DNA of 64,000 nt from Bacteroidia bacterium (lineage in GTDB: Bacteria; Bacteroidota; Bacteroidia; B-17B0; Aurantibacillaceae): assembly GCA_016787785.1 (NCBI GenBank), contig JAEUTO010000014.1, positions 1 through 64,000 of the forward strand, given 5' to 3'. The position numbers and the translations under genes are program-made. Positions 1 to 64,000 of this stretch are shown one piece after another (the stretch's first letter is position 1; the number at the start of each line of letters is the position of its first letter). The notes below the pieces were generated by a model. The model saw nothing but the letters and a program-made list of their open reading frames with translations, made no database searches and had not been told where the DNA came from.

Positions 1-1
1 A

Positions 2-340
2 ACTCCCGTTTTGTCTGATGATCAGGCAAAGGAGGCCGCGAAGAAAATTAAAAAAACCATTACCGACTTAGGTGGTAAAGTGGTTAACGAAGAGAACTGG
101 GGCCTAAAGAAATTGGCTTACCCGATCCAAAAGAAAACAACTGGTTTTTACCATTTACTTGAATTTTCAGGTGAAGGTGAAGCTATTGTAAATGATTTGG
201 AAGTTACTTACAAACGTGATGAGCGTATCTTACGCTTCTTAACGGTAGCTTTAGACAAACATGCTGTTGCTTATGCAGACAAACGCAAAGGCTTAAGAGC
301 AGAAGCTAAAACTAAAAAGAAAGAAAGCGCTAGCGCGTAA
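2..340 (+). CDS. rpsF: Small-subunit ribosomal protein bS6, 5' end cut by window edge
   Basis: Binds 16S rRNA on the 30S platform and pairs with bS18. The frame is open to the left edge and reads TPVLSDDQAKEAAKKI at its start. This fits the usual bS6 opening (...TPVLSDDQ), so the true start and roughly a dozen residues lie outside the window; the TTG at 11 is not a credible start. Later family signatures are visible: ENWGLKKLAYPIQKKTTGFY and the last strand RDERILRFLTVAL. The Lys/Ala-rich tail is normal. It is followed 28 bp later by rpsR and then rplI, the classic bS6-bS18-bL9 operon. The promoter must lie upstream of the window. Confidence 0.97.
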   Translation, partial: TPVLSDDQAKEAAKKIKKTITDLGGKVVNEENWGLKKLAYPIQKKTTGFYHLLEFSGEGEAIVNDLEVTYKRDERILRFLTVALDKHAVAYADKRKGLRAEAKTKKKESASA

Positions 341-368
341 TGTTTAACCAAATCTAGTTTAAAAGAAA

Positions 369-635
369 ATGAGTGCTCCAAAAGACATAAGATATCTTAA
401 CCCTCCAACAGCTGAGGCGAAAAAGAAAAAATACTGCCGTTTTAAGAAAAGCGGTATTAAGTATATAGATTACAAAGACCCTGATTTTTTATTGAAATTC
501 GTTAATGAACAAGGTAAATTGTTACCTCGTCGTTTAACAGGAACTTCATTGAAATTCCAACGTAAAGTGGCGCAAGCCGTTAAACGTGCTCGTCATTTAT
601 CATTAATGCCATACGTGGCCGATTTATTAAAATAA
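369..635 (+). CDS. rpsR: Small-subunit ribosomal protein bS18
   Basis: Platform protein of the 30S subunit and partner of bS6. At 88 residues it has normal length. The family core [18 protein letters not shown] is present as [20 protein letters not shown], followed by the basic [12 protein letters not shown] tail. The N-terminus carries [15 protein letters not shown], with one of the cysteines found in zinc-binding forms. The ATG at 369 has no Shine-Dalgarno sequence, only an A-rich leader, which is usual in Bacteroidota. The stop codon overlaps the start of the purine-rich Shine-Dalgarno region of rplI. Confidence 0.98.
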
Positions 636-643
636 GGAGGAGG
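634..643 (+). promoter_or_regulatory. Strong Shine-Dalgarno sequence of rplI
   Basis: AAGGAGGAGG lies 8 bases before the rplI ATG and overlaps the rpsR stop codon. Almost no other gene in this window has such a site, so it is unusual for this genome. The only comparable case is hpf at 51469. Confidence 0.85.
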
Positions 644-651
644 AAAAGAAA

Positions 652-1098
652 ATGGAAGTTATTTTAAAACAAGATATAAAGGGTTTAGGTTACAAAGATG
701 ACAAAGTAACTGTGCGTAACGGTTATGGTCGTAACTTTTTATTACCAAAAGGAATGGCTGTTTTAGCTACAGAAAGCGTTAAAAAAATGCATACTGAGAT
801 CCTAAAGCAACGTGCTTTTAAAGAAGACAAATTACGTAAAGAAGCTGCTGCAAATGCTGAAAAACTTACTGGTGTTAGCATCAAAGTTGGAGCAAAAGCA
901 GGCGAAAGCGGAAAAATATTTGGTTCTGTAACTAATATTCAAATTGCTGACGCATTACAAAAAGCCGGTTACAATGTTGAACGTAAGAATATCGAATTAG
1001 CTGAAGATAATATCAAAGCATTAGGTACTTACACTGCAAAAGTACGTTTATATAAAGACGTTGCTGCTACAGTAAGTTTCGAAGTTGTAGCTGAGTAA
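652..1098 (+). CDS. rplI: Large-subunit ribosomal protein bL9
   Basis: Elongated 50S protein that reaches toward neighbouring ribosomes and helps hold the reading frame. The N-terminal rRNA-binding domain shows VILKQDIKGLGYKDDKVTVR and NGYGRNFLLPKGMA. A central helix (about residues 45-75) links to a C-terminal domain containing GKIFGSVTNIQIADAL. The 148-residue length is typical. It is the last gene of the rpsF-rpsR-rplI operon and is followed by a rho-independent terminator at 1123. It is one of only two genes here with a textbook Shine-Dalgarno sequence. Confidence 0.98.
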   Translation: MEVILKQDIKGLGYKDDKVTVRNGYGRNFLLPKGMAVLATESVKKMHTEILKQRAFKEDKLRKEAAANAEKLTGVSIKVGAKAGESGKIFGSVTNIQIADALQKAGYNVERKNIELAEDNIKALGTYTAKVRLYKDVAATVSFEVVAE

Positions 1099-1122
1099 TC
1101 TTAGCTTATTTTTTATACTTTT

Positions 1123-1153
1123 AAAACCCGTAACTATGTTGCGGGTTTTTTAT
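1123..1153 (+). terminator. Rho-independent terminator of the rpsF-rpsR-rplI operon
   Basis: Inverted repeat AAAACCCG ... CGGGTTTT with an ~11-base loop, running into a T tract, 25 bases after the rplI stop. Confidence 0.85.
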
Positions 1154-1166
1154 TTTACCACCAATA

Positions 1167-2516
1167 ATGTCGGACAGTAAAATTACTTTATTCTTTATGG
1201 CCTTTGCGGCTCTGGTATCTGCCACAATGTGGATAGATTACTTTAGACGTATAGATGTTTTTGAAAGAGAAAAAGTATGGTCCTTAATTATTGCGTTAAT
1301 TATTGGCTGTTTTACCCCATCTATCTGTTTGTTCTTTTACAGCCTCATTCATAAAATGGGTTTTAGTGAGAACGGCAAATTTGTAAACGATTTTATTTAT
1401 GCCATACTTGCTGTTGGACTTAACGAAGAGTTCTCAAAAATAATTGGTGTTATTATTGTACTTACTGTTTTTAGGAAAAAAATTGATGAGCCAATAGATA
1501 TACTTATTTACGCCGGTATTACCGCTATTGGCTTTGCCATGGTTGAAAATTTTAAATACTTTAGTTTGTATGGCATTAAAGTTATTACGCCCCGCACCTT
1601 TTATTCTTCGTTAGAGCATATTATTAACACTACCTTAATAGTTTATGGTTTTTACAGGACAAGTTTGTTTAAAAAGGGTATTCCGGTTTTAAATGTGTTG
1701 GTCTTTTCTTCTCTTGCAGTGGCCTCTCACGGGTTATTCGACTTCTTTTTAATGGATACGTCGTTGGGATACTTTACCGCATTCTTTTCTATTATGATCT
1801 ATTTAATTGGTATTAATTTTTGGGTGCAAATGTTGAATAACGCAAATAACTATTCTAATTTTTTTGATTATGATAAGATACATTATACTGACAGGATCTT
1901 TTTACGTTTATTGTTTTGGTACTCTTTAACGTTAATAATAACCTTTATAAACAACCTCATAGTTTCAGATCTTAAAACAACTGTCACTCATTTTTTCTTT
2001 GGTTTGTTGTCTGATGGCTTTTTGTTTTGGGTTGTTATGTTACGGGCCAGTCGCTTTAAAATATATAAACTCAAATATTTTGATATTAAGATCCAGTTCC
2101 CTTTTTACATTACTAAAAATAACGACGAAGATTTTAAAATTCCCTTTTTAAATCTACCCATAAAAGTGCGTGGCGAGAATTACAGGGAGCACATTCCCAC
2201 AAAATATGTAGGCAAGAATATTGTTATTTGCCCCGTTAACGATAAAAAAAGTTACCTGAACATTCCGGTTAATGCAACAATAACTAATAAATACTTGTTG
2301 TTTGATGATGTTGTGGTGTATTCTGTTGTTTTCAATAATATTGGCCAGGGTTCCAATAATCTTTACCTCTTAAAGCCAAAAACAAGGGGTTTAACAGAGG
2401 TTGACGGCCTTTATCCTATTGAGGGTTTATACAAAGTAAATAACGAGGTAGTAGACCTTTCTAAAGTAGATATTAAAAGTCTCACGCGTTTAGAATGGGT
2501 TTACTTAAAAGTTTAA
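1167..2516 (+). CDS. PrsW-like intramembrane glutamic protease with C-terminal extra domain
   Basis: Predicted polytopic membrane protease of the PrsW/CPBP superfamily; PrsW in Bacillus cleaves an anti-sigma factor. The PrsW motifs appear in order: NEEFSK (E87, E88), FAMVENFKYF (E127, N128), LEHIINT (H151) and ASHGLFDFF (H188), all inside predicted membrane helices. Residues 1-300 hold about eight or nine hydrophobic segments. The last ~140 residues are soluble and probably beta-rich, with no motif I recognise; typical PrsW proteins are shorter. The ATG at 1167 lies just after the rplI terminator, so the gene probably has its own promoter. The substrate is unknown; no anti-sigma gene is adjacent. 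Confidence 0.85.
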   Translation: MSDSKITLFFMAFAALVSATMWIDYFRRIDVFEREKVWSLIIALIIGCFTPSICLFFYSLIHKMGFSENGKFVNDFIYAILAVGLNEEFSKIIGVIIVLTVFRKKIDEPIDILIYAGITAIGFAMVENFKYFSLYGIKVITPRTFYSSLEHIINTTLIVYGFYRTSLFKKGIPVLNVLVFSSLAVASHGLFDFFLMDTSLGYFTAFFSIMIYLIGINFWVQMLNNANNYSNFFDYDKIHYTDRIFLRLLFWYSLTLIITFINNLIVSDLKTTVTHFFFGLLSDGFLFWVVMLRASRFKIYKLKYFDIKIQFPFYITKNNDEDFKIPFLNLPIKVRGENYREHIPTKYVGKNIVICPVNDKKSYLNIPVNATITNKYLLFDDVVVYSVVFNNIGQGSNNLYLLKPKTRGLTEVDGLYPIEGLYKVNNEVVDLSKVDIKSLTRLEWVYLKV

Positions 2517-2621
2517 TAAATTGAAAATCAATGTATTAAGTCCTATAAAATAATTTTGAGATTTTTTTTCTATCTTTATTAAACCAATCAATACATCTTT
2601 AGTCTTAAATAAAAAACGAGT

Positions 2622-3599
2622 ATGAAAAAAACAAAACTAATTTATTCATTAAGTATTATTATGTTGGGCACCGCCCTTGTTTTTACAAGTTGTAAAAAGA
2701 AAAAAGCGTTTAAAGAAGAAGACGGTCAATCTTCTGCTGATAACAGGGCCGTACAAACTGAAAACGATCAGGCAAATAATGATGTTAACACCGAGGTAGG
2801 TAATAACGTGCTTTTACATGGTAGAAGTGTATATGGTTCTTCAAGCGCTGCAATTCAAAAAGCATTGGGTGTAACTGCAACAGGATACACAATTGACACA
2901 ACCGGTGCGCATTTGGGAACAATTAAAATAAATTATAATGGTACTACAGTTAATAACCGTACCAGAACCGGATCTATTCGTTTAACCATCCAAAACTTCC
3001 CAACTAAAAAATGGAAAGATGCTGGTTGTGTTTTACAGGTTGATTATTTAGCATACAAAGTTACACGTGCTTCTGATGGAAAAAGCGTTGAATTAAATGG
3101 TACACAAAATGTAACAAATATTAGTGGTACATCCTGGTTCGAACTATTATTAACACCGGCACATCCAAATGCAGTTACTTCTGTAACCGGAACTAACTTA
3201 AATGTAACTTTTGAAGATGGAAAAACCGCAGTTTACAACATTAACCGTCGTTTCACGTACTCATTACCTGGTGGTGTGTTAACATGTACCGGCGAAGGTA
3301 TTGGTAGCTCAGATGGCTTAAATAATCTTGAAAATTATGGCACTACACGTGATGGTGATGCGTTTACAAGCGAGGTTACAACTCCAATTGTTTGGAACTG
3401 GACCTGCGGATGGTGGGCTCCTGTGCAAGGTGAAGTAAACATTAAAGTAGAAGATAAAGATTTTGCTTTAAAAGTTTTATTTAGTGTTGATGCAAGCGGT
3501 AACTCAGTTTCAGCAGCTGCAAATTCTTGCCCGTATGGTTGGAAAGTAGAATGGACACACAAAAAGAAAACAAAGAAAAAAGTATTCGGATATATTTAA
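2622..3599 (+). CDS. Hypothetical lipoprotein
   Basis: The N-terminus MKKTKLIYSLSIIMLGTA followed by LVFTSC is a lipoprotein signal, with Cys24 as the likely lipidation site; basic residues KKKKAFKEED follow. The mature part is Thr/Asn/Gly-rich and strand-rich, suggesting a beta-sandwich on the periplasmic or outer-membrane face. A Trp-rich stretch WNWTCGWWAPVQGEVNI (about residues 260-280) holds one of few cysteines. I do not recognise a named domain. It is monocistronic: it follows a 105-base gap and ends at a bidirectional terminator. Confidence 0.75.
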   Translation: MKKTKLIYSLSIIMLGTALVFTSCKKKKAFKEEDGQSSADNRAVQTENDQANNDVNTEVGNNVLLHGRSVYGSSSAAIQKALGVTATGYTIDTTGAHLGTIKINYNGTTVNNRTRTGSIRLTIQNFPTKKWKDAGCVLQVDYLAYKVTRASDGKSVELNGTQNVTNISGTSWFELLLTPAHPNAVTSVTGTNLNVTFEDGKTAVYNINRRFTYSLPGGVLTCTGEGIGSSDGLNNLENYGTTRDGDAFTSEVTTPIVWNWTCGWWAPVQGEVNIKVEDKDFALKVLFSVDASGNSVSAAANSCPYGWKVEWTHKKKTKKKVFGYI

Positions 3600-3618
3600 T
3601 CTAAAAATAAATTCATTA

Positions 3619-3652
3619 AAAAAGCCTCACGATATTTCGTGAGGCTTTTTGT
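3619..3652. terminator. Bidirectional rho-independent terminator
   Basis: Near-perfect 12-base inverted repeat (AAAGCCTCACGA / TCGTGAGGCTTT) with a 4-base loop, flanked by A and T tracts on both sides. It serves the convergent genes at 2622 (+) and 3668 (-). Confidence 0.92.
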
Positions 3653-3667
3653 TTTATAATAATTCAA

Positions 3668-4852
3668 TTAGCTAAAAGCGTTAAAGCCCGTCACATCCAT
3701 ACCCGTTATTAATAAATGTATGTCGTGCGTGCCTTCGTAAGTAATAACGCTTTCTAAATTCATCATATGGCGCATAATAGGGTATTCGCCCGTAATGCCC
3801 ATACCACCATGTATCTGGCGGGCTTCACGTGCAATTTGTAAAGCCATGTTTACGTTATTACGTTTAGCCATACTAATTTGCGCCGGTGTTGCGCGGTGTT
3901 CGTTCTTTAAAACACCTAAACGCCAGGTTAATAATTGTGCTTTCGTGATCTCGGTGATCATTTCTGCTAGTTTTTTTTGTGTTAATTGAAAAGCACCAAT
4001 TGGTTTTCCAAATTGTATACGCTCTTTACTGTAACGTAAAGCACTATCGTAACAATCCATTGCAGCACCAATTACACCCCAGGCTATACCATAACGTGCG
4101 CTATTCAAACAACCTAAAGGCCCTTTTAAACCTTTAATGTTTGGAAAAATATTTTCTTTAGGAACTTTAACATTGTCAAAAACCAATTCACCGGTAGCAC
4201 TGGCGCGTAAACTCCATTTACCATGTGTTTCAGGCGTTGTAAAGCCTGCCATTCCTCTTTCAACAACCAAACCTCTTATTTCTCCGGCCTCATCTTTTGC
4301 CCAAACAACCGCAATATCAGCAAAAGGTGAATTACTGATCCACATTTTTGCGCCATTTAAAATAACATGTTTGCCATCGCCGGCATCTTTAAAATTAGTG
4401 ATCATGCCACTTGGGTTAGATCCATGATCAGGCTCAGTTAAACCAAAGCAACCCATTAGATCGCCGGTAGCTAATTTTGGTAAATATTTTTTCTTTTGCT
4501 CTTCACTTCCGTATGTGTATATTGGAAACATCACCAAAGAGCTTTGTACCGATGCTGTTGAGCGCAAACCGCTGTCGCCACGCTCTAACTCTTGCATAAT
4601 TAATCCGTACGAGATCTGGTCTAAACCAGGCCCGCCGTACTCTGCAGGAATATATGGTCCAAAGGCGCCGATCTCGGCTAATCCTTTAATCCATTGTTTC
4701 GGAAATTTTGTGGTTTGACAAGCTTCTTCAACGATAGGCGTAACTTCTTTTTTTACCCATGCACGGGCAGTTTCGCGAATTAATTTATGTTCATCAGTTA
4801 AAAGCTCATCCATTAAATAGTAATCGTGAGCTTGAAAATTATCGGTAGCCAT
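3668..4852 (-). CDS. Acyl-CoA dehydrogenase, glutaryl-CoA dehydrogenase type
   Basis: FAD flavoenzyme predicted to oxidise and decarboxylate glutaryl-CoA to crotonyl-CoA in Lys/Trp breakdown. It has 394 residues, the normal length. The substrate-site arginine context SGLRSTASVQSSLVM (R97) matches the glutaryl-CoA dehydrogenase arginine that binds the distal carboxylate. The catalytic base lies in TYEGTHDIH (E373), the family's diagnostic YEGTHDIH. FAD-binding segments CFGLTEPDHGSNPSG and KMWISNS are intact, as is RQIHGGMGITGEY. The gene stands alone and diverges from a PorP/SprF gene, sharing a palindromic double promoter at 4872-4935. A general short-chain acyl-CoA dehydrogenase is possible, but the R97/E373 contexts favour the assigned type. 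Confidence 0.88.
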   Translation of the reverse strand: MATDNFQAHDYYLMDELLTDEHKLIRETARAWVKKEVTPIVEEACQTTKFPKQWIKGLAEIGAFGPYIPAEYGGPGLDQISYGLIMQELERGDSGLRSTASVQSSLVMFPIYTYGSEEQKKKYLPKLATGDLMGCFGLTEPDHGSNPSGMITNFKDAGDGKHVILNGAKMWISNSPFADIAVVWAKDEAGEIRGLVVERGMAGFTTPETHGKWSLRASATGELVFDNVKVPKENIFPNIKGLKGPLGCLNSARYGIAWGVIGAAMDCYDSALRYSKERIQFGKPIGAFQLTQKKLAEMITEITKAQLLTWRLGVLKNEHRATPAQISMAKRNNVNMALQIAREARQIHGGMGITGEYPIMRHMMNLESVITYEGTHDIHLLITGMDVTGFNAFS

Positions 4853-4871
4853 AGTTTTTATAATTGAGCTA

Positions 4872-4935
4872 CAAATTTAATAATTAAACATGGTAAACAA
4901 AGCTTTGTTTGTTATTTGAAAATATTGTATTTTTA
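4872..4935. promoter_or_regulatory. Divergent Bacteroidota promoters with a shared 16-bp palindrome
   Basis: For the minus-strand acyl-CoA dehydrogenase: TTTG (complement of 4898-4901), an 18-base spacer and TAAATTTG (complement of 4872-4879). For the plus-strand PorP gene: TTTG 4904-4907, a 20-base spacer and TATTTTTA 4928-4935. The two -33 boxes are the two halves of the perfect palindrome AAACAAAGCTTTGTTT (4895-4910). Confidence 0.65.
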
Positions 4936-4952
4936 AGGGTAAGAAAAATTCT

Positions 4953-5969
4953 ATAAAAACAAGGGTACTATATTTATTTTGGGCAATTTTGTTCCTTAAC
5001 CTGTCACTATTTAGTCAGGATATTCACTTTTCGCAATTTAACGGCTCTTTGCTTAACCTTACACCGGGCTTTACGGGCTTTTTTAACGGAGATTTTAGGG
5101 TTGGGGCAATATACCGCAGCCAATGGCAGGCAGTACCGGTACCATATTCCACATTTAGCATGAATGGCGAGGCACGCCTTAAACCAAAAAAACTTGTTAA
5201 AGATATGGTGGGCGTTGGCCTTGTATTTAATAGTGATAAGGCGGGTGATACGCGTTACGGTACCACGCAGCTATATGCTAATGGTAGCTACATTTTTTTA
5301 GGAAAGCCCGATAGCAGCTTGCTTGTAACTTTGGGTATGAATTTAGGCTGGTGTCAGGTTGGTTTTGATTATGATAAAATGACCTTCGACAACCAGTTTG
5401 ATGGCGTAAATTATAGTAAAGCAACAGCCAGTGGCGAAAACTTTGACTGGACAAAATACAATTATGCTGATATGAACCTGGGAGCTGGTGTGCAATATAT
5501 TTTAGATTACAAACATCATTTTACGTTAGGTTTAGGATTCCATCATTTAACCAGTCCTGTAATTACTTATCAGGGTAATGCTTTAAGCAAGCTGGATTTT
5601 AGATTGACGAATTATCTGAGTTATTCAACACCTATAAATCAGAAAGCAGATATTATTGCCGAGGCCTTAATTTCTAAGCAGGCTAAAAATTATGAAATAA
5701 TACCACATAGCTCTCTTAAATATTATTTTAGCCGCGATGATAATAAAGCTGTATTGGCCGGTGTTTGTTGGCGCGCCAAAGATGCGGTGGTTTTTAGATT
5801 TGGTTACACACACAAAACGCTGCAAAGTGGTATTGCTTACGATATTAACACCAGTAAATTTACCGCGGCTACTAACAGGCGCGGCGCTTTTGAAATTTTT
5901 ATCAATTACGTGATATCGCGTAAAGTAAACAACTTTGTGAAAAAAAGGGTTTGTCCCGTATTTATGTAA
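4953..5969 (+). CDS. PorP/SprF-family T9SS membrane protein, likely ATA start
   Basis: Outer-membrane beta-barrel of the PorP/SprF family, linked to type IX secretion and to anchoring of gliding or adhesion proteins. Family features: QDIHFSQFNGSLLNLTPGFTG near the mature N-terminus, YRSQW around residue 50, and repeated barrel strands with aromatic ends. No ATG, GTG or TTG gives a full signal peptide. The TTG at 4989 starts inside the hydrophobic core, whereas the in-frame ATA at 4953 gives (M)KTRVLYLFWAILFLNLSLFSQ, a textbook signal peptide that also sits about 12 bases past the predicted transcription start. I therefore place the start at 4953. The next gene begins 1 base after the stop, as is usual for PorP/OmpA-like pairs. 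Confidence 0.85.
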   Translation: MKTRVLYLFWAILFLNLSLFSQDIHFSQFNGSLLNLTPGFTGFFNGDFRVGAIYRSQWQAVPVPYSTFSMNGEARLKPKKLVKDMVGVGLVFNSDKAGDTRYGTTQLYANGSYIFLGKPDSSLLVTLGMNLGWCQVGFDYDKMTFDNQFDGVNYSKATASGENFDWTKYNYADMNLGAGVQYILDYKHHFTLGLGFHHLTSPVITYQGNALSKLDFRLTNYLSYSTPINQKADIIAEALISKQAKNYEIIPHSSLKYYFSRDDNKAVLAGVCWRAKDAVVFRFGYTHKTLQSGIAYDINTSKFTAATNRRGAFEIFINYVISRKVNNFVKKRVCPVFM

Positions 5970-5970
5970 G

Positions 5971-7923
5971 GTGAAAAAAACGCTTTGGCTTAAAATACTT
6001 TTTTTATGCTGCACCTTTAACTTCGTTAGTGGCCAGTCAAACCGCATGATACAGCTTCAGGCCGATGCAGCAATGGCTAATAAAGATTGGTATGGCGCAG
6101 CGCAAAATTACAACCGTTTGTATTACAGAGATAGCAGTGATATTGCAATGCAATACAATTATGCTGAGGCCAGTCGTTTAAATTTTGATATTGATCTAGC
6201 TTTACGTTTATATAACAAAGTTGCACTTATTGATAACGGGAAAAAATATCCGCTTACTTTTTTTTGGATAGGACAACTACTTAAAAGCAAAGGCCAATAC
6301 AAGGATGCAAAAAAATGGTTCTCTAAATTTTCGAAGGTTAAAAAAAAGAATCAAAAAATTAATTTTGATTATTACATAAAAAAATCGTTGCTTGAGGTAG
6401 AGGCCTGCGATCTTGCACAGCTATTGATCAAAAACCCGGTTAGCCCTAAATTGGAGCATTTGGATACTACCATAAATTCTAAGGTTAGCGAATACGCTGC
6501 TTTTGAAAAAGACAGTACGCTTTATTTTTCGTCTCTAAAAAATGCTTCAAAAAAAGATGCTAACGATGTAAGTTTTAATAAAATTTACAAATCGGAAATG
6601 CGTAAAATGAAATGGCAAAAAGTAAAAGCATTAGACACAAACATTAATGCTACTTATTTACACAATGCTAATACCTGTTTCAGCGCAGACTATAAACAAA
6701 TGATCGTATCGCGCTGTAAAGCAAAAAATGCGAGTGAATATACGTGTGAATTGTATCAAAGTAATTACGTAAATAATAAATGGCAGCCATTAGAGCGTAT
6801 GCCTGAGCCTGTGAATCAAAAAGGTGTAAATACATCGCAACCAAGTTTTGGTGAAGTTAAAGGAAGACCGGTACTCTTCTTTGCTAGTAACAGAGCGGGG
6901 GGAGAGGGTGGCCTGGATATTTGGTACTCTTTTAAAAATGCCGATGGATCTTATGATTCACCCATAAATGCGGGCAAAGCGGTTAATACGCCTGATGATG
7001 AAATTACACCCTGGTATGTGAACGAAAGACACACGTTATTTTTTAGTAGCACTTATCACAAAGGTTTAGGGGGCTTTGATATTTTTAAAAGCGAGTTTGT
7101 AAAAGATTCTGTTTTTGCAGAACCACAAAATGCCGGTTACCCAATTAATAGTAGTTATAACGATATTTATTATTCGGTAAACAAAACCCGTGACCGCGCT
7201 TACTTATCCAGTAACCGTGTGGGTTCTTATTTTGAAAACAAATTAAATTGTTGTAACGATATTTACCGTTTTACCATTGAGCCTTTAAATCTGCCACCAA
7301 CACCAATAGATACAATGGGATTGCTTACAGGCCAAATGAAACTATTATGCCCACTTACTTTGTATTTTCATAATGATGAACCAGACCCAAAAACCACACG
7401 TATTACCACTGCAAAAAGTTACGAAACAACCTATAACGAATACAAAGTATTGGTGCCGCAATACATGGACGAATACCCAAAAGGTACTGAGGGTGAAGTA
7501 AAAGAAAAGGCAGCAAATCGTGTTGAGAATTTTTTTGCCGATAGCGTAGATGCCGGAATGGAAGATCTTCGCAAATTCTCAAACTTATTAGAAAAAGTTT
7601 TGTTGAGAGGCGAAACCGTAAAAATTACCATGAAGGGTTATTGCAGTCCGCTTGCCAGTACGGACTATAACGTTAATTTGGCAAAGCGCCGTATTAGCAG
7701 TTTGCGTAATTATTTTACAGAGACAAAAAATGGTTTCTTTGTTAAATATTTTAATAATCAAACAGTAGGGGAGGGGAAAATTATTTTTGAAGATGTGGAT
7801 ATTGGCGAGCTGCCTGCCAGTAAGGTAAGTGATGATCTTAAAGATAAACGCAACTCGGTTTATAATCCTGCTGCGGCTTCGGAGCGCAAGATCCAGATCA
7901 TAGCGGTAAGTTTTGGAAGTTGA
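5971..7923 (+). CDS. PorE-like TPR/PD40/OmpA-family envelope protein
   Basis: Periplasmic peptidoglycan-binding scaffold resembling PorE of the type IX secretion system. Order of domains: signal peptide (cleavage after FVSGQ), TPR-like helices (about 25-145), PD40/WD40-like beta-propeller blades (about 160-440; FFASNRAGGEGGLDIWYS, LFFSSTYHKGLGGFDIFKS, AYLSSNRVGS), a linker, and a C-terminal OmpA-like domain (about 540-650) with GYCSPLASTDYNVNLAKRR, where the canonical GHTD is changed to GYCS. The start is GTG at 5971, one base after the PorP/SprF stop, so the two are surely co-transcribed. It ends only 2 bases from the convergent gene, leaving no room for a terminator. Confidence 0.85.
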   Translation: MKKTLWLKILFLCCTFNFVSGQSNRMIQLQADAAMANKDWYGAAQNYNRLYYRDSSDIAMQYNYAEASRLNFDIDLALRLYNKVALIDNGKKYPLTFFWIGQLLKSKGQYKDAKKWFSKFSKVKKKNQKINFDYYIKKSLLEVEACDLAQLLIKNPVSPKLEHLDTTINSKVSEYAAFEKDSTLYFSSLKNASKKDANDVSFNKIYKSEMRKMKWQKVKALDTNINATYLHNANTCFSADYKQMIVSRCKAKNASEYTCELYQSNYVNNKWQPLERMPEPVNQKGVNTSQPSFGEVKGRPVLFFASNRAGGEGGLDIWYSFKNADGSYDSPINAGKAVNTPDDEITPWYVNERHTLFFSSTYHKGLGGFDIFKSEFVKDSVFAEPQNAGYPINSSYNDIYYSVNKTRDRAYLSSNRVGSYFENKLNCCNDIYRFTIEPLNLPPTPIDTMGLLTGQMKLLCPLTLYFHNDEPDPKTTRITTAKSYETTYNEYKVLVPQYMDEYPKGTEGEVKEKAANRVENFFADSVDAGMEDLRKFSNLLEKVLLRGETVKITMKGYCSPLASTDYNVNLAKRRISSLRNYFTETKNGFFVKYFNNQTVGEGKIIFEDVDIGELPASKVSDDLKDKRNSVYNPAAASERKIQIIAVSFGS

Positions 7924-7925
7924 GC

Positions 7926-9254
7926 TTAACCCATATTCTTCAAACGCTCCATGGTTTTTTCAATGTAATTCTCGGTAGGCAAGGATGCTGTTTGTATGCG
8001 TTTTGCATAGGTAATTGAATCAGTAATTTCTTTATTTTTTTCATCCACTACATTTTTTTGATGTTGAATGATCTTATTGTCTTTCTTTTTTTGCGTAAAA
8101 TTTTTATACAATACAAAGGATAAAATAAGTAATACAAGTAAGCCGGCTGCCATCCCGTATTGCCTTAATCGCTGTTGGTTTATCTCGGCATCTTTTAATT
8201 GTGCTTCTTTGTTGAGGTTACTAATGCTCAATTCATTTTTATCTGCTTCATATTTTTCTTTCATCTCGTTCATTTGTTGAGAAAAATCTCTATTGAAGAG
8301 GGAATCGCGTATACTTAAGGCGTTGGACGCATTAGCGTATGCAGATTCAAAATCTCTGGCGTTCGCATAGGTTCCGGCTAAGTGAACCATTAAGTTAAAA
8401 TTGTTCTCGCTGTAATATAAGCCAAGGTCTTTAAACCCTTTTTTACTTTCTTCAAATAGCTTTAAACTCTCAGATGTTTTGCCAATATCTCTGTAAAGAT
8501 TAGCAAGGCCGTATTTCCAAAAATAAAAGTTGGATGACGAATCGCCGATACTAATAAATTCCCTGCAACAGGTTTCAATGTACTTCCGTGCTTTGATAAA
8601 GTCTTTTTTCATCAGGTAACAATTTCCAATATTGCCGTAAACGCTTGGATCGCTCATATTATTGGTTTTTAAAACTTCTGCGGATCTAAAAAAGTAAACC
8701 AGAGCACTATCATAGTTTTTGAGATTAAAGTAAGCAATACCCATATTTTGATTAGCAAGGTTAATACCCATTGCAAAATTTGCTTTTTCAAAAACAGGCG
8801 TACATTTCCTGAAAAAACGTATTGCTTCACGATTTTGATCCATCTTGCGGTAAAGCATCCCGATGTTACATTCAACCCTCGAAATGCTTATAGTATCTTT
8901 TAATTTTTCGAAATAAGATATCGCTTTTAAATAATAATCAATACTCTCTTTATAATGAGAAGTTTCATCACTAATTATACCAAGGATCTTTAAACCCGTT
9001 GCAACATCTTTTAACCTTTCTGTCTTTTTTGCAAGCTTTACGCCTTCTATTGCTATTCTTTTGGTCTCAGCAACATTATCGTATTTTATTTCCCAAGCCA
9101 GGGCAATAAGGGTTTTAGCTTTTGTTGAATCTGCTATTGATGTATTTTTCAAGATCTGCCTAAGCGAATCTATTGTTCTTAATTGGCAATAGCAATTTGA
9201 ATTGATTTGAATGAAAGTGCAAAAAAATAAAAATAATAGATATTTGTTTTTCAT
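7926..9254 (-). CDS. TPR sensor protein lacking its output phosphatase domain
   Basis: Signal peptide (MKNKYLLFLFFCTFIQ), about seven TPR repeats (residues 25-330), a coiled region, one membrane helix (AAGLLVLLILSFVLYKNF, about 375-395) and a short cytoplasmic tail with the coiled linker NKEITDSITYAKRIQTASLP. In sister proteins (for example the one at 44884) this linker leads into a SpoIIE/PP2C phosphatase, but here the protein ends about 15 residues later. The ATG at 9254 is preferred over the one at 9293, because it gives the clean signal peptide and a 14-base gap after the phosphatase gene instead of overlap. It is co-transcribed with the SpoIIE gene at 9269, so it may act as that enzyme's sensory partner. 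Confidence 0.8.
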   Translation of the reverse strand: MKNKYLLFLFFCTFIQINSNCYCQLRTIDSLRQILKNTSIADSTKAKTLIALAWEIKYDNVAETKRIAIEGVKLAKKTERLKDVATGLKILGIISDETSHYKESIDYYLKAISYFEKLKDTISISRVECNIGMLYRKMDQNREAIRFFRKCTPVFEKANFAMGINLANQNMGIAYFNLKNYDSALVYFFRSAEVLKTNNMSDPSVYGNIGNCYLMKKDFIKARKYIETCCREFISIGDSSSNFYFWKYGLANLYRDIGKTSESLKLFEESKKGFKDLGLYYSENNFNLMVHLAGTYANARDFESAYANASNALSIRDSLFNRDFSQQMNEMKEKYEADKNELSISNLNKEAQLKDAEINQQRLRQYGMAAGLLVLLILSFVLYKNFTQKKKDNKIIQHQKNVVDEKNKEITDSITYAKRIQTASLPTENYIEKTMERLKNMG

Positions 9255-9268
9255 TTTTTTTAATAGGG

Positions 9269-10621
9269 TTAAAAGCGAATACCTATCACACACACATCAT
9301 CAACTTGTTCTAAATTACCACGCCATTTTTCAAATGCCACATTAAAAATATCTTTTTGTTCGGATGTAGAGCGGTGATGATTTAAAAGTAAAAGATCATT
9401 CAAAGCTTTGTATTTGAATTTTTTTCCTTTCGGTCCGCCAAACTGATCTGCAAAACCATCCGTATACAGATATAAGGCATCACCTTTTTGCGCTTCTATT
9501 GTGTAATTTTTAAAATGGTCGGGCTTTTCGCCTTTGCCAACGGGCATTTTATCTGTTGGTAAAATAACTATTTCGTTGTTGCGAATCAACACAGGTGCAT
9601 TATTTGCTCCGGCATAGTCGATTTTATAAGTACCATTTTTATTTTCTAACGTTAATAAAATGCCATCCATACCGTCTTGCTGCCCATCTTTGGAAATGTC
9701 GTTTATTAAACGTGTTCTTACATGATCAAATATTTCATTTGGTTTGGCAATGTTCTTTTCCTTAATGCCTTCATTTAAAAAACCAATATTTAATAAACAC
9801 ATAAATGCTCCTGGTACGCCATGGCCAGTGCTATCGCAAACCGCCAAATAAAATTTATTGTTGTGTTCGGTAGCCCAGTAAAAATCGCCACTCACAATAT
9901 CTTTAGGTTTAAAGAATACAAAATGGTCTGGCAAATGTTTTTTTAAGAAATCGTTATGCGCTAATAAAGTATTTTGTATTTTTTTTGCGTAATTGATGCT
10001 GTCAACTATCTCTTTGTTTTTTGCAGTGATCTCTTCGTTTTTTTTCTCAATTTCCTGTTCGTAGTCCTCAGAACCGGTTTTAAAATACTGCACAACAAAA
10101 AACAGAATTGCAAAAACCGAACCAACGGTAATACACCAGTACTGGATCTCAATATCGTGCGGCACTATTGCTACCGGAGCATGTGTGCTTTGATACCAGG
10201 TAACAAAGTAAAATGCTGCCATGCTTAAATAAAAAAGCGTGTAAATGAGAATTTTTTTACGAAAAAGAATTACAGGAATTGTAGCAGTTACAAATAAATA
10301 AAATCGATCGCCAAGATTTATGCTATTGTACCAGCAGATAAGGCAAACGCAAATAATAGGTATAATTGTAAAATAGTACTTATTAAAGGTAAACCAACGT
10401 TTATAATTGAAATAAGGGGTTAGAAAAAATGCAAAAAGAAACGGAACGGCAAAGTAAAGGGTGTCGTAAAGTTTTATAACAGGCGCCATTACGCAAAAAA
10501 TAAACATCACTATAGACATAATGATGCTCATTCTGTTCATGAGCTTTATGTTTTTTAGATCATGTGGACTTGTGGTATAATCAATACCAGAGTTTATTAT
10601 TTTTCCTAAAAACTCCTTCAT
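9269..10621 (-). CDS. Membrane-anchored SpoIIE-type PP2C Ser/Thr phosphatase
   Basis: Predicted signalling phosphatase at the inner membrane. Residues 30-180 hold about six transmembrane helices with no extracytoplasmic domain. A coiled coil (185-215) carries the linker KEIVDSINYAKKIQNTLL, followed by the PP2C/SpoIIE domain (about 225-450). Metal-binding aspartates lie in DIVSGDFYW (D246) and CDSTGHGVPGAFM (D263), with later motifs GANNAPV, YLYTDGFADQFGG and DDVCVIGI. All look intact, so the enzyme is probably active. It is first in a two-gene operon with the TPR protein downstream. The target is unknown; in related systems it is a phosphorylated STAS-domain protein. Confidence 0.9.
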   Translation of the reverse strand: MKEFLGKIINSGIDYTTSPHDLKNIKLMNRMSIIMSIVMFIFCVMAPVIKLYDTLYFAVPFLFAFFLTPYFNYKRWFTFNKYYFTIIPIICVCLICWYNSINLGDRFYLFVTATIPVILFRKKILIYTLFYLSMAAFYFVTWYQSTHAPVAIVPHDIEIQYWCITVGSVFAILFFVVQYFKTGSEDYEQEIEKKNEEITAKNKEIVDSINYAKKIQNTLLAHNDFLKKHLPDHFVFFKPKDIVSGDFYWATEHNNKFYLAVCDSTGHGVPGAFMCLLNIGFLNEGIKEKNIAKPNEIFDHVRTRLINDISKDGQQDGMDGILLTLENKNGTYKIDYAGANNAPVLIRNNEIVILPTDKMPVGKGEKPDHFKNYTIEAQKGDALYLYTDGFADQFGGPKGKKFKYKALNDLLLLNHHRSTSEQKDIFNVAFEKWRGNLEQVDDVCVIGIRF

Positions 10622-10678
10622 TTAAACATTTCTGTCTTTTTATTTTAAATATAGTATTAAAAAATAACAATTACTATA

Positions 10679-11935
10679 TCATTCAAATCTTAAACTATCA
10701 ATAGGATCTAATTTAGAAGCTCGGTTAGCAGGCAAGTAACCGCTTAACAAGCCAACTACAATACAAATTATAACACCTGTAATTATCCAGAACCAGGGAA
10801 TAAAAAAGCCCGTATCCAATGCAAAACTAATTAAGTTGCCAATAACTATTCCGAGCAAGATCCCAAATAAACCTCCCATTACACAAATTACTACGCTCTC
10901 AATTAAGAACTGATATTTAATTGCTTTTTGTGTTGCGCCCAACGCTTTTCTTATTCCAATTTCGCGGGTACGTTCGGTAACGCTCACGAGCATAATATTC
11001 ATTAGGCCAATAGCCGCGCCCAGCAAGGTTATTAAGCCAATAATGGTGGCACCAAGCGTTACGGTTTTAAGATCTTTAATTAAAATTGAGGCAAGGTTAT
11101 CTGATTTTACAATGTCAAAATTATCTACGGCGGTGGTTGGTATCTTTCTCACTTTTCTGAAAACTGCTCTTGCTTCGTACAAGATATTATCAAGCATAGA
11201 ACTGCTTTTGGTTAATACATTTATAGTAAAGCTCATATCGTTACTGCCAAAATACTGCCGCGCGTTGGTAAGGGGAATTATGCAGAGTTTATCACCACCA
11301 AAACCTGCACTATTACCTTTGCTTTTTAATACTCCAACAATCTTGTAGCGCGAAGCGCCAATTTTAATTGTTTTATCAATAGCACTTTCGTTCTCAGTAA
11401 ACAACGCTTTTTCAATATCTTTTCCAATAATAACAATTGGTGCGCCACTGTTTACTTCGTAGGCATTAAAATTTCTTCCCTGTTCCAGATCATAGCCCGC
11501 AGTTAAAATGTAATTTTCGTCGCTACCAAATACCTGTATATTGGGATTGGTTTTTTTACTACCATATTTTACACGCGTGGCCATATTTGCCATAGTAGAT
11601 ACAGAAGTTACTACAGGATAATTAAATTCATTTTTAAATCTAAGAGCCTCTTTAAATTTAATATTATCAAAGGTCTTCGCTTTTTTTCCTCGCTGACCTA
11701 CACGAATATTAACATCTGCATTACGAATAGTAAATGTGTTAGCACCCATACTTGTAAAATTGTTGTTGATGCCATTCTTTATCGCGTCAATTGCCGAAAG
11801 TATTCCAACCAGGGCCGTAATGCCAATAGCAATAATAAGCATTGTAATAATGGCGCGTAAACGATTGGCTTTGATAGAATCAAGCGCAATGGAGATATTT
11901 TCTTTAACGTAGATCAATACACTAAAGTTAAGCAA
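10679..11935 (-). CDS. MacB/FtsX-type ABC transporter permease
   Basis: Inner-membrane subunit of a MacB-like mechanotransmission ABC transporter for lipoproteins, peptides or small molecules. It has one N-terminal helix (about 28-48), a large periplasmic MacB-PCD domain (about 50-280), then three C-terminal helices (about 290-410). Between the first two of these lies the FtsX signature VSVTERTREIGIRKALGAT. At 418 residues it is full length. No ATPase gene is adjacent; in Bacteroidota the permease is often encoded apart from the ATPase. It is separated from folD upstream by a long hairpin (11996-12049). Confidence 0.88.
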   Translation of the reverse strand: MLNFSVLIYVKENISIALDSIKANRLRAIITMLIIAIGITALVGILSAIDAIKNGINNNFTSMGANTFTIRNADVNIRVGQRGKKAKTFDNIKFKEALRFKNEFNYPVVTSVSTMANMATRVKYGSKKTNPNIQVFGSDENYILTAGYDLEQGRNFNAYEVNSGAPIVIIGKDIEKALFTENESAIDKTIKIGASRYKIVGVLKSKGNSAGFGGDKLCIIPLTNARQYFGSNDMSFTINVLTKSSSMLDNILYEARAVFRKVRKIPTTAVDNFDIVKSDNLASILIKDLKTVTLGATIIGLITLLGAAIGLMNIMLVSVTERTREIGIRKALGATQKAIKYQFLIESVVICVMGGLFGILLGIVIGNLISFALDTGFFIPWFWIITGVIICIVVGLLSGYLPANRASKLDPIDSLRFE

Positions 11936-11995
11936 TAACTAGTTGTGAAAAATAAATTAATTATGGGCGGTAACTTTGGTTTAAGATGGATAAAT

Positions 11996-12049
11996 GATAA
12001 AGGATGAATGATTTAAGACTTTACTGTCTTGAGTCTTGTGTCCTTTATC
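11996..12049 (-). terminator. Long intergenic hairpin downstream of folD
   Basis: Outer arms GATAAAGGA / TCCTTTATC (11996-12004, 12041-12049) and inner arms AAGACT / AGTCTT (12015-12020, 12032-12037) form a long interrupted hairpin just after the folD stop. A terminator or mRNA-stabilising role is inferred; the T tract on the minus strand is weak. Confidence 0.55.
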
Positions 12050-12058
12050 TTCAGTCCC

Positions 12059-12940
12059 TTATTTATAAATTTCTTTCTTCGCAGCCAGCAGAGTATTCTT
12101 TATCAACGAAGCAATGGTCATCGGTCCAACGCCACCGGGAACTGGTGTAATGTAACTGCATTTAGGAGCCACTTCATCAAAGTGCACATCGCCTTTTAAT
12201 TTAAAACCGCTTTTTGTTTCGGTGCTGGCGACTCTTGTTGTGCCCACATCAATTACAATGGCGCCTTCTTTTACCATGTTGCCTTTTAAAAATTCGGGAC
12301 TACCTAAAGCACAAATAATAATATCTGCTTTTAAGGTGTGCGAAATAAGATCTTTTGTTTTACTATGACAAAGTGTAACGGTACAATTTCCTAAAGCAGT
12401 ATTCTTGGCAAGCAAAATACTCATGGGTGAACCCACAATATGACTGCGACCAATAACCACACAGTTCTTTCCGCTGGTCTCGATATTATAAGCGGATAAT
12501 AAATGCACGATACCATAAGGTGTTGCGCTTACGTAACAAGGCAAGTTCAGTACCATGCGCCCAACGTTAATGGGATGAAAGCCATCCACATCTTTACTTG
12601 GTTTAACGGCTTCAATAATTTTATGTTCGTTAATATGGCGGGGTAGAGGTAACTGAACAATAAACCCATCCACATCGTTATTGTTGTTAAGATCATGAAC
12701 AGCTTCTAATAATTTTTCTTCTGTAACATATTCGGGAAAACGTAAGAGCGTCGATTTAAATCCAACGCGTTCGCAGGCTTTTATTTTACTTGCTACATAA
12801 GTTTCGCTGCCCCCATCATTACCCACTAAAATTGCAGCAAGGTGTGGTTGCTTTAAACCTGAAGCCATCATTTGCCTAACTTCAATAGCAATGTCTTCCT
12901 GTAACTGAAGCGATATTTTTTTTCCGTCTATTAATTCCAT
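12059..12940 (-). CDS. folD: Bifunctional methylenetetrahydrofolate dehydrogenase/cyclohydrolase
   Basis: Interconverts 5,10-methylene-THF and 10-formyl-THF in cytosolic one-carbon metabolism, using NADP+. It has 293 residues. The catalytic Tyr/Lys pair lies in [15 protein letters not shown] (Y48, K52). Other family motifs are [45 protein letters not shown] (Rossmann site) and the C-terminal [15 protein letters not shown]. The start abuts the stop of a small lipoprotein gene directly upstream on the same strand, so the two are likely co-transcribed, though their functions seem unrelated. Confidence 0.97.
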
Positions 12941-13366
12941 TTACAATTCTGTTATTTTATAATATTTAATTACTTCTCCTGTATATAATTTTGAATTTTG
13001 TAAAGTCATTGTAGCAAGTAATTTGCTCTTTCTAAACAGTTCACGATAATAGTTTCCTGAATAAATTGAATCTCCGGAAGTTACAACTTCAGGTTTTGCA
13101 ACAAAATTAAATTTAACAAGCCCAATATATAAATGTGAGTTTGTAAATTTTACTTTTCCTTTAACTGGTGCGGACCCACAACCTTTATCAGGAGAGTTAC
13201 TTTTATAGATTCCGTAGCCACCTTTCGTGATTTCAATTGACATTTGACATTTAGAACCCGAAATCCATACACCACACATATTTACAGGATATTTGGATAT
13301 TTTCTTACAAGTAGAATTTGCAAAACAAAAAACAAATAAAATAAATATGGTAAATAATTTTCTAAT
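12941..13366 (-). CDS. Small hypothetical lipoprotein, likely ATT start
   Basis: The first ATG (13279) would begin inside the protein at MCGVWISGSKC. The frame stays open upstream and encodes a good secretion signal, (M)RKLFTIFILFVFCFANST, then a cysteine, as in a lipoprotein. The only start candidates for it are ATT at 13366 or 13369, or ATA at 13375; no ATG, GTG or TTG exists there. The mature part (~120 aa) is strand-rich with five cysteines and resembles no domain I know. It sits 41 bases after ffh and touches folD. Either a non-standard start codon is used or a base has been lost or misread in this spot. Confidence 0.6.
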   Translation of the reverse strand: MRKLFTIFILFVFCFANSTCKKISKYPVNMCGVWISGSKCQMSIEITKGGYGIYKSNSPDKGCGSAPVKGKVKFTNSHLYIGLVKFNFVAKPEVVTSGDSIYSGNYYRELFRKSKLLATMTLQNSKLYTGEVIKYYKITEL

Positions 13367-13406
13367 AATATTTATTTAGTGTAATTCGTGGCTAAAACAT
13401 ATACCG

Positions 13407-14756
13407 TTATTTCGGCATACCGTTACCCATTCCTTTAGGCATGTTACGCATTAATTTGCTCATGGCATTTTTATCGTTCATCATGCGCATCATTTTGCGG
13501 GTGTCTTCAAACTGTTTTAATAATTTGTTCACTTCCTGAATGCCTTGTCCACTACCTTTTGCAACACGTTGCCTTCGCGATCCGTTTATTAATTCGGGTT
13601 TTGCTCTTTCTTCTGGCGTCATGCTAAAGATGATTGCTTCAATACCTTTAAAGGCATTATCATCAATGTCCATATCCTTCACAGCTTTACCAACACCGGG
13701 GATCATACCAACAAGGTCTTTAATATTACCCATTTTTTTGATCTGGTGTAGCTGACCTAAAAAGTCATTAAAATCAAATTTATTGGTAGCAATTTTCTTG
13801 CTTAATTTTCTTGCTTCTTCTTCGTCAAATTGCTCTTGTGCACGTTCTACTAAAGTTACAACGTCACCCATACCTAAGATCCTATCGGCCATACGTTCGG
13901 GATAAAACACATCCAATGCATCCATCTTTTCGCCGGTACCAATAAATTTAATAGGTTTGTTTACAATGCTCTTAATAGATAAAGCCGCACCACCACGGGT
14001 ATCGCCATCTAATTTAGTTAAGATAACACCATCAAAATCTAATCTATCGTTAAATGCTTTTGCAGTATTAACGGCATCCTGGCCGGTCATACTATCCACT
14101 ACAAATAAAATTTCGTTTGGCTTAATTGCATTTTTAAGATCAGCAATTTCGTTCATCATTTGCTCATCAACCGCTAAACGGCCCGCAGTATCTATCAACA
14201 CAACGCTATTACCATTTTCTTTCGCCTGTTTAATAGCGGCCTCTGCAATTTTGGTTGGATTTTTTTCTTCGCGATTACTAAATACTTCAACATCTAATTG
14301 CTCTCCCAACACATGTAACTGGTCTATAGCAGCGGGACGGTATACGTCGCAGGCAACCATTAAAGGCTTTTTACCTTTTTTGGTTTTTAGGTAGCTGGCT
14401 AATTTTCCGGTAAAGGTTGTTTTACCCGAACCTTGTAAGCCACTCATTAAAATAACGGTAGGGTTACCGCCTAAATAAATATCTTCTTTGGTACCACCCA
14501 TTAACTGGGCTAGTTCGTCGTGTGTGATCTTAACTAATAATTGTCCGGGAGACACAGAAGTAAGCACATTTTGGCCCAGGGCCTTTTCTTTTACTGTATC
14601 GGTAAATGTTTTAGCTACTTTATAGTTAACGTCGGCATCAAGGAGTGCTTTACGCACTTCTTTCATGGTTTCTGCAACGTTTATTTCTGTAATTTTACCC
14701 TGACCCTTTAAATTTTTTAAAGCGCGATCGAGTTTATCCTGCAAATTATCAAACAT
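13407..14756 (-). CDS. ffh: Signal recognition particle protein Ffh
   Basis: GTPase of the bacterial SRP that binds signal peptides and SRP RNA and delivers ribosomes to FtsY. It has an N domain (1-85), a G domain with GLQGSGKTT (P-loop), DVYRPAAIDQL, DTAGR and TKLDGDTRGG, and an M domain (about 300-449) with MIPGVGKAVKD, the RNA-binding RRQRVAKGSG motif and a Met-rich tail (MMRMMNDKNAMSKLMRNMPK). Length 449 is normal. A TAAATTTG -7 element lies upstream (complement of 14779-14786), between it and the divergent ribD gene. Its RNA partner is encoded at 52652 and its receptor at 17443. Confidence 0.98.
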   Translation of the reverse strand: MFDNLQDKLDRALKNLKGQGKITEINVAETMKEVRKALLDADVNYKVAKTFTDTVKEKALGQNVLTSVSPGQLLVKITHDELAQLMGGTKEDIYLGGNPTVILMSGLQGSGKTTFTGKLASYLKTKKGKKPLMVACDVYRPAAIDQLHVLGEQLDVEVFSNREEKNPTKIAEAAIKQAKENGNSVVLIDTAGRLAVDEQMMNEIADLKNAIKPNEILFVVDSMTGQDAVNTAKAFNDRLDFDGVILTKLDGDTRGGAALSIKSIVNKPIKFIGTGEKMDALDVFYPERMADRILGMGDVVTLVERAQEQFDEEEARKLSKKIATNKFDFNDFLGQLHQIKKMGNIKDLVGMIPGVGKAVKDMDIDDNAFKGIEAIIFSMTPEERAKPELINGSRRQRVAKGSGQGIQEVNKLLKQFEDTRKMMRMMNDKNAMSKLMRNMPKGMGNGMPK

Positions 14757-14818
14757 GGTACTTTTTTTAAATAGAATACAAATTTAGGAAATTGAATGTA
14801 ATTTTACATGATTAAAAA

Positions 14819-15853
14819 ATGAACCACGAACATTATATGCAATTGGCACTTGACCTTGCCCAACAAGGCTGGCCTAATGTGGCGCCTAACCCCATGGTGG
14901 GTTGTGTAATTGTGCATAATAATACGGTGGTAGCGCAAGGTTATCACGAATCTTACGGGCTTGCACACGCGGAAGTAAATGCCATACATGATCTGAATAC
15001 CGAGATAGACCCAAAAGAATGTGTTTTATATGTGAGCTTGGAACCCTGCTCGCATCATGGTAAAACACCACCCTGTGCAGATCTTATCATTCATAAAGGA
15101 TTTAAAACGGTTGTAGTTGCCTGTAAAGATCCAAATCCTTTGGTTTCGGGTAATGGCATAGCTAAGCTAAAACAAGCGGGAATTAATGTAATAGAAGGCA
15201 TTTTAGAGCCCGAGGCAAAAAAACTAAACAAACGTTTTATTACTTTTTTTGAAAAGAAAAGACCTTATTACATTTTAAAATGGGCACAAACTGCCGACGG
15301 TTTTATTAGCCGCGACCCTTTACCTGCAAACAAAGCGGATAATAAAATAAGCGGAACCGAAGCCCAAAAAATGGTGCATGCTTTAAGAGCCAGCGAAATG
15401 GCCATTATGGTTGGAAAAAACACTGTATTGGCGGACGACCCGAGCCTAACAACCCGCTTGGTGGAAGGCAAGAACCCTACAAGGATCTTTATTGATAAGA
15501 ATTTAGAAGTGCGGGAGGTCTTTAATATTTATGCTAAAGACGCTGAAACCATTGTTTTTAATGCTGTTAAAGATGAAATAAGGGATCATATTCAATTTGT
15601 TAAGTTAAATTTTGAGGTAAATATATTGTCGCAGATCTCCGATAAATTAGTAGAACTTAATATCCAGAGCGTTTTGGTAGAGGGCGGTACTACCTTATTG
15701 AACGATTTTATACAACAAAATATATTTGACGAGATATGGGTATTTGAGAACCCTCACTTAAAATTTGGAACAGGCAAAAAGGCACCTCACATGAATTTGA
15801 TAGGGCATTTTGACCCCGTTGGCCAGGATAAACTGTATAAATTTTCAGGTTAA
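14819..15853 (+). CDS. ribD: Riboflavin biosynthesis deaminase/reductase
   Basis: Bifunctional enzyme for the second and third steps of riboflavin synthesis: deamination and then NADPH reduction of the pyrimidine intermediate. The N-terminal deaminase zinc site is HAEVNAI (H50, E52) plus PCSHHGKTPPC (C77, C86). The C-terminal RibD_C reductase starts near residue 150 with YILKWAQTADGFIS, and contains GKNTVLADDPSLTTR and the late VLVEGGTTLLNDF motif. The 344-residue length is usual. It diverges from ffh with a 62-base gap. No other rib genes are nearby, which is normal in Bacteroidota. Confidence 0.96.
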   Translation: MNHEHYMQLALDLAQQGWPNVAPNPMVGCVIVHNNTVVAQGYHESYGLAHAEVNAIHDLNTEIDPKECVLYVSLEPCSHHGKTPPCADLIIHKGFKTVVVACKDPNPLVSGNGIAKLKQAGINVIEGILEPEAKKLNKRFITFFEKKRPYYILKWAQTADGFISRDPLPANKADNKISGTEAQKMVHALRASEMAIMVGKNTVLADDPSLTTRLVEGKNPTRIFIDKNLEVREVFNIYAKDAETIVFNAVKDEIRDHIQFVKLNFEVNILSQISDKLVELNIQSVLVEGGTTLLNDFIQQNIFDEIWVFENPHLKFGTGKKAPHMNLIGHFDPVGQDKLYKFSG

Positions 15854-15918
15854 AAAGCCTTAAAAATCAAAATTCAGGGATATTAAGGCCTAAAATGTTG
15901 AAATATTTGCCTTTAAAT

Positions 15919-15949
15919 TTTGCTAATTAATATTCTTCTCGTATATTTG
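15919..15949 (+). promoter_or_regulatory. Consensus Bacteroidota promoter of rpmB-rpmG-bL38
   Basis: TTTG (15919-15922), a 19-base spacer and TATATTTG (15942-15949) match the Bacteroidota -33/-7 consensus TTTG...TAnnTTTG. The start site should fall near 15956, in the C-rich tract after it. Confidence 0.85.
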
Positions 15950-15996
15950 CGTCCCCTTTAAAAAGGGAAAATTAATTAGAAAAAAGATAATAGATC

Positions 15997-16236
15997 ATGT
16001 CACGTATTTGTCAGTTAACCGGAAAAAAAGCAATGGGTGGAAACAAAGTTTCTTTCTCAAACGCTAAATCTAAACGTCAGTTTAAAGTAAACTTAAAACG
16101 TAAACGTTTTTTTATTCCTGAAACAGGAGAGTGGGTAACATTACGTGTTTCTACTTCAGCATTAAAGAACATTAATAAAAAAGGTATTAGTGCCTGCATA
16201 AAAGAAGCCAAAGCAAGTGGCATTTTAGCAGCATAA
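15997..16236 (+). CDS. rpmB: Large-subunit ribosomal protein bL28
   Basis: 50S protein of 79 residues. Motifs: MSRICQLTGKKAMGGNKVSFS and AKSKRQFKVNLKRKRFFIPE, then TLRVSTSALKNINKKGI. The Bacteroidota form lacks the zinc-binding cysteine set of some other lineages. It is first in the rpmB-rpmG-bL38 operon under the promoter at 15919, with a ~40-base leader and no Shine-Dalgarno sequence. Confidence 0.98.
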   Translation: MSRICQLTGKKAMGGNKVSFSNAKSKRQFKVNLKRKRFFIPETGEWVTLRVSTSALKNINKKGISACIKEAKASGILAA

Positions 16237-16254
16237 TTTTAAAAAAGTAAAGCA

Positions 16255-16437
16255 ATGGCTAAGAAAGGTAATAGAATACAAGTAATATTAGAGTGTACAG
16301 AGCACAAAGAAAGCGGTAAGCCGGGAACGTCTCGTTACATTACTACTAAGAACAAAAAGAACACTACAGAGCGTATTGAATTAAAAAAATACAACTCGGT
16401 GTTAAAGAAAATGACAGTTCATAAAGAAATTAAATAA
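16255..16437 (+). CDS. rpmG: Large-subunit ribosomal protein bL33
   Basis: 50S protein of 60 residues. Signatures: [38 protein letters not shown] and the terminal [10 protein letters not shown]. Only one cysteine is present, so this is the non-zinc form. It lies 18 bases after rpmB and 19 bases before the bL38 gene. Confidence 0.98.
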
Positions 16438-16456
16438 TCGTATAGTTTAAGAAAAC

Positions 16457-16612
16457 ATGGCAAAGAAAGTAGTTGCAACGCTAAAGAGCGGAAAAGGTAA
16501 AGATTTTACGAAAGTTATTAAAATGGTTAAATCACCAAAAACAGGTGCTTATAGCTTTAAAGAAGAAATTGTACACAACGATCACGTTGCTGATTTCTTA
16601 AAAGATAAATAA
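16457..16612 (+). CDS. Bacteroidota-specific ribosomal protein bL38 (DUF4295)
   Basis: A 51-residue basic protein starting MAKKVVATLKSGKGKDFTKV and ending DHVADFLKDK. It matches the DUF4295 family that follows rpmG throughout Bacteroidota. From memory, structural work on the Flavobacterium johnsoniae ribosome assigned this family as the 50S protein bL38; I cannot check that here. Sequence, size and operon position all fit. It is third in the operon and is followed by a strong terminator. Confidence 0.9.
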   Translation: MAKKVVATLKSGKGKDFTKVIKMVKSPKTGAYSFKEEIVHNDHVADFLKDK

Positions 16613-16643
16613 GTTAACAAACATTTTATTTAGTTATTAAAAG

Positions 16644-16680
16644 AAATTCTTTCCTTTAAACCGGAAAGAATTTTTTATTT
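16644..16680 (+). terminator. Rho-independent terminator of the rpmB operon
   Basis: 11-base arms AAATTCTTTCC / GGAAAGAATTT (16644-16654, 16663-16673) with an 8-base loop, followed by a T tract. Confidence 0.9.
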
Positions 16681-16696
16681 TAAATTAGTTCAAGAT

Positions 16697-17443
16697 ATGG
16701 CAATAACCTCAGACAAAGCAAAAATAATATCAAGCCTGATAATTGCAATTGCTTTGATCTCTGTTGCCGGTATTTTAGGCAGACACTGGCGTTCATCGCA
16801 TATTTCTTACCAAACAATTTCTGTTACCGGCCTGGGGCAAAAAGATTTTAAATCCGATCTTATGGTTTGGGATGCAACGTTTTCGCGCAGCGCTAAAACT
16901 TTATCGGATGCCAATCGTTATATAAACGAAGACATAACCCAGGTAAAAGAATTTTTAACCAAAAAAGGAATTAAAGAAAATGAAATAACGTTTTCTACCG
17001 TTAAAATAAATCGTGATTATAAGTCCATTTATAATAAAGAAGGAAATATAATAGGCAACGAATTTGAAGGTTTTACGTTGGTGCAACAAGTAATTATTGA
17101 AGCAAAAAATATAGAGGTAGTAGAAAAAATGGCCGGACAAATTGGTGATCTTATTGAAAAAGGAATTGAATTTTCGGCTAATGTGCCCAACTATTATTTT
17201 ACAAAATTAAAAGACCTAAAAATTGAATTATTAAAACAAGCCACGGAAGATGCGTACTTACGCGCCAAAACTATTGCAGAAAATGCTAACAGTAGCTTTG
17301 GCAATTTAAAGAATGGTACTATGGGCGTGTTTCAAATAACCGGGCAAAACAGCGATGAGGATTATTCCTGGGGCGGATCCTTCAATACAAAAGCAAAATA
17401 TAAAAGTGCCAGTATTACAGTAAAATTAGAATTTGATCTATAA
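16697..17443 (+). CDS. SIMPL-domain (DUF541) periplasmic protein
   Basis: N-terminal membrane anchor or uncleaved signal (about residues 10-30, IISSLIIAIALISVAGILG), then a SIMPL domain in the periplasm. Family features: ISVTGLGQKDFKSDLMVWDATF at the domain start (here with D where the family often has E), the GFTLVQQVIIEAKNIEVV strand, and the helical AYLRAKTIAENANSS segment near residue 200. Bacterial relatives (BP26, YggE) are linked to oxidative-stress tolerance, but the biochemical role is unsettled. The stop overlaps the ftsY start (TAATG), so translation is probably coupled. Confidence 0.85.
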   Translation: MAITSDKAKIISSLIIAIALISVAGILGRHWRSSHISYQTISVTGLGQKDFKSDLMVWDATFSRSAKTLSDANRYINEDITQVKEFLTKKGIKENEITFSTVKINRDYKSIYNKEGNIIGNEFEGFTLVQQVIIEAKNIEVVEKMAGQIGDLIEKGIEFSANVPNYYFTKLKDLKIELLKQATEDAYLRAKTIAENANSSFGNLKNGTMGVFQITGQNSDEDYSWGGSFNTKAKYKSASITVKLEFDL

Positions 17444-18402
17444 TGGGATTCTTCAGCAAATTATTTACAAAAGAAAATAAAGAAAGTTTAGACCAGGGAC
17501 TTACTAAAACCAAAGAAAGTTTTTTTGGTAAAATTACCAAGGCTCTTGCTGGTAAAAGTTCTATTGATGCCGATGTATTAGATAATCTGGAAGAAGTTTT
17601 AATTACCGGAGACGTTGGCGTAAGCACAACTTTAAAGATCATTAAACGCATTGAAGACCGAGTAAAAAGAGATAAATATGTTGGTACAGACGCACTAAAT
17701 ACCTTATTGAAAGAAGAAATTTCGGGATTACTTTTAGAGAACAGTAAAGATCACAATTCATCTTATTTTTCTGAACCATTAAAGAATAAACCACATGTAA
17801 TAATGGTTGTGGGCGTTAATGGCGTTGGTAAAACAACTTCTATTGGTAAGATCGCTTATCAATACAAACAAGCCGGTAAATCGGTTATATTAGGAGCAGC
17901 AGATACGTTTAGAGCAGCCGCAGTTGATCAGTTAACCATCTGGAGCGAACGGGTGGGTGTGCCAATTGTGAGTCAGGGTATGGGAGCAGATCCTGCAAGT
18001 GTGGCTTTTGATACTTTGAGTAGTGCAAAATCAAAAGATGTAGATGTTGTGATTATTGATACAGCAGGACGTTTGCACAATAAAGTTAATCTCATGAATG
18101 AGTTGACCAAAATTAAGAACGTTATGAAAAAAGTATTACCTGATGCACCGCACGAAGTGCTTTTGGTTTTAGATGGCAGTACGGGTCAGAATGCAATTGA
18201 ACAATGCAAACAATTTACAGCTGCTACAGATGTAACAGCATTAGCAGTTACAAAATTAGATGGCACGGCTAAAGGTGGCGTGGTTATTGGCATCTCTGAC
18301 GAGTTTAAAATTCCTGTAAAATATATTGGTGTGGGCGAGAAGATGACTGACCTGCAGGTTTTCGATCCTAAAGAGTTTGTAGATAGTTTGTTTAGTAAAT
18401 AA
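17443..18402 (+). CDS. ftsY: Signal recognition particle receptor FtsY
   Basis: Membrane-associated SRP receptor GTPase. This 319-residue form has only the NG domains and lacks the long acidic A domain of E. coli. Motifs: GVNGVGKTTS (P-loop), DTFRAAAVDQL, DTAGRLHNK, TKLDGTAKGG and GVGEKMTDLQVFDP. The N-terminus MGFFSKLFTKENKESL is the usual amphipathic membrane-targeting start. It shares one base with the stop of the upstream SIMPL gene. Ffh (13407) and the SRP RNA (52652) lie in the same window. Confidence 0.98.
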   Translation: MGFFSKLFTKENKESLDQGLTKTKESFFGKITKALAGKSSIDADVLDNLEEVLITGDVGVSTTLKIIKRIEDRVKRDKYVGTDALNTLLKEEISGLLLENSKDHNSSYFSEPLKNKPHVIMVVGVNGVGKTTSIGKIAYQYKQAGKSVILGAADTFRAAAVDQLTIWSERVGVPIVSQGMGADPASVAFDTLSSAKSKDVDVVIIDTAGRLHNKVNLMNELTKIKNVMKKVLPDAPHEVLLVLDGSTGQNAIEQCKQFTAATDVTALAVTKLDGTAKGGVVIGISDEFKIPVKYIGVGEKMTDLQVFDPKEFVDSLFSK

Positions 18403-18436
18403 GAATTAAACTATTTGTTATCTTTAACCGTAGCAA

Positions 18437-19225
18437 ATGCATTATATAAAACATCTTTTTTTTAGTTTATTACTTTTTATTTTATCGTCCTGCAGCAACT
18501 CAAAAAGCTCTGAAGCAGTTGAAAATAAAAAAGATTCTACTTTTATTAATAATAGCCCGGCAATAAAAGATAAGTCTTCTAAAGACTCTTTAACACCGGT
18601 TTCGCTATTGCAAAACGAGCTCCCTGAAAACGTTTCTTTTAAAGGCACTTCTTTTTATGGCGCTTATAAATGGTACGATAAAAACGGCTGGAATTTATTA
18701 GTCCTTTCAACCAACACAACAAGTGCAAAAAATAAAGAGATTGACGAAGTTGAGAATTCTGCCGAATTATTTGCAAGGCAGTATAACCTTAAAGATCCTG
18801 CTAAACCTGTTGTGACATGGGATATGTATGACGCAGAACTTAAATGCATTTTTGATATTACCTGCGCCTTTATGAATACTGAGATAACCGACCTGGATAG
18901 TAATGGTACCAAAGAAACCTTCATTGCTTATAAAACCTCTTGCAGAAGTGATGTTAGCCCTGCAATTATGAAAGTTATTATGCACGAAGGAAAAAAGAAA
19001 TATGCTTTGCGCGGAAAAATGATCTTTATTATTCCTGATATACCCGACACGTTATTTCCTCAAACAAGGGAAATAGATCTGAGTAAGATCTCGAAAACAG
19101 AAATTGAAAAAACAATGTTTAGAGACTGGGGTTGTTATGAAAATGCCAATGATTTTAAAACTGCGCCACCTGTATTTTTAAATTTCGCAAAACAGTTTTG
19201 GAGAGATAATTCGTTTGAGAATTAA
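18437..19225 (+). CDS. Hypothetical lipoprotein
   Basis: MHYIKHLFFSLLLFILSSC is a lipoprotein signal with Cys19 as lipidation site, followed by a Ser/Lys/Asp-rich tether (20-60). The body (about 65-262) contains FYGAYKWYDKNGWNLLVLS and LDSNGTKETFIAYKTSCRSDVSP, and resembles Bacteroidota proteins catalogued under the name M949_RS01915; I recall that family only vaguely and attach no function. It follows ftsY after 34 bases and is convergent with a small minus-strand gene 4 bases beyond its stop. Confidence 0.7.
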   Translation: MHYIKHLFFSLLLFILSSCSNSKSSEAVENKKDSTFINNSPAIKDKSSKDSLTPVSLLQNELPENVSFKGTSFYGAYKWYDKNGWNLLVLSTNTTSAKNKEIDEVENSAELFARQYNLKDPAKPVVTWDMYDAELKCIFDITCAFMNTEITDLDSNGTKETFIAYKTSCRSDVSPAIMKVIMHEGKKKYALRGKMIFIIPDIPDTLFPQTREIDLSKISKTEIEKTMFRDWGCYENANDFKTAPPVFLNFAKQFWRDNSFEN

Positions 19226-19229
19226 AGAC

Positions 19230-19550
19230 CTAATTGACCTTGTTATCAACTAAGAATTTATTTAGTTTTTCTTCTGCCTTTTCTTTTGCCTTTTGTGTTG
19301 TAAAAACTTCTGCGCTCCAGTGTTCCGGCTTTTTAGTTTGTTTCTCTTTATCGTTTTGTATACGATCTAATTTTACTTCCGCTTCAATAACTTCGTTCAA
19401 AAATTTATACGCCAATTCGTTCTTACTATTTATAAGATCTAATAATAAACTCCTTTTTTTAAAAGAAACAAGCTCTGCATTTGGTATTTGGTAATGCGCT
19501 GCCAGTTTATAAACGTTCTGCATTATGTGTTTTTTTGTTTCTTCGGTCAT
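19230..19550 (-). CDS. Small helical hypothetical protein
   Basis: A 106-residue, charged, all-helical cytosolic protein starting MTEETKKHIMQNVYKLAAHY. I prefer this ATG (19550) over the one at 19595, whose extra residues (MNHSFAYFYASNKNN) look like translated leader. It has a coiled-coil-like Lys/Glu-rich C-terminal third (AEVFTTQKAKEKAEEKLNKF). No domain is recognised. It is convergent with the lipoprotein gene and 4 bases from its stop. Confidence 0.6.
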   Translation of the reverse strand: MTEETKKHIMQNVYKLAAHYQIPNAELVSFKKRSLLLDLINSKNELAYKFLNEVIEAEVKLDRIQNDKEKQTKKPEHWSAEVFTTQKAKEKAEEKLNKFLVDNKVN

Positions 19551-19932
19551 GTTATTTTTATTAGAGGCGTAAAAGTAAGCAAATGAGTGGTTCAAATGTT
19601 TAATTAAGAATTAAAAAGGCATAATGGTCATTGTTAATTGTTAAATTTCTAGCTTTTGTTAATTTTTTGGCCAATTTACAGAGAATGAAATCTTTACATT
19701 TTAGGGTCTATTATTGTTAACCCAATATTAACAAAATTGTAAACAATTATGTTTCTGTTAAATATTTTAACTAGTTGTTTATCAATTAATTAAAATATAT
19801 CAATTATACTTAAATTGGTTCGATTTCTAATTATATTTGTAGTCCGTTTTAATAAGACAAAAACGTTTAATTAATCAATTATGTTTAACCCCTCAAACTA
19901 AGTCTTAGTAGTTTGATACAAGTAAATTAAAA
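19551..19932 (+). promoter_or_regulatory. Long AT-rich rpsA upstream region with TTGTTAA repeats and -7 element
   Basis: This 380-base gap holds no gene. TATATTTG at 19832-19839 is a perfect -7 box about 95 bases before the rpsA ATG, but its -33 is poor. TTGTTAA occurs in a perfect inverted pair (19714-19720 and 19728-19734, arms 7, spacer 7), and further GTTAA words lie at about 19634-19665. An operator or autoregulatory role is inferred. Confidence 0.5.
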
Positions 19933-21723
19933 ATGTCAGAAAAAGTTCTAGTAGGTAATGCGGATTTCGATTGGAGTTCGATTGGTAAAAAACAAGACAA
20001 TTATACAACAGCTGAAAAAGAGAAGTTGGATGAATTGTATGGTAAAGCGTTAAGCACAATTACAGATGCTCAAATTATTGAGGGTACTGTTGTAGCTAAA
20101 AACAACCGCGAAGTAGTTGTAAATATTGGTTATAAATCAGATGGTGTTGTTGCTCTTTCAGAGTTCCGTTATAATCCTGATCTAAAACTAGGAGATAAAA
20201 TAGAAGTATTTATTGAGTCTACCGAAGATACTAATGGTCAATTAGTATTATCTCATAAAAAAGCACGTGCCAACAAAAGCTGGGATCGTGTTAACGAAGC
20301 ACTTAATACTGATGAAATTATTAAAGGTTTTGTTAAGTGTCGTACTAAAGGTGGATTAATTGTTGATGTATTTGGTATTGAAGCTTTCTTACCGGGTTCA
20401 CAAATTGATGTTAAGCCTATTCGTGATTACGATGTTTACGTTGGTAAAACAATGGAATTTAAAGTTGTTAAGATCAACAACGAATTTAAAAACGTTGTAG
20501 TTTCTCACAAAGCTTTAATTGAAGCTGAAATTGAAACACAAAAACGCGATATCATCTCTAAATTAGAAAAAGGACAAGTATTAGAAGGAACTGTGAAGAA
20601 CATTACTTCTTATGGTGTGTTCATCGATTTAGGTGGTGTTGATGGTTTAATTCACATTACAGATCTATCTTGGGGTCGTATTAATCACCCAGAGGAGATC
20701 GTTAAATTAGATGAGAAAATTCAGGTTGTAATTCTTGAATTTGATGATGATAAAAAACGTATTGCTTTAGGTTTAAAACAATTAACCCCACACCCTTGGG
20801 AAGCTTTAAACGCTGATTTAAAAATTGGTGATAAGGTAAAAGGTAAAGTAGTTGTTATTAACGATTACGGCGCATTTATCGAGATCGCACAAGGTGTTGA
20901 AGGTTTAGTTCACGTAAGTGAAATGAGTTGGAGCCAACATTTACGTAGCGCGCAGGAGTTTGTTAAGATCGGACAAGAAATTGAAGCCGTTATTTTAACG
21001 CTTGATCGTGAAGAGCGTAAAATGAGCTTAGGTATGAAACAATTAACGCCTGATCCTTGGAATATTATTTTAGATAAATACGCTAAAGGTTCTAAACACA
21101 CAGGTACAGTTCGCAATTTCACCAACTTTGGTGTGTTTGTTGAATTAGAAGAAGGTGTTGACGGTTTAGTTCATATATCTGATCTTTCTTGGAGCAAAAA
21201 AATTAAGCACCCAAGTGAATTCTGTAAAGTAGGAGATAAAATGGATGTTGCTGTTTTAGAAATTGATGGCGAGAACCGTCGTTTATCTTTAGGGCACAAA
21301 CAACTTGAAGAGAATCCATGGGATGTTTTTGAAACTGTATTTACAATAGATTCAGTACACAGTGGTACTGTATTAAATGTAAATGATAAAGGTGCTACTA
21401 TTGGCTTAACGTATGGTGTTGAAGGATTCTGTCCTTCTCGTCACTTAAATAAAGTAGATGGTACTTCTTTAAAAGCTGAAGAGGTTGCAGATTTCAAAGT
21501 AATTGAATTCAGCAAAGATGCTAAGCGTATCGTTGTATCTCACGCTCGTTTACACGAAGAAGTGAAAGATGAAGCTAGAAAAGTAGAAAAAGCTACTAAG
21601 AAAGCTGATTTTGACGAAAGCAAAAAAGCAGTTAAAAAAGTAAAAGATAGTCAAGAGAAAACCACTTTAGGTGATATCTCTGCATTATCTGACTTAAAAG
21701 ATAAATTGGACGCTAAAAAATAA
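19933..21723 (+). CDS. rpsA: Small-subunit ribosomal protein bS1
   Basis: mRNA-binding 30S protein; in Bacteroidota, where Shine-Dalgarno pairing is rare, S1 probably carries much of mRNA recruitment. In 596 residues there are six S1 (OB-fold) repeats, at about 50-115, 130-200, 215-285, 300-372, 388-460 and 475-545. Repeats are marked by GVFIDLGGVDGLIHITDLSW, GAFIEIAQGVEGLVHVSEMS and GVFVELEEGVDGLVHISDLS. The tail is Lys-rich. The unusually long upstream gap and the structured downstream region (21738-21840) suggest complex control of this gene. Confidence 0.96.
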   Translation: MSEKVLVGNADFDWSSIGKKQDNYTTAEKEKLDELYGKALSTITDAQIIEGTVVAKNNREVVVNIGYKSDGVVALSEFRYNPDLKLGDKIEVFIESTEDTNGQLVLSHKKARANKSWDRVNEALNTDEIIKGFVKCRTKGGLIVDVFGIEAFLPGSQIDVKPIRDYDVYVGKTMEFKVVKINNEFKNVVVSHKALIEAEIETQKRDIISKLEKGQVLEGTVKNITSYGVFIDLGGVDGLIHITDLSWGRINHPEEIVKLDEKIQVVILEFDDDKKRIALGLKQLTPHPWEALNADLKIGDKVKGKVVVINDYGAFIEIAQGVEGLVHVSEMSWSQHLRSAQEFVKIGQEIEAVILTLDREERKMSLGMKQLTPDPWNIILDKYAKGSKHTGTVRNFTNFGVFVELEEGVDGLVHISDLSWSKKIKHPSEFCKVGDKMDVAVLEIDGENRRLSLGHKQLEENPWDVFETVFTIDSVHSGTVLNVNDKGATIGLTYGVEGFCPSRHLNKVDGTSLKAEEVADFKVIEFSKDAKRIVVSHARLHEEVKDEARKVEKATKKADFDESKKAVKKVKDSQEKTTLGDISALSDLKDKLDAKK

Positions 21724-21737
21724 GCTGTTTAATAAAA

Positions 21738-21795
21738 CTCCCCAAACGACGAGTTCGTTTTAGGGCAACTAAGAATCACGCCATGGTTTTTAGTT
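21738..21795 (+). other. Two successive hairpins downstream of rpsA
   Basis: Hairpin 1: CCCC AAACGA / TCGTTTTAGGG (21740-21765, one mismatch and one bulge). Hairpin 2: AACTAAGAA / TTTTTAGTT (21767-21775, 21787-21795, nine pairs including a G-T), followed by TTTTG. Both come before the canonical terminator. This could be a 3'-UTR element or a small RNA released from the rpsA transcript. Confidence 0.5.
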
Positions 21796-21807
21796 TTTTG
21801 AGAGCCG

Positions 21808-21840
21808 AAACCCACACTAGTTGTGGGTTTTTGGTTTTTA
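21808..21840 (+). terminator. Rho-independent terminator of rpsA
   Basis: 9-base perfect arms AAACCCACA / TGTGGGTTT (21808-21816, 21822-21830), a 5-base loop, then TTGGTTTTT. Confidence 0.88.
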
Positions 21841-22017
21841 TACCCCTGGGTTTATTGTATTAATTGAGCCCGGCCATTTAATGCTCTTGTAACCCTTATC
21901 CGTTATGGGTTCTAAATTTTGGTTGGGTACACACAATAATTTAAATACTCGTACGTTATTATTATAACACAGGTTCTTTTTTATAAACTAAACACAAAAC
22001 ACAGCTAACAATTGCCT

Positions 22018-22203
22018 ATGACAAGAACATTTACTTCCAACCTTAATGAAACTGCCATTAAACCAGCAAAAGATCATGGAGATCAATTGCCTCAATTTGC
22101 AGAACCTTCAAAAAATGTTATCGATAACATTTTAAACTTTAGCAAAAACCTTGAGATCAAAAAATCAAGATTTGTTGATACCGTTGAAGTGATAAAGAGT
22201 TAA
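22018..22203 (+). CDS. Small conserved Bacteroidota protein of unknown function
   Basis: A 61-residue protein, MTRTFTSNLNETAIKPAKDHG..., ending EPSKNVIDNILNFSKNLEIKKS and VDTVEVIKS. The 'PSKexvxxIlnfSKxLxvxK' segment resembles short uncharacterised proteins often seen in Bacteroidota genomes. The ATG at 22018 is chosen; the TTG two codons earlier adds nothing. It sits alone between the rpsA terminator and a pair of small hairpins. Confidence 0.6.
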   Translation: MTRTFTSNLNETAIKPAKDHGDQLPQFAEPSKNVIDNILNFSKNLEIKKSRFVDTVEVIKS

Positions 22204-22225
22204 TACGCACTTCTTAAAAAAGTCA

Positions 22226-22273
22226 TTCCGGCCCTTGAGCCAGAACTGTAGCATAAACATGAAAAATGCTACA
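22226..22273 (+). other. Two small intergenic hairpins
   Basis: TTCCGGC / GCCAGAA (22226-22232, 22239-22245, 6-base loop, one mismatch) and TGTAGCAT / ATGCTACA (22247-22254, 22266-22273, 11-base loop), with no T tract. They lie between the small gene at 22018 and the convergent gene at 22313, so they are probably 3'-end processing or stabilising structures. Confidence 0.4.
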
Positions 22274-22312
22274 ACCCATTTATAGGGCGACTTGAAGTTA
22301 TGTTATTAAAAT

Positions 22313-22975
22313 TTACTGAATAAAAAAGCAAATACCTGTGCCTAAACTTAAAGTAGGTGCCATTCTTTGGTGATCAAGTGTTTCAGAATAATTAAAATGA
22401 TAATATACTGATGCGCCTGCATAATTTTTCCAGCTAATTTGGTTTGTAATGTTTACATAAAATTCAAAACCCACAACTAATTCTCCGGTTGACAATCTTA
22501 TCTTATTCAGATCTTGTTTGCTATCGCCCCAAATTAAATTTTCATCTCTCAGAACACTTCTTGATAAAGGCAATTTGTTTGTATATTGTATAGATGAGAA
22601 AAAATTAAGCTGTAACAGATCCTTCATTCCAGTTTCGTTTTTGTAATTAGTGTCAACTGTAAGCACGCGGCTATAGGCGACCTTTGCACCGCGCGTTTTC
22701 ATTGAACATTGTTGAATTACCGGCCCTACAATAAAAGCATTTCTGCCTTTGGAAATCCCCATATTAACAGAGTAAAAAGTGCCATGTCCATTACCTGTGG
22801 AAAAAACGCCGGAACTAAATAAGGGTTTAATTTTTTCAGATGAATTTTGAGCTAAAAAACCGCTTGCGCTTAAAGTGAGTAAAAAACAGATGATGGTTAC
22901 TTTAATGATAAATATGATCTTATCTTCGTTAAGGCCATGGAATGTTGGTTCAGTTTCTGTTTTAATATTTTTCAT
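22313..22975 (-). CDS. Hypothetical secreted or outer-membrane protein
   Basis: 220 residues. An unusual ~22-residue polar N-terminal extension precedes a hydrophobic signal segment (KIIFIIKVTIICFLLTLSAS, then GFLAQ), suggesting Sec export with cleavage near residue 43. The rest alternates polar and hydrophobic residues with aromatic strand ends and finishes TLSLGTGICFFIQ, as in small outer-membrane barrels. No domain is recognised. A later Met would not improve the signal, so the first ATG is kept. It is monocistronic. Confidence 0.6.
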   Translation of the reverse strand: MKNIKTETEPTFHGLNEDKIIFIIKVTIICFLLTLSASGFLAQNSSEKIKPLFSSGVFSTGNGHGTFYSVNMGISKGRNAFIVGPVIQQCSMKTRGAKVAYSRVLTVDTNYKNETGMKDLLQLNFFSSIQYTNKLPLSRSVLRDENLIWGDSKQDLNKIRLSTGELVVGFEFYVNITNQISWKNYAGASVYYHFNYSETLDHQRMAPTLSLGTGICFFIQ

Positions 22976-23183
22976 TTATTTAATTTTTATATTAACAAAG
23001 TAACAGGTATTGCAGCTAGTAATTTGTAACATAAAACCTCTCAAATTTCATATGTAAGATTTTTGGAGAATTTGATATGAAAAGCTTTTTAATGATTCCT
23101 TCACATTTTTTGTGGAATATAATAGCACGGCGCATCTTATTAGTAGATCAATTATATTAATTTAGATGTATAAATTATTCCAC

Positions 23184-24902
23184 ATGAAAAATCTTTTTTA
23201 TTTATTAGTAATTCCTTTTTTAGGATTTTCGCAAACACAAAATCCTGAACAACGATTTGAAACTCCCATTAAAGCAGTAACGCTTTATTTAGACGGAGCC
23301 GAAATTAACCAGCAAAAACAGCTTAATTTAAATGCCGGTATAACGCAGGTAGTTTTTACGAACCTTTCTTCAAAATTAATTCCAAAAAGTATACAGGTTA
23401 ATGTTGGCGAAAGCATTAGCGTATTAAGTGTTTCAGAAAAATTAAATTTTCTTAGTCTTAATCCAGAAAGCTCAAAAATAAAACAATTAAGAGATTCTCT
23501 TAAAACCAATCAATACAAAACGCAGCAATTAGTTTATGACAAAGAAGCTTTTGATAAAGAAAAGGAGTTGCTTGCAAAAAATAATAGTATTGGAGGCCAG
23601 GAGAAGGGCGTTTCTATTGCTGAGTTAAAACTTGCTGCCGATTTTTACCGTTCTCGCATTAAAGAAATTAATACCGAGATATTAAAATATGATACTAAGA
23701 TAAACGAGATGTATGCAGTAACTAACCGTTTACAAAACGAATTAAATGAATTGCATGCTAACGAAAACAAACCAACCGGCGAAATTATTATTTTATTACA
23801 GTCTGATATAAAAGTTACTGCTAACATTGATCTTAAATACGTTGTATCGGATGCTGGCTGGGCACCTTATTACGAGTTAAAAGCAGATGACATTGGTAAA
23901 CCAATTACGCTTGTTTACCGAGCGCGCGCATTTAATAATACCGGTATTAACTGGGCTGATGTAAAATTAAAATTATCAACTTCCGATCCCACACGTAATG
24001 CTTCAAAACCTACTGTAATGCCGTGGTTCTTAAATTTTAATTCAGATGTGTATGGTCAGTCAAGTGGTTATTTAAGTAATAACGCTAATAAAAATTTCTA
24101 TCAAAAATCGCAAATAAATGATGGTAATTTAGAAAATCAATTTGGTGCTAAACAACAATTAAATGAAGTAGAGCTTAAATCGTGGAACGAATACCAAACA
24201 AAAAACAGACGTGATGAAGCTAATAACACTAAAAAAATTGTTTACGAAGAAGTGCAGGTGTCTGAGTTAAGTGCAGAGTTTGAAATTAAAAAACCATATT
24301 CAATTCCATCAGATGCTAAACCATATATTGTAGAAGTTACAACCTACAGTCTTAACGCAACCTTCAAACATTATTCACTTCCTAAAGTAGAGAAAGATGC
24401 TTTTCTTTTAGCGCGCATTACAGGCTGGGAAGATCTTGATCTTATCGAAGGTCCTGCCAATGTTTATTTTGCAGGTACTTTTGTTGGCCAGTCGTACGTT
24501 AATCCACGAAGCGTAAATGATACTTTAGACCTGTCATTTGGTCGCGACAGTAAAGTAATTGTTACACGCACAAAAATTAAAGATTTTAATAACGAAAAAG
24601 TAATGGGCAATAATCGTAAGATGACCTACTCATACGAAATGGTAATTAAAAATAATCGTAAAACTGCTATTAATATTGATCTGGAAGATCAGAAACCGAT
24701 CTCGCAAAGTAATGAGATAGTTGTTGAAGTAACAGAGTTATCAAAAGGCCAGGTAAATCCTGATGATGGTAAAGTAAGCTGGAAATTTTTAATTCCTCCG
24801 GGCGAATCGCAAAAGGTAATTTATACCTATACGATAAAATATCCTAAAAATAGGAATGTAGATACCGAAAAGAAAATGCGCAAAGTAAGGGCAGCATTTT
24901 AA
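23184..24902 (+). CDS. DUF4139/DUF4140 (mucoidy-inhibitor-A-like) secreted protein
   Basis: Signal peptide MKNLFYLLVIPFLGFSQ, then an N-terminal DUF4140 domain (about 28-130; ETPIKAVTLYLDGAEINQQ), a coiled coil (105-195) and the C-terminal DUF4139 domain (about 205-572). Diagnostic stretches are VTANIDLKYVVSDAGWAPYY, TLVYRARAFNNTGINW and the final WKFLIPPGESQKVIYTYTI. The family is widespread with no established activity; the founder MuiA affects mucoidy in Streptomyces. The ATG at 23184 gives the signal peptide; the one at 23166 adds six residues. A Gln/Asn-rich variable insert lies in the middle. Confidence 0.85.
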   Translation: MKNLFYLLVIPFLGFSQTQNPEQRFETPIKAVTLYLDGAEINQQKQLNLNAGITQVVFTNLSSKLIPKSIQVNVGESISVLSVSEKLNFLSLNPESSKIKQLRDSLKTNQYKTQQLVYDKEAFDKEKELLAKNNSIGGQEKGVSIAELKLAADFYRSRIKEINTEILKYDTKINEMYAVTNRLQNELNELHANENKPTGEIIILLQSDIKVTANIDLKYVVSDAGWAPYYELKADDIGKPITLVYRARAFNNTGINWADVKLKLSTSDPTRNASKPTVMPWFLNFNSDVYGQSSGYLSNNANKNFYQKSQINDGNLENQFGAKQQLNEVELKSWNEYQTKNRRDEANNTKKIVYEEVQVSELSAEFEIKKPYSIPSDAKPYIVEVTTYSLNATFKHYSLPKVEKDAFLLARITGWEDLDLIEGPANVYFAGTFVGQSYVNPRSVNDTLDLSFGRDSKVIVTRTKIKDFNNEKVMGNNRKMTYSYEMVIKNNRKTAINIDLEDQKPISQSNEIVVEVTELSKGQVNPDDGKVSWKFLIPPGESQKVIYTYTIKYPKNRNVDTEKKMRKVRAAF

Positions 24903-24913
24903 GAATGATTTAT

Positions 24914-24966
24914 GACCTATGATTGAAGATTTAAGAATTACCTGTCTTCTATCATAGGTCTTTTAT
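24914..24966 (+). terminator. Long-stem terminator after the DUF4139 gene
   Basis: Perfect 10-base arms GACCTATGAT / ATCATAGGTC (24914-24923, 24951-24960) extended by GAAG / CTTC, followed by TTTT. It separates this gene from the convergent MNIO cassette. Confidence 0.75.
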
Positions 24967-24971
24967 CTATT

Positions 24972-26087
24972 CTAATTCCATTTCTTTATAAGCACCATAG
25001 CTGTTTCAACCATGTAATTTTTCCACAGAGCCGGATCCCAATCTTTAAGCGCTTTGTTTTTTGTGAGAACCTTTGTAGCTTTTGCCACATCTTTGTGTTT
25101 AAGGAGTGTTTCAATAATAAGTTGCTGTTGTTTTCTTAATACCTTGCTTTCTAACGGTTCTTTTGCAACTGTATGTTTAATTATTTTTTTTGTTAAACGC
25201 TCTGACGGACTGTTTTCATTTTTCTTTTGAGTTGCAACTATTTTTTTTATTTTTTTAAAGTCTTTCGCAAATTGTAATTTATCTTTTTCAGTTTTGATCG
25301 TATTTCCTAAACGTTCAAAAATTATGTATTCTACGTTTTTACAAAGTGGTAAAGCGCTCTTTAATAGTTCAAAAACCTCTTTTGGCACTGCCTCATCGTG
25401 CGTGTCTCTCCTTACTTTGTTCTTGCTTGTACTAACGTCTGCCCAGCTTCCACCTGAAACATGAATTTCTCTTACTTTATCAAGTGGGTAAGACTTTACT
25501 AGCTCTATAGGGTCTATTTTAAAATTACTTGCCTGGCAGTAGATATTATGCAGGTCTAATATTAAAAAACCATTTACCGGCTCTAATAATTTTTTAAGAA
25601 ACTCACCTTGTTCTTTTACCTGTTTGGTACTTAAAGCAAAAGCAAGATTTTCTATACCAACCGGTAATTGCGAGATGTTTTGTAAACGCTTTAAACGATC
25701 TTGTCCAATTGCTAAAGTTGTTTTATTAAGTGGCACGGGTAGTGGAGTGCCCTTATGAAAATCGTCAGAACTCATAAAACCAAAATGTTCGGTAACATGA
25801 CGATAATTGTATTTTTTAACGGCGGTAGAAAGTTGTTTAAGCCATTTCTCCTGGTTGCTGTCCCACTGAGCTTTTAATAAAGAGTATCTAACACCATGAC
25901 CAATTAGCCTGCCGTTTTTAGAGTACTCATTTAAAAGCAAACTAAGCCATTGTGGTTCTTTAGAATTAGAGCGCAATGTATCAAATGACCATTCAATAAC
26001 ATCAACTTCTCCGTTTTGGAATAGTGGGAGGGCCGCTTCAATAAAATCGGCTTCGGGCATTAAAGATATTCCAACCCATGGCAGCAT
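24972..26087 (-). CDS. DUF692/MNIO multinuclear iron oxidase, RiPP maturase, with C-terminal extension
   Basis: Predicted TIM-barrel multinuclear non-heme iron oxidase of the MbnB/TglH/ChrH family, which modifies cysteines of ribosomal peptides. Candidate metal ligands in order: LIGHGVRYS (H64), VTEHFGF (E100, H101), GIENLAF (E146, N147), LILDLHNIYCQASNF (D178, N181), REIHVSGG (H209), RRDTHDEAVP (D228, H230) and IIFERLG (E258). All core motifs look intact. The barrel ends near residue 280. The remaining ~90 residues are a Lys-rich linker and a helical segment (SKVLRKQQQLIIETLLKH ... ALWKNYMVETAMVLIKKW) not found in the ~280-residue family minimum, possibly a fused substrate-recognition partner. 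It is last in the cassette, after four peptide genes ending in CxxCGxG. No separate partner gene is visible. Confidence 0.9.
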   Translation of the reverse strand: MLPWVGISLMPEADFIEAALPLFQNGEVDVIEWSFDTLRSNSKEPQWLSLLLNEYSKNGRLIGHGVRYSLLKAQWDSNQEKWLKQLSTAVKKYNYRHVTEHFGFMSSDDFHKGTPLPVPLNKTTLAIGQDRLKRLQNISQLPVGIENLAFALSTKQVKEQGEFLKKLLEPVNGFLILDLHNIYCQASNFKIDPIELVKSYPLDKVREIHVSGGSWADVSTSKNKVRRDTHDEAVPKEVFELLKSALPLCKNVEYIIFERLGNTIKTEKDKLQFAKDFKKIKKIVATQKKNENSPSERLTKKIIKHTVAKEPLESKVLRKQQQLIIETLLKHKDVAKATKVLTKNKALKDWDPALWKNYMVETAMVLIKKWN

Positions 26088-26103
26088 ATTTCAAATATAC
26101 TAA

Positions 26104-26169
26104 TTAGTCGTTAGATACTAGTAGCCAGTCATTAGTCGTGGCGACTATTGACTAATCACTTGAGACTAA
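26104..26169 (-). promoter_or_regulatory. Hairpin array between precursor 4 and the MNIO gene, with a -7-like box
   Basis: Arms AGTCATTAGTCG / CGACTATTGACT (26127-26138, 26142-26153; 3-base loop, one T-T mismatch) sit inside outer arms TTAGTC / GACTAA (26104-26109, 26164-26169). Beyond it, on the minus strand, is TATATTTG (complement of 26092-26099), 5 bases before the MNIO ATG. It may limit read-through from the peptides, with or without a separate maturase promoter; no -33 box is evident. Confidence 0.5.
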
Positions 26170-26176
26170 CAACTGC

Positions 26177-26392
26177 TTACCCCATCCCACAAGGCGGGCA
26201 GTAATCCGGGCTAATAACCATTTTTTTATTTTTAGAGACCTTTACAGAATCTTTTTTTGAGGGCTCGTTTTTTTTAACTTTAGTAGCGGTGCTGGTCTTT
26301 GTTTTTGGTTTGTCGTCTCCTTTTTGTTTTGGAGTTTGGGCCACAGCGCTATAGCTGATCATGGCGGTTAAAACAATAGCTGATAGTTTCAT
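26177..26392 (-). CDS. Putative MNIO RiPP precursor 4, ends YCPPCGMG
   Basis: 71 residues. Hydrophobic N-terminus MKLSAIVLTAMISYSAVAQ with a Sec-type cleavage site after AVA, a Lys/Thr/Ser-rich linker (20-60) and the C-terminus SPDYCPPCGMG-stop. The ATG at 26392 is chosen because it aligns with the other three precursors; the longer frame from 26467 only adds intergenic sequence. It lies nearest the MNIO gene. It has no cysteine other than the two in the tail. Its role as an MNIO substrate is inferred from family precedent and neighbourhood. Confidence 0.8.
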   Translation of the reverse strand: MKLSAIVLTAMISYSAVAQTPKQKGDDKPKTKTSTATKVKKNEPSKKDSVKVSKNKKMVISPDYCPPCGMG

Positions 26393-26478
26393 AATATTTT
26401 TTTTATTTATGTAAAATGTAATAGGTAAGATGTAAAATGGATACATTTTCCATTTTCCTTTCCCCATCTTCCATTAGT

Positions 26479-26700
26479 TTATCCCATCCCACAACCCGGA
26501 CAATATCTTGCCGCGTGACGTTTTGGTTTATTTGTTTGTGAGTTTGAAGTGTCACTTTTTGTTTTTGTTGTACTTTTAAGTTTATGCTGTTTAGCAGTAC
26601 TTGCTTTTGCCGTTGTGTCTTTTTGTGCAGATTTTGATTGGGCAAAAGTGCCGGTACTAAAACTTATCAGGGCGCCCAAGGCTAAAGTTGATATTTTCAT
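26479..26700 (-). CDS. Putative MNIO RiPP precursor 3, ends YCPGCGMG
   Basis: 73 residues. It starts MKISTLALGALISFSTGTFA with a likely signal-peptidase site before Q21, then a Lys/Thr/Ser/Gln-rich linker and the tail HAARYCPGCGMG-stop. The first 15 codons are almost identical at DNA level to precursor 2, indicating recent duplication, while the linker has drifted. The only cysteines are the two in the C-terminal CxxCGxG. It lies 86 bases before precursor 4 and 47 bases after precursor 2. Confidence 0.8.
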   Translation of the reverse strand: MKISTLALGALISFSTGTFAQSKSAQKDTTAKASTAKQHKLKSTTKTKSDTSNSQTNKPKRHAARYCPGCGMG

Positions 26701-26747
26701 AATTAATGTCTAAATCTTAAGTCATATATCTTTAATCTTAAATCACT

Positions 26748-26963
26748 TTATCCTCTTCCACAAGCTTCACAAACTCTTGATGAGCGCTTAGGCTCAACCA
26801 ATAAAGTAGAATCGCTAACTGCTACCTGTGTTTTTGGATTTACACATTTTGTTTTTGTAGTTTTTGTATGTTTTGTTTTCTTAACGGTTTTAGGCGTATC
26901 CTGCGCTAAAGCATTTACACTAAAACTGATCAGGGCTCCAAGAGCTAAAGTTGATAATTTCAT
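26748..26963 (-). CDS. Putative MNIO RiPP precursor 2, ends VCEACGRG
   Basis: 71 residues. N-terminus MKLSTLALGALISFSVNALAQ, with a clean ALA-Q cleavage site, then a Lys/Thr-rich linker holding one extra cysteine (TKTKCVNPKT, C40) and the tail SSRVCEACGRG-stop. The paralogue keeps the spacing CxxCGxG but replaces the Pro and Met of precursors 3 and 4 with Glu/Ala and Arg, so the modified product could differ. Confidence 0.8.
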   Translation of the reverse strand: MKLSTLALGALISFSVNALAQDTPKTVKKTKHTKTTKTKCVNPKTQVAVSDSTLLVEPKRSSRVCEACGRG

Positions 26964-27061
26964 TTTCTTTGTTTCTATTTAGATGCTTCACTTTCGGAAA
27001 TTCCATAAATGAAGTTAATAATTTTAGGACTGCCGGCAAACGACTGATGACTGGTGTCTGT

Positions 27062-27298
27062 TCACCCTTTCCCGCATTTGCCGCAGGAGTTTAATTCTTC
27101 AGCTTTTGGCTCGTTTTTAGGCGCAAATTCGTTGGGTTTTAGCTTATTTTGTTTCAGTTGTTTGCTTTTGGCATTAACCATGTGTGAGGTTTTTTTAGCC
27201 TTTAAAGTGTCGCCAAAACATGGGTTTTGAGTTGTATTGGCGCTTAAACCCAGGCTAAAGCTTATTAGCGTTTTTAGAGCTATTGCTGATAATTCCAT
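27062..27298 (-). CDS. Putative MNIO RiPP precursor 1, divergent, ends SCGKCGKG
   Basis: 78 residues, first in the cassette and the most divergent copy. N-terminus MELSAIALKTLISFSLGLSA aligns with the others but has Glu at position 2 and a Lys in the hydrophobic core, which weakens it as a signal peptide. An extra cysteine occurs in NPCFGDT (C27). The linker is Lys/Asn/Glu-rich and the tail reads ELNSCGKCGKG-stop. It may be a decaying copy or a functional variant. The 74-base gap to the divergent SGNH hydrolase gene should hold the cassette promoter, but I found no convincing -33/-7 pair. Confidence 0.72.
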   Translation of the reverse strand: MELSAIALKTLISFSLGLSANTTQNPCFGDTLKAKKTSHMVNAKSKQLKQNKLKPNEFAPKNEPKAEELNSCGKCGKG

Positions 27299-27372
27299 GT
27301 TTCTTTTATGTTTGGATGCAGGATCTTATCCTTTTCCATAAAACCTAGCCAATTTTTTAATAAATTTAATCA

Positions 27373-28635
27373 ATGAAAAAAGCCTTTTGGATTGCTATAT
27401 TCTTGCCATTTTTTATGGCAGCACAGCCGGTGCGTAAAAAGGTGTCGGCATTATTTATTGGGAATAGTTATACTTACGTGAATAACCTTCCTTTGCTTGT
27501 TTCTAACCTCGCACTCGCAAATGGGGATACCCTGGTTTATGATGATAATACGCCCGGTGGTTACACATTTGGTAATCATTTTACAAATAGTGTTACCAAT
27601 ACTAAAATAAACGCTAAGGCCTGGGATTATGTTATTTTGCAGGCTCAAAGCCAGGAACCTTCTTTTTCTCCATCTCAGGTTTACAGTCAAACCTTACCTT
27701 ATGCCATTAAACTTGATAGTATAATTAAGCATAATAATAGCTGCACCAACACTGTGTTTTATGAAACCTGGGGGCGCAAAAATGGCGATGCCAGCAATTG
27801 CGCTGTTTATCCGCCCGTGTGTACCTATTTAGGAATGCAAAACAGGTTAAGACAATCGTACAAAAAATTTGCCGATACCTGCAGTGCTGTTATGTCGCCC
27901 GTTGGTGAAGCATTTAAAAGGTCAATAGCTTTAAACCCTTCTCTTGAATTATATCAGGGGGATGAAAGTCATCCTTCATTAGAAGGTTCTTATTTGGCAG
28001 CCTGTGTTTTTTATGAAGTATTATTTCAAAAGTCAGTATTATCAAACACATTTATTGCATCGGTTAATTCTGCTACTGCAACATTTTTGCAGCAGGTAGC
28101 ACATGCTGTTGTAACAGATAGTTTGGCAGTTTGGAATTTAGGTATACACCAGCCATGGGCCGATTTTTCTTACAATTGGGTAGCGGGTTTAAACTACAAT
28201 TTTGTAACCAACTCGTTATTTTTTACCAATGTGTGGCGTTTTGGAGACGGCGGCACTTCGTTAGTTCCTACAACTAATCATTTTTATCCGGCAAACGGAA
28301 CATATACCGTTACGCATATTGTAAGTAATAATTGTAAAACAGATTCTATTTTAAAGGAGGTTGTTATAAATTCAACAGGCATTCAAACAAATAATGTAAA
28401 TGCGGCTGTTTCTATTTATCCCAATCCGGCACGTACGAATTTATTTATTACCGGGGCTGATAATTTTGAGAATAGCAATTCACGCGTTGAGATTAAGAAT
28501 AATATCGGGCAAACTATTTACGAAGCGCCATTTAGTAAACTAATAAATATCAAAAATCTAATTAATGGTGTATATAATTTAAAAATATATAACGATATCA
28601 GTACTTTAAAGTTTCAATTTATTAAAAGCGATTAA
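27373..28635 (+). CDS. T9SS-secreted SGNH/GDSL-like hydrolase with PKD domain
   Basis: Signal peptide MKKAFWIAIFLPFFMAAQ, then an SGNH-fold hydrolase resembling DUF4886 (about 20-235). Visible blocks are ALFIGNSYTYVNNLP (nucleophile Ser in GNSYT), VILQAQSQEP and the catalytic DESHPS pair near residue 200. A PKD-like domain follows (about 250-340; WRFGDGGTS ... TYTVTHIVSNNC). The C-terminus is a type A T9SS sorting domain (about 345-420; VSIYPNPARTNLFI ... GVYNLKIYN). An esterase or polysaccharide deacylase on the cell surface or in the medium is inferred. Its downstream neighbour begins 12 bases later. Confidence 0.85.
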   Translation: MKKAFWIAIFLPFFMAAQPVRKKVSALFIGNSYTYVNNLPLLVSNLALANGDTLVYDDNTPGGYTFGNHFTNSVTNTKINAKAWDYVILQAQSQEPSFSPSQVYSQTLPYAIKLDSIIKHNNSCTNTVFYETWGRKNGDASNCAVYPPVCTYLGMQNRLRQSYKKFADTCSAVMSPVGEAFKRSIALNPSLELYQGDESHPSLEGSYLAACVFYEVLFQKSVLSNTFIASVNSATATFLQQVAHAVVTDSLAVWNLGIHQPWADFSYNWVAGLNYNFVTNSLFFTNVWRFGDGGTSLVPTTNHFYPANGTYTVTHIVSNNCKTDSILKEVVINSTGIQTNNVNAAVSIYPNPARTNLFITGADNFENSNSRVEIKNNIGQTIYEAPFSKLINIKNLINGVYNLKIYNDISTLKFQFIKSD

Positions 28636-28647
28636 TTACCTTTGTTT

Positions 28648-29919
28648 ATGATCAAAAAAATAACTTTACTTTTTTGCCTTGTTTTAGCAACAGTACAATT
28701 TTCTTTTTCGCAAACCATTAATCACACATTAATTAAAGCAGATAAACTTTTTATTAAGCAGGAATTTGCCGATGCTGCTAAAGGTTACGAACGTTACTTG
28801 AAATCTTTTCCTAAAGATTATTATGCTTCGCGTCAGGCAGCCATCTGTTACAAAAAAACGAACAATCAGAACCAGGCCATAGATCATTGGCCAAACGTAA
28901 TTGAAAGCAGCAAAGTAACCGATGCCGACAGATTGGATTATGCAAAATGTTTGTTGGCAAATTACCGTACCCAAGATGCGACCATGATGATCAATTTTTT
29001 AAAGACCAGTCCTGATAAAGCAATAGCAGCATGGGGTATGGCTTACCTTAACACAGCGCAATTTTATATGGATTCGGCCACAACAAAGGTAAAAGAAGTT
29101 ATTGGCGTTAATACAACTGCTTCAGAAGATTGTCCTTTGATCTCAAATAATAAACTTGTATTTATTTCCGAAAAAAATAAAAGCTCTAGAGTTTTTGTTG
29201 CTACGGGTCATGACAATAAAAGTGTAATTACTTCTTTCACAAAAAAAGATGATCTTAATTTTTCTGATGGACAACCTTTTGCAAAACAAATTCAGGGAAA
29301 GGGTATATGCAGTCAGGTGAGTTTAAATGCTGATGAAAGCTTAATGTATTACAGCCGCTCGGTACCTGCAAAAGAAATAAACAAATTAAGTGAAGCGGGT
29401 TATAAATTCCAGATCTATAGTGCTAATCCTCACGCTGAAAAAACAGAAATAGCAACACCTTTCGTACATAATTCGGCTGAGTATGATTTCCTTCATCCAA
29501 GTATTAGTAAGGATGGTTTAAAACTTTATTTTTCGAGTGATATGAAAGGCAGTTTAGGCGGGAAAGATATTTTTGTTTGTGAGTTTGTTAATGGTGCCTG
29601 GAGTGCTCCAAAAAATTTAGGCGTATTAATAAATACACCTGGCGATGAAGTTTTTCCGCACATTACTGAAGAAGGCGTTTTATATTTTGCCAGTGATGCC
29701 AGACCTGGTTTAGGTGGATTGGATATTTTTTACGCTGAGCCTAATAAAGACGATGGTACTTTTTTTACCGCTAAGAACGCCGGAGCTCCAATTAATACGC
29801 AGTTTGACGATTATAGTATCTATATTTTAAAAGGCGGAAAAAGCGGTTACTTTAGCAGCAATCGTAAGAACAATTTACAGGATGATGATATTTATTATTT
29901 TGTAAGAGAAACGCCTTAA
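28648..29919 (+). CDS. Secreted TPR/PD40 propeller protein
   Basis: Signal peptide MIKKITLLFCLVLATVQFSFSQ, a TPR-like N-terminal part (about 25-150) and PD40/WD40-like blades (about 165-420) such as LYFSSDMKGSLGGKDIFVCE, LYFASDARPGLGGLDIFYAE and GYFSSNRKNN. Similar architecture is seen in PorE-type proteins, but there is no OmpA or SPOR domain here. The ATG at 28648 is used; the TTG two codons earlier is not needed. TACCTTTG (28637-28644), just upstream, is a -7-like box very close to the start. The stop overlaps the stop of the convergent lipoprotein gene by 3 bases. Confidence 0.8.
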   Translation: MIKKITLLFCLVLATVQFSFSQTINHTLIKADKLFIKQEFADAAKGYERYLKSFPKDYYASRQAAICYKKTNNQNQAIDHWPNVIESSKVTDADRLDYAKCLLANYRTQDATMMINFLKTSPDKAIAAWGMAYLNTAQFYMDSATTKVKEVIGVNTTASEDCPLISNNKLVFISEKNKSSRVFVATGHDNKSVITSFTKKDDLNFSDGQPFAKQIQGKGICSQVSLNADESLMYYSRSVPAKEINKLSEAGYKFQIYSANPHAEKTEIATPFVHNSAEYDFLHPSISKDGLKLYFSSDMKGSLGGKDIFVCEFVNGAWSAPKNLGVLINTPGDEVFPHITEEGVLYFASDARPGLGGLDIFYAEPNKDDGTFFTAKNAGAPINTQFDDYSIYILKGGKSGYFSSNRKNNLQDDDIYYFVRETP

Positions 29920-30671
29920 ATAGAAAATATTAGTGCGAAAAGGAGGATCTTACCAATTACTCCAAGCACACCTAATACTATTCCTAACGTTGCCATTCCT
30001 TTACCACTGTATTTTTGAGGCTCCCTGTTTATTTTTCTTATAGCAACCGCACCAAAGATAATAGCTGGAATACTGCCAATAAATAAAAACAAACCTGTAA
30101 TCCCAGTAACTAATGATATGACTGCTGATTCGTGAATACTAGGCCCCTTATTGTTATTATTATTGTTGTTGCTACTATTGTTATTATTTGATGGTTTTAC
30201 TTCCGGTTCTGCCTTAAAAACTTCTTTCGTTCCGTTGGCATAAGTGATCATAAAAACGGTTGATTTTTTTATGATGTAAGACGGACCATCCGGGCTATCA
30301 CATTTTTTATATTTTATATCAAAGGGTGCTATTTCAAGAATTTTTACATTAAGTTCATCCCCGTTTTTAAAAGTGATCTTGTCGCAGGGTTCATCTTTAG
30401 TTAAATTTATTAAAGGGCTGTTATTATTTAGAAGTGAGATTTTTTTGGCAGCAGAAGCTTCCGGTTCGGGTTCAAGTTCTGTAAATAATTTAACTGGTTT
30501 TAAAGCAAGTTCTTCTGTTCTCGTCTCTTTTTTTGCAGATGCGATCCTATCTTTTTTTGCGAGAGTTTTTGTTTTGTTTGAGCTAACGTAAAACCCTTTT
30601 TGGTATTTTCTTTTTTGTACCGAGCAAGAAAATAAAATAATAAGCGGTAAAATAAAAAGTAGTTTTTTCAT
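29916..30671 (-). CDS. Tandem lipoprotein paralogue D (GFYVS motif, KNGDE domain, DUF4190-like tail)
   Basis: Lipoprotein signal MKKLLFILPLIILFSC, followed at once by the Bacteroidota lipoprotein motif SVQKRKYQKGFYVS. A variable linker leads to a conserved strand-rich domain (about 95-160; CDKITFKNGDELNVKILEI ... KYKKCDSPDGPSYIIKKSTV). An Asn-rich linker follows, then two hydrophobic helices (about 185-250) in a DUF4190-like layout (HESAVISLVTGITGLFLFI, KGMATLGIVLGVLGVIGK). It is probably anchored in the envelope by both lipid and helices. It is last of four paralogues on this strand; function unknown. Confidence 0.75.
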   Translation of the reverse strand: MKKLLFILPLIILFSCSVQKRKYQKGFYVSSNKTKTLAKKDRIASAKKETRTEELALKPVKLFTELEPEPEASAAKKISLLNNNSPLINLTKDEPCDKITFKNGDELNVKILEIAPFDIKYKKCDSPDGPSYIIKKSTVFMITYANGTKEVFKAEPEVKPSNNNNSSNNNNNNNKGPSIHESAVISLVTGITGLFLFIGSIPAIIFGAVAIRKINREPQKYSGKGMATLGIVLGVLGVIGKILLFALIFSI

Positions 30672-30684
30672 ATAGAAAACAAAT

Positions 30685-31419
30685 TTATGCTAAAGCCAGT
30701 TGTAAAATAAATAACAAGCCAAAGCTAACTAATAAAAATGCAAAGGCAAGTTTTTTTGCATTCCTGGCTTTTTTTTCACCAGTGTAACGGTTTGGATTTT
30801 GTTTAATGTCTTTTAGGGCATCACCAGCATCTACGATAGCTTTTATACAAGCCAATATTCCCAGTATAGGTATCAATCCAAACCAGGCAAAAATGAGCGC
30901 TGATTTTGCTTTTGGATGCAAGGTTTTTGGCCCGGTATAACTTGTATCTGGTACGATCTCCTCTTTTGTATTATTTGGCTCGTTTGTTTTCTCAACATCT
31001 ATTACATCCTTTGTTCCATTGGTGTATTTGATCATAAACACATCCATTTTTTTTACAACATACAAGGGGCCATCAGGCGATAAACATTTTTTATATTTAA
31101 TTTCGATGGGAGATATTTCTAAAACTTTTGCCTTAATATCATCGCCGTTTTTTAGCACAATGATGTCACAAAGCGTGTCAGGGTCAATAGCTGGCAGGCT
31201 TTGATGTTTTGGTATTACAATTTCCGGTAACGCAGAAGCAAAAACATTCAGATCTGTTTCTTCATTTTTTATTTCTTGTTTTTCGATCACACGATCTTTT
31301 ATTTTTAGGCTATGCTTGTAATTTGAGTTACTTACGTAAAATCCTTTTTGATAGTGACGCTTTTGTATTGAACACGAAAGTAAGAATAGGATAGGGAGTA
31401 TGAATATTGACTTTTTCAA
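30685..31419 (-). CDS. Tandem lipoprotein paralogue C
   Basis: Same architecture as its neighbours: signal MKKSIFILPILFLLSC, then SIQKRHYQKGFYVSN, a linker, the core domain CDIIVLKNGDDIKAKVLEIS ... KKCLSPDGPLYVVKKMDVFM (about 88-145), and a C-terminal pair of hydrophobic helices with KSALIFAWFGLIPILGILAC and the basic EKKARNAKKLAFAFLL. The core is closest to paralogue B, suggesting that B and C duplicated most recently. Gaps to the neighbours are 13 and 22 bases, so the four genes form one operon. Confidence 0.75.
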   Translation of the reverse strand: MKKSIFILPILFLLSCSIQKRHYQKGFYVSNSNYKHSLKIKDRVIEKQEIKNEETDLNVFASALPEIVIPKHQSLPAIDPDTLCDIIVLKNGDDIKAKVLEISPIEIKYKKCLSPDGPLYVVKKMDVFMIKYTNGTKDVIDVEKTNEPNNTKEEIVPDTSYTGPKTLHPKAKSALIFAWFGLIPILGILACIKAIVDAGDALKDIKQNPNRYTGEKKARNAKKLAFAFLLVSFGLLFILQLALA

Positions 31420-31441
31420 TTTATCTTATTTTAAGGTTGTT

Positions 31442-31885
31442 TTACCTGCTGGATAAAACGATTCCTACAATATACAATGCAGCAAGTATGGCTCCTATCG
31501 GCAAGAATATTCTATGCGCCCATCTCGAATTTGCTTCGCATTGTTTTATGTGTTCTTCTTCTTCTTTTGTGTTTTTTTGGTCGCCACTATTGCTGCTATC
31601 CGACATTGGATTATCGCCCTTAATAACTTCTTTTGTGCCATTAGAATACTTGATCATGAATACGTCATTTTTCTTTACAACATACAAAGGCCCGTCAGGT
31701 GATAAGCATTTTTTATATTTAATTTCAATGGGCGTTATCTCTAAAACTTTGGCTTTAACTTCATCACCATTCTTCAGTATAACAAGATCACAAAGCGAGT
31801 CATTGTTTAGGCTAGAGGATAGGGCAGAGGCAGAAAAGCCCGATAGAAAAACTAATATCTGAAGTATAAAAACTATTTTTTTCAT
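31442..31885 (-). CDS. Tandem paralogue B, short form without lipoprotein motif
   Basis: 147 residues. The signal MKKIVFILQILVFLSGFSAS has no lipobox cysteine and the QKRKYQKGFYVS motif is absent. The core domain (about 30-90) is kept: CDLVILKNGDEVKAKVLEIT ... KKCLSPDGPLYVVKKNDVFM. After an acidic linker there is one C-terminal helix (FLPIGAILAALYIVGIVL) in place of the two-helix DUF4190-like region. It looks like an internally deleted but still open copy. Confidence 0.72.
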   Translation of the reverse strand: MKKIVFILQILVFLSGFSASALSSSLNNDSLCDLVILKNGDEVKAKVLEITPIEIKYKKCLSPDGPLYVVKKNDVFMIKYSNGTKEVIKGDNPMSDSSNSGDQKNTKEEEEHIKQCEANSRWAHRIFLPIGAILAALYIVGIVLSSR

Positions 31886-31897
31886 TTCTTTAATAAA

Positions 31898-32680
31898 CTA
31901 CATGCCAAGTAAAAAAGCAAACACTGCTATCATCACAATTACCAACAATACCAGCATAATATAGCCTAATACCCGCGCAACCTTTGCAAGCATTTCGCCT
32001 TTGTACTGGTTTGGTTTTTGTTTAATTTCCTTTAATGCTATGTTGGCAAATATAATAGCACCAATACTTGCAAGACCGGTTAGTGGATAGATCCCAAAAA
32101 TGGCAGATATAAAAGCTAATACGGCCAAAGGATGCATTTTTTTTGGTCCTGTATATTTATCTTTTGGTTTGTTGGTTCCGTTATTGTTACTGTTGCTTGT
32201 AGGTTCTGTTCCTTCAACTTTAAAAACTTCTTTAGTTCCATTAACGTATTTTATCATAAACACGTCGCTTTTCTTAACAATGTAAAGTGGTCCATCCGTT
32301 ACGCCGCATTTTTGATACTTCACTTCAGTAGGCGTAATTTCAAGGATCTTAGCGCTAACTTCTTCACCGTTCTTTAACATGATCTGATCGCAAAGAGAAT
32401 CGGCAGCTCTTAACTTTTTAATAAAAGGTGATTGTAATAAAAGAAGAGGCGTTGTATTTGCAGAAGCGGAGATGTTTAACGCTTCATTTTCAGTAACAGT
32501 AATAGCGGTTTGTTTTAAAACAAGAGACTCGGTTGCCAGATCTTTTTTAACCTTATCTTTTTTTTGTACTTGCTTTGAATGTTTTGTATTACTAACGTAA
32601 AAACCCTTTTGATACTTACGTTTTTGTACAGAACACGAAAACAAAATAAGAAACGGAAGTATTAAAAGTAGTCTTTGCAT
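31898..32680 (-). CDS. Tandem lipoprotein paralogue A, first of the operon
   Basis: Lipoprotein signal MQRLLLILPFLILFSC, motif SVQKRKYQKGFYVSNTK, a linker, the core domain (about 100-160; CDQIMLKNGEEVSAKILEIT ... KYQKCGVTDGPLYIVKKSDV), an Asn-rich linker, then DUF4190-like helices (about 180-260; HPLAVLAFISAIFGIYPLTG, NIALKEIKQKPNQYKGEMLA). The ATG at 32680 is chosen over the one at 32692, as it gives the usual short basic N-terminus. Function unknown; the KNGDE core resembles small beta-barrel domains found in Bacteroidota envelope proteins. Confidence 0.75.
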   Translation of the reverse strand: MQRLLLILPFLILFSCSVQKRKYQKGFYVSNTKHSKQVQKKDKVKKDLATESLVLKQTAITVTENEALNISASANTTPLLLLQSPFIKKLRAADSLCDQIMLKNGEEVSAKILEITPTEVKYQKCGVTDGPLYIVKKSDVFMIKYVNGTKEVFKVEGTEPTSNSNNNGTNKPKDKYTGPKKMHPLAVLAFISAIFGIYPLTGLASIGAIIFANIALKEIKQKPNQYKGEMLAKVARVLGYIMLVLLVIVMIAVFAFLLGM

Positions 32681-32771
32681 AGTAAAAATCATTTATAGTA
32701 TAACGGTATAGTTATTTCAATATTGTAAATTGGTAATACCGTTTACTAAGACCAATAAAATACCAAAAGGT

Positions 32772-33269
32772 TTAAGCAAAGGCGCTAACAATACCTCCCA
32801 TTAAACCAAGGCAAACTATCCAATAACCACAGTTAATGGCAATGTATTTAAAGCCTTTTCCTTCAAACATGGCATTGGTGGCTAAAACAGGTGTAGCTAT
32901 CATAAATCCGCCAATTGTTCCATGTAAGGCACCGTGTTTAAAGGTGCGGTAACTGGTCCCTAAATGATCCATAATGGTTTTATAAAGGGCACCCATTTCA
33001 GAATTCGGGTCCTCGATGGGTTGTTTAAAAAATAAAGAAGTTACATGAAATTGATGAATAACCATAAATTGCATGGCAAAAGCAAGAAAAAATGCCAATA
33101 CAAAACTAACGCCAAAAACAACTGCCATGTTTTGGCTCTTGGCCTTTTCAGGCGTCATGCCGCTGGCAGCCATCCAGGCTGTACCAAATACTTTTGGGTT
33201 ATACCATACAAAGCCTAATACCATTGGTATTAATGTGGCAATAATTACTCCTAAAAAATTGATATGCAT
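32772..33269 (-). CDS. DUF1761 membrane protein
   Basis: 165 residues with four predicted helices. The N-terminus MHINFLGVIIATLIPMVLGF with VWYNPKVFGTAWM is the DUF1761 hallmark (W-Y-x-P...FG..W), followed by a 'GMTPEKAK' loop and later AIVNCG-like hydrophobic segments near the C-terminus. The family's function is unknown. It stands alone and diverges from the DUF502 gene. Confidence 0.85.
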   Translation of the reverse strand: MHINFLGVIIATLIPMVLGFVWYNPKVFGTAWMAASGMTPEKAKSQNMAVVFGVSFVLAFFLAFAMQFMVIHQFHVTSLFFKQPIEDPNSEMGALYKTIMDHLGTSYRTFKHGALHGTIGGFMIATPVLATNAMFEGKGFKYIAINCGYWIVCLGLMGGIVSAFA

Positions 33270-33416
33270 AAGATTTATTTTTAATCAAATATATTAAAAA
33301 TTAATACATGTTAATTTGTTAAAAAGGTCATTTTATTAGGGTCAGCCTGTTAAATGTTTATGATATAAATTGATATACAGCGGGCTTTTTAGTATAAATT
33401 TGTGCTATAATTAAAA

Positions 33417-33989
33417 ATGAAACAATTTCTCAAATACTTTATACAGGGCCTTATATTATTTATTCCCCTTATTATTACCTTAGCCATTCTTTCAAAATTA
33501 TTTAATTTTTTCGCAGGCCTGTTCTCTTTTATTGGTTTTAGCGAAAATACGTATTTAAATACAGCCTTAGGTTTGGTTGTTACGCTTGGATTTATTTCAC
33601 TTATTGGACTTTTAGCATCGTCTTTTGTATTTAAACAATTCTTTGGTTTTTTAGAAGATAAATTAGAGCATGCGCCTTTTATTCGTCATATTTATTCACC
33701 TATAAAAGATTTTACAAATGCTTTTGTAGGAAACAAAAAACGTTTTAATAAACCCGTGCTTGTATTAACCAATCCGGCTGCTGAAATAGAGGAGATAGGT
33801 TTTATTACACAAGAGGATCTTAAGGATTTTCATATTGTAGATAAAGTTTCTGTTTATTTACCAATGTCATATTCCTTATCAGGACGACTGATCATAGTGC
33901 CCGTTAAAAATGTAAAACCTTTGCAGGCCGATGCCGCCGATACTATGAAGTTTGTTGTAAGTGGCGGTGTTACAGAAAAAGACGAATAA
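33417..33989 (+). CDS. DUF502 inner-membrane protein
   Basis: 190 residues. Two N-terminal helices (about 8-38 and 48-75) are followed by a soluble domain. The family block FLEDKLEHAPFIRHIYSPIKDF and the later VSVYLPMSYSLSGRLIIVPV are clear. The function of DUF502 proteins is not established in bacteria; plant relatives are COV proteins. A TAAATTTG -7 box lies at 33395-33402, 15 bases before the ATG, with TTG at 33370 as a loose -33. The gene is 21 bases before the ABC exporter genes and may be co-transcribed with them. Confidence 0.85.
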   Translation: MKQFLKYFIQGLILFIPLIITLAILSKLFNFFAGLFSFIGFSENTYLNTALGLVVTLGFISLIGLLASSFVFKQFFGFLEDKLEHAPFIRHIYSPIKDFTNAFVGNKKRFNKPVLVLTNPAAEIEEIGFITQEDLKDFHIVDKVSVYLPMSYSLSGRLIIVPVKNVKPLQADAADTMKFVVSGGVTEKDE

Positions 33990-34010
33990 TTTATTTTAAT
34001 TTAATATAAA

Positions 34011-34964
34011 ATGCCCGATATTCTCCAGATAAAAAATGTATCAAAAAAATATAGCAACCATGTTGCTTTAAATGATGTTTCTTTAAACATTGCAGAGAAG
34101 GCTGTGTTTGGATTACTTGGCCCCAATGGTGCAGGTAAAACTTCTTTGATTCGCATCATCAATCAAATTACAGGACCAGATAGCGGCGAAATATTTTTTA
34201 AGGGTGAGAAGTTAACACAAAAACATGTTGAGCGAATTGGATACTTGCCTGAGGAACGCGGGCTTTATAAAAAAATGTCGGTGGGCGACCAGGTGCTGTA
34301 CCTTGCACAATTAAAGGGTTTGCATAAGCACGAAGCAAAAAAGCGCTTAACCTATTGGTTCGAAAAATTTGAAATGCAAAGCTGGTGGAAAAAGAAAATT
34401 GAGGAGCTAAGTAAAGGTATGCAGCAAAAGGTTCAGTTTATAGTTACTGTTATTCATGAGCCTGAGCTTTTAATTTTAGATGAACCCTTTAGTGGTTTTG
34501 ATCCCATCAACGCGCAATTAATAAAGAACGAGATCTTAGAACTCCGTAAGAAAGGAGCAACAGTTATTTTTTCAACGCACAACATGGGCAGTGTGGAAGA
34601 GCTTTGCGATAATATTGCTTTAATTAATAAGTCAGAAAAAATTTTGGATGGCTCGGTAAAAGAGATCCGTAAGGCTAACCGCACCAATACCTATAAAATT
34701 TCGTTCAAAGGAAATCTATTGGGGTTTACAAATGCGTTATGGACTGGCGGCGAGATCTTAGAAAAACATACCGAAGATGATATTCACTCGGTTACTTTAA
34801 AACTAACACCCGGCGTTTCGGGTACGCAACTGTTACAAGCTATTTTACCAATTTGCGAGATTCATTCGTTTAATGAATTGATACCAAGCATGAACGATAT
34901 TTTTATTATGAAAGTTAACCAGGGCAACGGTGCCGTTGGTACACAAAGCAATTACACAGAGTAA
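34011..34964 (+). CDS. ABC-2 exporter ATPase (NatA-like)
   Basis: Cytosolic ATP-binding subunit of an ABC-2 exporter. Walker A GPNGAGKTSL (about residue 38), Q-loop region, signature LSKGMQQK, Walker B LLILDEPFSGFDP and the H-loop STHNMGSVEE are intact. A C-terminal DUF4162-like domain (about 220-300) fits the NatA/YhaQ group of sodium or drug exporters. It is followed 13 bases later by its permease. The substrate cannot be read from sequence. Confidence 0.93.
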   Translation: MPDILQIKNVSKKYSNHVALNDVSLNIAEKAVFGLLGPNGAGKTSLIRIINQITGPDSGEIFFKGEKLTQKHVERIGYLPEERGLYKKMSVGDQVLYLAQLKGLHKHEAKKRLTYWFEKFEMQSWWKKKIEELSKGMQQKVQFIVTVIHEPELLILDEPFSGFDPINAQLIKNEILELRKKGATVIFSTHNMGSVEELCDNIALINKSEKILDGSVKEIRKANRTNTYKISFKGNLLGFTNALWTGGEILEKHTEDDIHSVTLKLTPGVSGTQLLQAILPICEIHSFNELIPSMNDIFIMKVNQGNGAVGTQSNYTE

Positions 34965-34977
34965 ATAAATAATTGAA

Positions 34978-36312
34978 ATGAGAAAAATAAGATTAATAAT
35001 TGGTCGTGAAATAAAATCGAAGCTGAAGAATAAAACCTTCATCATCATGACCATTCTTGCACCGCTTTTAATAACGGGCTTTCTGGCATTTATGATAAAA
35101 ATGACGCAATCAGAAAAAACCGAACAAAATGTTTTAGTTATTGATGATTCGCAATTATTCAAAGATAAATTGGTAGGTAACGATTACATTTCGCTTTCAT
35201 TCACCAATCAAAAATTAGAAAAAGCAGTAGCTGAGTTTACCGAAAAAGGGTATTCTTGCCTGTTATGGATCTCTCCAACCGTAGTTGAAGGTGGCGCAGG
35301 AGCCATTAAATTGTTCTATAAAAAATCACCGGGTTTTGCTTTTCAAACTTACGTAAAAGATCAAATGGAACGCATTATTTATGAGAGTAAACTAAAGGCA
35401 AATAATATTGATCCGAATATTATCTCTAACTCAAAACAAAGCATTAAAATAATTTTAGAAAAAGTAAACGATAAAGGCAGTACGCAAGAACAGGCAAGTT
35501 TTGGCTTATTTGGTTTTTTAACCGGTGCATTAATGTTCATGTTTATTTTAATGTATGGCATGATGGTGTTTAGATCGGTAATGGAAGAAAAAACAAACAG
35601 GATAGTAGAAGTAATTGTTTCTTCGGTAAAACCTTTTGAATTAATGCTTGGAAAGATAATTGGCGTAGCTATTTTGGGAACGATTCAGTTCTTAATAATG
35701 GGATTGATCACTTTTATTTTAACCACAGCTTTATCTGCTATCTTTTTAAAAGATGCATCTTCTCAATTAAAGGTGTTTGAAACGCAACAAGAATTAGTTA
35801 AAAAGAATGGCACTAACGTAAACTTTAACGAGTTGGAAAAGTTTGATGATAAACTGGAGTTATTCGACCTTCTTAAAAAACTTCAGAAGATAGATTTTTT
35901 AGAAGTGTTTATTTGTTTTATACTTTATTTTATCGGCGGCTATTTGTTCTACAGCTCAATAATGGCGGCAATTGGCAGTGCAGTCGATTCCGAATCGGAC
36001 TCCCAGCAGTTTATTACACCCGTCATGATCCCGTTAATGATAGGTTATTTTATTGCCACTAAAACAATTATGGATCCTGATTCATCTACTGTCTTCTGGG
36101 GTTCTATTATTCCCTTTACATCGCCAATAGTAATGATGTCGCGTATTACAAATGGTGTGCCTATGTGGGAATTACTTTTATCATTAAGTATTTTATTTGT
36201 GTCCTTTATATTCACTACTTGGATGGCCGGAAAAATTTACCGTACCGGAATTTTAATGTATGGCAAAAAAACCAGCTGGAGAGAAATAGGGAAATGGTTG
36301 TTTTATAAATAA
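34978..36312 (+). CDS. ABC-2 exporter permease (NatB-like)
   Basis: Partner of the preceding ATPase. 444 residues: one N-terminal helix (about 22-42), a large extracytoplasmic domain (45-175) and five more helices (about 180-430). The ABC-2 signature MVFRSVMEEKTNRIVEVIVS and SSVKPFELMLGKIIGV is intact, along with SEEDSQQF-like SESDSQQFITPVMIP. It resembles NatB/YhaP. It ends 78 bases before an unrelated small gene. Confidence 0.92.
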   Translation: MRKIRLIIGREIKSKLKNKTFIIMTILAPLLITGFLAFMIKMTQSEKTEQNVLVIDDSQLFKDKLVGNDYISLSFTNQKLEKAVAEFTEKGYSCLLWISPTVVEGGAGAIKLFYKKSPGFAFQTYVKDQMERIIYESKLKANNIDPNIISNSKQSIKIILEKVNDKGSTQEQASFGLFGFLTGALMFMFILMYGMMVFRSVMEEKTNRIVEVIVSSVKPFELMLGKIIGVAILGTIQFLIMGLITFILTTALSAIFLKDASSQLKVFETQQELVKKNGTNVNFNELEKFDDKLELFDLLKKLQKIDFLEVFICFILYFIGGYLFYSSIMAAIGSAVDSESDSQQFITPVMIPLMIGYFIATKTIMDPDSSTVFWGSIIPFTSPIVMMSRITNGVPMWELLLSLSILFVSFIFTTWMAGKIYRTGILMYGKKTSWREIGKWLFYK

Positions 36313-36390
36313 TATGGTGATTATTAAAAAAAGTTAATTATAATTGCAACCTAAACAAACAGATATACCTTTACATCGTTTTTCCCTGTA

Positions 36391-36792
36391 ATGATCAAAA
36401 ACCTTAAAATACATATTGCACTACTGGTTTGTGTTGTATTTTTATTCAGACTGTTGTTTGTCAATATGGGTATCATTTCATCTTTAAACACAAAGCAATC
36501 CAGTGCTGTTGCCAAAAGTATACTTTCATCTGTAATGAAAAAAAGAAGAAAGAATAATGAGGCTATTGTTAATTCTTACGCAAAAGAATATTCAGTTATT
36601 GAAATTTGTGAAGAAGAAAATGAAAACGACGAAGACAATTTCTCTAAAATAAACCCCTTTATTCTTATAGGGTACCTTTATTCTGCTCTTGCTAATAAGT
36701 TTGATTCCCTAAAATCGAAGATCCCTTTCGATTTTCTCAATTACAAGTTATCTTCAAAGAAATACCTGGCTATTTCGGTACTAAGAATTTGA
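36391..36792 (+). CDS. Small membrane-anchored hypothetical protein
   Basis: 133 residues. An N-terminal hydrophobic anchor (HIALLVCVVFLFRLLFVNMG) precedes a soluble part with KQSSAVAKSILSSVMKKRRK and an acidic patch (EICEEENENDEDNF), then a helical C-terminus. No domain is recognised. It lies upstream of an RND efflux operon and is separated from it by ~115 bases with two hairpins (TGCTC/GAGCA at 36801-36818 and GATCTT/AAGATC at 36820-36833). Small anchored proteins of this sort often lie next to RND operons in Bacteroidota, but a link is only a guess. Confidence 0.6.
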   Translation: MIKNLKIHIALLVCVVFLFRLLFVNMGIISSLNTKQSSAVAKSILSSVMKKRRKNNEAIVNSYAKEYSVIEICEEENENDEDNFSKINPFILIGYLYSALANKFDSLKSKIPFDFLNYKLSSKKYLAISVLRI

Positions 36793-36908
36793 TAATAGAT
36801 TGCTCCTTCAAAAGAGCAGGATCTTTCAAGATCAAATTATTAAAATGGTTGTGATAAACACGATCTAAAAAAATCATTAACAAAAACTAATTGTTTAAAA
36901 AAATCATT

Positions 36909-37991
36909 ATGAGTAAAACTCTCATGTTAATTAGCTTGTGCGCCTTATTGTGCACTACAGGCTGCGAGTCAAAAAAAGAAGAAAAGGAAGAAGAAACTAA
37001 ATTTTTGGTTACCAGTCCTTTAAAAAAAGACACAACAATTACCCGGGAATATGTTTGCCAGATCCATGCGATACAGCATATTGAAGTAAGAGCACTTGAA
37101 AAAGGGTATCTCGAAAAAATTTATGTGGATGAAGGGCAGTTTGTAAAAAAGGGGCAGCTCATGTTCCAGATCATGCCAATGGTTTATGATGCAGAAATGC
37201 AAAAAGCTAAAGCCGAGGCCGACTTTGCTGAGATCGAATATCAAAATACCAAACAGTTGTCTGAAAAAAATGTAGTGTCACCAAACGAATTAGCTCTGGC
37301 CAAAGCGAAATTTGATAAAGCAAAAGCCGAGTTGATGCTGGCGAAAGTTCATTTAGGATTTACCGAGATCAAAGCCCCGTTTGATGGTATCATGGATCAT
37401 TTCCAGGTAAGGCTTGGAAGCCTCGTTAATGAAGGCGATCTGTTAACTACACTATCAGATAACAGTGAGATGTGGGTTTATTTTAATGTTCCTGAAGCCG
37501 AGTATTTAAATTATAAAACCAATGCAACAGAAGAAAATTTGCTTAAAGTAAATCTGTTGATGGCAAATAATCAGTTATTCAAATATTCAGGAGTTGTTAA
37601 AACTATTGAAGCAGATTTTAATAACGAAACAGGTAACATTGCTTTTAGGGCAACATTTCCCAATCCGGATAAGTTGTTAAGACATGGAGAAACAGGGAAT
37701 GTAGAAATGACCATTCCATTAAGGAATGCGATCATCGTTCCTCAAAAAGCTACCTATGAAGTTTTAGAAAAAAAATATGTTTTCGTAGTTGATAAAAGCA
37801 ACGTAGTGCATTCAAGAGAAGTTGTTGTCGCATCAGAAATGCCCGATCTGTATATCATTAAAGAAGGCTTATCTCAAAATGAGAAAATACTTTTAGAAGG
37901 AATACGCAAAGTAAAGGATGGTGACAAAATTGAATATGAATACGAAGATCCACAAACTGTACTTCCAAAATTAAGGGTATATGTTGAATAA
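36909..37991 (+). CDS. RND efflux periplasmic adaptor (membrane fusion lipoprotein)
   Basis: AcrA/MexA-type adaptor joining the RND pump to the outer-membrane channel. MSKTLMLISLCALLCTTGC is a lipoprotein signal, so the ATG at 36909 is preferred to the TTG at 36891. Lipoyl/barrel-sandwich halves are EVRALEKGYLEKIYVDEGQ and IKAPFDGIMDHFQVRLGSLV, around a helical hairpin (about 85-140). Beta-barrel and membrane-proximal domains follow (GNVEMTIPLRNAIIVPQKAT). The 360-residue length is usual. It is first of a complete three-gene operon. Confidence 0.94.
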   Translation: MSKTLMLISLCALLCTTGCESKKEEKEEETKFLVTSPLKKDTTITREYVCQIHAIQHIEVRALEKGYLEKIYVDEGQFVKKGQLMFQIMPMVYDAEMQKAKAEADFAEIEYQNTKQLSEKNVVSPNELALAKAKFDKAKAELMLAKVHLGFTEIKAPFDGIMDHFQVRLGSLVNEGDLLTTLSDNSEMWVYFNVPEAEYLNYKTNATEENLLKVNLLMANNQLFKYSGVVKTIEADFNNETGNIAFRATFPNPDKLLRHGETGNVEMTIPLRNAIIVPQKATYEVLEKKYVFVVDKSNVVHSREVVVASEMPDLYIIKEGLSQNEKILLEGIRKVKDGDKIEYEYEDPQTVLPKLRVYVE

Positions 37992-38015
37992 TGTAAACTA
38001 GTAAAACGTAAAAAA

Positions 38016-41000
38016 ATGTTCAATAAATTCATTCAAAGACCAGTACTCGCCATAGTAATATCGCTTGTTATATTATTTATAGGCACGCTGGCTATAAAAA
38101 CATTGCCAACATCACAATTTCCGGAGGTTGCTCCGCCAGTTGTGATGGTAAGTGCATCTTATCCGGGCGCTAGTGCCAAATCACTGGCCGAATCGGTTAT
38201 CATTCCTCTCGAACAATCAATCAATGGTGCATGGGGTATGCGATATATGACCTCAGATGCTACCAGTGCAGGTGAAGCCAACATACAGGTAATATTTAAT
38301 CCGGGCACTGATATTAACCAGGCATTGGTGCAGGTGTCTAATCGTGTACAGCAAGTAACAAACAGACTTCCAACTTTGGTACAACGAGAAGGTGTTGTTA
38401 TTACTCCTGTAATTCCAAGCATGTTGATGTATGTAAATCTTTATAGTAAAGATAAAAATGCCAACATGAAATTCTTGTTTAATTATGCCGGTGTAAATAT
38501 GGTGCCCGAGTTGCAGCGTATAAATGGAATAGGGCAGGTAAGAATTTTAGGTAGTAGACAATATGCGATGCGGGTTTGGTTAAATCCAGATCGCATGCGT
38601 GCTTATAAAATTTCGCCTGATGAAGTAATGGAAGCGCTAAGCGATCAAAGCATTATTGGTAAGCCCGGTCGCATAGGCAGAGGTGATAGTAAACAAGCCG
38701 AAGCGCTTGAATACGTATTGGCGTATACCGATCGTTTTAATGACCCTAAACAGTACGAGAATGTTATTATAAAGGCAAATGCAAATGGAGAAATGCTGCG
38801 CTTAAAAGATGTTGCTACTGTTGCGCTCGGAAGTGAGTATTACGATATTTATTCAAGTATGAACGGTAATCCTTCTGCTGCATTGGTTTTAAAGCAAACC
38901 TATGGCAGTAATGCCAGCGAAGTAATTGAAAAAGTAAAAGAGAAATTAGATGAGCTAAAAAAGACATTTCCGCCAGGCATGGATTATGAAATAAGTTATG
39001 ATGTTTCTAATTTTTTGGATGCCTCTATCGAAAATGTGATTCATACACTAAGAGATGCATTTATTTTAGTAGCACTTGTTGTGTTTGTTTTTCTTGGCGA
39101 TTGGCGTTCAACATTAATTCCAACACTTGCTGTGCCAATATCGTTAATTGGTGCTTTCTTTTTTATGCAGTTATTCGGTCTCACAATTAACATGGTTACA
39201 TTGTTTGCCCTTGTATTAGCTATTGGTATTGTTGTGGATGATGCCATCGTCGTCGTCGAGGCTGTGCATACAAAAATGGAAGAAGAACATCTCTCGCCAT
39301 ACAATGCTGTACGAAAAGTAATTGGTGAAATCAGCGGCGCTGTTATTGCCATCACTTTACTAATGGTATCGGTGTTTGTGCCGGTATCATTTATGAGCGG
39401 GCCTGTTGGTACATTTTACCGTCAGTTCTCTATTACTATGGCTTCTTCTATTGTTCTTTCAGGTGTTGTAGCGCTTACCGTTACACCGGTATTATGTGCT
39501 ATGATCTTAAAAAACAACCATGGTAAGCCAAGAAAAAAAACCTGGATGAACAGGTTCATGGATAGTTTTAACAGAGGGTTTGAAAAACTTACCGGAAAAT
39601 ATGTGTGGCTGTTAAGAATGATCGCGCACCGAAGAATAATTACCATTGCTTTATTTGTTGTGTTTTCGCTTGGCATAGTTGTAATAAATAACCATTTGCC
39701 GTCGGGTTTTATTCCCAGCGAAGATCAGGGAATGCTTTACGCCATTATTCAAACACCTCCGGGTTCAACGCTCGAAAGAACAAATGATCTTTCTAATAAA
39801 CTTGTAAAAATTATTAATAAAGTAGAAGGCGTAAAGTCGGTTTCTTCAATTGCAGGTTATGAAGTATTGACGGAAGGACGCGGATCGAACGCAGGTACAT
39901 GTTTGATCAATTTAAAACCCTGGTCAGACAGAAAGCATACCGTAAGTGAGATCATCGAAGAATTGGAACAGAAAGCAAAAGAAATTCCCGGAGCAACTAT
40001 TGAGTTCTTTGATCCGCCTGCCGTGCCGGGCTTTGGGGCTGCCGGTGGTTTTGCCTTACAGCTGTTGGATAAAACCAATAGCGGCGATTACAAACAGCTC
40101 GAAAAAGTAACAACTGATTTTATGAATGAAATGAGAAAACGTAAAGAGATAACAGGTTTGTTTACTTTTTTCAGTGCCAATTATCCACAGTACGAAATTG
40201 AAATTGATAACCAGGCAGCCATGCAAAAAGGTGTATCTATTGGTAATGCCATGAACACACTTTCTATTTTTGTTGGAAGTACTTACGAGCTTGGTTTTAT
40301 TAAATACCAACGGTTTTTTAAAGTGTTTGTGCAGGCAGCGCCAGAATACAGAAGGCTTCCAACAGATATCATGAATCTTTACGTAAAAAACAACAGGGAT
40401 GAGATGGTTCCTTTTTCTGCTTTTATGAAAATTAAAAAGAAACAAGGTGCAAACGAGATCAATCATTACAACATGTACAACACCGCCGCCATAAGAGGTG
40501 GACCAGCAAAAGGATTTAGCAGTGGCGAGGCGATAAAAGCGGTGCAGGAAGTTGCTGCAAAAACATTACCACATGGTTATGATATAGATTGGGCAGCACT
40601 CTCGTATGACGAAACAAGACGTGGTAATGAGGCTATTTATATTTTCATTATTGTATTGGTGTTTGTGTATTTTGTTTTAGCTGCACAATACGAAAGTTTT
40701 ATTATTCCTTTATCTGTAGTGTTTTCTTTACCTGCCGGGGTATTTGGATCTTTTTTATTAATAAAAGGTTTGGGTCTTGCAAACGATATTTATGCGCAGG
40801 TAGGTTTGGTAATGCTGGTTGGCTTGTTGGGTAAGAACGCAGTATTGATCGTAGAGTTTGCTGTGCAAAAACAAAGAGAAGGTTTATCTGTAATTGATGC
40901 GGCAATTGAAGGTGCGAGGGTGCGTTTCCGTCCTATCTTAATGACGTCCTTTGCTTTTATTGCAGGTTTAATTCCATTGGTTTTCGCACACGGTGCGGGC

Positions 41001-41222
41001 GCTATTGGTAACAGAACAATTGGTTCATCTGCATTAGGAGGAATGCTGTTTGGTACTGTTTTCGGGGTGATCATAGTGCCCGGACTATATTATATTTTTG
41101 GCTCATTAGCTAAAGGCCGCAAGCTTATTAAGAATGAAGAAGATAGTTCATTAACCGAAGATCTTGTTCATAAAATGGACAATTTTCCTCAAAACCAAGA
41201 ACCAGAAGATCATGAACAATAG
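38016..41222 (+). CDS. RND multidrug efflux permease (AcrB/HAE1 family)
   Basis: Proton-driven inner-membrane efflux pump, 1068 residues with 12 membrane helices and two large periplasmic loops. HAE1 hallmarks: FIQRPVLAIVISLVILFIGT at the start, SYPGASAKSLAESVIIPLEQ, the proton-relay pair in LAIGIVVDDAIVVVEAV, and the second repeat signature VGLLGKNAVLIVEFA. Hydrophobic substrates such as drugs, bile salts or dyes are expected from the family. Its 3' end overlaps the outer-membrane channel gene by 11 bases, implying coupled translation. Confidence 0.96.
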   Translation: MFNKFIQRPVLAIVISLVILFIGTLAIKTLPTSQFPEVAPPVVMVSASYPGASAKSLAESVIIPLEQSINGAWGMRYMTSDATSAGEANIQVIFNPGTDINQALVQVSNRVQQVTNRLPTLVQREGVVITPVIPSMLMYVNLYSKDKNANMKFLFNYAGVNMVPELQRINGIGQVRILGSRQYAMRVWLNPDRMRAYKISPDEVMEALSDQSIIGKPGRIGRGDSKQAEALEYVLAYTDRFNDPKQYENVIIKANANGEMLRLKDVATVALGSEYYDIYSSMNGNPSAALVLKQTYGSNASEVIEKVKEKLDELKKTFPPGMDYEISYDVSNFLDASIENVIHTLRDAFILVALVVFVFLGDWRSTLIPTLAVPISLIGAFFFMQLFGLTINMVTLFALVLAIGIVVDDAIVVVEAVHTKMEEEHLSPYNAVRKVIGEISGAVIAITLLMVSVFVPVSFMSGPVGTFYRQFSITMASSIVLSGVVALTVTPVLCAMILKNNHGKPRKKTWMNRFMDSFNRGFEKLTGKYVWLLRMIAHRRIITIALFVVFSLGIVVINNHLPSGFIPSEDQGMLYAIIQTPPGSTLERTNDLSNKLVKIINKVEGVKSVSSIAGYEVLTEGRGSNAGTCLINLKPWSDRKHTVSEIIEELEQKAKEIPGATIEFFDPPAVPGFGAAGGFALQLLDKTNSGDYKQLEKVTTDFMNEMRKRKEITGLFTFFSANYPQYEIEIDNQAAMQKGVSIGNAMNTLSIFVGSTYELGFIKYQRFFKVFVQAAPEYRRLPTDIMNLYVKNNRDEMVPFSAFMKIKKKQGANEINHYNMYNTAAIRGGPAKGFSSGEAIKAVQEVAAKTLPHGYDIDWAALSYDETRRGNEAIYIFIIVLVFVYFVLAAQYESFIIPLSVVFSLPAGVFGSFLLIKGLGLANDIYAQVGLVMLVGLLGKNAVLIVEFAVQKQREGLSVIDAAIEGARVRFRPILMTSFAFIAGLIPLVFAHGAGAIGNRTIGSSALGGMLFGTVFGVIIVPGLYYIFGSLAKGRKLIKNEEDSSLTEDLVHKMDNFPQNQEPEDHEQ

Positions 41223-42648
41223 AAACAGAATATATATATATGCAGCAATAGTCTGCATCGCAGTAGCGTTTTCGGCTTGTAAAAATTTAGCCATCGTTAA
41301 TAAAACAGAAAACAAATCGGTTCCTGCAAGTTACAACAATGTAACAGACAGTGTAAATACAGCAAATGTAAAGTGGAAAGATTTTTTTAAAGATCCTCAA
41401 CTTTCTACTTTGATCGATTCTGCTTTGAAAAAAAACCAGGAGCTGAATATTTTTTTGCAGGAAATTCAAATTGCCCGTAATGAAATACGAACGCGTAAAG
41501 GAGCGTATCTTCCGGTTGTTGGAATAGGGGCAGGAGCGGGTGTTGAAAAAGTTGGTTTGTACACCAGTCAGGGCGCCAGTGATGCAAATAACAACATAAT
41601 GCCGGGTAAGGCCTTTCCTGATCCTTTACCAAACTATATGATTGGTGTTACTGCTTCCTGGGAGGTGGATATCTGGAAAAAATTACGTAATGCGAAAAAA
41701 GCAGCCTTGTATAAATATCTTTCTACTGTTGAAGGCAAAAATTTCATGGTTACTAATCTTATCTCCGAAATTGCAAATTCCTATTACGAATTAGTTGCTT
41801 TGGATAATCAGTTAGAGATACTAAAAAGTAATATCGAAATTCAACAAAACGCGTTAGAAATAGTGAAACTCGAAAAGGCCGCAGCCAAAGTTACAGAGTT
41901 AGCGGTGCGCAAATTTGAGGCAGAGGTGCTTAAAAACCAAAGTCGTCAGTATTACATCATGCAGCAAATAACAGAAACAGAAAACAGAATTAATTTTTTG
42001 GTTGGTAGATTTCCTCAATCTGTTATAAGAAATTCAAAGAGTTTTACTGAGTTGCCAATCGATTCAATTCATTCGGGCATACCATCGCAACTTTTGGAGA
42101 ATCGTACTGATATCAAGCAAGCTGAACAAGGTTTAATAGCAGCAAAATTAGACGTAAAGGCGGCTAGGGCGGAATTTTATCCTTCGTTAAGGATCAAAGC
42201 CGGCGCTGGTTACGGAGCTTTTAATCCGCGTTATTTGATACAGGCGCCACAATCATTACTGTATTCTTTAGCCGGTGATCTAATGGCACCTTTAATAAAT
42301 CGAAATGCTATTAAAGCAAATTTTTATTCGGCCAATTCAAAACAAGTGCAGGCAGTTTATAATTACGAACGTGCTATTTTAAGAGCGCACATTGAAGTAG
42401 TGAATCAACTTTCTAATATCAATAATCTTAAAAAAAGTTACGATCTAAAAAATAAACAAGTGCAGGCACTCACGCAATCGATCGACATTTCTACGACCTT
42501 ATTTAAATCGGCGAGGGCAGATTATATGGAAGTATTACTAACGCAACGCGATGCTTTGGATTCGAAATTTGAATTGATAGAAACCAAAAAACAACAAATG
42601 AATGCTATGGTTAATATTTACCAGGCCTTAGGTGGAGGATGGAAATAA
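41212..42648 (+). CDS. RND efflux outer-membrane channel lipoprotein (TolC/OprM-like)
   Basis: Outer-membrane factor of the tripartite pump. The ATG at 41212 is chosen because it gives the lipoprotein signal MNNRNRIYIYAAIVCIAVAF then SAC. The body has two OEP repeats of long helices and strands, with WKDFFKDPQLSTLIDSALKK, TASWEVDIWKKLRNAKKAAL and LLENRTDIKQAEQGLIAAKL. 478 residues is normal for NodT/OprM-type factors. It ends in a long hairpin (42655-42735) that closes the operon. Confidence 0.94.
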   Translation: MNNRNRIYIYAAIVCIAVAFSACKNLAIVNKTENKSVPASYNNVTDSVNTANVKWKDFFKDPQLSTLIDSALKKNQELNIFLQEIQIARNEIRTRKGAYLPVVGIGAGAGVEKVGLYTSQGASDANNNIMPGKAFPDPLPNYMIGVTASWEVDIWKKLRNAKKAALYKYLSTVEGKNFMVTNLISEIANSYYELVALDNQLEILKSNIEIQQNALEIVKLEKAAAKVTELAVRKFEAEVLKNQSRQYYIMQQITETENRINFLVGRFPQSVIRNSKSFTELPIDSIHSGIPSQLLENRTDIKQAEQGLIAAKLDVKAARAEFYPSLRIKAGAGYGAFNPRYLIQAPQSLLYSLAGDLMAPLINRNAIKANFYSANSKQVQAVYNYERAILRAHIEVVNQLSNINNLKKSYDLKNKQVQALTQSIDISTTLFKSARADYMEVLLTQRDALDSKFELIETKKQQMNAMVNIYQALGGGWK

Positions 42649-42654
42649 TTTTAG

Positions 42655-42735
42655 AATAGAACGCGGGTGAATATGATATAAACTGATCAAATCATCTAAG
42701 TCGATCATATAGATCAATGTTGTCTGCGTTCTATT
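42655..42735 (+). terminator. Long-range hairpin ending the RND operon
   Basis: Perfect 10-base outer arms AATAGAACGC / GCGTTCTATT (42655-42664, 42726-42735) enclose a second pair ATATGAT / ATCATAT (42671-42677, 42704-42710), followed by ATTTTAAAT. It overlaps the last two bases of the convergent gene at 42734. Confidence 0.6.
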
Positions 42736-43369
42736 ATTTTAAATGCGGGATTAACTCTATGTAAAGAAGACCTGATTTCTGATTTGCTCCACAGCTTGCA
42801 TATTTAACATTCTGGTGTTTGTCAAGCACTAAATTTAAGGGCGTGCCAACTCCTAAATTATAATCTTCAATATATTTTTTCTTGTCAGGAATAAATTCCA
42901 TAAATGTTCTGTACTTATCAATAATTAGTTGAATGTCTTTTTGCTTTTCAGGAAAGAAAACCAATATCGTTACCATATCTTTTAACTCTTTTTTAATTGT
43001 AACGTAATCGTCTAACTGCTGTATACACGCATCACAAAAAAAATAATTGAAATTAATTAATGTAAATTTTGATCTAATTTGATTTGTTATTATTTTTTTA
43101 TTTTCACTTGTCCGTAAATAAGATATTGGATATTTACATTTTGTCACTCGTTTTAATGTCCGATCGGTGATTGCTTCAAGTGAGTCGAACCGGGACTCTT
43201 CGTTGTATTTATTAAGCGAGTCTATATTTGAATAGTCTCCAAAGTCAATGCTTTTAGTTTCTTCTGCATGTTGCTTTTTTACTTTAACAAAACAGTCGGC
43301 ATCTAATTGTCCGAATGAACTTAGGTACACAGATGATATTAGTATTGTAAGAAATCTTATTTTAATCAT
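42734..43369 (-). CDS. Secreted thioredoxin-fold (TlpA-like) protein
   Basis: Signal peptide MIKIRFLTILISSVYLSSFG with the start at 43369; the ATG at 43417 would add residues that overlap the upstream gene. After a helical N-terminal region (25-90) comes a thioredoxin-like fold (about 95-212) with the active-site-like CDAC in NYFFCDACIQQL, a likely cis-proline site in VGTPLNLVLDK, and a late KYASCG. An envelope thiol-disulfide role is likely but the partner is unknown. It follows the SpoIIE gene by 31 bases and may be co-transcribed. Confidence 0.7.
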   Translation of the reverse strand: MIKIRFLTILISSVYLSSFGQLDADCFVKVKKQHAEETKSIDFGDYSNIDSLNKYNEESRFDSLEAITDRTLKRVTKCKYPISYLRTSENKKIITNQIRSKFTLINFNYFFCDACIQQLDDYVTIKKELKDMVTILVFFPEKQKDIQLIIDKYRTFMEFIPDKKKYIEDYNLGVGTPLNLVLDKHQNVKYASCGANQKSGLLYIELIPHLK

Positions 43370-43400
43370 GCCGATCCGCGTCATCAGTGTCCCATTAAGA

Positions 43401-44795
43401 TCAAACCTTAACACCAATCACAAGAACATCATCTACCTGTTCTTGTTTCCCACGCCAGGTTTCAAAGGAAGTATTCAATAGGTTTTTTTGGTCGTTAAAT
43501 GGTAAGTTTGAGTTTTCTAAAAGAATATCTTTAAATTGCTTGTGCATATATTTTTTCCCGTTCTTGCCGCCAAACTGATCAGGGAATCCGTCAGAAAAAG
43601 TATAAATGCAATCACCAACTTCTAAAGGAATGGTGTTATTTGTGAAAGGTTTGTAATCATGGTAAAAACCGCAGGGCTGTTTGTCTGCTTTGTAAACCAA
43701 CAATTCAGATTCTGCTTTTCCAGCATTTTTTACAATGTAAAGTGAGTTGTTGGCTGAAGAATAATGTAATTCATTTTTGCTTTTATCTAAACAACAAATG
43801 GTAATATCCATACCATCTTTACTCTCGCCAAAATTGCCATGTTGTTTTAAAGTACTTACAATTTTATCGCGCATCATATTTAAGATCTCTGATGGCGTTT
43901 TAATACCTTTTACTTCAACTATCTCATCTAAAAATGAAAGGCCGAGCATGGTCATAAATCCTCCCGGAACCCCATGGCCCGTGCAATCGCCTGTTGCATA
44001 AAAAACAACATTATTCTTTTCATAGATCCAGTAAAAATCGCCACTCACAATATCCTTTGGTTTGAATAACACAAAACTGTCTTTAAAATGGCTGTTAAAA
44101 TGCCCTTCTAGTGGAATTAAGGATTGTTGAATACTGCGTGCGTAATTGATACTATCCGTAATTTCTTTTTTCTGGTGAACAACCTCTTCATGTTTTTGCT
44201 CAATGATCTCTTTCGACCTCGCTAATTCTAACCTGCTGCGGATCTCGTTAAACGTTAAACGATAACGTGTACGAATAAGGAACACACAAAAAATTGCAAC
44301 TGTTAAGATCAATAATCCTCCATTAATTACAAATTCTTGTATGGTTAACTGGCTATTAATCGCGTAAAAAATAATATTACTGATGATGGTTGCAACTAAA
44401 ATTATCACCGAAAAAATGACTTCCCAAAGCACAAGCATACCAACGCCAATAAATAAAACCATATAAGCAAAAGCATGCTGCTGAAAATGGGCAATATCCA
44501 TAACGCTCCACATATAGGCGTTTTGGATACTTATACCCAAAACCAAAAGAAACATGGTAGTATAAATATTTATTCCGGAAATTTTTCGGGTAACTAATAT
44601 TAGGAGGCTAACAAGAGAAACGCTTGCTCTGAAAATAAAAAATGGCAGCCAGTATTCTGGAAGTACAAAAATATCGCTTACAAACCAAACCAGATTTAAA
44701 GCAATACCAACCCAGGTAGTAATAACATGAAATTTTTCGGTGGACTTATAAAATTCCTGTTTTACTATAACTTCCGGTATGGCTGTTTCTTGCAT
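43401..44795 (-). CDS. Membrane-anchored SpoIIE-type PP2C phosphatase
   Basis: Second stand-alone SpoIIE phosphatase of the window, 464 residues. Six membrane helices (about 25-175), a coiled coil (180-225) with the shared linker KKEITDSINYARSIQQSLIP, then a PP2C domain (about 230-464). Metal-binding aspartates lie in DIVSGDFYW (D253) and GDCTGHGVPGGFM (D270), with SSANNSL, YTFSDGFPDQFGG and DDVLVIGVKV. It is paralogous to the protein at 9269 but has a different membrane part. It lies between a TPR-SpoIIE gene and a thioredoxin-fold gene on the same strand. Confidence 0.9.
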   Translation of the reverse strand: MQETAIPEVIVKQEFYKSTEKFHVITTWVGIALNLVWFVSDIFVLPEYWLPFFIFRASVSLVSLLILVTRKISGINIYTTMFLLVLGISIQNAYMWSVMDIAHFQQHAFAYMVLFIGVGMLVLWEVIFSVIILVATIISNIIFYAINSQLTIQEFVINGGLLILTVAIFCVFLIRTRYRLTFNEIRSRLELARSKEIIEQKHEEVVHQKKEITDSINYARSIQQSLIPLEGHFNSHFKDSFVLFKPKDIVSGDFYWIYEKNNVVFYATGDCTGHGVPGGFMTMLGLSFLDEIVEVKGIKTPSEILNMMRDKIVSTLKQHGNFGESKDGMDITICCLDKSKNELHYSSANNSLYIVKNAGKAESELLVYKADKQPCGFYHDYKPFTNNTIPLEVGDCIYTFSDGFPDQFGGKNGKKYMHKQFKDILLENSNLPFNDQKNLLNTSFETWRGKQEQVDDVLVIGVKV

Positions 44796-44883
44796 CTAAG
44801 ATTCTAAAATACAAAACAAATCCAATAAGCGGTAACTTTTTCGACAAAATCAAAGCATTTAGCCTCAAAGACTGACTTATTTA

Positions 44884-46944
44884 TTAAATCCTGACGCCAA
44901 TAATTGTTACATCATCAATTTGCTCAAGATCGCCGATCCATTTTTCAAAACGGCTTTCTAGTATTTTTTTTTGCGTTTCCATTGGTAACGCCGCATTAGC
45001 CAAGAGAAGTTCTTTTAAATTCTTTGTCATGAATTTTTTTCTTTTTTCGCCGCCAAATTGATCTGAAAAACCGTCGGTTAAGGTATAGATCGTGTCACCC
45101 TTTTGTAATTGTATGCTGTGTTTAGCGAATGGAACGTTTTGTTTATCGTGTTTACCTACCGGCATTTTTTGGGGTTTTATCTCCATTAATTCAGCACCCC
45201 TAACGTTTTGCCTAACAATCCAAACCGGGTTATTTGCTGCTACACAATCCATAACCAGTTCTTTGAAGTTAAATATAAGCAGGCTGCAATCCATACCGTC
45301 TTTGCCACCATCGGTACTACCATCGTTAGCCAACGTATTTATTATTATGGTTCGCGTATAGTTCAATATATCATCGGCTTTATTTAAGCCCTTTGTTATC
45401 GCTTCTTTAAGGCTGTTCATATTTAGCATGCTCATAATGGCGCCCGGCACACCGTGTCCGGTGCTATCTGCAGTTACCAAACAAAACTTGTCATCATCTA
45501 TTTTTGAAGCCCAGTAAAAATCACCACTTACAACATCTTTTGGCCTAAACAGTATAAAATAGTCTTTTAAGTTTTCGTCGAGTGTTTTTTTTGAGGCTAA
45601 CAAACTTCTTTGAATGCGTTCGGCGTAGTTTATACTGTCGGTAATCTCTTTATGCTTTTCTTCTACCAGTTGCTTTTGCTGGGTAATAATTAAATTTTGT
45701 TGCTGAGTTTGTTTTTCTTTTAGTTCGATTATTTGTTTTTGTTTTTGAATGACACGAAAGCGTGAGTATAATAAGAACAAGAATAAAATAACAAGACCTA
45801 GAACAACAGAAACCAGGCCGATAACTATTTTTTGTTTTTGTTTTTCTTCAGCTACGACGGCATCTTTTTTGTCCTGTTCTGCTTTGGAAGCGATCTCCTT
45901 TTTATCAAACTCATATTGCATGGCAGCTTTTAAGGTCTGTTTTTTTGTTTCTTCATTGTTAATAGTATCGCGAAGTGTCGTATAAAGTAAATAATGTCTG
46001 AACGCTGCTTTGTAATCATGCACTGTGCTATCCAAAATTGACAGGTTGGCATAGCTTTGTAACATTATTTCTTTATTGTTTGTTTCTATTCCCAGTTGCA
46101 AAGCCTTACCGAGGTATGTTTGCGCTTCCTTCGCCTTAAGCATGCTGGTATAAACAGTTCCAATATTTATATAATTAATAGCAAAACTCAATTTATCGTC
46201 TTTAATTTCTTCTTTTAGTTTTAACGAAGAAAAATAATATTGCAGGGCTTCATTGTCATTTTTTTGCTTTTGAATTTTATTCTTTTCGAGAGAGGCCATG
46301 CTGTTGTAAACATTTCCAATGTTACTGAAAGTGGTTGAAATTCCTTTTTTATCACCTTGCTCTTCTCTTATTTTTAATACGGATCGATAATTTTTTAATG
46401 CATCTTCAAAACGTTTTTGCCCCCAATAAACATTACCAATGTTATTATAAGATGCTGCAATAGCTGATTTATCATGAAGCTCTTCTCTTATTTTTAAAGC
46501 GGCTAAATTGTTTTTCAGGGCTTCGGAATAGTTTTTTTGATTCTCATAAATAATAGCGATGTTATTGTACGACGCGGCGATACCCTTTTTGTCATTTATT
46601 TTTTCTCTTATTTTTAAAGCGGCAAAATAATTTTTTAAAGCCTCCGGGTAATTACCTTTGTTTCTGTGGCTTATACCAATTGCGCTGTAGGCGTTACCCA
46701 CATATTTTGGCTGATCAATTTTTTGAGCTAGTTTAATAGCGTTTTCTGCCAATAAAATTGCCGAGTCGGGGTTGTTTGCTTTATATGACCAGGCAAGCGC
46801 ATCTATTGCTTTTAATCTGCAGGAATCTGGCTGTAGCTCGTTTTTATAAACCTTCCAAAGAGAATCTAAATTTTGTTTTTGTGAAAAAGCAGAGCAGCCT
46901 ATAAAAATTAAAACAAACGTGATAAATTTACTGGTGTTCTTCAT
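44884..46944 (-). CDS. TPR sensor with SpoIIE-type PP2C output domain
   Basis: Signal peptide MKNTSKFITFVLIFIGCSAF (start at 46944 preferred over 46956), then about seven or eight near-identical TPR units (about 30-355; NYSEALKNNLAALKIREE and AASYNNIGNVYWGQKRFED style), a membrane helix (IVIGLVSVVLGLVILFLFLL, about 370-392), a coiled coil with KEITDSINYAERIQRSLL, and a C-terminal PP2C domain (about 440-686; DVVSGDFYW, TADSTGHGVPGAIM, YTLTDGFSDQFGG). The periplasmic TPRs probably sense a peptide or protein and control the cytosolic phosphatase. It is the full-length counterpart of the truncated protein at 7926. Confidence 0.9.
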   Translation of the reverse strand: MKNTSKFITFVLIFIGCSAFSQKQNLDSLWKVYKNELQPDSCRLKAIDALAWSYKANNPDSAILLAENAIKLAQKIDQPKYVGNAYSAIGISHRNKGNYPEALKNYFAALKIREKINDKKGIAASYNNIAIIYENQKNYSEALKNNLAALKIREELHDKSAIAASYNNIGNVYWGQKRFEDALKNYRSVLKIREEQGDKKGISTTFSNIGNVYNSMASLEKNKIQKQKNDNEALQYYFSSLKLKEEIKDDKLSFAINYINIGTVYTSMLKAKEAQTYLGKALQLGIETNNKEIMLQSYANLSILDSTVHDYKAAFRHYLLYTTLRDTINNEETKKQTLKAAMQYEFDKKEIASKAEQDKKDAVVAEEKQKQKIVIGLVSVVLGLVILFLFLLYSRFRVIQKQKQIIELKEKQTQQQNLIITQQKQLVEEKHKEITDSINYAERIQRSLLASKKTLDENLKDYFILFRPKDVVSGDFYWASKIDDDKFCLVTADSTGHGVPGAIMSMLNMNSLKEAITKGLNKADDILNYTRTIIINTLANDGSTDGGKDGMDCSLLIFNFKELVMDCVAANNPVWIVRQNVRGAELMEIKPQKMPVGKHDKQNVPFAKHSIQLQKGDTIYTLTDGFSDQFGGEKRKKFMTKNLKELLLANAALPMETQKKILESRFEKWIGDLEQIDDVTIIGVRI

Positions 46945-46969
46945 TTTTATAAGCAAAAATCATTCAAGT

Positions 46970-48610
46970 TTAGGTTTGTATCGTTCCAACATTATATTGC
47001 TTGGTAATAGGAGCGTGGTCGGCCATTTCAATACCCATACTTATTACTTTTCGTGTATCTAACGGATCAATGATAGCATCTAACCAGATACGCGCTGCTG
47101 CATAGTACGGTGTTGTTTGCGCATCGTAACGGTCTTTTATTTTGTTGTATAGTTCTGCTTCCTTTTCAGGCGTAATTTCTTCGCCTTTTGCTTTTAAACT
47201 AGCAACCTCAATTTGCACTAATACTTTTGCTGCCTGTGCGCCACCCATTACAGCTACCTGCGCCGTTGGCCAACCAACAATTAAACGTGGATCGTAGGCT
47301 TTACCACACATGGCATAATTTGCAGCACCATAACTGTTGCCTAAAATAATGGTGAATTTTGGCACAACAGAATTGGCCATTGCATTTACAAGTTTAGCGC
47401 CATCTTTAATGATACCACCTTGCTCACTGCGTGAGCCAACCATAAATCCCGTTGCATCTTGCAAAAATACCAAAGGAATTTTCTTTTGATTACAATTCAT
47501 AATAAAGCGCGCGGCTTTATCGGCGCTATCGCTATAAATTACACCACCAAATTGCATCTCGTTACTTCCTCCCGGTTTTTTTGCTTTCACAACTTTACGT
47601 TGGTTGGCAACAATACCAACAGCCCAACCGTCAATGCGCGCGTAGGTTGTAATGATGCTTTGTCCGTAATTTGCTTTGTATTCTTCGTGTGTGCTATCAT
47701 CCACCAGGCGCTCAATAATGTCATACATATCGTATTGTTTATCACGCGCTACTGGGAAAATTCCGTAAAGTTCTTTCTCGTCTTTTTTTGGCTTGGCACT
47801 TTCAATACGGTTAAAACCTGCTTTATCATAAGCGCCAACTTTGTTCATAATGTTACGAATGCGTGTTAAGCAATCGGCATCATCTTTACATTTATAATCG
47901 GTTACACCACTAATTTCGCAATGTGTTGTAGCACCACCTAGTGTTTCGTTATCAATACTTTCTCCAATTGCAGCTTTTACCAAATAGCTTCCTGCTAAAA
48001 ATATAGAACCAGTTTTATCTACGATCATGGCTTCATCGCTCATAATGGGAAGATAAGCTCCACCAGCAACGCAGCTACCCATAACAGCGGCAATTTGTAA
48101 AATACCCATGCTGCTCATCACCGCATTGTTTCTAAAGATCCTACCAAAATGTTCTTTATCAGGAAATATTTCGTCTTGTAATGGCAAATAAACACCTGCA
48201 CTATCTACCAAATAGATAATTGGTAAACGGTTCTCCATAGCAATTTCCTGCGCACGTAAATTCTTTTTTCCTGTAATTGGGAACCAGGCTCCCGCTTTTA
48301 CTGTTGCATCATTAGCAACAACTATACATTGTTTGCCGCTTACATAACCAATAACAATAACAACGCCACCACCAGGACAACCGCCATGCTCGGCATACAT
48401 TTCGTAGCCTGCAAATGCGCCCATCTCAACACGGGGTGTATCTTTATCCAATAAAAAATCAATACGTTCGCGCGCACTCATTTTGCCTTGTTCGTGCAAT
48501 TTATCAATGCGCGATTTACCGCCACCTAAATACACTTTTTGCAAACGCTGCTCCATTTGGCTAATGAGCAAACGCATTTTATCGTCATTCTTATTAAATT
48601 CTAAGTCCAT
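46970..48610 (-). CDS. Acyl-CoA carboxylase carboxyltransferase (beta) subunit, methylcrotonyl type
   Basis: Biotin-dependent carboxyltransferase, 546 residues, with two crotonase-fold halves. Motifs: GGGKSRIDKLHEQGKMSARERI, AEHGGCPGGG, MGSCVAGGAYLPIMSDE (first oxyanion loop), QDATGFMVGSRSEQGGIIKD and NSYGAANYAMCGKAYDPR, WPTAQVAVMGG (second). The pattern matches methylcrotonyl-CoA carboxylase beta better than propionyl-CoA carboxylase, pointing to leucine breakdown; geranyl-type enzymes are also possible. The alpha (biotin) subunit is not in this window. The gene begins 38 bases after DUF6913 on the same strand. Confidence 0.9.
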   Translation of the reverse strand: MDLEFNKNDDKMRLLISQMEQRLQKVYLGGGKSRIDKLHEQGKMSARERIDFLLDKDTPRVEMGAFAGYEMYAEHGGCPGGGVVIVIGYVSGKQCIVVANDATVKAGAWFPITGKKNLRAQEIAMENRLPIIYLVDSAGVYLPLQDEIFPDKEHFGRIFRNNAVMSSMGILQIAAVMGSCVAGGAYLPIMSDEAMIVDKTGSIFLAGSYLVKAAIGESIDNETLGGATTHCEISGVTDYKCKDDADCLTRIRNIMNKVGAYDKAGFNRIESAKPKKDEKELYGIFPVARDKQYDMYDIIERLVDDSTHEEYKANYGQSIITTYARIDGWAVGIVANQRKVVKAKKPGGSNEMQFGGVIYSDSADKAARFIMNCNQKKIPLVFLQDATGFMVGSRSEQGGIIKDGAKLVNAMANSVVPKFTIILGNSYGAANYAMCGKAYDPRLIVGWPTAQVAVMGGAQAAKVLVQIEVASLKAKGEEITPEKEAELYNKIKDRYDAQTTPYYAAARIWLDAIIDPLDTRKVISMGIEMADHAPITKQYNVGTIQT

Positions 48611-48648
48611 ATTGTTTTTGTTAATGCTTTAAATTTATATAATATTTT

Positions 48649-49155
48649 TTAAGTCTTTATCATTTTTAAATATTTCACTACATCGTTCAAATAATTTATC
48701 AAATTAAAGGGCGCTGTTTTTTGAATAATTAATTGCACTTCGTTAAAACCGCTGGTTTGCCCACATTTAACGGGAGCCTTTAGGGTAGAAGTAATGGCAG
48801 ATGCAAATAGTTGAAAGTTGTTAGAGGCGTTTATAACAAGATCGAATTTTTTATTTATAAGATCATTGCTACTTGTTTTTTTTGGTAAACTTAGTATCGA
48901 CTTGTCTTTTTTTGTAAAGCATTTCCAATCGCCAAAACTTGGCTCTTTAGAGCTGAGCTCTATAAAAAAGACCTCTACATATTTTTGCGAATCACCAATG
49001 AATTTATCTAAGGCACTTTTATTGATCGTTTCGTCTTTACTAATAATAAGAGCAATTTTTTCGATCTTATCCCAGGATAAAAAGTATTTTGGAAGCGCTA
49101 AATTATCTTTTGCGACCTGCGATCTTAAAGTTATTTCAGCTAACTTATTTATCAT
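48649..49155 (-). CDS. DUF6913 family protein
   Basis: 168-residue cytosolic protein. It contains the layout seen in Bacteroidota DUF6913 proteins: SWDKIEKIALIISKDETINK, then FDLVINASNNFQLFASAITS and GFNEVQLIIQK. Function unknown; Bacteroidota genomes often place it next to nrnA-type DHH genes, as here with a 2-base gap. It is probably co-transcribed with nrnA and the carboxylase gene. Confidence 0.7.
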   Translation of the reverse strand: MINKLAEITLRSQVAKDNLALPKYFLSWDKIEKIALIISKDETINKSALDKFIGDSQKYVEVFFIELSSKEPSFGDWKCFTKKDKSILSLPKKTSSNDLINKKFDLVINASNNFQLFASAITSTLKAPVKCGQTSGFNEVQLIIQKTAPFNLINYLNDVVKYLKMIKT

Positions 49156-49157
49156 TA

Positions 49158-50156
49158 TTAAAATAATGTTTTTACAAGCGTAGTAAATTTGGTTACCGTT
49201 TCGTCCAGTGTTTGGATGCTTTTGCCACCGGCAGCGTTTATGTGCCCACCGCCGTTAAAATGATCTCTCGCAAATTTGTTCACATCAATTTTTCCTTTGC
49301 TGCGGAAAGAGATTTTTATATAACCTTCCGACTCCATGAATAACGCACACACTTTAATACCTTTTATAGAAAAGGGATAATTGACAATACCTTCAGTATC
49401 TCCTTTTTGATAATTGAAGCGTTTTAATTCACTTTCTGTAATGGCAAAATAGGCGGCAGGTATTTCTTTTACGATCTCCATTTTTTCGCTCAATAAGTAA
49501 CCTAACAATTTTAAACGCTCATAACTATAAGTATCGTAAACGGCACTGTGAATATCAGCAGGCACAATTCCTGTTTTTAAAAGTTCAGAAAGCACTAAAT
49601 GTGTTTTTGCTGTAACGCTGGGATATCGAAATGAACCAGTATCCGTCATTAATCCAGTATACAAACAGGCAGCAATTTTCTTATCTATCATTTTTTTGTG
49701 ACCCATGCCGGCAATTAATTCGTAGATCAATTCGCAGGTACTGCAGGCAGCTACATCATGAAAATAATAGGTAGCATAGTTATCGGGTTGTTGGTGATGA
49801 TCGATAAGCACAATAGGGGCAGTAGCTTTTTCAAGCAATAAGCCCAGCTTTTCGATGCGTTTAAACGAATTATAATCGAGTGTAAAAATAAGATCAGCGG
49901 ATTTTATCAGCTTTTCTACCTTAGCTTCGTTCTTTTGATGAATAATTACGTTCTTATTGCCCGGCAACCAGTCCAAAAACTCAGGGTAGGCGTTAGGTAC
50001 AACCACTTTTACATTCTTATCTAGCTGTAAAAGGTAATTATACAGAGCAAGACTGCTTCCCATGGCATCGCCATCGGGACTCCAATGTGTTGTAATAACA
50101 ATGTTATTGGCCTTTTTTATTGTGTTTTTGAACTTTAAAAAGCTGTCTTTTTGCAT
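49158..50156 (-). CDS. nrnA: NanoRNase/pAp phosphatase (DHH-DHHA1 family)
   Basis: Degrades 2-5 nt RNAs and dephosphorylates pAp. The DHH part (about 1-180) has TTHWSPDGDAMGSSLAL (metal ligands), LDYNSFKR, IDHHQQPDN and DTGSFRYPS. The DHHA1 part (about 230-332) ends with FARDHFNGGGHINAAGG. Length 332 is standard. It is divergent from rpsU; a TAAATTTA box upstream may be its -7. It is first of the nrnA-DUF6913-carboxylase group. Confidence 0.94.
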   Translation of the reverse strand: MQKDSFLKFKNTIKKANNIVITTHWSPDGDAMGSSLALYNYLLQLDKNVKVVVPNAYPEFLDWLPGNKNVIIHQKNEAKVEKLIKSADLIFTLDYNSFKRIEKLGLLLEKATAPIVLIDHHQQPDNYATYYFHDVAACSTCELIYELIAGMGHKKMIDKKIAACLYTGLMTDTGSFRYPSVTAKTHLVLSELLKTGIVPADIHSAVYDTYSYERLKLLGYLLSEKMEIVKEIPAAYFAITESELKRFNYQKGDTEGIVNYPFSIKGIKVCALFMESEGYIKISFRSKGKIDVNKFARDHFNGGGHINAAGGKSIQTLDETVTKFTTLVKTLF

Positions 50157-50176
50157 AAATAGTGGAAAACAGTAAA

Positions 50177-50254
50177 TTTAGGGTATTTGCCCCTTAAATA
50201 CATTAAAATCGTCTAAAAAATATTTTAGGGTATTTGAAATTTTCCTTATATTTG
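50177..50254 (+). promoter_or_regulatory. rpsU promoter region with 13-bp direct repeat
   Basis: TATATTTG at 50247-50254 is a perfect -7 box followed by GCACC, as often seen at ribosomal promoters in this phylum; the -33 is weak. TTTAGGGTATTTG occurs twice, at 50177-50189 and 50224-50236, 47 bases apart, and may be a binding site shared with the divergent nrnA gene. Confidence 0.55.
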
Positions 50255-50283
50255 CACCTCTTAAATTAAAAATAGACTTAAAA

Positions 50284-50481
50284 ATGCTAATAGTTCAAAT
50301 TAAAGAAGGCGATAACATCGAAAAAGCCTTAAAAAAGTACAAGAAGAAATTCGAAAAAACCGGAGTAGTTAAACAATTACGCGAGCGTACTAAATTTACC
50401 AAACCATCTGTTCGTCGTCGCGAAGAGATCATTAAAGCTGCTTACAAGCAAAAATTACAGATCGGCGCTATCGAGAAGTAA
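50284..50481 (+). CDS. rpsU: Small-subunit ribosomal protein bS21
   Basis: 65 residues: MLIVQIKEGDNIEKALKKYK, KFEKTGVVKQLRERTKF and KPSVRRREEIIKAAYKQK. bS21 sits next to the anti-Shine-Dalgarno sequence and, from memory, helps hide it in Bacteroidota ribosomes. In Flavobacterium its own mRNA is reported to carry a Shine-Dalgarno sequence for feedback. Here the leader (TTAAATTAAAAATAGACTTA) has none. It is followed by a strong terminator that runs up to the xerC-like gene. Confidence 0.97.
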   Translation: MLIVQIKEGDNIEKALKKYKKKFEKTGVVKQLRERTKFTKPSVRRREEIIKAAYKQKLQIGAIEK

Positions 50482-50514
50482 TATCTTTATAAAATTTACA
50501 ATTTTTTATATTGG

Positions 50515-50560
50515 AATCCTAAACTGAATTGCATAAATTCGTTTAGGATTTTTTATTTTT
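50515..50560 (+). terminator. Terminator between rpsU and the recombinase gene
   Basis: 10-base arms AATCCTAAAC / GTTTAGGATT (50515-50524, 50541-50550) with inner GAATT / AATTC, then a T tract that ends at the ATG at 50561. The downstream gene therefore either depends on read-through or starts inside this region. Confidence 0.88.
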
Positions 50561-51454
50561 ATGAGGGAAGCGGCGGTAAAAGACTTTATTTCTTATTTGA
50601 GCTTGCAAAAGCGCGCCAGTCCGTTAACGGTTAAAAATTACACCCTCGATCTTAAGGAGTTTTTTAACTTCCTTGACTCTGAAAACCTCAATTTACAGCT
50701 AAGTGATGTTACGCACCAGCATGCCAGAGGCTTTATGGCTCATTTAATGGACAAAAAGCAGTCGCCACGCAGCGTTAACCGTAAACTCAGCACCTTAAAG
50801 TCGTTTTTTAAATACCTGGTTCGGAGCCATATTTTAACCATAAATCCTATGCAAAAGGTGCAGGGACCAAAAGTTGCCAAGAAATTGCCGGTTTTTATTG
50901 ACGAGGCGCAAACAAAACAACTTTTTGAAGGTTATACTTTTAAAACCGGCTTTGAAGGCTTAAGGGATAAATTGGTGATTGATATTTTTTATCAAACGGG
51001 TATTAGAAGGGCAGAGTTGTTGGGTTTGAAAGAAAGTGATGTTGACCTTTACGAAAGCCAGTTAAAGGTTTTAGGAAAAAGAAATAAAGAGCGGATCATA
51101 CCCTTTGATCTTGGATTAAAACGCAACCTTGAAATGTATTTGAACGTAAAAAAAGATCACAATCTCCTAAACCCATTTTTGTTGGTTACATTAAAAAATA
51201 CTCAACTCACTGCTCAAAAAGTAACCAAGATTGTGAATGAAGTTTTAGGGGCCGTTACCACGAATTCTAAAAAAAGTCCACACGTTTTGCGCCATACTTT
51301 TGCCACACATTTATTAAATAACGGCGCCGATATTAATGCGGTAAAAGAACTGTTGGGCCATGCAAGTTTAGCCGCCACACAGATTTACACACATAACACT
51401 ATAGAAAAATTAAAGAGATCATATAATCAAGCACACCCGCATTCGGGTATTTAA
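50561..51454 (+). CDS. XerC/XerD-type tyrosine recombinase
   Basis: 297 residues, the size of chromosome-dimer-resolving Xer proteins. SAM-like N-terminal domain (1-95; SLQKRASPLTVKNYTLDL), catalytic domain (110-297) with the full residue set: R149 (QTGIRRAEL), K173 (LGKRNKER), H241 and R244 (HVLRHTFATHLL), H267 (LLGHASL) and Y276 (AATQIYTH). No integrase-like arm domain or mobile element is nearby, so a housekeeping Xer role is most likely. It is followed by hpf, an arrangement common in Bacteroidota. Confidence 0.92.
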   Translation: MREAAVKDFISYLSLQKRASPLTVKNYTLDLKEFFNFLDSENLNLQLSDVTHQHARGFMAHLMDKKQSPRSVNRKLSTLKSFFKYLVRSHILTINPMQKVQGPKVAKKLPVFIDEAQTKQLFEGYTFKTGFEGLRDKLVIDIFYQTGIRRAELLGLKESDVDLYESQLKVLGKRNKERIIPFDLGLKRNLEMYLNVKKDHNLLNPFLLVTLKNTQLTAQKVTKIVNEVLGAVTTNSKKSPHVLRHTFATHLLNNGADINAVKELLGHASLAATQIYTHNTIEKLKRSYNQAHPHSGI

Positions 51455-51468
51455 AAACACAAAAAAAT

Positions 51469-51474
51469 AGGAGG
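51469..51474 (+). promoter_or_regulatory. Strong Shine-Dalgarno sequence of hpf
   Basis: AGGAGG lies 9 bases before the ATG at 51484. It is one of only two clear Shine-Dalgarno sites in the window, the other being at rplI. Confidence 0.85.
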
Positions 51475-51483
51475 AAACAAGTT

Positions 51484-51780
51484 ATGACAATCAACATCCA
51501 ATCAGTGCACTTTGATGCAGACAAAAAGTTACTTGACTTTGTTAATGAGAAAGTAGAAAAATTGAATAAGTATTATGATGGTATTATAAACAGCGAGATA
51601 ACGCTTAAACTAGACAAGAACAGCAATAGCGAAAATAAAATTGCAGAGATAAAAATGTCGGGCAAGGGGCATGAGTTCTTTGCCAAGAAACAATCAGCAA
51701 GCTTTGAAGAATCAACAGATCTTACCTGCGAGGCTTTAAGAAATCAAATCATGAAACATAAAGAAAAAACAAAAGCGTAA
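51484..51780 (+). CDS. hpf: Ribosome hibernation-promoting factor, short form
   Basis: 98-residue HPF/RaiA family protein (beta-alpha-beta-beta-beta-alpha): MTINIQSVHFDADKKLLDFV, KLNKYYDGIINSEITLKLDK, then GKGHEFFAKKQSASFEESTD and a basic final helix. It binds the 30S decoding region in idle ribosomes. The C-terminal dimerising domain of long HPF is absent. Its Shine-Dalgarno sequence is unusual for this genome and might make its translation sensitive to ribosome state. A bidirectional terminator follows. Confidence 0.93.
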   Translation: MTINIQSVHFDADKKLLDFVNEKVEKLNKYYDGIINSEITLKLDKNSNSENKIAEIKMSGKGHEFFAKKQSASFEESTDLTCEALRNQIMKHKEKTKA

Positions 51781-51804
51781 TAATTTTTTAGTATTATTTC
51801 AAAT

Positions 51805-51840
51805 AAAAAAGGCTGCATGATTAGTGCAGCCTTTTTTATT
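51805..51840. terminator. Bidirectional terminator between hpf and the sigma-factor gene
   Basis: 12-base perfect arms AAAAAAGGCTGC-type (51805-51816, 51825-51836) with an 8-base loop and A/T tracts on both sides. Confidence 0.92.
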
Positions 51841-51852
51841 TTAAGGATTTTT

Positions 51853-52452
51853 TTATCTGAAAGAAACTTCCAGGTTCTTTTCCTCGATCAGTTTCTTTAA
51901 ATTTAATAAGCCATAGCGCATTCTGCCTAAAGCGGTGTTTATAGACACATTTGTAAAATCGGCAATTTCTTTAAAACTCATATCGTAATAAGTTCTCATA
52001 ATAACCACTTCGCGTTGATCAGGCGGTAATTCATTAATAATAGCACGTATGCTTTTTTTGAATTTCACGGTCTCATCATAATCATCCGCTGGTTGATCGC
52101 TGGCAAGGGTATTAAATACACTTACTTCTTCGCCTTCCTCGTTTACATAAACAGGCACGGGTGGCATTTTTTTGATCCTTCTAAAATGATCAATGATCAA
52201 ATTACGGGCAATTCGTATAACCCAGGGCAAAAATTTGCCTTCTTCGCTATACTGACCACGTTTTAGGGTTTGAATAACCTTAAAAAAGGTGTCCTGGAAA
52301 ATGTCCTCGGCTAAAGCCTTGTTTTTTACAACTACCATAATAGAAGAAAATATCTTTCTTTTATGACGATTAAGTAAAATGGATAAGGAATCTTCGTTTC
52401 CGCCAATGTAGAGTTGCACTAACTCGTTATCATTTAATAATTGAATAGACAT
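51853..52452 (-). CDS. ECF-type RNA polymerase sigma factor
   Basis: 199 residues. Region 2 (about 25-95) shows DIFQDTFFKVI and the WVIRIARNLIIDHFRR block. Region 4 (about 130-185) shows LPPDQREVVIMRTYYDMSFKEIADFTNVSINTALGRM. An acidic linker (EEGEEVSV) joins them. No anti-sigma gene is adjacent, so it belongs to the Bacteroidota sigma factors without a linked partner. A 346-base gap upstream contains the SRP RNA gene. Confidence 0.92.
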   Translation of the reverse strand: MSIQLLNDNELVQLYIGGNEDSLSILLNRHKRKIFSSIMVVVKNKALAEDIFQDTFFKVIQTLKRGQYSEEGKFLPWVIRIARNLIIDHFRRIKKMPPVPVYVNEEGEEVSVFNTLASDQPADDYDETVKFKKSIRAIINELPPDQREVVIMRTYYDMSFKEIADFTNVSINTALGRMRYGLLNLKKLIEEKNLEVSFR

Positions 52453-52651
52453 GTTTTTTACTATATTTAATTAAGGAGATCTAGTAAATGTCTATTCTAT
52501 TGGCGTTTGGTTTTAAATGATTAATAAAGCAAATATAGACTAATTTGACGAATGCCTAAAATCGAAATGTTAAAAACGTTAAAATTTTGAGTGAAACATG
52601 CTTTTGACTGAGTGAATAGAATTCGTTTCCTTAAAAAAAAGCATAAAAAAA
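52453..52651. other. Intergenic stretch upstream of the sigma-factor gene
   Basis: About 200 bases without a gene. The left part should carry the sigma-gene promoter (AT-rich, no convincing -33/-7 pair). The right end, AAAAAAAAGCATAAAAAAAG (52632-52651), gives T runs on the minus strand and probably ends the SRP RNA. Confidence 0.5.
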
Positions 52652-52746
52652 GGGTAAGCTACTTCCATCGCACCGCTCAACCGCATACCCTTGCTTTGTT
52701 CCCAACCTGGGGGATTCTGTAGGAGCTGGTCGTGAAAGACTTACCC
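52652..52746 (-). ncRNA. ffs: Signal recognition particle RNA (small bacterial type)
   Basis: On the minus strand, ends GGGTAAG / CTTACCC pair to close a ~95-base hairpin. The apical part reads CCCCCAGGTTGGGAACAAAG followed by CAAGGGTATGCGG, which matches the SRP domain IV pattern (GG..GGAA..AGCA..GG.A) in the GGGAAC...AGCAA form typical of Bacteroidota. A perfect -7 box TAATTTTG (complement of 52751-52758) lies just upstream and poly-T follows. Its protein partners Ffh and FtsY are encoded at 13407 and 17443. Confidence 0.9.
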
Positions 52747-52750
52747 ATGG

Positions 52751-52758
52751 CAAAATTA
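52751..52758 (-). promoter_or_regulatory. -7 promoter element of the SRP RNA gene
   Basis: TAATTTTG on the minus strand fits TAnnTTTG and ends 4 bases before the first base of the SRP RNA stem, the expected distance to a transcription start. The -33 box is not clear. Confidence 0.65.
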
Positions 52759-52798
52759 GTATTATTTTATTGAATACTACTAATAAATTTTTATTTTT

Positions 52799-53497
52799 TT
52801 AGTCACGATTGCTAGTATAGCGCCAGATATAATATACTAAAGTAGCAATAGATCCTAAAGCGGCTACAAAGTAAGTGTAAGCGGCCCATCTTAAGGCGTC
52901 TGTTGCTTCAGCATGCTCATAGTCCCTTGTTAGGCGCGAATTATCCAACCAGGCCAACGCTCTTTTACTTGCATCTACTTCTACAGGTAAAGTAATTAAA
53001 CTAAATAACGTAATAGTTCCTTGTAAAACTATGAATATCAAAAGCATAGAATTCATCATACCTTGCATACTATAAGCCGCAAATGCTAAACCTATTGTTA
53101 AAAAACTCATCAGGTTACTTGCCAATTGAACTACCGGCACAATCTTGCTTCGCATGGTTAGCCATTGGTAGGCTGTAGCGTGCTGCACTGCGTGCCCACA
53201 CTCATGCGCCGCAACGGCAGCAGCAGCAATATGTCTTCCGTTATAAACATCAGCACTTAAATTAACCGTTTTATCAACCGGATTGTAATGATCGGTTAAT
53301 CTGCCTTCAACGCTTAACACCTTAACATCATAAATGCCATTTTCCTTTAGCATTTTTTCCGCAATATCTTTTCCGCTTAAGCCAGATGAAAGCGGTTCTT
53401 TGGAGTACTTTGCAAATTTACTTTTTAGCTGCGAACTCACTAAAAGCCCTATTAGCATAAATATTACAGCAATGATCAACAAACCTATATCAAACAT
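52799..53497 (-). CDS. Neutral zinc metallopeptidase (YugP-like membrane protein)
   Basis: 232 residues of the Zn_peptidase_2 family. The ATG at 53497 is used (MFDIGLLIIAVIFMLIGLLV membrane start) rather than the one at 53536. The zinc site is AAVAAHECGHAVQHA, preceded by the NLSADVYNGRHIA segment. Further helices are at about 130-175 and at the C-terminus (ATLVYYIWRYTSNRD). It is likely a membrane-bound peptidase; substrates are unknown. It diverges from surE with a 200-base gap. Confidence 0.88.
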   Translation of the reverse strand: MFDIGLLIIAVIFMLIGLLVSSQLKSKFAKYSKEPLSSGLSGKDIAEKMLKENGIYDVKVLSVEGRLTDHYNPVDKTVNLSADVYNGRHIAAAAVAAHECGHAVQHATAYQWLTMRSKIVPVVQLASNLMSFLTIGLAFAAYSMQGMMNSMLLIFIVLQGTITLFSLITLPVEVDASKRALAWLDNSRLTRDYEHAEATDALRWAAYTYFVAALGSIATLVYYIWRYTSNRD

Positions 53498-53699
53498 AAT
53501 TTTATTTTTGTATAGGTTAAACAAAGTAAATGCCAATTGGTCTTTTATGTCAAAATATCATACAATGCTCCAAAACCCTTGTAATTATGGCCGCCTTGTT
53601 AATTAAATTAACAAAGCAACTTTAGTAAGTTTAATTTTTTTTGGCCTTTATCTCTAAAACTTTCAGGTAGTTTAGTATTTAAATAAAATAAGATAGAAC

Positions 53700-54464
53700 A
53701 TGGCGGAGAAGCCCTTGATATTAGTAACTAACGACGATGGTATTTTTGCGCCCGGCATAAAAGCGTTGGCAAAAATTGCTTCAAAATTTGGCGACATAGT
53801 TGTGGTTGCTCCAGATAAACCGCAAAGTGGAATGGGCCATGCTATTACCATTAACGCCACTTTACGAATTCAAAAAACAAATTTTCATAATGCTTTGCAG
53901 GAATTTGCTTGCAGCGGCACGCCTGTAGATTGTGTGAAGATGGCTGTTAATCACATTTTAAAAAAGCGTCCCGATCTTGTTATCAGCGGAATAAATCACG
54001 GTAGCAACAGTTCTATTAATGTAATTTATAGTGGCACCATGAGCGCCGCTATTGAAGGAGCTTTGGAAGGCGCGCCAAGTATAGGTTTTAGTTTATGCGA
54101 TTATGCCATGGAAGCTGATTTTATGCAGGCAGAAAAATTTATCGAAAAAATAATTGCAGAAACTTTAAAAAATAAAATGCCAAAAGGTGTTTGTTTAAAT
54201 GTAAATATTCCCAAGTTAAACGCGGCCGAAATAAAAGGAATAAAAGTTGTGCGGCAGGCAAAAGCAAATTGGGTAGAGCGTTTTGATGAAAGGAAAGATC
54301 CTTATGGCAGAGAATATTATTGGCTAACAGGTGAGTTCGTTAACTTTGAGCCAGAATCGTTAGACACAGATGAATGGGCTTTGAACAACGACTACATCTC
54401 TGTAGTACCAACACAGGCAGACCTCACAGCGCATAGCGCATTAAAAGAATTTAATTTTAGTTAA
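53700..54464 (+). CDS. surE: 5'/3'-nucleotidase SurE
   Basis: Metal-dependent nucleoside monophosphate phosphatase, 254 residues. Active-site motif LVTNDDGIFAPGI (D12, D13), PDKPQSGMGHAIT (S43), CSGTPVDCVKMAVN, and SGINHGSNSSINVIYSGTMSAAIEGA. It starts a co-directional run with the membrane protein at 54466 (1-base gap), lpxB and the SpoIID gene. Confidence 0.96.
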   Translation: MAEKPLILVTNDDGIFAPGIKALAKIASKFGDIVVVAPDKPQSGMGHAITINATLRIQKTNFHNALQEFACSGTPVDCVKMAVNHILKKRPDLVISGINHGSNSSINVIYSGTMSAAIEGALEGAPSIGFSLCDYAMEADFMQAEKFIEKIIAETLKNKMPKGVCLNVNIPKLNAAEIKGIKVVRQAKANWVERFDERKDPYGREYYWLTGEFVNFEPESLDTDEWALNNDYISVVPTQADLTAHSALKEFNFS

Positions 54465-54465
54465 T

Positions 54466-54780
54466 ATGAATTGGGCGCAACGTTTAGATAAATTTTGGAT
54501 AGGACTGATAATAGGTCTGATATTTCCAATGATCATGTTTTTTTTATATTGGTTAGTTTTTCATAATTACTTAAGTTTTCCAAGAGGTTTTTATAGATAT
54601 CTTGTAAATGGCGTGTTATTGAGCAGTGTGATTAAAATTTGTGGTATTGGTAATTTGCTGTTATTTTATTTTGGACTGAACAGGAAGATAGACAGTTTCA
54701 GTAAAGGCATTATTGTTAGTTTGTTTGCCTACGTGGCTTTAGTGGCTTACGTAACCTATTATATGGAACCAGCGTTATAA
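54466..54780 (+). CDS. Small hypothetical membrane protein
   Basis: 104 residues with three predicted helices (about 12-35, 46-70, 78-98). No domain recognised. It lies between surE (1 base before) and lpxB (4 bases after), an arrangement I have the impression is common in Bacteroidota, so the gene is real and translated with its neighbours. Confidence 0.8.
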   Translation: MNWAQRLDKFWIGLIIGLIFPMIMFFLYWLVFHNYLSFPRGFYRYLVNGVLLSSVIKICGIGNLLLFYFGLNRKIDSFSKGIIVSLFAYVALVAYVTYYMEPAL

Positions 54781-54784
54781 CAGA

Positions 54785-55912
54785 ATGAAGTATTACTTTT
54801 TAACCGGCGAGCCAAGCGGCGATCTTCATGCAAGTAATTGTATGAAAGAGATCATGCAACTGGATAGTAAAGCAGATTTTGCTTTTACGGGTGGCGATCT
54901 CATGGAAGAGCTTTGCGAAAAAAAAGCGGCCATACACATTAAGCAAATGGCTTTTATGGGTTTTATAAGAGTGTTGCAAAATATTTTTACGATCAAAAAA
55001 AACTTTAAAATTGTAAAACAGGATATCTTAAACTATAAGCCCGATCTTTTAGTGTTGGTAGATTATCCGGGTTTTAATTTACGTATGGCCAAATGGGCGC
55101 ATGAGAATGGTATTAAAACCGATTTTTATATTTCGCCAACCGTTTGGGCCTGGAAGGAGGGTAGAGTAGAGATCATAAAAAAATACGTGAACAAATTATT
55201 TGTTATTCTCCCATTTGAAGAGGCTTTTTACAAAAAGCATAATTACAAAGCTTACTTTGTTGGCCATCCTCTTATTGATGCTATTGAACAAAAAAAACTA
55301 AAGCTAAAAAGTAAAACAGATTTTATAAAAGAGAACGGATTGAATGAAAAACCAATAATTGCGGTACTTCCGGGTAGTAGAACACAAGAGATAGAGTATA
55401 TGCTGCAAATTATGATGGAAGTGACCAAGAATTTTAGTGGCTATCAATTTGTGGTTGGCGGTTCTACCAATTTACCGGAAAGTTATTACAATGCTTTAAA
55501 ACAATATGGTATTAAAGTTGTTTTCAATCAAACGTACGAGTTAATGAGCTATGCCGAAGCAGGAATTATTAAATCAGGCACATCCACGTTAGAAAGTGCT
55601 TTGTTTAATTTACCGGAGGTAGTGTGTTATAAGAGTGGAGCACTATCCATTAAGATCGCCAAAATGTTGGTAGATGTAAAATACATTAGCCTTCCAAATT
55701 TAATAATGGATAAGCCTGTAGTAAAAGAGTTGATACAAAATGATTTTAGCGTTAAGAACATTACCGATGAGTTACAAAAGTTATTGAACGATAAACCGTA
55801 TCGTCAAAGAATATTAAATGATTATACAGAATTAACAAAACAATTGGGCGGACAAGGTGCTTCTAAGCGCTTAGCAATAGAATTAGTGAAGGACGCCACA
55901 ACAAAAAATTAA
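54785..55912 (+). CDS. lpxB: Lipid-A-disaccharide synthase
   Basis: Membrane-associated glycosyltransferase (GT19) that joins UDP-2,3-diacylglucosamine and lipid X in lipid A synthesis. 375 residues. Motifs: TGEPSGDLHASN, VDYPGFNLRMAKWA, YISPTVWAWKEGRVE, FVGHPLID, LPGSRTQEI and the C-terminal KSGTSTLESALFNLPEVV. Its presence shows the organism makes lipid A. Confidence 0.96.
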   Translation: MKYYFLTGEPSGDLHASNCMKEIMQLDSKADFAFTGGDLMEELCEKKAAIHIKQMAFMGFIRVLQNIFTIKKNFKIVKQDILNYKPDLLVLVDYPGFNLRMAKWAHENGIKTDFYISPTVWAWKEGRVEIIKKYVNKLFVILPFEEAFYKKHNYKAYFVGHPLIDAIEQKKLKLKSKTDFIKENGLNEKPIIAVLPGSRTQEIEYMLQIMMEVTKNFSGYQFVVGGSTNLPESYYNALKQYGIKVVFNQTYELMSYAEAGIIKSGTSTLESALFNLPEVVCYKSGALSIKIAKMLVDVKYISLPNLIMDKPVVKELIQNDFSVKNITDELQKLLNDKPYRQRILNDYTELTKQLGGQGASKRLAIELVKDATTKN

Positions 55913-55914
55913 AT

Positions 55915-57099
55915 TTGAAAAAGAAACTAAAAATAATTATCACTGTTCTCGTAAGCTTGAGTTTATTTACAAGCTTTACCTCTTTTTATGTGCCTGCAGA
56001 GAGTTTGCAGATACGTTTATATGCGCATTTAAAAGTAAACTCGGTTTTACTTAATGTAACTGTAGGAAATTACAAGATACTGGCAGACGGTAATCTGATC
56101 GCAGAAGGAGGAACTGAATCGCAATTTAAACTATTCTTAAAAGGTGATAGTATTCTTTTATATCACAATGATAAAGCAATTGGCAATTTTAAATATTTAA
56201 AATTTGTTGGTAGCGAAACAGATGAAATAAAAATAAAATTACTTAATCCTGATAGAAAACCACGGATCTATCAAAACAATGTGAGTTTTAGTGTGAATGA
56301 AGAATACATTCGCATCATAAACGATGTGGTACTTGATAATTACATTGCAGGTGTTACAGAAGCAGAAGCAGGATCACGTTCTAATTTAGAATTCTATAAA
56401 GTGCAGGCCATTCTTGCAAGAACATTTGCTTTGGCGCACATTAATAAACATGTAGCTGAAGGTTTTAGTTTATGTGACCAGGTACATTGCCAGGCATATT
56501 ATGGTAAACCAAAAGATGGCACTATTTTTAAGGCAATTGAAGAAACAAAAGGCAAAGTAGTAGTAGATGATAACTTGAATTTAATTGTGGCCGCTTTTCA
56601 TAGTAACAGTGGCGGACAAACAGCCAATAGCGAAGATGTTTGGGGCTCGCACACTACCTATTTAAGAAGTATTACGGATACATTTAGTGTAAAAATGCCA
56701 AATTCAAAATGGGAGCGCAGAATGTTAACCGATGATTGGTTAATGTATTTAAAACTAAAACATGGTTTTCCAACCGATCAACCGGAAGCAAAAACGGCTG
56801 CACTTAATTTTAAACAAGATCAACGTAAGGTTTTTTTAGAGTGTAGTAATTCACGAGTACCATTAAAAAATATTCGCCAGGATCTGCAATTAAAATCTAC
56901 TTTTTTTAGCATTAGCGAAATTAATAAAGACAGTATTCTTTTCAAAGGTCGCGGTTATGGTCATGGTTTGGGAATGTGTCAGGAAGGCGCCATGCGCATG
57001 AGTAAAACGGGTTATTCGTATACCCAGATCTTAAATTTTTATTATAAGAACATTCAGTTAATTGACCTTCATAAACTTAGTTTCTTTAAAGATGAGTAA
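55915..57099 (+). CDS. SpoIID/LytB-domain secreted protein
   Basis: 394 residues, TTG start 2 bases after lpxB; the signal segment is (M)KKKLKIIITVLVSLSLFTSF. The SpoIID domain (about 130-385) shows VTEAEAG, YKVQAILARTFAL, CDQVHCQAYYG, AFHSNSGGQTANSEDVWG and GRGYGHGLGMCQEGA. In Bacillus SpoIID cleaves denuded glycan strands; Bacteroidota homologues are taken as peptidoglycan lytic enzymes or amidase modifiers. The ATG of the next gene lies inside its last codons. Confidence 0.9.
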   Translation: MKKKLKIIITVLVSLSLFTSFTSFYVPAESLQIRLYAHLKVNSVLLNVTVGNYKILADGNLIAEGGTESQFKLFLKGDSILLYHNDKAIGNFKYLKFVGSETDEIKIKLLNPDRKPRIYQNNVSFSVNEEYIRIINDVVLDNYIAGVTEAEAGSRSNLEFYKVQAILARTFALAHINKHVAEGFSLCDQVHCQAYYGKPKDGTIFKAIEETKGKVVVDDNLNLIVAAFHSNSGGQTANSEDVWGSHTTYLRSITDTFSVKMPNSKWERRMLTDDWLMYLKLKHGFPTDQPEAKTAALNFKQDQRKVFLECSNSRVPLKNIRQDLQLKSTFFSISEINKDSILFKGRGYGHGLGMCQEGAMRMSKTGYSYTQILNFYYKNIQLIDLHKLSFFKDE

Positions 57100-58069
57100 T
57101 TTTTTGTTCTGTAGAAAAATTATGCTGTCGATGCTTGCAATAGTATTATGTAGTGTAAATGGTTTTTCTCAAGACGACCAGGATGAAGAACCAATAGGGC
57201 CAAGCCGTAAAAATAAATTTCAAACTGGTTTTTATGTAGGTTCTTACTTTGCCAACAAATATAGCGCCAGTACTTATAACGGTTATGGCTTTGATTTAGA
57301 AGGAAATCGTTACTCGTTCGAAAATAGCTTAATGAACCAGAAAATAAACCTTGAGTATGGTTATGGCAGGGGAAATTACGATTACATAGCCGAGGCAATT
57401 GGTGTAGATCAGCGGCAATGGGTGTTTGCAGAAAGCGATATGCCTGTTAATATGCGCTATGTGCCCGGCATTATGGTGGGTTTTAATATTAAAGTACCTG
57501 TTGACGCTAGAAGCGCTTTTTTGTTTAACATAAACGGTTCTAAGATCGGAGTAGAAGGTAATTTTACTATTACTACTTTAAAACCACCAATTGCCAACCC
57601 TGCAAACAATAATAACATTCAAACATTTCCAATAAAGGGAGCAGAGCAACGTTTAATGTTTCAGTTAGGTTTTCAAAAGCTTTTCGGAGAAGATGAAAAA
57701 CTAAACTTTTTTTTAGAGGCCGGTTTTGTTGGCACACTTTCAAAGTTTGACAGAAACATGATCTATATTAATAATTTGCAAATAGATCTAACTTATTACC
57801 TCAATCAAACGCAATATGCAGCCCCCGGGCCTGCCAGGAAGCCCGTTGGCTTTGGTGTTGGGGCCTTTGCCGGCTTTGGTGCAAACGTCAATATTAATCC
57901 AAAATTCACTTTGCAATTAGTTTACAATCCTTCATACGAGAAAGTAAATATTGGCACTGCTCCAAAGTTAAAACTACAAAATGCGCTCGGCTTAAGGATC
58001 TATTACAATTTTTTATCTCCCAAACCAAAAACTGACCCGTCGACGACTCCAAAAGTAATTGCAGATTGA
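57092..58069 (+). CDS. Outer-membrane beta-barrel protein of unknown function
   Basis: The ATG at 57092 overlaps the SpoIID stop and gives the 27-residue signal MSNFLFCRKIMLSMLAIVLC and SVNGFSQ. The mature protein (about 298 aa) starts with an acidic patch and then barrel-like strands (FQTGFYVGSYFANKYSAS, GYGFDLEGNRYSFENSL), ending in a strand LGLRIYYNFLSP and a Pro-rich tail. It resembles Bacteroidota outer-membrane barrels without a named function. Translation is probably coupled to the upstream gene. Confidence 0.8.
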   Translation: MSNFLFCRKIMLSMLAIVLCSVNGFSQDDQDEEPIGPSRKNKFQTGFYVGSYFANKYSASTYNGYGFDLEGNRYSFENSLMNQKINLEYGYGRGNYDYIAEAIGVDQRQWVFAESDMPVNMRYVPGIMVGFNIKVPVDARSAFLFNINGSKIGVEGNFTITTLKPPIANPANNNNIQTFPIKGAEQRLMFQLGFQKLFGEDEKLNFFLEAGFVGTLSKFDRNMIYINNLQIDLTYYLNQTQYAAPGPARKPVGFGVGAFAGFGANVNINPKFTLQLVYNPSYEKVNIGTAPKLKLQNALGLRIYYNFLSPKPKTDPSTTPKVIAD

Positions 58070-58119
58070 ATCTAGAGCTCTGTCTTGCTTTTCATGCACA
58101 TTTAATTTATCTTTAAGAG

Positions 58120-58545
58120 ATGAAATTGCCTTGGGTTAAACTCTTTATTGTCTTTTCTTTTTTGTTTGCTTATAATTCAGTTAATGCGCAACAGCCGGGT
58201 GTTATTAAGGTTAAAAAAGAATCTAATTTGGTTAAGGTGGTATTTGATAATACCGAGTTAAAATTAATGGCTGTTGATAGGTTTGGTAACCCACGAGAGA
58301 ACCAAGTAACCTCTTATAAATTGTGGATAAAAGGAAAAGGAGACGCGAAGATGTTTTCCGGCTTTAACAATAACCTGAGTGCTGAGATGGTGAATGAATT
58401 AAATAAATTAAAAAAAACAACAAAGATATTTTTTACTGAAATAAATGTGAAAGATGATGATGAGCATCAAATAAAATTGCCAGACGTAATTGAAACCTGG
58501 TTTCCGAATTGTAAAAACTGCGATAATAAAAAGAGTGGGTACTAA
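58120..58545 (+). CDS. Small secreted hypothetical protein
   Basis: 141 residues with signal peptide MKLPWVKLFIVFSFLFAYNS (cleavage after VNA). The body has strand-rich segments ESNLVKVVFDNTELKLMAVD and VTSYKLWIKGKGDAKMFSG, and a C-terminal NCKNCDNKK with two cysteines. No domain recognised. TATCTTTA (58108-58115), with CTTG 20 bases earlier, is a possible promoter very close to the ATG. It converges with the DUF7793 gene. Confidence 0.68.
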   Translation: MKLPWVKLFIVFSFLFAYNSVNAQQPGVIKVKKESNLVKVVFDNTELKLMAVDRFGNPRENQVTSYKLWIKGKGDAKMFSGFNNNLSAEMVNELNKLKKTTKIFFTEINVKDDDEHQIKLPDVIETWFPNCKNCDNKKSGY

Positions 58546-58565
58546 TTTAAGTAGGTGTTTTAAAG

Positions 58566-58940
58566 TTATTCGATGTATTTTTCTAACCATTTTATGCCTT
58601 CTTCTTTTTTCTTAAAAAATTTAACCGGCCTTTCAGGAGTTGTAAATTTTAAATAAACATTTGCTAATATTTTTTGGGCTAAAGAAGTAATTATAAATGC
58701 TTCTGCTTTACAATAAGGGTTGTTTGCATTTTTAGATAAATAAGTAATCAGTTCATTGTTAGTTTGTGCGGTGAACGCGCAAATTACGAGTACCGGCATT
58801 ACTTTTCCCGATATTTCCTTCTCAAAAGCAACCAGTTGCTTCAGGTCGTCAATTTCAAATTCGCAATTGTCTTTTATCTCAACTATATAGTAGTTTTGAT
58901 CTGATACACTTACTTTGAATTTATGTGTTTCTCTAACCAC
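58566..58940 (-). CDS. DUF7793 / STAS-like protein
   Basis: 124 residues. The fold pattern and late motif (CKAEAFIITSLAQKILANVY then KFTTPERPVKFFKKKEEGIKWLEKY) match the Bacteroidota family now called DUF7793, which has a SpoIIAA-like layout. The central helix-strand part (LVAFEKEISGKVMPVLVICA) fits a STAS-like fold. The usual phosphorylated Ser/Thr of SpoIIAA is not clearly visible. A regulatory partner-binding role is inferred. It sits 15 bases before the PD40/SPOR gene on the same strand. Confidence 0.7.
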   Translation of the reverse strand: MVRETHKFKVSVSDQNYYIVEIKDNCEFEIDDLKQLVAFEKEISGKVMPVLVICAFTAQTNNELITYLSKNANNPYCKAEAFIITSLAQKILANVYLKFTTPERPVKFFKKKEEGIKWLEKYIE

Positions 58941-58955
58941 GTTGAAAATATATTA

Positions 58956-60977
58956 TTATTTTACAATTTTTTCCTCGAGAAGCTGGTGTAAGAATTTTTT
59001 CTCGCCTTTATAAACAGAATAAATAAAGGCGTCTTTTAAATTATTTACCAGTACTTTTTCGAGAAGAGCCTGGGCTTCATTAAAGGTCTCAAAATTACCC
59101 ATACTAAAGCGTGTAATATAATCATCATCAGTTTGCCTTATTATTTTCGGCATTCCAATAACATTATTATAATTAAAGTTCTCGTATAATTTATAAGCAC
59201 CTATCTGCACCTTGTAGAATAAACCATCTACTTTATTATCACCAAATTTTCCGGCATATGATTTTTTATCGAATTTATCGAAGAGTTTTTTATTTTTCTC
59301 ATCAATAGAAAGATTTAATTCAGATATTTTTTTATCGTATTCAGGAGAAGTGAAATCAGCATAAACGTTTATTACCATAAACGAATCAATGCCAACAGTA
59401 TTTAATTCAACCACCTGTTGCGGAAACTGATCTACTTTTATCACTATTTCGTATTCGTCATCCACAGGTAAATTCGCCAAAAAATTTCCATTTAAAGCAT
59501 TCGAATTCATGTTGGTTTTAAATTTCCGGTTCTTTAGAATTGAAGTAATTTCAATGTCTGCCTGCACAGGTTTACCGTCTATCATTACTAAGCCATCAAC
59601 CTGCAATAAAGAAATTGGTTTGCCCGGCATACCGGGTTCAACTATGTAAATATCCTGCTGACCTTTGCCACCCTGTTTAAATGAAGAATAATAGGCTTTT
59701 TTTCCATCACCTCTAACAGTGTAGAACTTATCTTCATCCTTGGTGTTTATTGGTTTTCCCAGATTATAAGGTTTTTGCCATTTGCCTTTTTTTAGATCAC
59801 TTCTAAAAACATCATAACCACCAATGCTATTACCGTTATTAGATGAAAAGAATAACGTTTTGCCATCTGCCGTAACAAAAGGTGCGTCTTCATCATACTT
59901 AGTATTAATTACAGGACCTAAATTTTTTATATTGCCCCAGTTGTTGTCTTTCAATTTTTCTGCTTCATAAAGGTCTCTTTTTCCAAGTCCATCGGGTTTT
60001 TCGCTTGCAAAAATTATTTTGTTTTTGTTAGGAATGAAACAGGCACTACCTTCCCAAGACCTTGTATTTATACCCACCTGGTAAATAGGATTCGACCATT
60101 TATTACCTATCAAACGGCTCATGTAAAGATCGCCATTTCCGCCACCGGTATTTTTATAAATGAACATTTGTGTTCCGTCAAAATTAACGCTTACGGCAGC
60201 GTCATGTAAGTTTGTATTTAGATTATCAATCGGTACCGGGGCCGACCATGCAGTATCATTTATTTTTTTTGAAATAAAGATATCTTCATAAAAAAGTTCA
60301 ACATCCTCTGTGTTTGAAATTTTATCGCCTTTAACAACCTGCTTTCCACCTTTAGACAGTGGTCCTCGGTAAGTAAAGATCATAAACCTTTCGTCAGATG
60401 GTATTAAAGGGCAGTACTCACTGGAGCCAGTGTTTATTGGTTTACCAAGGTTTTTAACAGAAACATTGTTTTCTTTGAATTTGTTTTCGTTTATTTTTTC
60501 GCAGCGCGCTATTCTAAAATTAATATCGCGAATTAATTTTGTTTGCTTAATGGTTTTCTTCTCTTCAATGCTGAGTGCTTTTTTGTAATTTTCTAATGCA
60601 GGGTCAATACTATCATTCTTTTCAAAAGCAAAACCAAGATTGTAATTGTAGCCTTCAATTGTATATGCATCATTTCTTAATGATAAAATATAACCAATAG
60701 CTTTAAAACAATTATCTACATCATAAGAATAGCAAATGCCTAATAAATAATTTATGTAAGGCTGGTTCTTATTATTATCATGAATTGAATCGAAAATTGG
60801 AAGCGCTTCCAAATAAAGATTTTGCTCAAATTTCACTTTTGCTTTTTCAAGCCTTAACAGGTCGGGAGGGTTTAAACCAAATTTGGCATTTTCAAAGACA
60901 AATGCATTTACTTGTGCGACAAACGCATTAATAGAAACGATAAAAAGAAAAAGAAATATTTTTTTTTTGATTTGCAA
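58956..60977 (-). CDS. Secreted TPR/PD40 protein with SPOR-like C-terminal domain
   Basis: 673 residues. Signal peptide (MQIKKKIFLFLFIVSINAF, cleavage near VAQ), TPR-like repeats (about 40-160), PD40 propeller blades (about 180-445; IIFASEKPDGLGKRDLYEAE, LFFSSNNGNSIGGYDVFRSD), a carboxypeptidase-regulatory-like domain (about 465-545; DGKPVQADIEITSI) and a SPOR-like C-terminus (about 590-673; GLFYKVQIGAYKLYENF). The SPOR-like end probably binds septal or denuded peptidoglycan, replacing the OmpA domain of the PorE-like protein at 5971. Confidence 0.85.
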   Translation of the reverse strand: MQIKKKIFLFLFIVSINAFVAQVNAFVFENAKFGLNPPDLLRLEKAKVKFEQNLYLEALPIFDSIHDNNKNQPYINYLLGICYSYDVDNCFKAIGYILSLRNDAYTIEGYNYNLGFAFEKNDSIDPALENYKKALSIEEKKTIKQTKLIRDINFRIARCEKINENKFKENNVSVKNLGKPINTGSSEYCPLIPSDERFMIFTYRGPLSKGGKQVVKGDKISNTEDVELFYEDIFISKKINDTAWSAPVPIDNLNTNLHDAAVSVNFDGTQMFIYKNTGGGNGDLYMSRLIGNKWSNPIYQVGINTRSWEGSACFIPNKNKIIFASEKPDGLGKRDLYEAEKLKDNNWGNIKNLGPVINTKYDEDAPFVTADGKTLFFSSNNGNSIGGYDVFRSDLKKGKWQKPYNLGKPINTKDEDKFYTVRGDGKKAYYSSFKQGGKGQQDIYIVEPGMPGKPISLLQVDGLVMIDGKPVQADIEITSILKNRKFKTNMNSNALNGNFLANLPVDDEYEIVIKVDQFPQQVVELNTVGIDSFMVINVYADFTSPEYDKKISELNLSIDEKNKKLFDKFDKKSYAGKFGDNKVDGLFYKVQIGAYKLYENFNYNNVIGMPKIIRQTDDDYITRFSMGNFETFNEAQALLEKVLVNNLKDAFIYSVYKGEKKFLHQLLEEKIVK

Positions 60978-61037
60978 TGTAATTTTTTACCTAATAAAGT
61001 TAGGTAAAAAATTAACATCACAAAGCGCTTTTTTAAA

Positions 61038-63131
61038 TTAATTTAAAACAGGGAGCAAGCCATATGTTTTTCCAAGTTCAAGCATCTGGGTTGTAAAATC
61101 TTTTGGGTATTCGATCTTCACGTCAATGATCTTATCGCCTTCCATTACAGGCACCAATTTAGGTTGAATAAAGCCTGCATATGGCGCAATGTTTAAGTGC
61201 GAGTAACGCTCTAAGATCTCTTTATGTAAGGTTGGATCTACTTTTACACCGTAATTTTCAATTAGGTCGTGGCCGGCCTTGTAGTCGCCCTGTGATTTTA
61301 CACGTTGTATCTCTTTTAAAAGTTCTCCAAATAAAACACGAAGTTTGTTATAGTCATTTATAACAAAATAGGTCTTTCCGTTCTCAACTTTTTTCTCAAC
61401 TACATTTTCTTTAGCACCTTTTTCAACTACCCATGCCGCTACCATTTTACGGTTACGCATATGCGCTTCTTCAATTTCTTTACCCGGCTTAATACGCGAT
61501 AATTGTACGATTAAACCTTTTGTGATATACTCATCATAAGCAGCTTTACCGCAGTCTAAATTTGGCATAACTCCTAATTCAACTAATTTTGGATCTAATA
61601 AGTAATATAATGCTACTAAGTCTGCACGGCCTTCTTCCAAAGCGCTTGCGTAGTTTTTAAGTGTTTCGGCAGGTTGGCCAACACCTTCTTCAATAACACC
61701 ACTTGCGTGACCAATTACTTCATGCATATCAGTATGCAACTTATCGGCTAAAGAGGCGTATTCTTTTACACGGGCTTTAATTTCGTCATTATAATAAAAT
61801 TCATTCACCACATTCGAACCGGCAGCCTGGTCATAAGCTTCAACAATGTTTCCAAGGTTAACAGATTTACTTCCTTTTGTTTCTCTTATCCACTCATTGT
61901 TTGGCAGGTTAATGCCAATGGGCGTGCTAGGAGAAGAATCTCCACTTTCAACCACAGCGTTAATTACTTTTGCCGAAATTCCTTTTACATTTTTCTTTTT
62001 ATGTTGAGGCAATAACGGAGAATTATCTTCGAACCACTGCGCATTTTTACCAATAGTGGCAATACGTTTGCTGGCTTCAAAATCTTTAACAGACACAACA
62101 GATTCGAACGAACCTTTTTTTCCTAATGGATCCTGGTAAACTTCAATAAAACCGTTAACAACATCCACAGCGCTTGCTGTATCATTCACCCAGGCAATAT
62201 TGTATTCATCAAAATCAACTAAATTACCGCTTCTGTAAAATTTAACAAGCTTTTCAAGAGCGTTTTTTTGCGCATCATTTTCAGCAACGGTAGCAGCTTT
62301 TTCTAACCAATAAACAATTTTCTCGATAGAGGCAGAATACATGCCGCCAACCTTCCAAATCTTTTCAACGATCTTGCCATTCTCCTTTACAAGCTTAGAG
62401 TTTAAACCATACATTGGTTTTGTTGGGTTTGCTTTATCAACTTGTGCAGTATAAAACGCATCAGCTTCTTTTTGCGTAACGCCTTCGTAAAAATTAACTG
62501 CAGATGATTTTACCAGGTCTGTTTTAGAATCCAGACTCACTTTTTTAGAAGCAATTTTTGGATCAAATATTTGTGTGGCAATAAAATTTAAGAAATTTGT
62601 TTTTGTTTCACCACTCGAAAGTGGAAGCAAAGAAGCATCCAGTTCGTTAGCTTCTTCTAAAAAGAACTCTTTGGTGCATTCCGGCATTATCTTATCCATA
62701 TTGTAATGGTGGTGAATACCGTTACTGAACCAAACACGCTTTGCATAAACAAGCAATTTTTGATATTGCTCTTCGTCGCCACCGGTCTTGTGATTAGCAA
62801 CAATAGCTTCTAACGTTTTACGAATAGCTAAATTGTATTTGTAATTTTGATCGTAAATAATATCGCGGCCACTTAACGCAGCTTCATATAAATAATATAA
62901 TAATGTTTTTGTTTGAAGTGGGATCTGATCAAAATCCTTCACGTTATATCTCAATACCCGCAGATCGGCAAATTGCTCGGTAACATATTCAAATTTCTCT
63001 TCGATAGCTGGCGTAATAGATTCAATAGTATCTTTTTTTGCCTTAGCTTCAAGAATGCTCATTTCATTATCTGAAGAGTGACAGGCGCTTAATACAAGAG
63101 AGAAGGCAGCAATTTTAAAATAGTTGTTCAT
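61038..63131 (-). CDS. Dipeptidyl-peptidase III (M49) lipoprotein
   Basis: Zinc exopeptidase releasing N-terminal dipeptides. Lipoprotein signal MNNYFKIAAFSLVLSAC (Cys17) places it in the envelope, unlike the cytosolic eukaryotic enzyme. The M49 zinc motif is HEVIGH (470-475) and the third-ligand helix is ALEEGRADLVALYYL (E499/E500). 697 residues is the expected length. It probably trims peptides taken up from protein degradation. It stands alone, with gaps on both sides. Confidence 0.92.
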   Translation of the reverse strand: MNNYFKIAAFSLVLSACHSSDNEMSILEAKAKKDTIESITPAIEEKFEYVTEQFADLRVLRYNVKDFDQIPLQTKTLLYYLYEAALSGRDIIYDQNYKYNLAIRKTLEAIVANHKTGGDEEQYQKLLVYAKRVWFSNGIHHHYNMDKIMPECTKEFFLEEANELDASLLPLSSGETKTNFLNFIATQIFDPKIASKKVSLDSKTDLVKSSAVNFYEGVTQKEADAFYTAQVDKANPTKPMYGLNSKLVKENGKIVEKIWKVGGMYSASIEKIVYWLEKAATVAENDAQKNALEKLVKFYRSGNLVDFDEYNIAWVNDTASAVDVVNGFIEVYQDPLGKKGSFESVVSVKDFEASKRIATIGKNAQWFEDNSPLLPQHKKKNVKGISAKVINAVVESGDSSPSTPIGINLPNNEWIRETKGSKSVNLGNIVEAYDQAAGSNVVNEFYYNDEIKARVKEYASLADKLHTDMHEVIGHASGVIEEGVGQPAETLKNYASALEEGRADLVALYYLLDPKLVELGVMPNLDCGKAAYDEYITKGLIVQLSRIKPGKEIEEAHMRNRKMVAAWVVEKGAKENVVEKKVENGKTYFVINDYNKLRVLFGELLKEIQRVKSQGDYKAGHDLIENYGVKVDPTLHKEILERYSHLNIAPYAGFIQPKLVPVMEGDKIIDVKIEYPKDFTTQMLELGKTYGLLPVLN

Positions 63132-63213
63132 AGTGTTTGAAATAGGGTGTAAGATTACATTTTATTTACATTTTTTGCAAAAAAATGTGCCTTAAGCCCT
63201 TAACACGAAAAAA

Positions 63214-64000
63214 CTAAAATTTCAGGTCTTTTGGATAGCAAATAAAGTGTTTGGTAACTGTTGTACTAAGGCTTTGGATGTTTAGCTGGTCGCTGGCTTC
63301 GGCCACATCTACCAGTTTACCGTTACTCATTAAAATATTAATATTAAACTTGGTGGCATTGTAAGCACTGTTATTCACAGTATCTGTAAATACAAAATAA
63401 GAGGCTTCTTTACGGCTAATTTTATATTGTTCGCACACTTTTTCAACCATTTTGTTTTTAAGAGAAGTAGCAATTGCGGTATTTTGAAGTTCTACTTTAT
63501 ATAATTTCCTGTCTAACAGGTTTGTGCATAATTTGCTTAAGATCTTATCTTCGTTATCTGTCCACACTTTAATTGAGGTCACAATATCATTATCATCCAG
63601 TTTTGAGAATTTATCTAATAGCAAACCGTCTTTTTCAAAATCTTTTTCTGTAAAATCGTTCTCTAAAAATAAAACAAGAGTAGGGGTGCCAAACAGTTTT
63701 TTTCCTAGTGCAGAGAGCTCTTTGGCGCGTTTTAGAATGTTTACCAGTAACGTTTCGGCACTTAACACGGTTTTGTGCAGGTACACTTGCCAGTACATTA
63801 AGCGGCGCGCAATTAAAAATTTCTCAATGCTGTAAATAGCTTTGTGTTCTACCACTAATTCATTATTTACAACATTCAGCATTTTAATGATCCTGTCGCT
63901 GCTAATAACACCTTCGCTCACACCCGTAAAAAAACTATCCCGCTTTAAATAATCCAATCGGTCCATATCCAGTTGTGAACTTACCAACTGGTGTAAAAAT
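63214..64000 (-). CDS. HD-domain phosphohydrolase (dGTPase-like), 5' end outside window
   Basis: The frame is open to the right edge and reads FLHQLVSSQLDMDRLDYLKRDSFF, the usual mid-protein segment of YwfO/HD-superfamily phosphohydrolases (LVSSQLDADRLDYLxRDS). The HD metal-site motifs, which come earlier, lie outside the window. The visible ~260 residues hold the helical middle and the C-terminal RNA/substrate-interacting part. A nucleotide phosphohydrolase role is from family knowledge. The ATG at 63987 is internal. Confidence 0.85.
   Translation of the reverse strand, partial: FLHQLVSSQLDMDRLDYLKRDSFFTGVSEGVISSDRIIKMLNVVNNELVVEHKAIYSIEKFLIARRLMYWQVYLHKTVLSAETLLVNILKRAKELSALGKKLFGTPTLVLFLENDFTEKDFEKDGLLLDKFSKLDDNDIVTSIKVWTDNEDKILSKLCTNLLDRKLYKVELQNTAIATSLKNKMVEKVCEQYKISRKEASYFVFTDTVNNSAYNATKFNINILMSNGKLVDVAEASDQLNIQSLSTTVTKHFICYPKDLKF

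Follow-up and report, generated by a model that had tools for sequence, protein, structure and literature searches.

A putative stand-alone ChrH/DybH-kind operon with four different, separately conserved precursor tails in a Bacteroidia lineage

MNIO enzymes of the ChrH subfamily carry an extra C-terminal helical bundle and act on precursors ending in CPxCGxG (PMC12636315, a 2025 preprint cited throughout from parts of its text). One representative is the chryseobasin cluster, in which ChrA and ChrH are accompanied by ChrI, ChrE and ChrP (chr cluster, described in PMC10214503, of which likewise a part was used). According to those parts of PMC12636315, clusters from Bacteroidota other than Chryseobacterium have no obvious partner gene. 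DybA/DybH from Dyadobacter crusticola, ChsAH and HymAH are such minimal clusters, with a C-terminal domain fused to the enzyme and small precursors ending in CPxCGxG. DybH alone is active in vitro and yields a product of -4 Da with a macrocycle and a hydantoin. It recognizes the 7-residue tail alone, placed on GFP, accepts the DybA mutants CPPCGMG and CPAACGMG, and tolerates changes within the ring, and a natural CPGCGLG tail gets modified as well. The ChrA product is S-methylated (+10 Da) and was formed in the same study without ChrI. The preprint also mentions that other clades carry variants of the motif, such as an embedded CPACGMMM, and it describes what chryseobasin-type peptides do as unknown. 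Tandem precursor genes are mentioned for bufferins in the part of PMC12452194 that was used.

The locus compared here with these systems lies in a window of 64,000 nucleotides (the whole stretch of DNA that was analysed), which belongs to a genome (G000) of 4.6 Mb in 16 contigs. In the open reading frame listing of the window, four small genes, A1 to A4, are followed on the minus strand by an MNIO gene, H (Table 1). An earlier note, made from the letters of this DNA, had described four tandem minus-strand precursors ending exactly at CxxCGxG-stop before a DUF692 gene, and their tails and N-termini are indeed as it gave them. The N-termini read MELSA, MKLST, MKIST and MKLSA, followed by ISFS in three cases and ISYS in one. 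For A4, the ATG that matches the other precursors was taken as start, the longest open reading frame there being 96 aa. The gaps from A1 through to H are 98, 47, 86 and 89 bp. The flanking neighbourhood is preserved in three relatives (G003, G009, G013), and in four others (G021, G057, G046, G067) the enzyme is the sole strong match to this region. Four relatives with database records are metagenome assemblies. We consider it fairly probable that this is a stand-alone ChrH/DybH-kind operon, with a promoter of an envelope-related set, four precursors and one partner-free MNIO enzyme that modifies their tails.

Table 1. Positions in the window of the operon, its promoter-like elements and its neighbours
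Feature	Position	Strand	Description and basis
Precursor A1	27062..27298	-	78 aa, Lys-type tail CGKCGKG lacking Pro, end ...SCGKCGKG-stop
Precursor A2	26748..26963	-	71 aa, Arg-type tail CEACGRG lacking Pro, end ...VCEACGRG-stop
Precursor A3	26479..26700	-	73 aa, tail CPGCGMG (Met tail), end ...YCPGCGMG-stop
Precursor A4	26177..26392	-	71 aa, tail CPPCGMG (Met tail), end ...YCPPCGMG-stop
MNIO (DUF692) enzyme H, assigned to the ChrH/DybH subfamily	24972..26087	-	371 aa; Pfam and NCBIfam matches
Helical C-terminal extension of H, residues ~267-371	24975..25289	-	Alignment; low-confidence model
Promoter-like element before A1, TTTATGGAA-N15-CATCCAAAC	27310..27342	-	17/18 positions; conserved in G003, G009, G013
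Promoter-like element before A2, TTTATGGAA-N15-CATCTAAAT	26977..27009	-	18/18 positions
Promoter-like element, two mismatches, before MuiA-like gene	23109..23141	+	Pattern match
MuiA-like gene, convergent neighbour, outside operon	23166..24902		MuiA family, 265 bits
Divergent neighbour gene	27373..28635		DUF4886 and T9SS sorting tail

Judged by its sequence, gene H encodes an MNIO enzyme of the ChrH/DybH subfamily. Its product matches Pfam PF05114 (MbnB_TglH_ChrH) with 124 bits and, along the entire protein, NCBIfam NF050165 (MNIO_ChrH) with 470 bits (residues 3-371, up to model position 361 of 363). This is below the cut-off of 600 bits, which speaks against the assignment of the operon; nine lipobox-type loci outside the order also stay under it (377-408 bits for those listed), and two Chryseobacterium-type loci, G528 and G574, exceed it (707 and 686 bits). 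Identity of the window enzyme is 42-47% to the nine lipobox-type enzymes and 48-49% to the two ChrH enzymes above the cut-off. In the enzyme tree read without an outgroup, the nine lipobox-type enzymes lie on one side of a branch (100/100), the two ChrH split off (100/100), and the nine enzymes of the order come together (86/85). Adding bufferin-type outgroups brings in a very long branch and unsettled bootstrap values, and the window's group is then not set apart by any single branch. The enzymes of the order seem to form a third lineage, closer to ChrH than to the lipobox type. The enzyme C-terminus aligns across all 20 aligned ChrH-type enzymes, and twelve positions are identical in all of them: H64, H97, E100, H101, E146, D178, H180, N181, H209, D228, H230 and E258. 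By homology, these twelve candidate ligand or neighbouring positions probably include the metal ligands, whose motifs the earlier note had called intact. A structure model built from five sequences (mean pLDDT 67.8) has additional C-terminal helices, with pLDDT of 34-68 there, and its nearest solved folds are TglH and MbnB. No signal peptide was seen on the enzyme. It is an iron enzyme of a recently described, known type.

An MNIO enzyme beside Cys-containing secreted peptides is also what bufferins and oxazolins (BufAB, HvfAB) have, and the enzyme does match the BufB and HvfB models (105 and 92 bits). A system for metal binding or copper chelation, akin to bufferins, oxazolins or methanobactin, is nevertheless very improbable here. 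Both scores lie far under the ChrH score and under their own cut-offs of 310 and 360, with ApyH (46 bits) and MbnB (20 bits) lower still, and identity to six bufferin/oxazolin-type enzymes, which form a distant clade, is 21-28%. Bufferins and oxazolins have a partner protein and other motifs, whereas no partner gene adjoins this operon; moreover, a separate locus of the same genome does fit the oxazolin type. Of the RiPP cassette with perhaps metal-binding peptides proposed in the earlier note, the core stands, an MNIO enzyme that probably modifies Cys residues of small secreted peptides; a metal-binding product is not indicated, since the characterised products of the subfamily, in the parts of PMC12636315 used, are a macrocycle and a hydantoin. 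The note's proposal was thus right in kind, although such enzymes had been described before and better guesses than metal binding are at hand. Two features that had been thought unusual, the lack of a partner gene and the terminal position of the motif, are explained by the subfamily, where both are normal according to the same parts of that preprint.

The precursors resemble ChrA in general character, being peptides of about 70 residues, rich in Lys, with a signal peptide ending in A-Q and no lipobox. The likeness does not extend to the ChrA model NF050124, on which a true ChrA scores 123 bits: A2, A3 and A4 reach 23.9, 24.4 and 30.1 bits, A1 has no match at all, and seven of eight precursors of the order tested score 17-37 bits, all below the cut-off of 50. 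This, too, counts against a ChrH/DybH-kind operon. Compared with the DybA type (DAG-RiPPs), whose precursor is lipidated through a lipobox Cys (PMC12636315, in part), such a Cys after the signal sequence was not seen by eye in any of the four window precursors or in 20 other intact precursors of the order, and lipidation of the window peptides was set aside. The predicted mature peptides, of about 51-58 residues, have 12-14 Lys/Arg against 2-5 Asp/Glu. The DnaJ-like zinc motif is CxxCxGxG, a spacing off by one residue from that of the window tails. In the 4.6-Mb genome, the tail pattern TGYNNNNNNTGYGGNNNNGGNTRR has four matches, all in the array (three for the reversed control), so the four-tail array is not due to chance. 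The same pattern matches 93 times in 40 genomes of the genus. Such arrays account for 19 of these matches, and the remaining 74 are no more than the reversed control gives (90). Inspection of 39 of these 74 gave 28 open reading frames ending in the pattern (7-78 codons), none of which has an MK[LI]S-type start.

Eleven loci outside the order were used for comparison (G447, G406, G157, G263, G528, G574, G565, G572, G517, G553 and L146 from Hymenobacter volaticus); they come from two overlapping class samples of 396 and 393 genomes and one plasmid search and are a subset of the known loci. All 12 of their precursors terminate in CP[AG]CG[ML]G. Ten of the 11 loci have a single precursor; the four-precursor array is unusual, as the earlier note had put it. 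Among the lipobox-type loci, eight of nine have one and G447 has two, as against two to four with Lys/Arg tails among them in this order; the two Chryseobacterium-type loci have a single CPACGMG precursor each, as against four in the window. In both of the latter a ChrI-like gene adjoins the enzyme; in G528, the one checked further, it matches PF08592 and has epimerase and M42 peptidase genes beside it. Such genes do not adjoin the operon in the window, and a search for homologs of ChrI (Anthrone_oxy/DUF1772) gave no match across the whole genome of the window. Together with the enzyme assignment, its full-length model match and the subfamily motif on the precursors, this absence argues for a stand-alone ChrH/DybH-kind operon. 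So do the recognition of the bare 7-residue tail by DybH, its acceptance of CPPCGMG, which is the tail of A4, and the modification of natural CPGCGLG (PMC12636315).

Within the order, 87 genomes of one family were sampled, and the enzyme is found in ten of them (413-487 bits). In the genus it occurs in only 6 of 40 genomes, so that its function is accessory, a further point against the operon as proposed. Nine loci of the order are readable; G040, where a contig end cuts the enzyme and the upstream part is missing, was left out, as was G144 from the array counts (a 292-aa homolog without the C-terminal domain, near a contig start, with no C..CG. precursor in the 9 kb examined). G031, whose contig ends just upstream, counts as one precursor. 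No ChrH-type enzyme occurs in 23 genomes of the order of G090, presumably Flavobacteriales. Peptides and enzyme are found together in all eight relatives with complete upstream context, which answers the question of co-occurrence raised by the earlier note and supports the ChrH/DybH-kind operon. There are four precursors in G000, G003 and G009, three in G013 and G021, and two in G057, G067 and G046. In all eight complete loci, tail position 6 of the furthest-upstream gene is Lys or Arg, and between that gene and the enzyme stands a CPPCGMG, CGPCGMG or CPGCGMG gene or more than one of them. The CPPCGMG tail of A4 recurs in G003, G009, G013, G031, G057, G046 and G067, and G021 has an additional CNKCGLG tail. 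In total, 24 intact precursors and one interrupted precursor were found in the order; 11 intact ones and the interrupted one have a Lys/Arg tail, and equally many lack Pro at position 2. A motif-free listing of signal-bearing small open reading frames near the enzymes, by a crude hydrophobicity rule, revealed no further precursor types.

The similar signal peptides and the variable copy number, from two to four, could also reflect an ordinary local duplication whose members have relaxed tails and no roles of their own. The A3 gene with its CPGCGMG tail, which has orthologs in G003 and G009, is missing in G013, and the first gene of G046, with a Lys tail, has an in-frame TAG before the tail, so that this member may be dispensable, which also counts against the ChrH/DybH-kind operon as proposed. 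Selection on the tails makes such a reading improbable. In four ortholog groups of three to five species each, all 25 ortholog pairs, which are not independent, have no amino-acid change and 2-6 silent changes in the 7-residue tail (rates are rough, with about 4.5 silent sites per tail), whereas dN in the linkers is 0.04-1.1. CGKCGKG, CEACGRG, CPGCGMG and CPPCGMG are each kept in three to five species with silent changes only; A1, for example, has orthologs with an identical tail in G003, G009 and G013. Furthermore, the order of Lys/Arg tail, Met tail and enzyme persists where the enzyme is 53-56% identical and the neighbourhood different. As far as the alignments tell, these are tails of different kinds, each conserved separately, and this is a stronger point than the four-member array as such; the 25 pairs without replacement also favour the ChrH/DybH-kind operon.

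Two of the four window precursors have the CPxCGxG ending; the other two, CGKCGKG and CEACGRG, lack both the Pro and the Met of the characterised motif, which speaks against the operon being of this kind as a whole. It could be imagined that only the Met-tail peptides are ChrH-type substrates and that the Lys/Arg-tail ones are left unmodified or changed differently, with another role, for example as a carrier, a regulator or a thiol or metal-binding CxxC peptide. In all 12 precursors outside the order, as in the tested substrates in the parts of PMC12636315 used, position 2 is Pro and position 6 is Met or Leu; these are exactly the positions where CGKCGKG and CEACGRG deviate. We regard this restricted substrate range as unlikely, because the Lys/Arg-tail peptides share the gene family, the operon and the exact C-terminal register of the others and are conserved as strictly, relatives have the intermediate tails CPACGRG (Pro kept) and CGPCGMG (Met kept, no Pro), and ring-internal changes are tolerated by DybH in the same source.

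A promoter-like element, absent from the earlier note, was found by aligning the sequence upstream of A1 in four species. The scoring consensus is TTTATGGAA-N15-CATCYAAAT (also written TTTATGGAA-N15-CATCYWAAT), with 18 scored positions over 33 bp. All 12 Lys/Arg-tail genes are preceded by a site scoring 16-18. The scores fall to 9-12 for those 12 Met/Leu-tail genes of the order whose upstream sequence is available, and to 10-12 for all 12 precursors outside the order. The element may simply be the operon promoter, the Lys/Arg-tail genes being first. A1 and A2 carry one element each. Scans of positions 24800-27450 for the sigma-70 consensus (5 matches, 8.0 expected) and for a terminator consensus (0 matches, 2.1 expected) revealed nothing. 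In the genome of the window, 16 sites occur at up to two mismatches, against three for the reversed pattern, and in 40 genomes of the genus 120 sites at up to one mismatch, against six control sites; the pattern derives from the arrays, so array sites do not count as independent support.

At 13 of the 14 off-array sites in the genome of the window, a same-strand, ATG-started open reading frame of at least 171 aa begins 13-103 nt downstream. Ten of these frames were scanned against Pfam: they gave MG2, ExbD, CBM_4_9, CAP, CarboxypepD_reg (at the cut-off), PD40 and a sub-threshold DUF6789, and three have no family. One further off-array site precedes the MuiA-like neighbour. In 29 other genomes, with one site taken from each, 25 sites precede a homolog of a target in this genome, one of them being an array, and ExbD is downstream in nine. 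The operon thus appears to have a promoter type in common with a conserved set of genes for envelope and secreted proteins, and the presence of the element before all 12 Lys/Arg-tail genes as well as ExbD, MG2, CAP and MuiA-like genes speaks for the ChrH/DybH-kind operon proposed here. Judging from the two boxes, an ECF sigma factor may read the element; no sigma factor gene was seen among the open reading frames downstream of the 14 off-array sites, ten of which were scanned with Pfam. Three described motifs were compared, from parts of their sources: the sigma-A -7 box TAnnTTTG (PMC9723704) differs in sequence, the SigP motif of PMC4800418 is not evidently the same, and the passages used do not establish the element as the CGT-box motif SM6 (PMC9723704).

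In the ChrH/DybH-kind operon, a promoter of the envelope-related gene set would drive the four precursors and the single MNIO gene. By analogy with DybAH and ChrAH, the cytoplasmic enzyme would bind the C-terminal CxxCGxG and perform a four-electron oxidation, in which the sulfur of the first Cys is joined to the former second Cys to give a macrocycle and Cys-Gly-X becomes a hydantoin. The product may carry an S-methyl group, like that of ChrH (+10 Da), or lack it, like that of DybH (-4 Da). The peptides would then be exported by the Sec pathway, with cleavage near A-x-A/Q, releasing basic peptides of about 51-58 residues into the periplasm or outside. Each of the four would end in a ring group of its own, with Met next to the hydantoin in two of them and Lys or Arg in the other two, and they would most likely act at the cell envelope.

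As a more far-reaching and tentative reading, a partner-free ChrH-type enzyme may mature a fixed panel of substrates, each conserved separately, that carry up to four different ring groups, Pro-less Lys/Arg rings among them, within a set of ExbD, MG2 and MuiA-like genes. If so, the cell envelope would have a secreted peptide system of several components, and chryseobasin-type chemistry would for the first time be placed in a functional setting. That one lineage keeps such a panel, in which some substrates have Lys/Arg tails, appears to be new, as does the gene set sharing a promoter-like element with the operon; the titles, abstracts and texts searched describe neither ChrH arrays with several precursors nor Lys/Arg tails, nor any test of such tails. 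Several selected, differing tails would show, as an experiment of nature, which residues the enzyme accepts at ring positions 2-3 and at the residue after Gly, and the element in common with envelope genes would be a first lead to the function of chryseobasin-type peptides. Finally, A2 has an internal Cys, in TKCV, which is invariant in all four orthologs.

In three relatives, a small secreted protein unrelated to the precursors is encoded between the last precursor gene and the enzyme gene. One of these proteins is lipocalin-like, and another is MORN-like with a score below the cut-off (see table).

The promoter-like two-box element is not restricted to the array. In the window, it also occurs upstream of the convergent MuiA-like gene, and similar sites are found at the corresponding position in three other loci (L087, L089 and L090). 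In G016, a genome lacking a ChrH-type enzyme, the element precedes the gene of a 178-aa secreted protein (L223), which by eye looks like the MORN-like protein inserted in the G057 array. The window also holds four related lipoprotein-like genes in tandem; DUF4190 is present in both of the two that were scanned, and relatives seem to have fewer copies.

The Lys-tail precursor of G046 is broken by an in-frame TAG just ahead of the tail, which may reflect either real decay or an assembly error. Close to a contig start, G144 encodes a ChrH-like enzyme of 292 aa that lacks the C-terminal domain and is perhaps a split form resembling MelH/MelHc. On a plasmid of Hymenobacter volaticus (NZ_CP095062.1), a lipobox-type CPACGMG precursor adjoins a ChrH-type enzyme; this precursor has no annotated gene among the genes listed.

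Coordinates of the features discussed
Feature	Location	Strand	Remark
Four lipoprotein-like genes	window 29916-32692	minus	related, tandem
Promoter-like element, MuiA-like gene	window 23109-23141		two mismatches
Inserted secreted protein	L124 10217-10645		lipocalin-like
Inserted secreted protein	L091 8308-8844		MORN-like, below cut-off
Inserted secreted protein	L093 9047-9442		no family match
G046 broken precursor	L092 ~1980-2166	minus	in-frame TAG
G144 enzyme	L123 401-1279		292 aa
Hymenobacter precursor	L146 4743-4943		CPACGMG
Second MNIO locus	L001, G000:C13:59400-63185		oxazolin-type

The genome itself (G000) also contains a second, oxazolin-type MNIO locus, consisting of an MNIO gene and a precursor with GKCG repeats that scored 31 bits against NF050137 in a profile search (cut-off 19.5), with a DoxX gene close by. 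One sigma-like ORF and one partner-like ORF were recognized there by eye.
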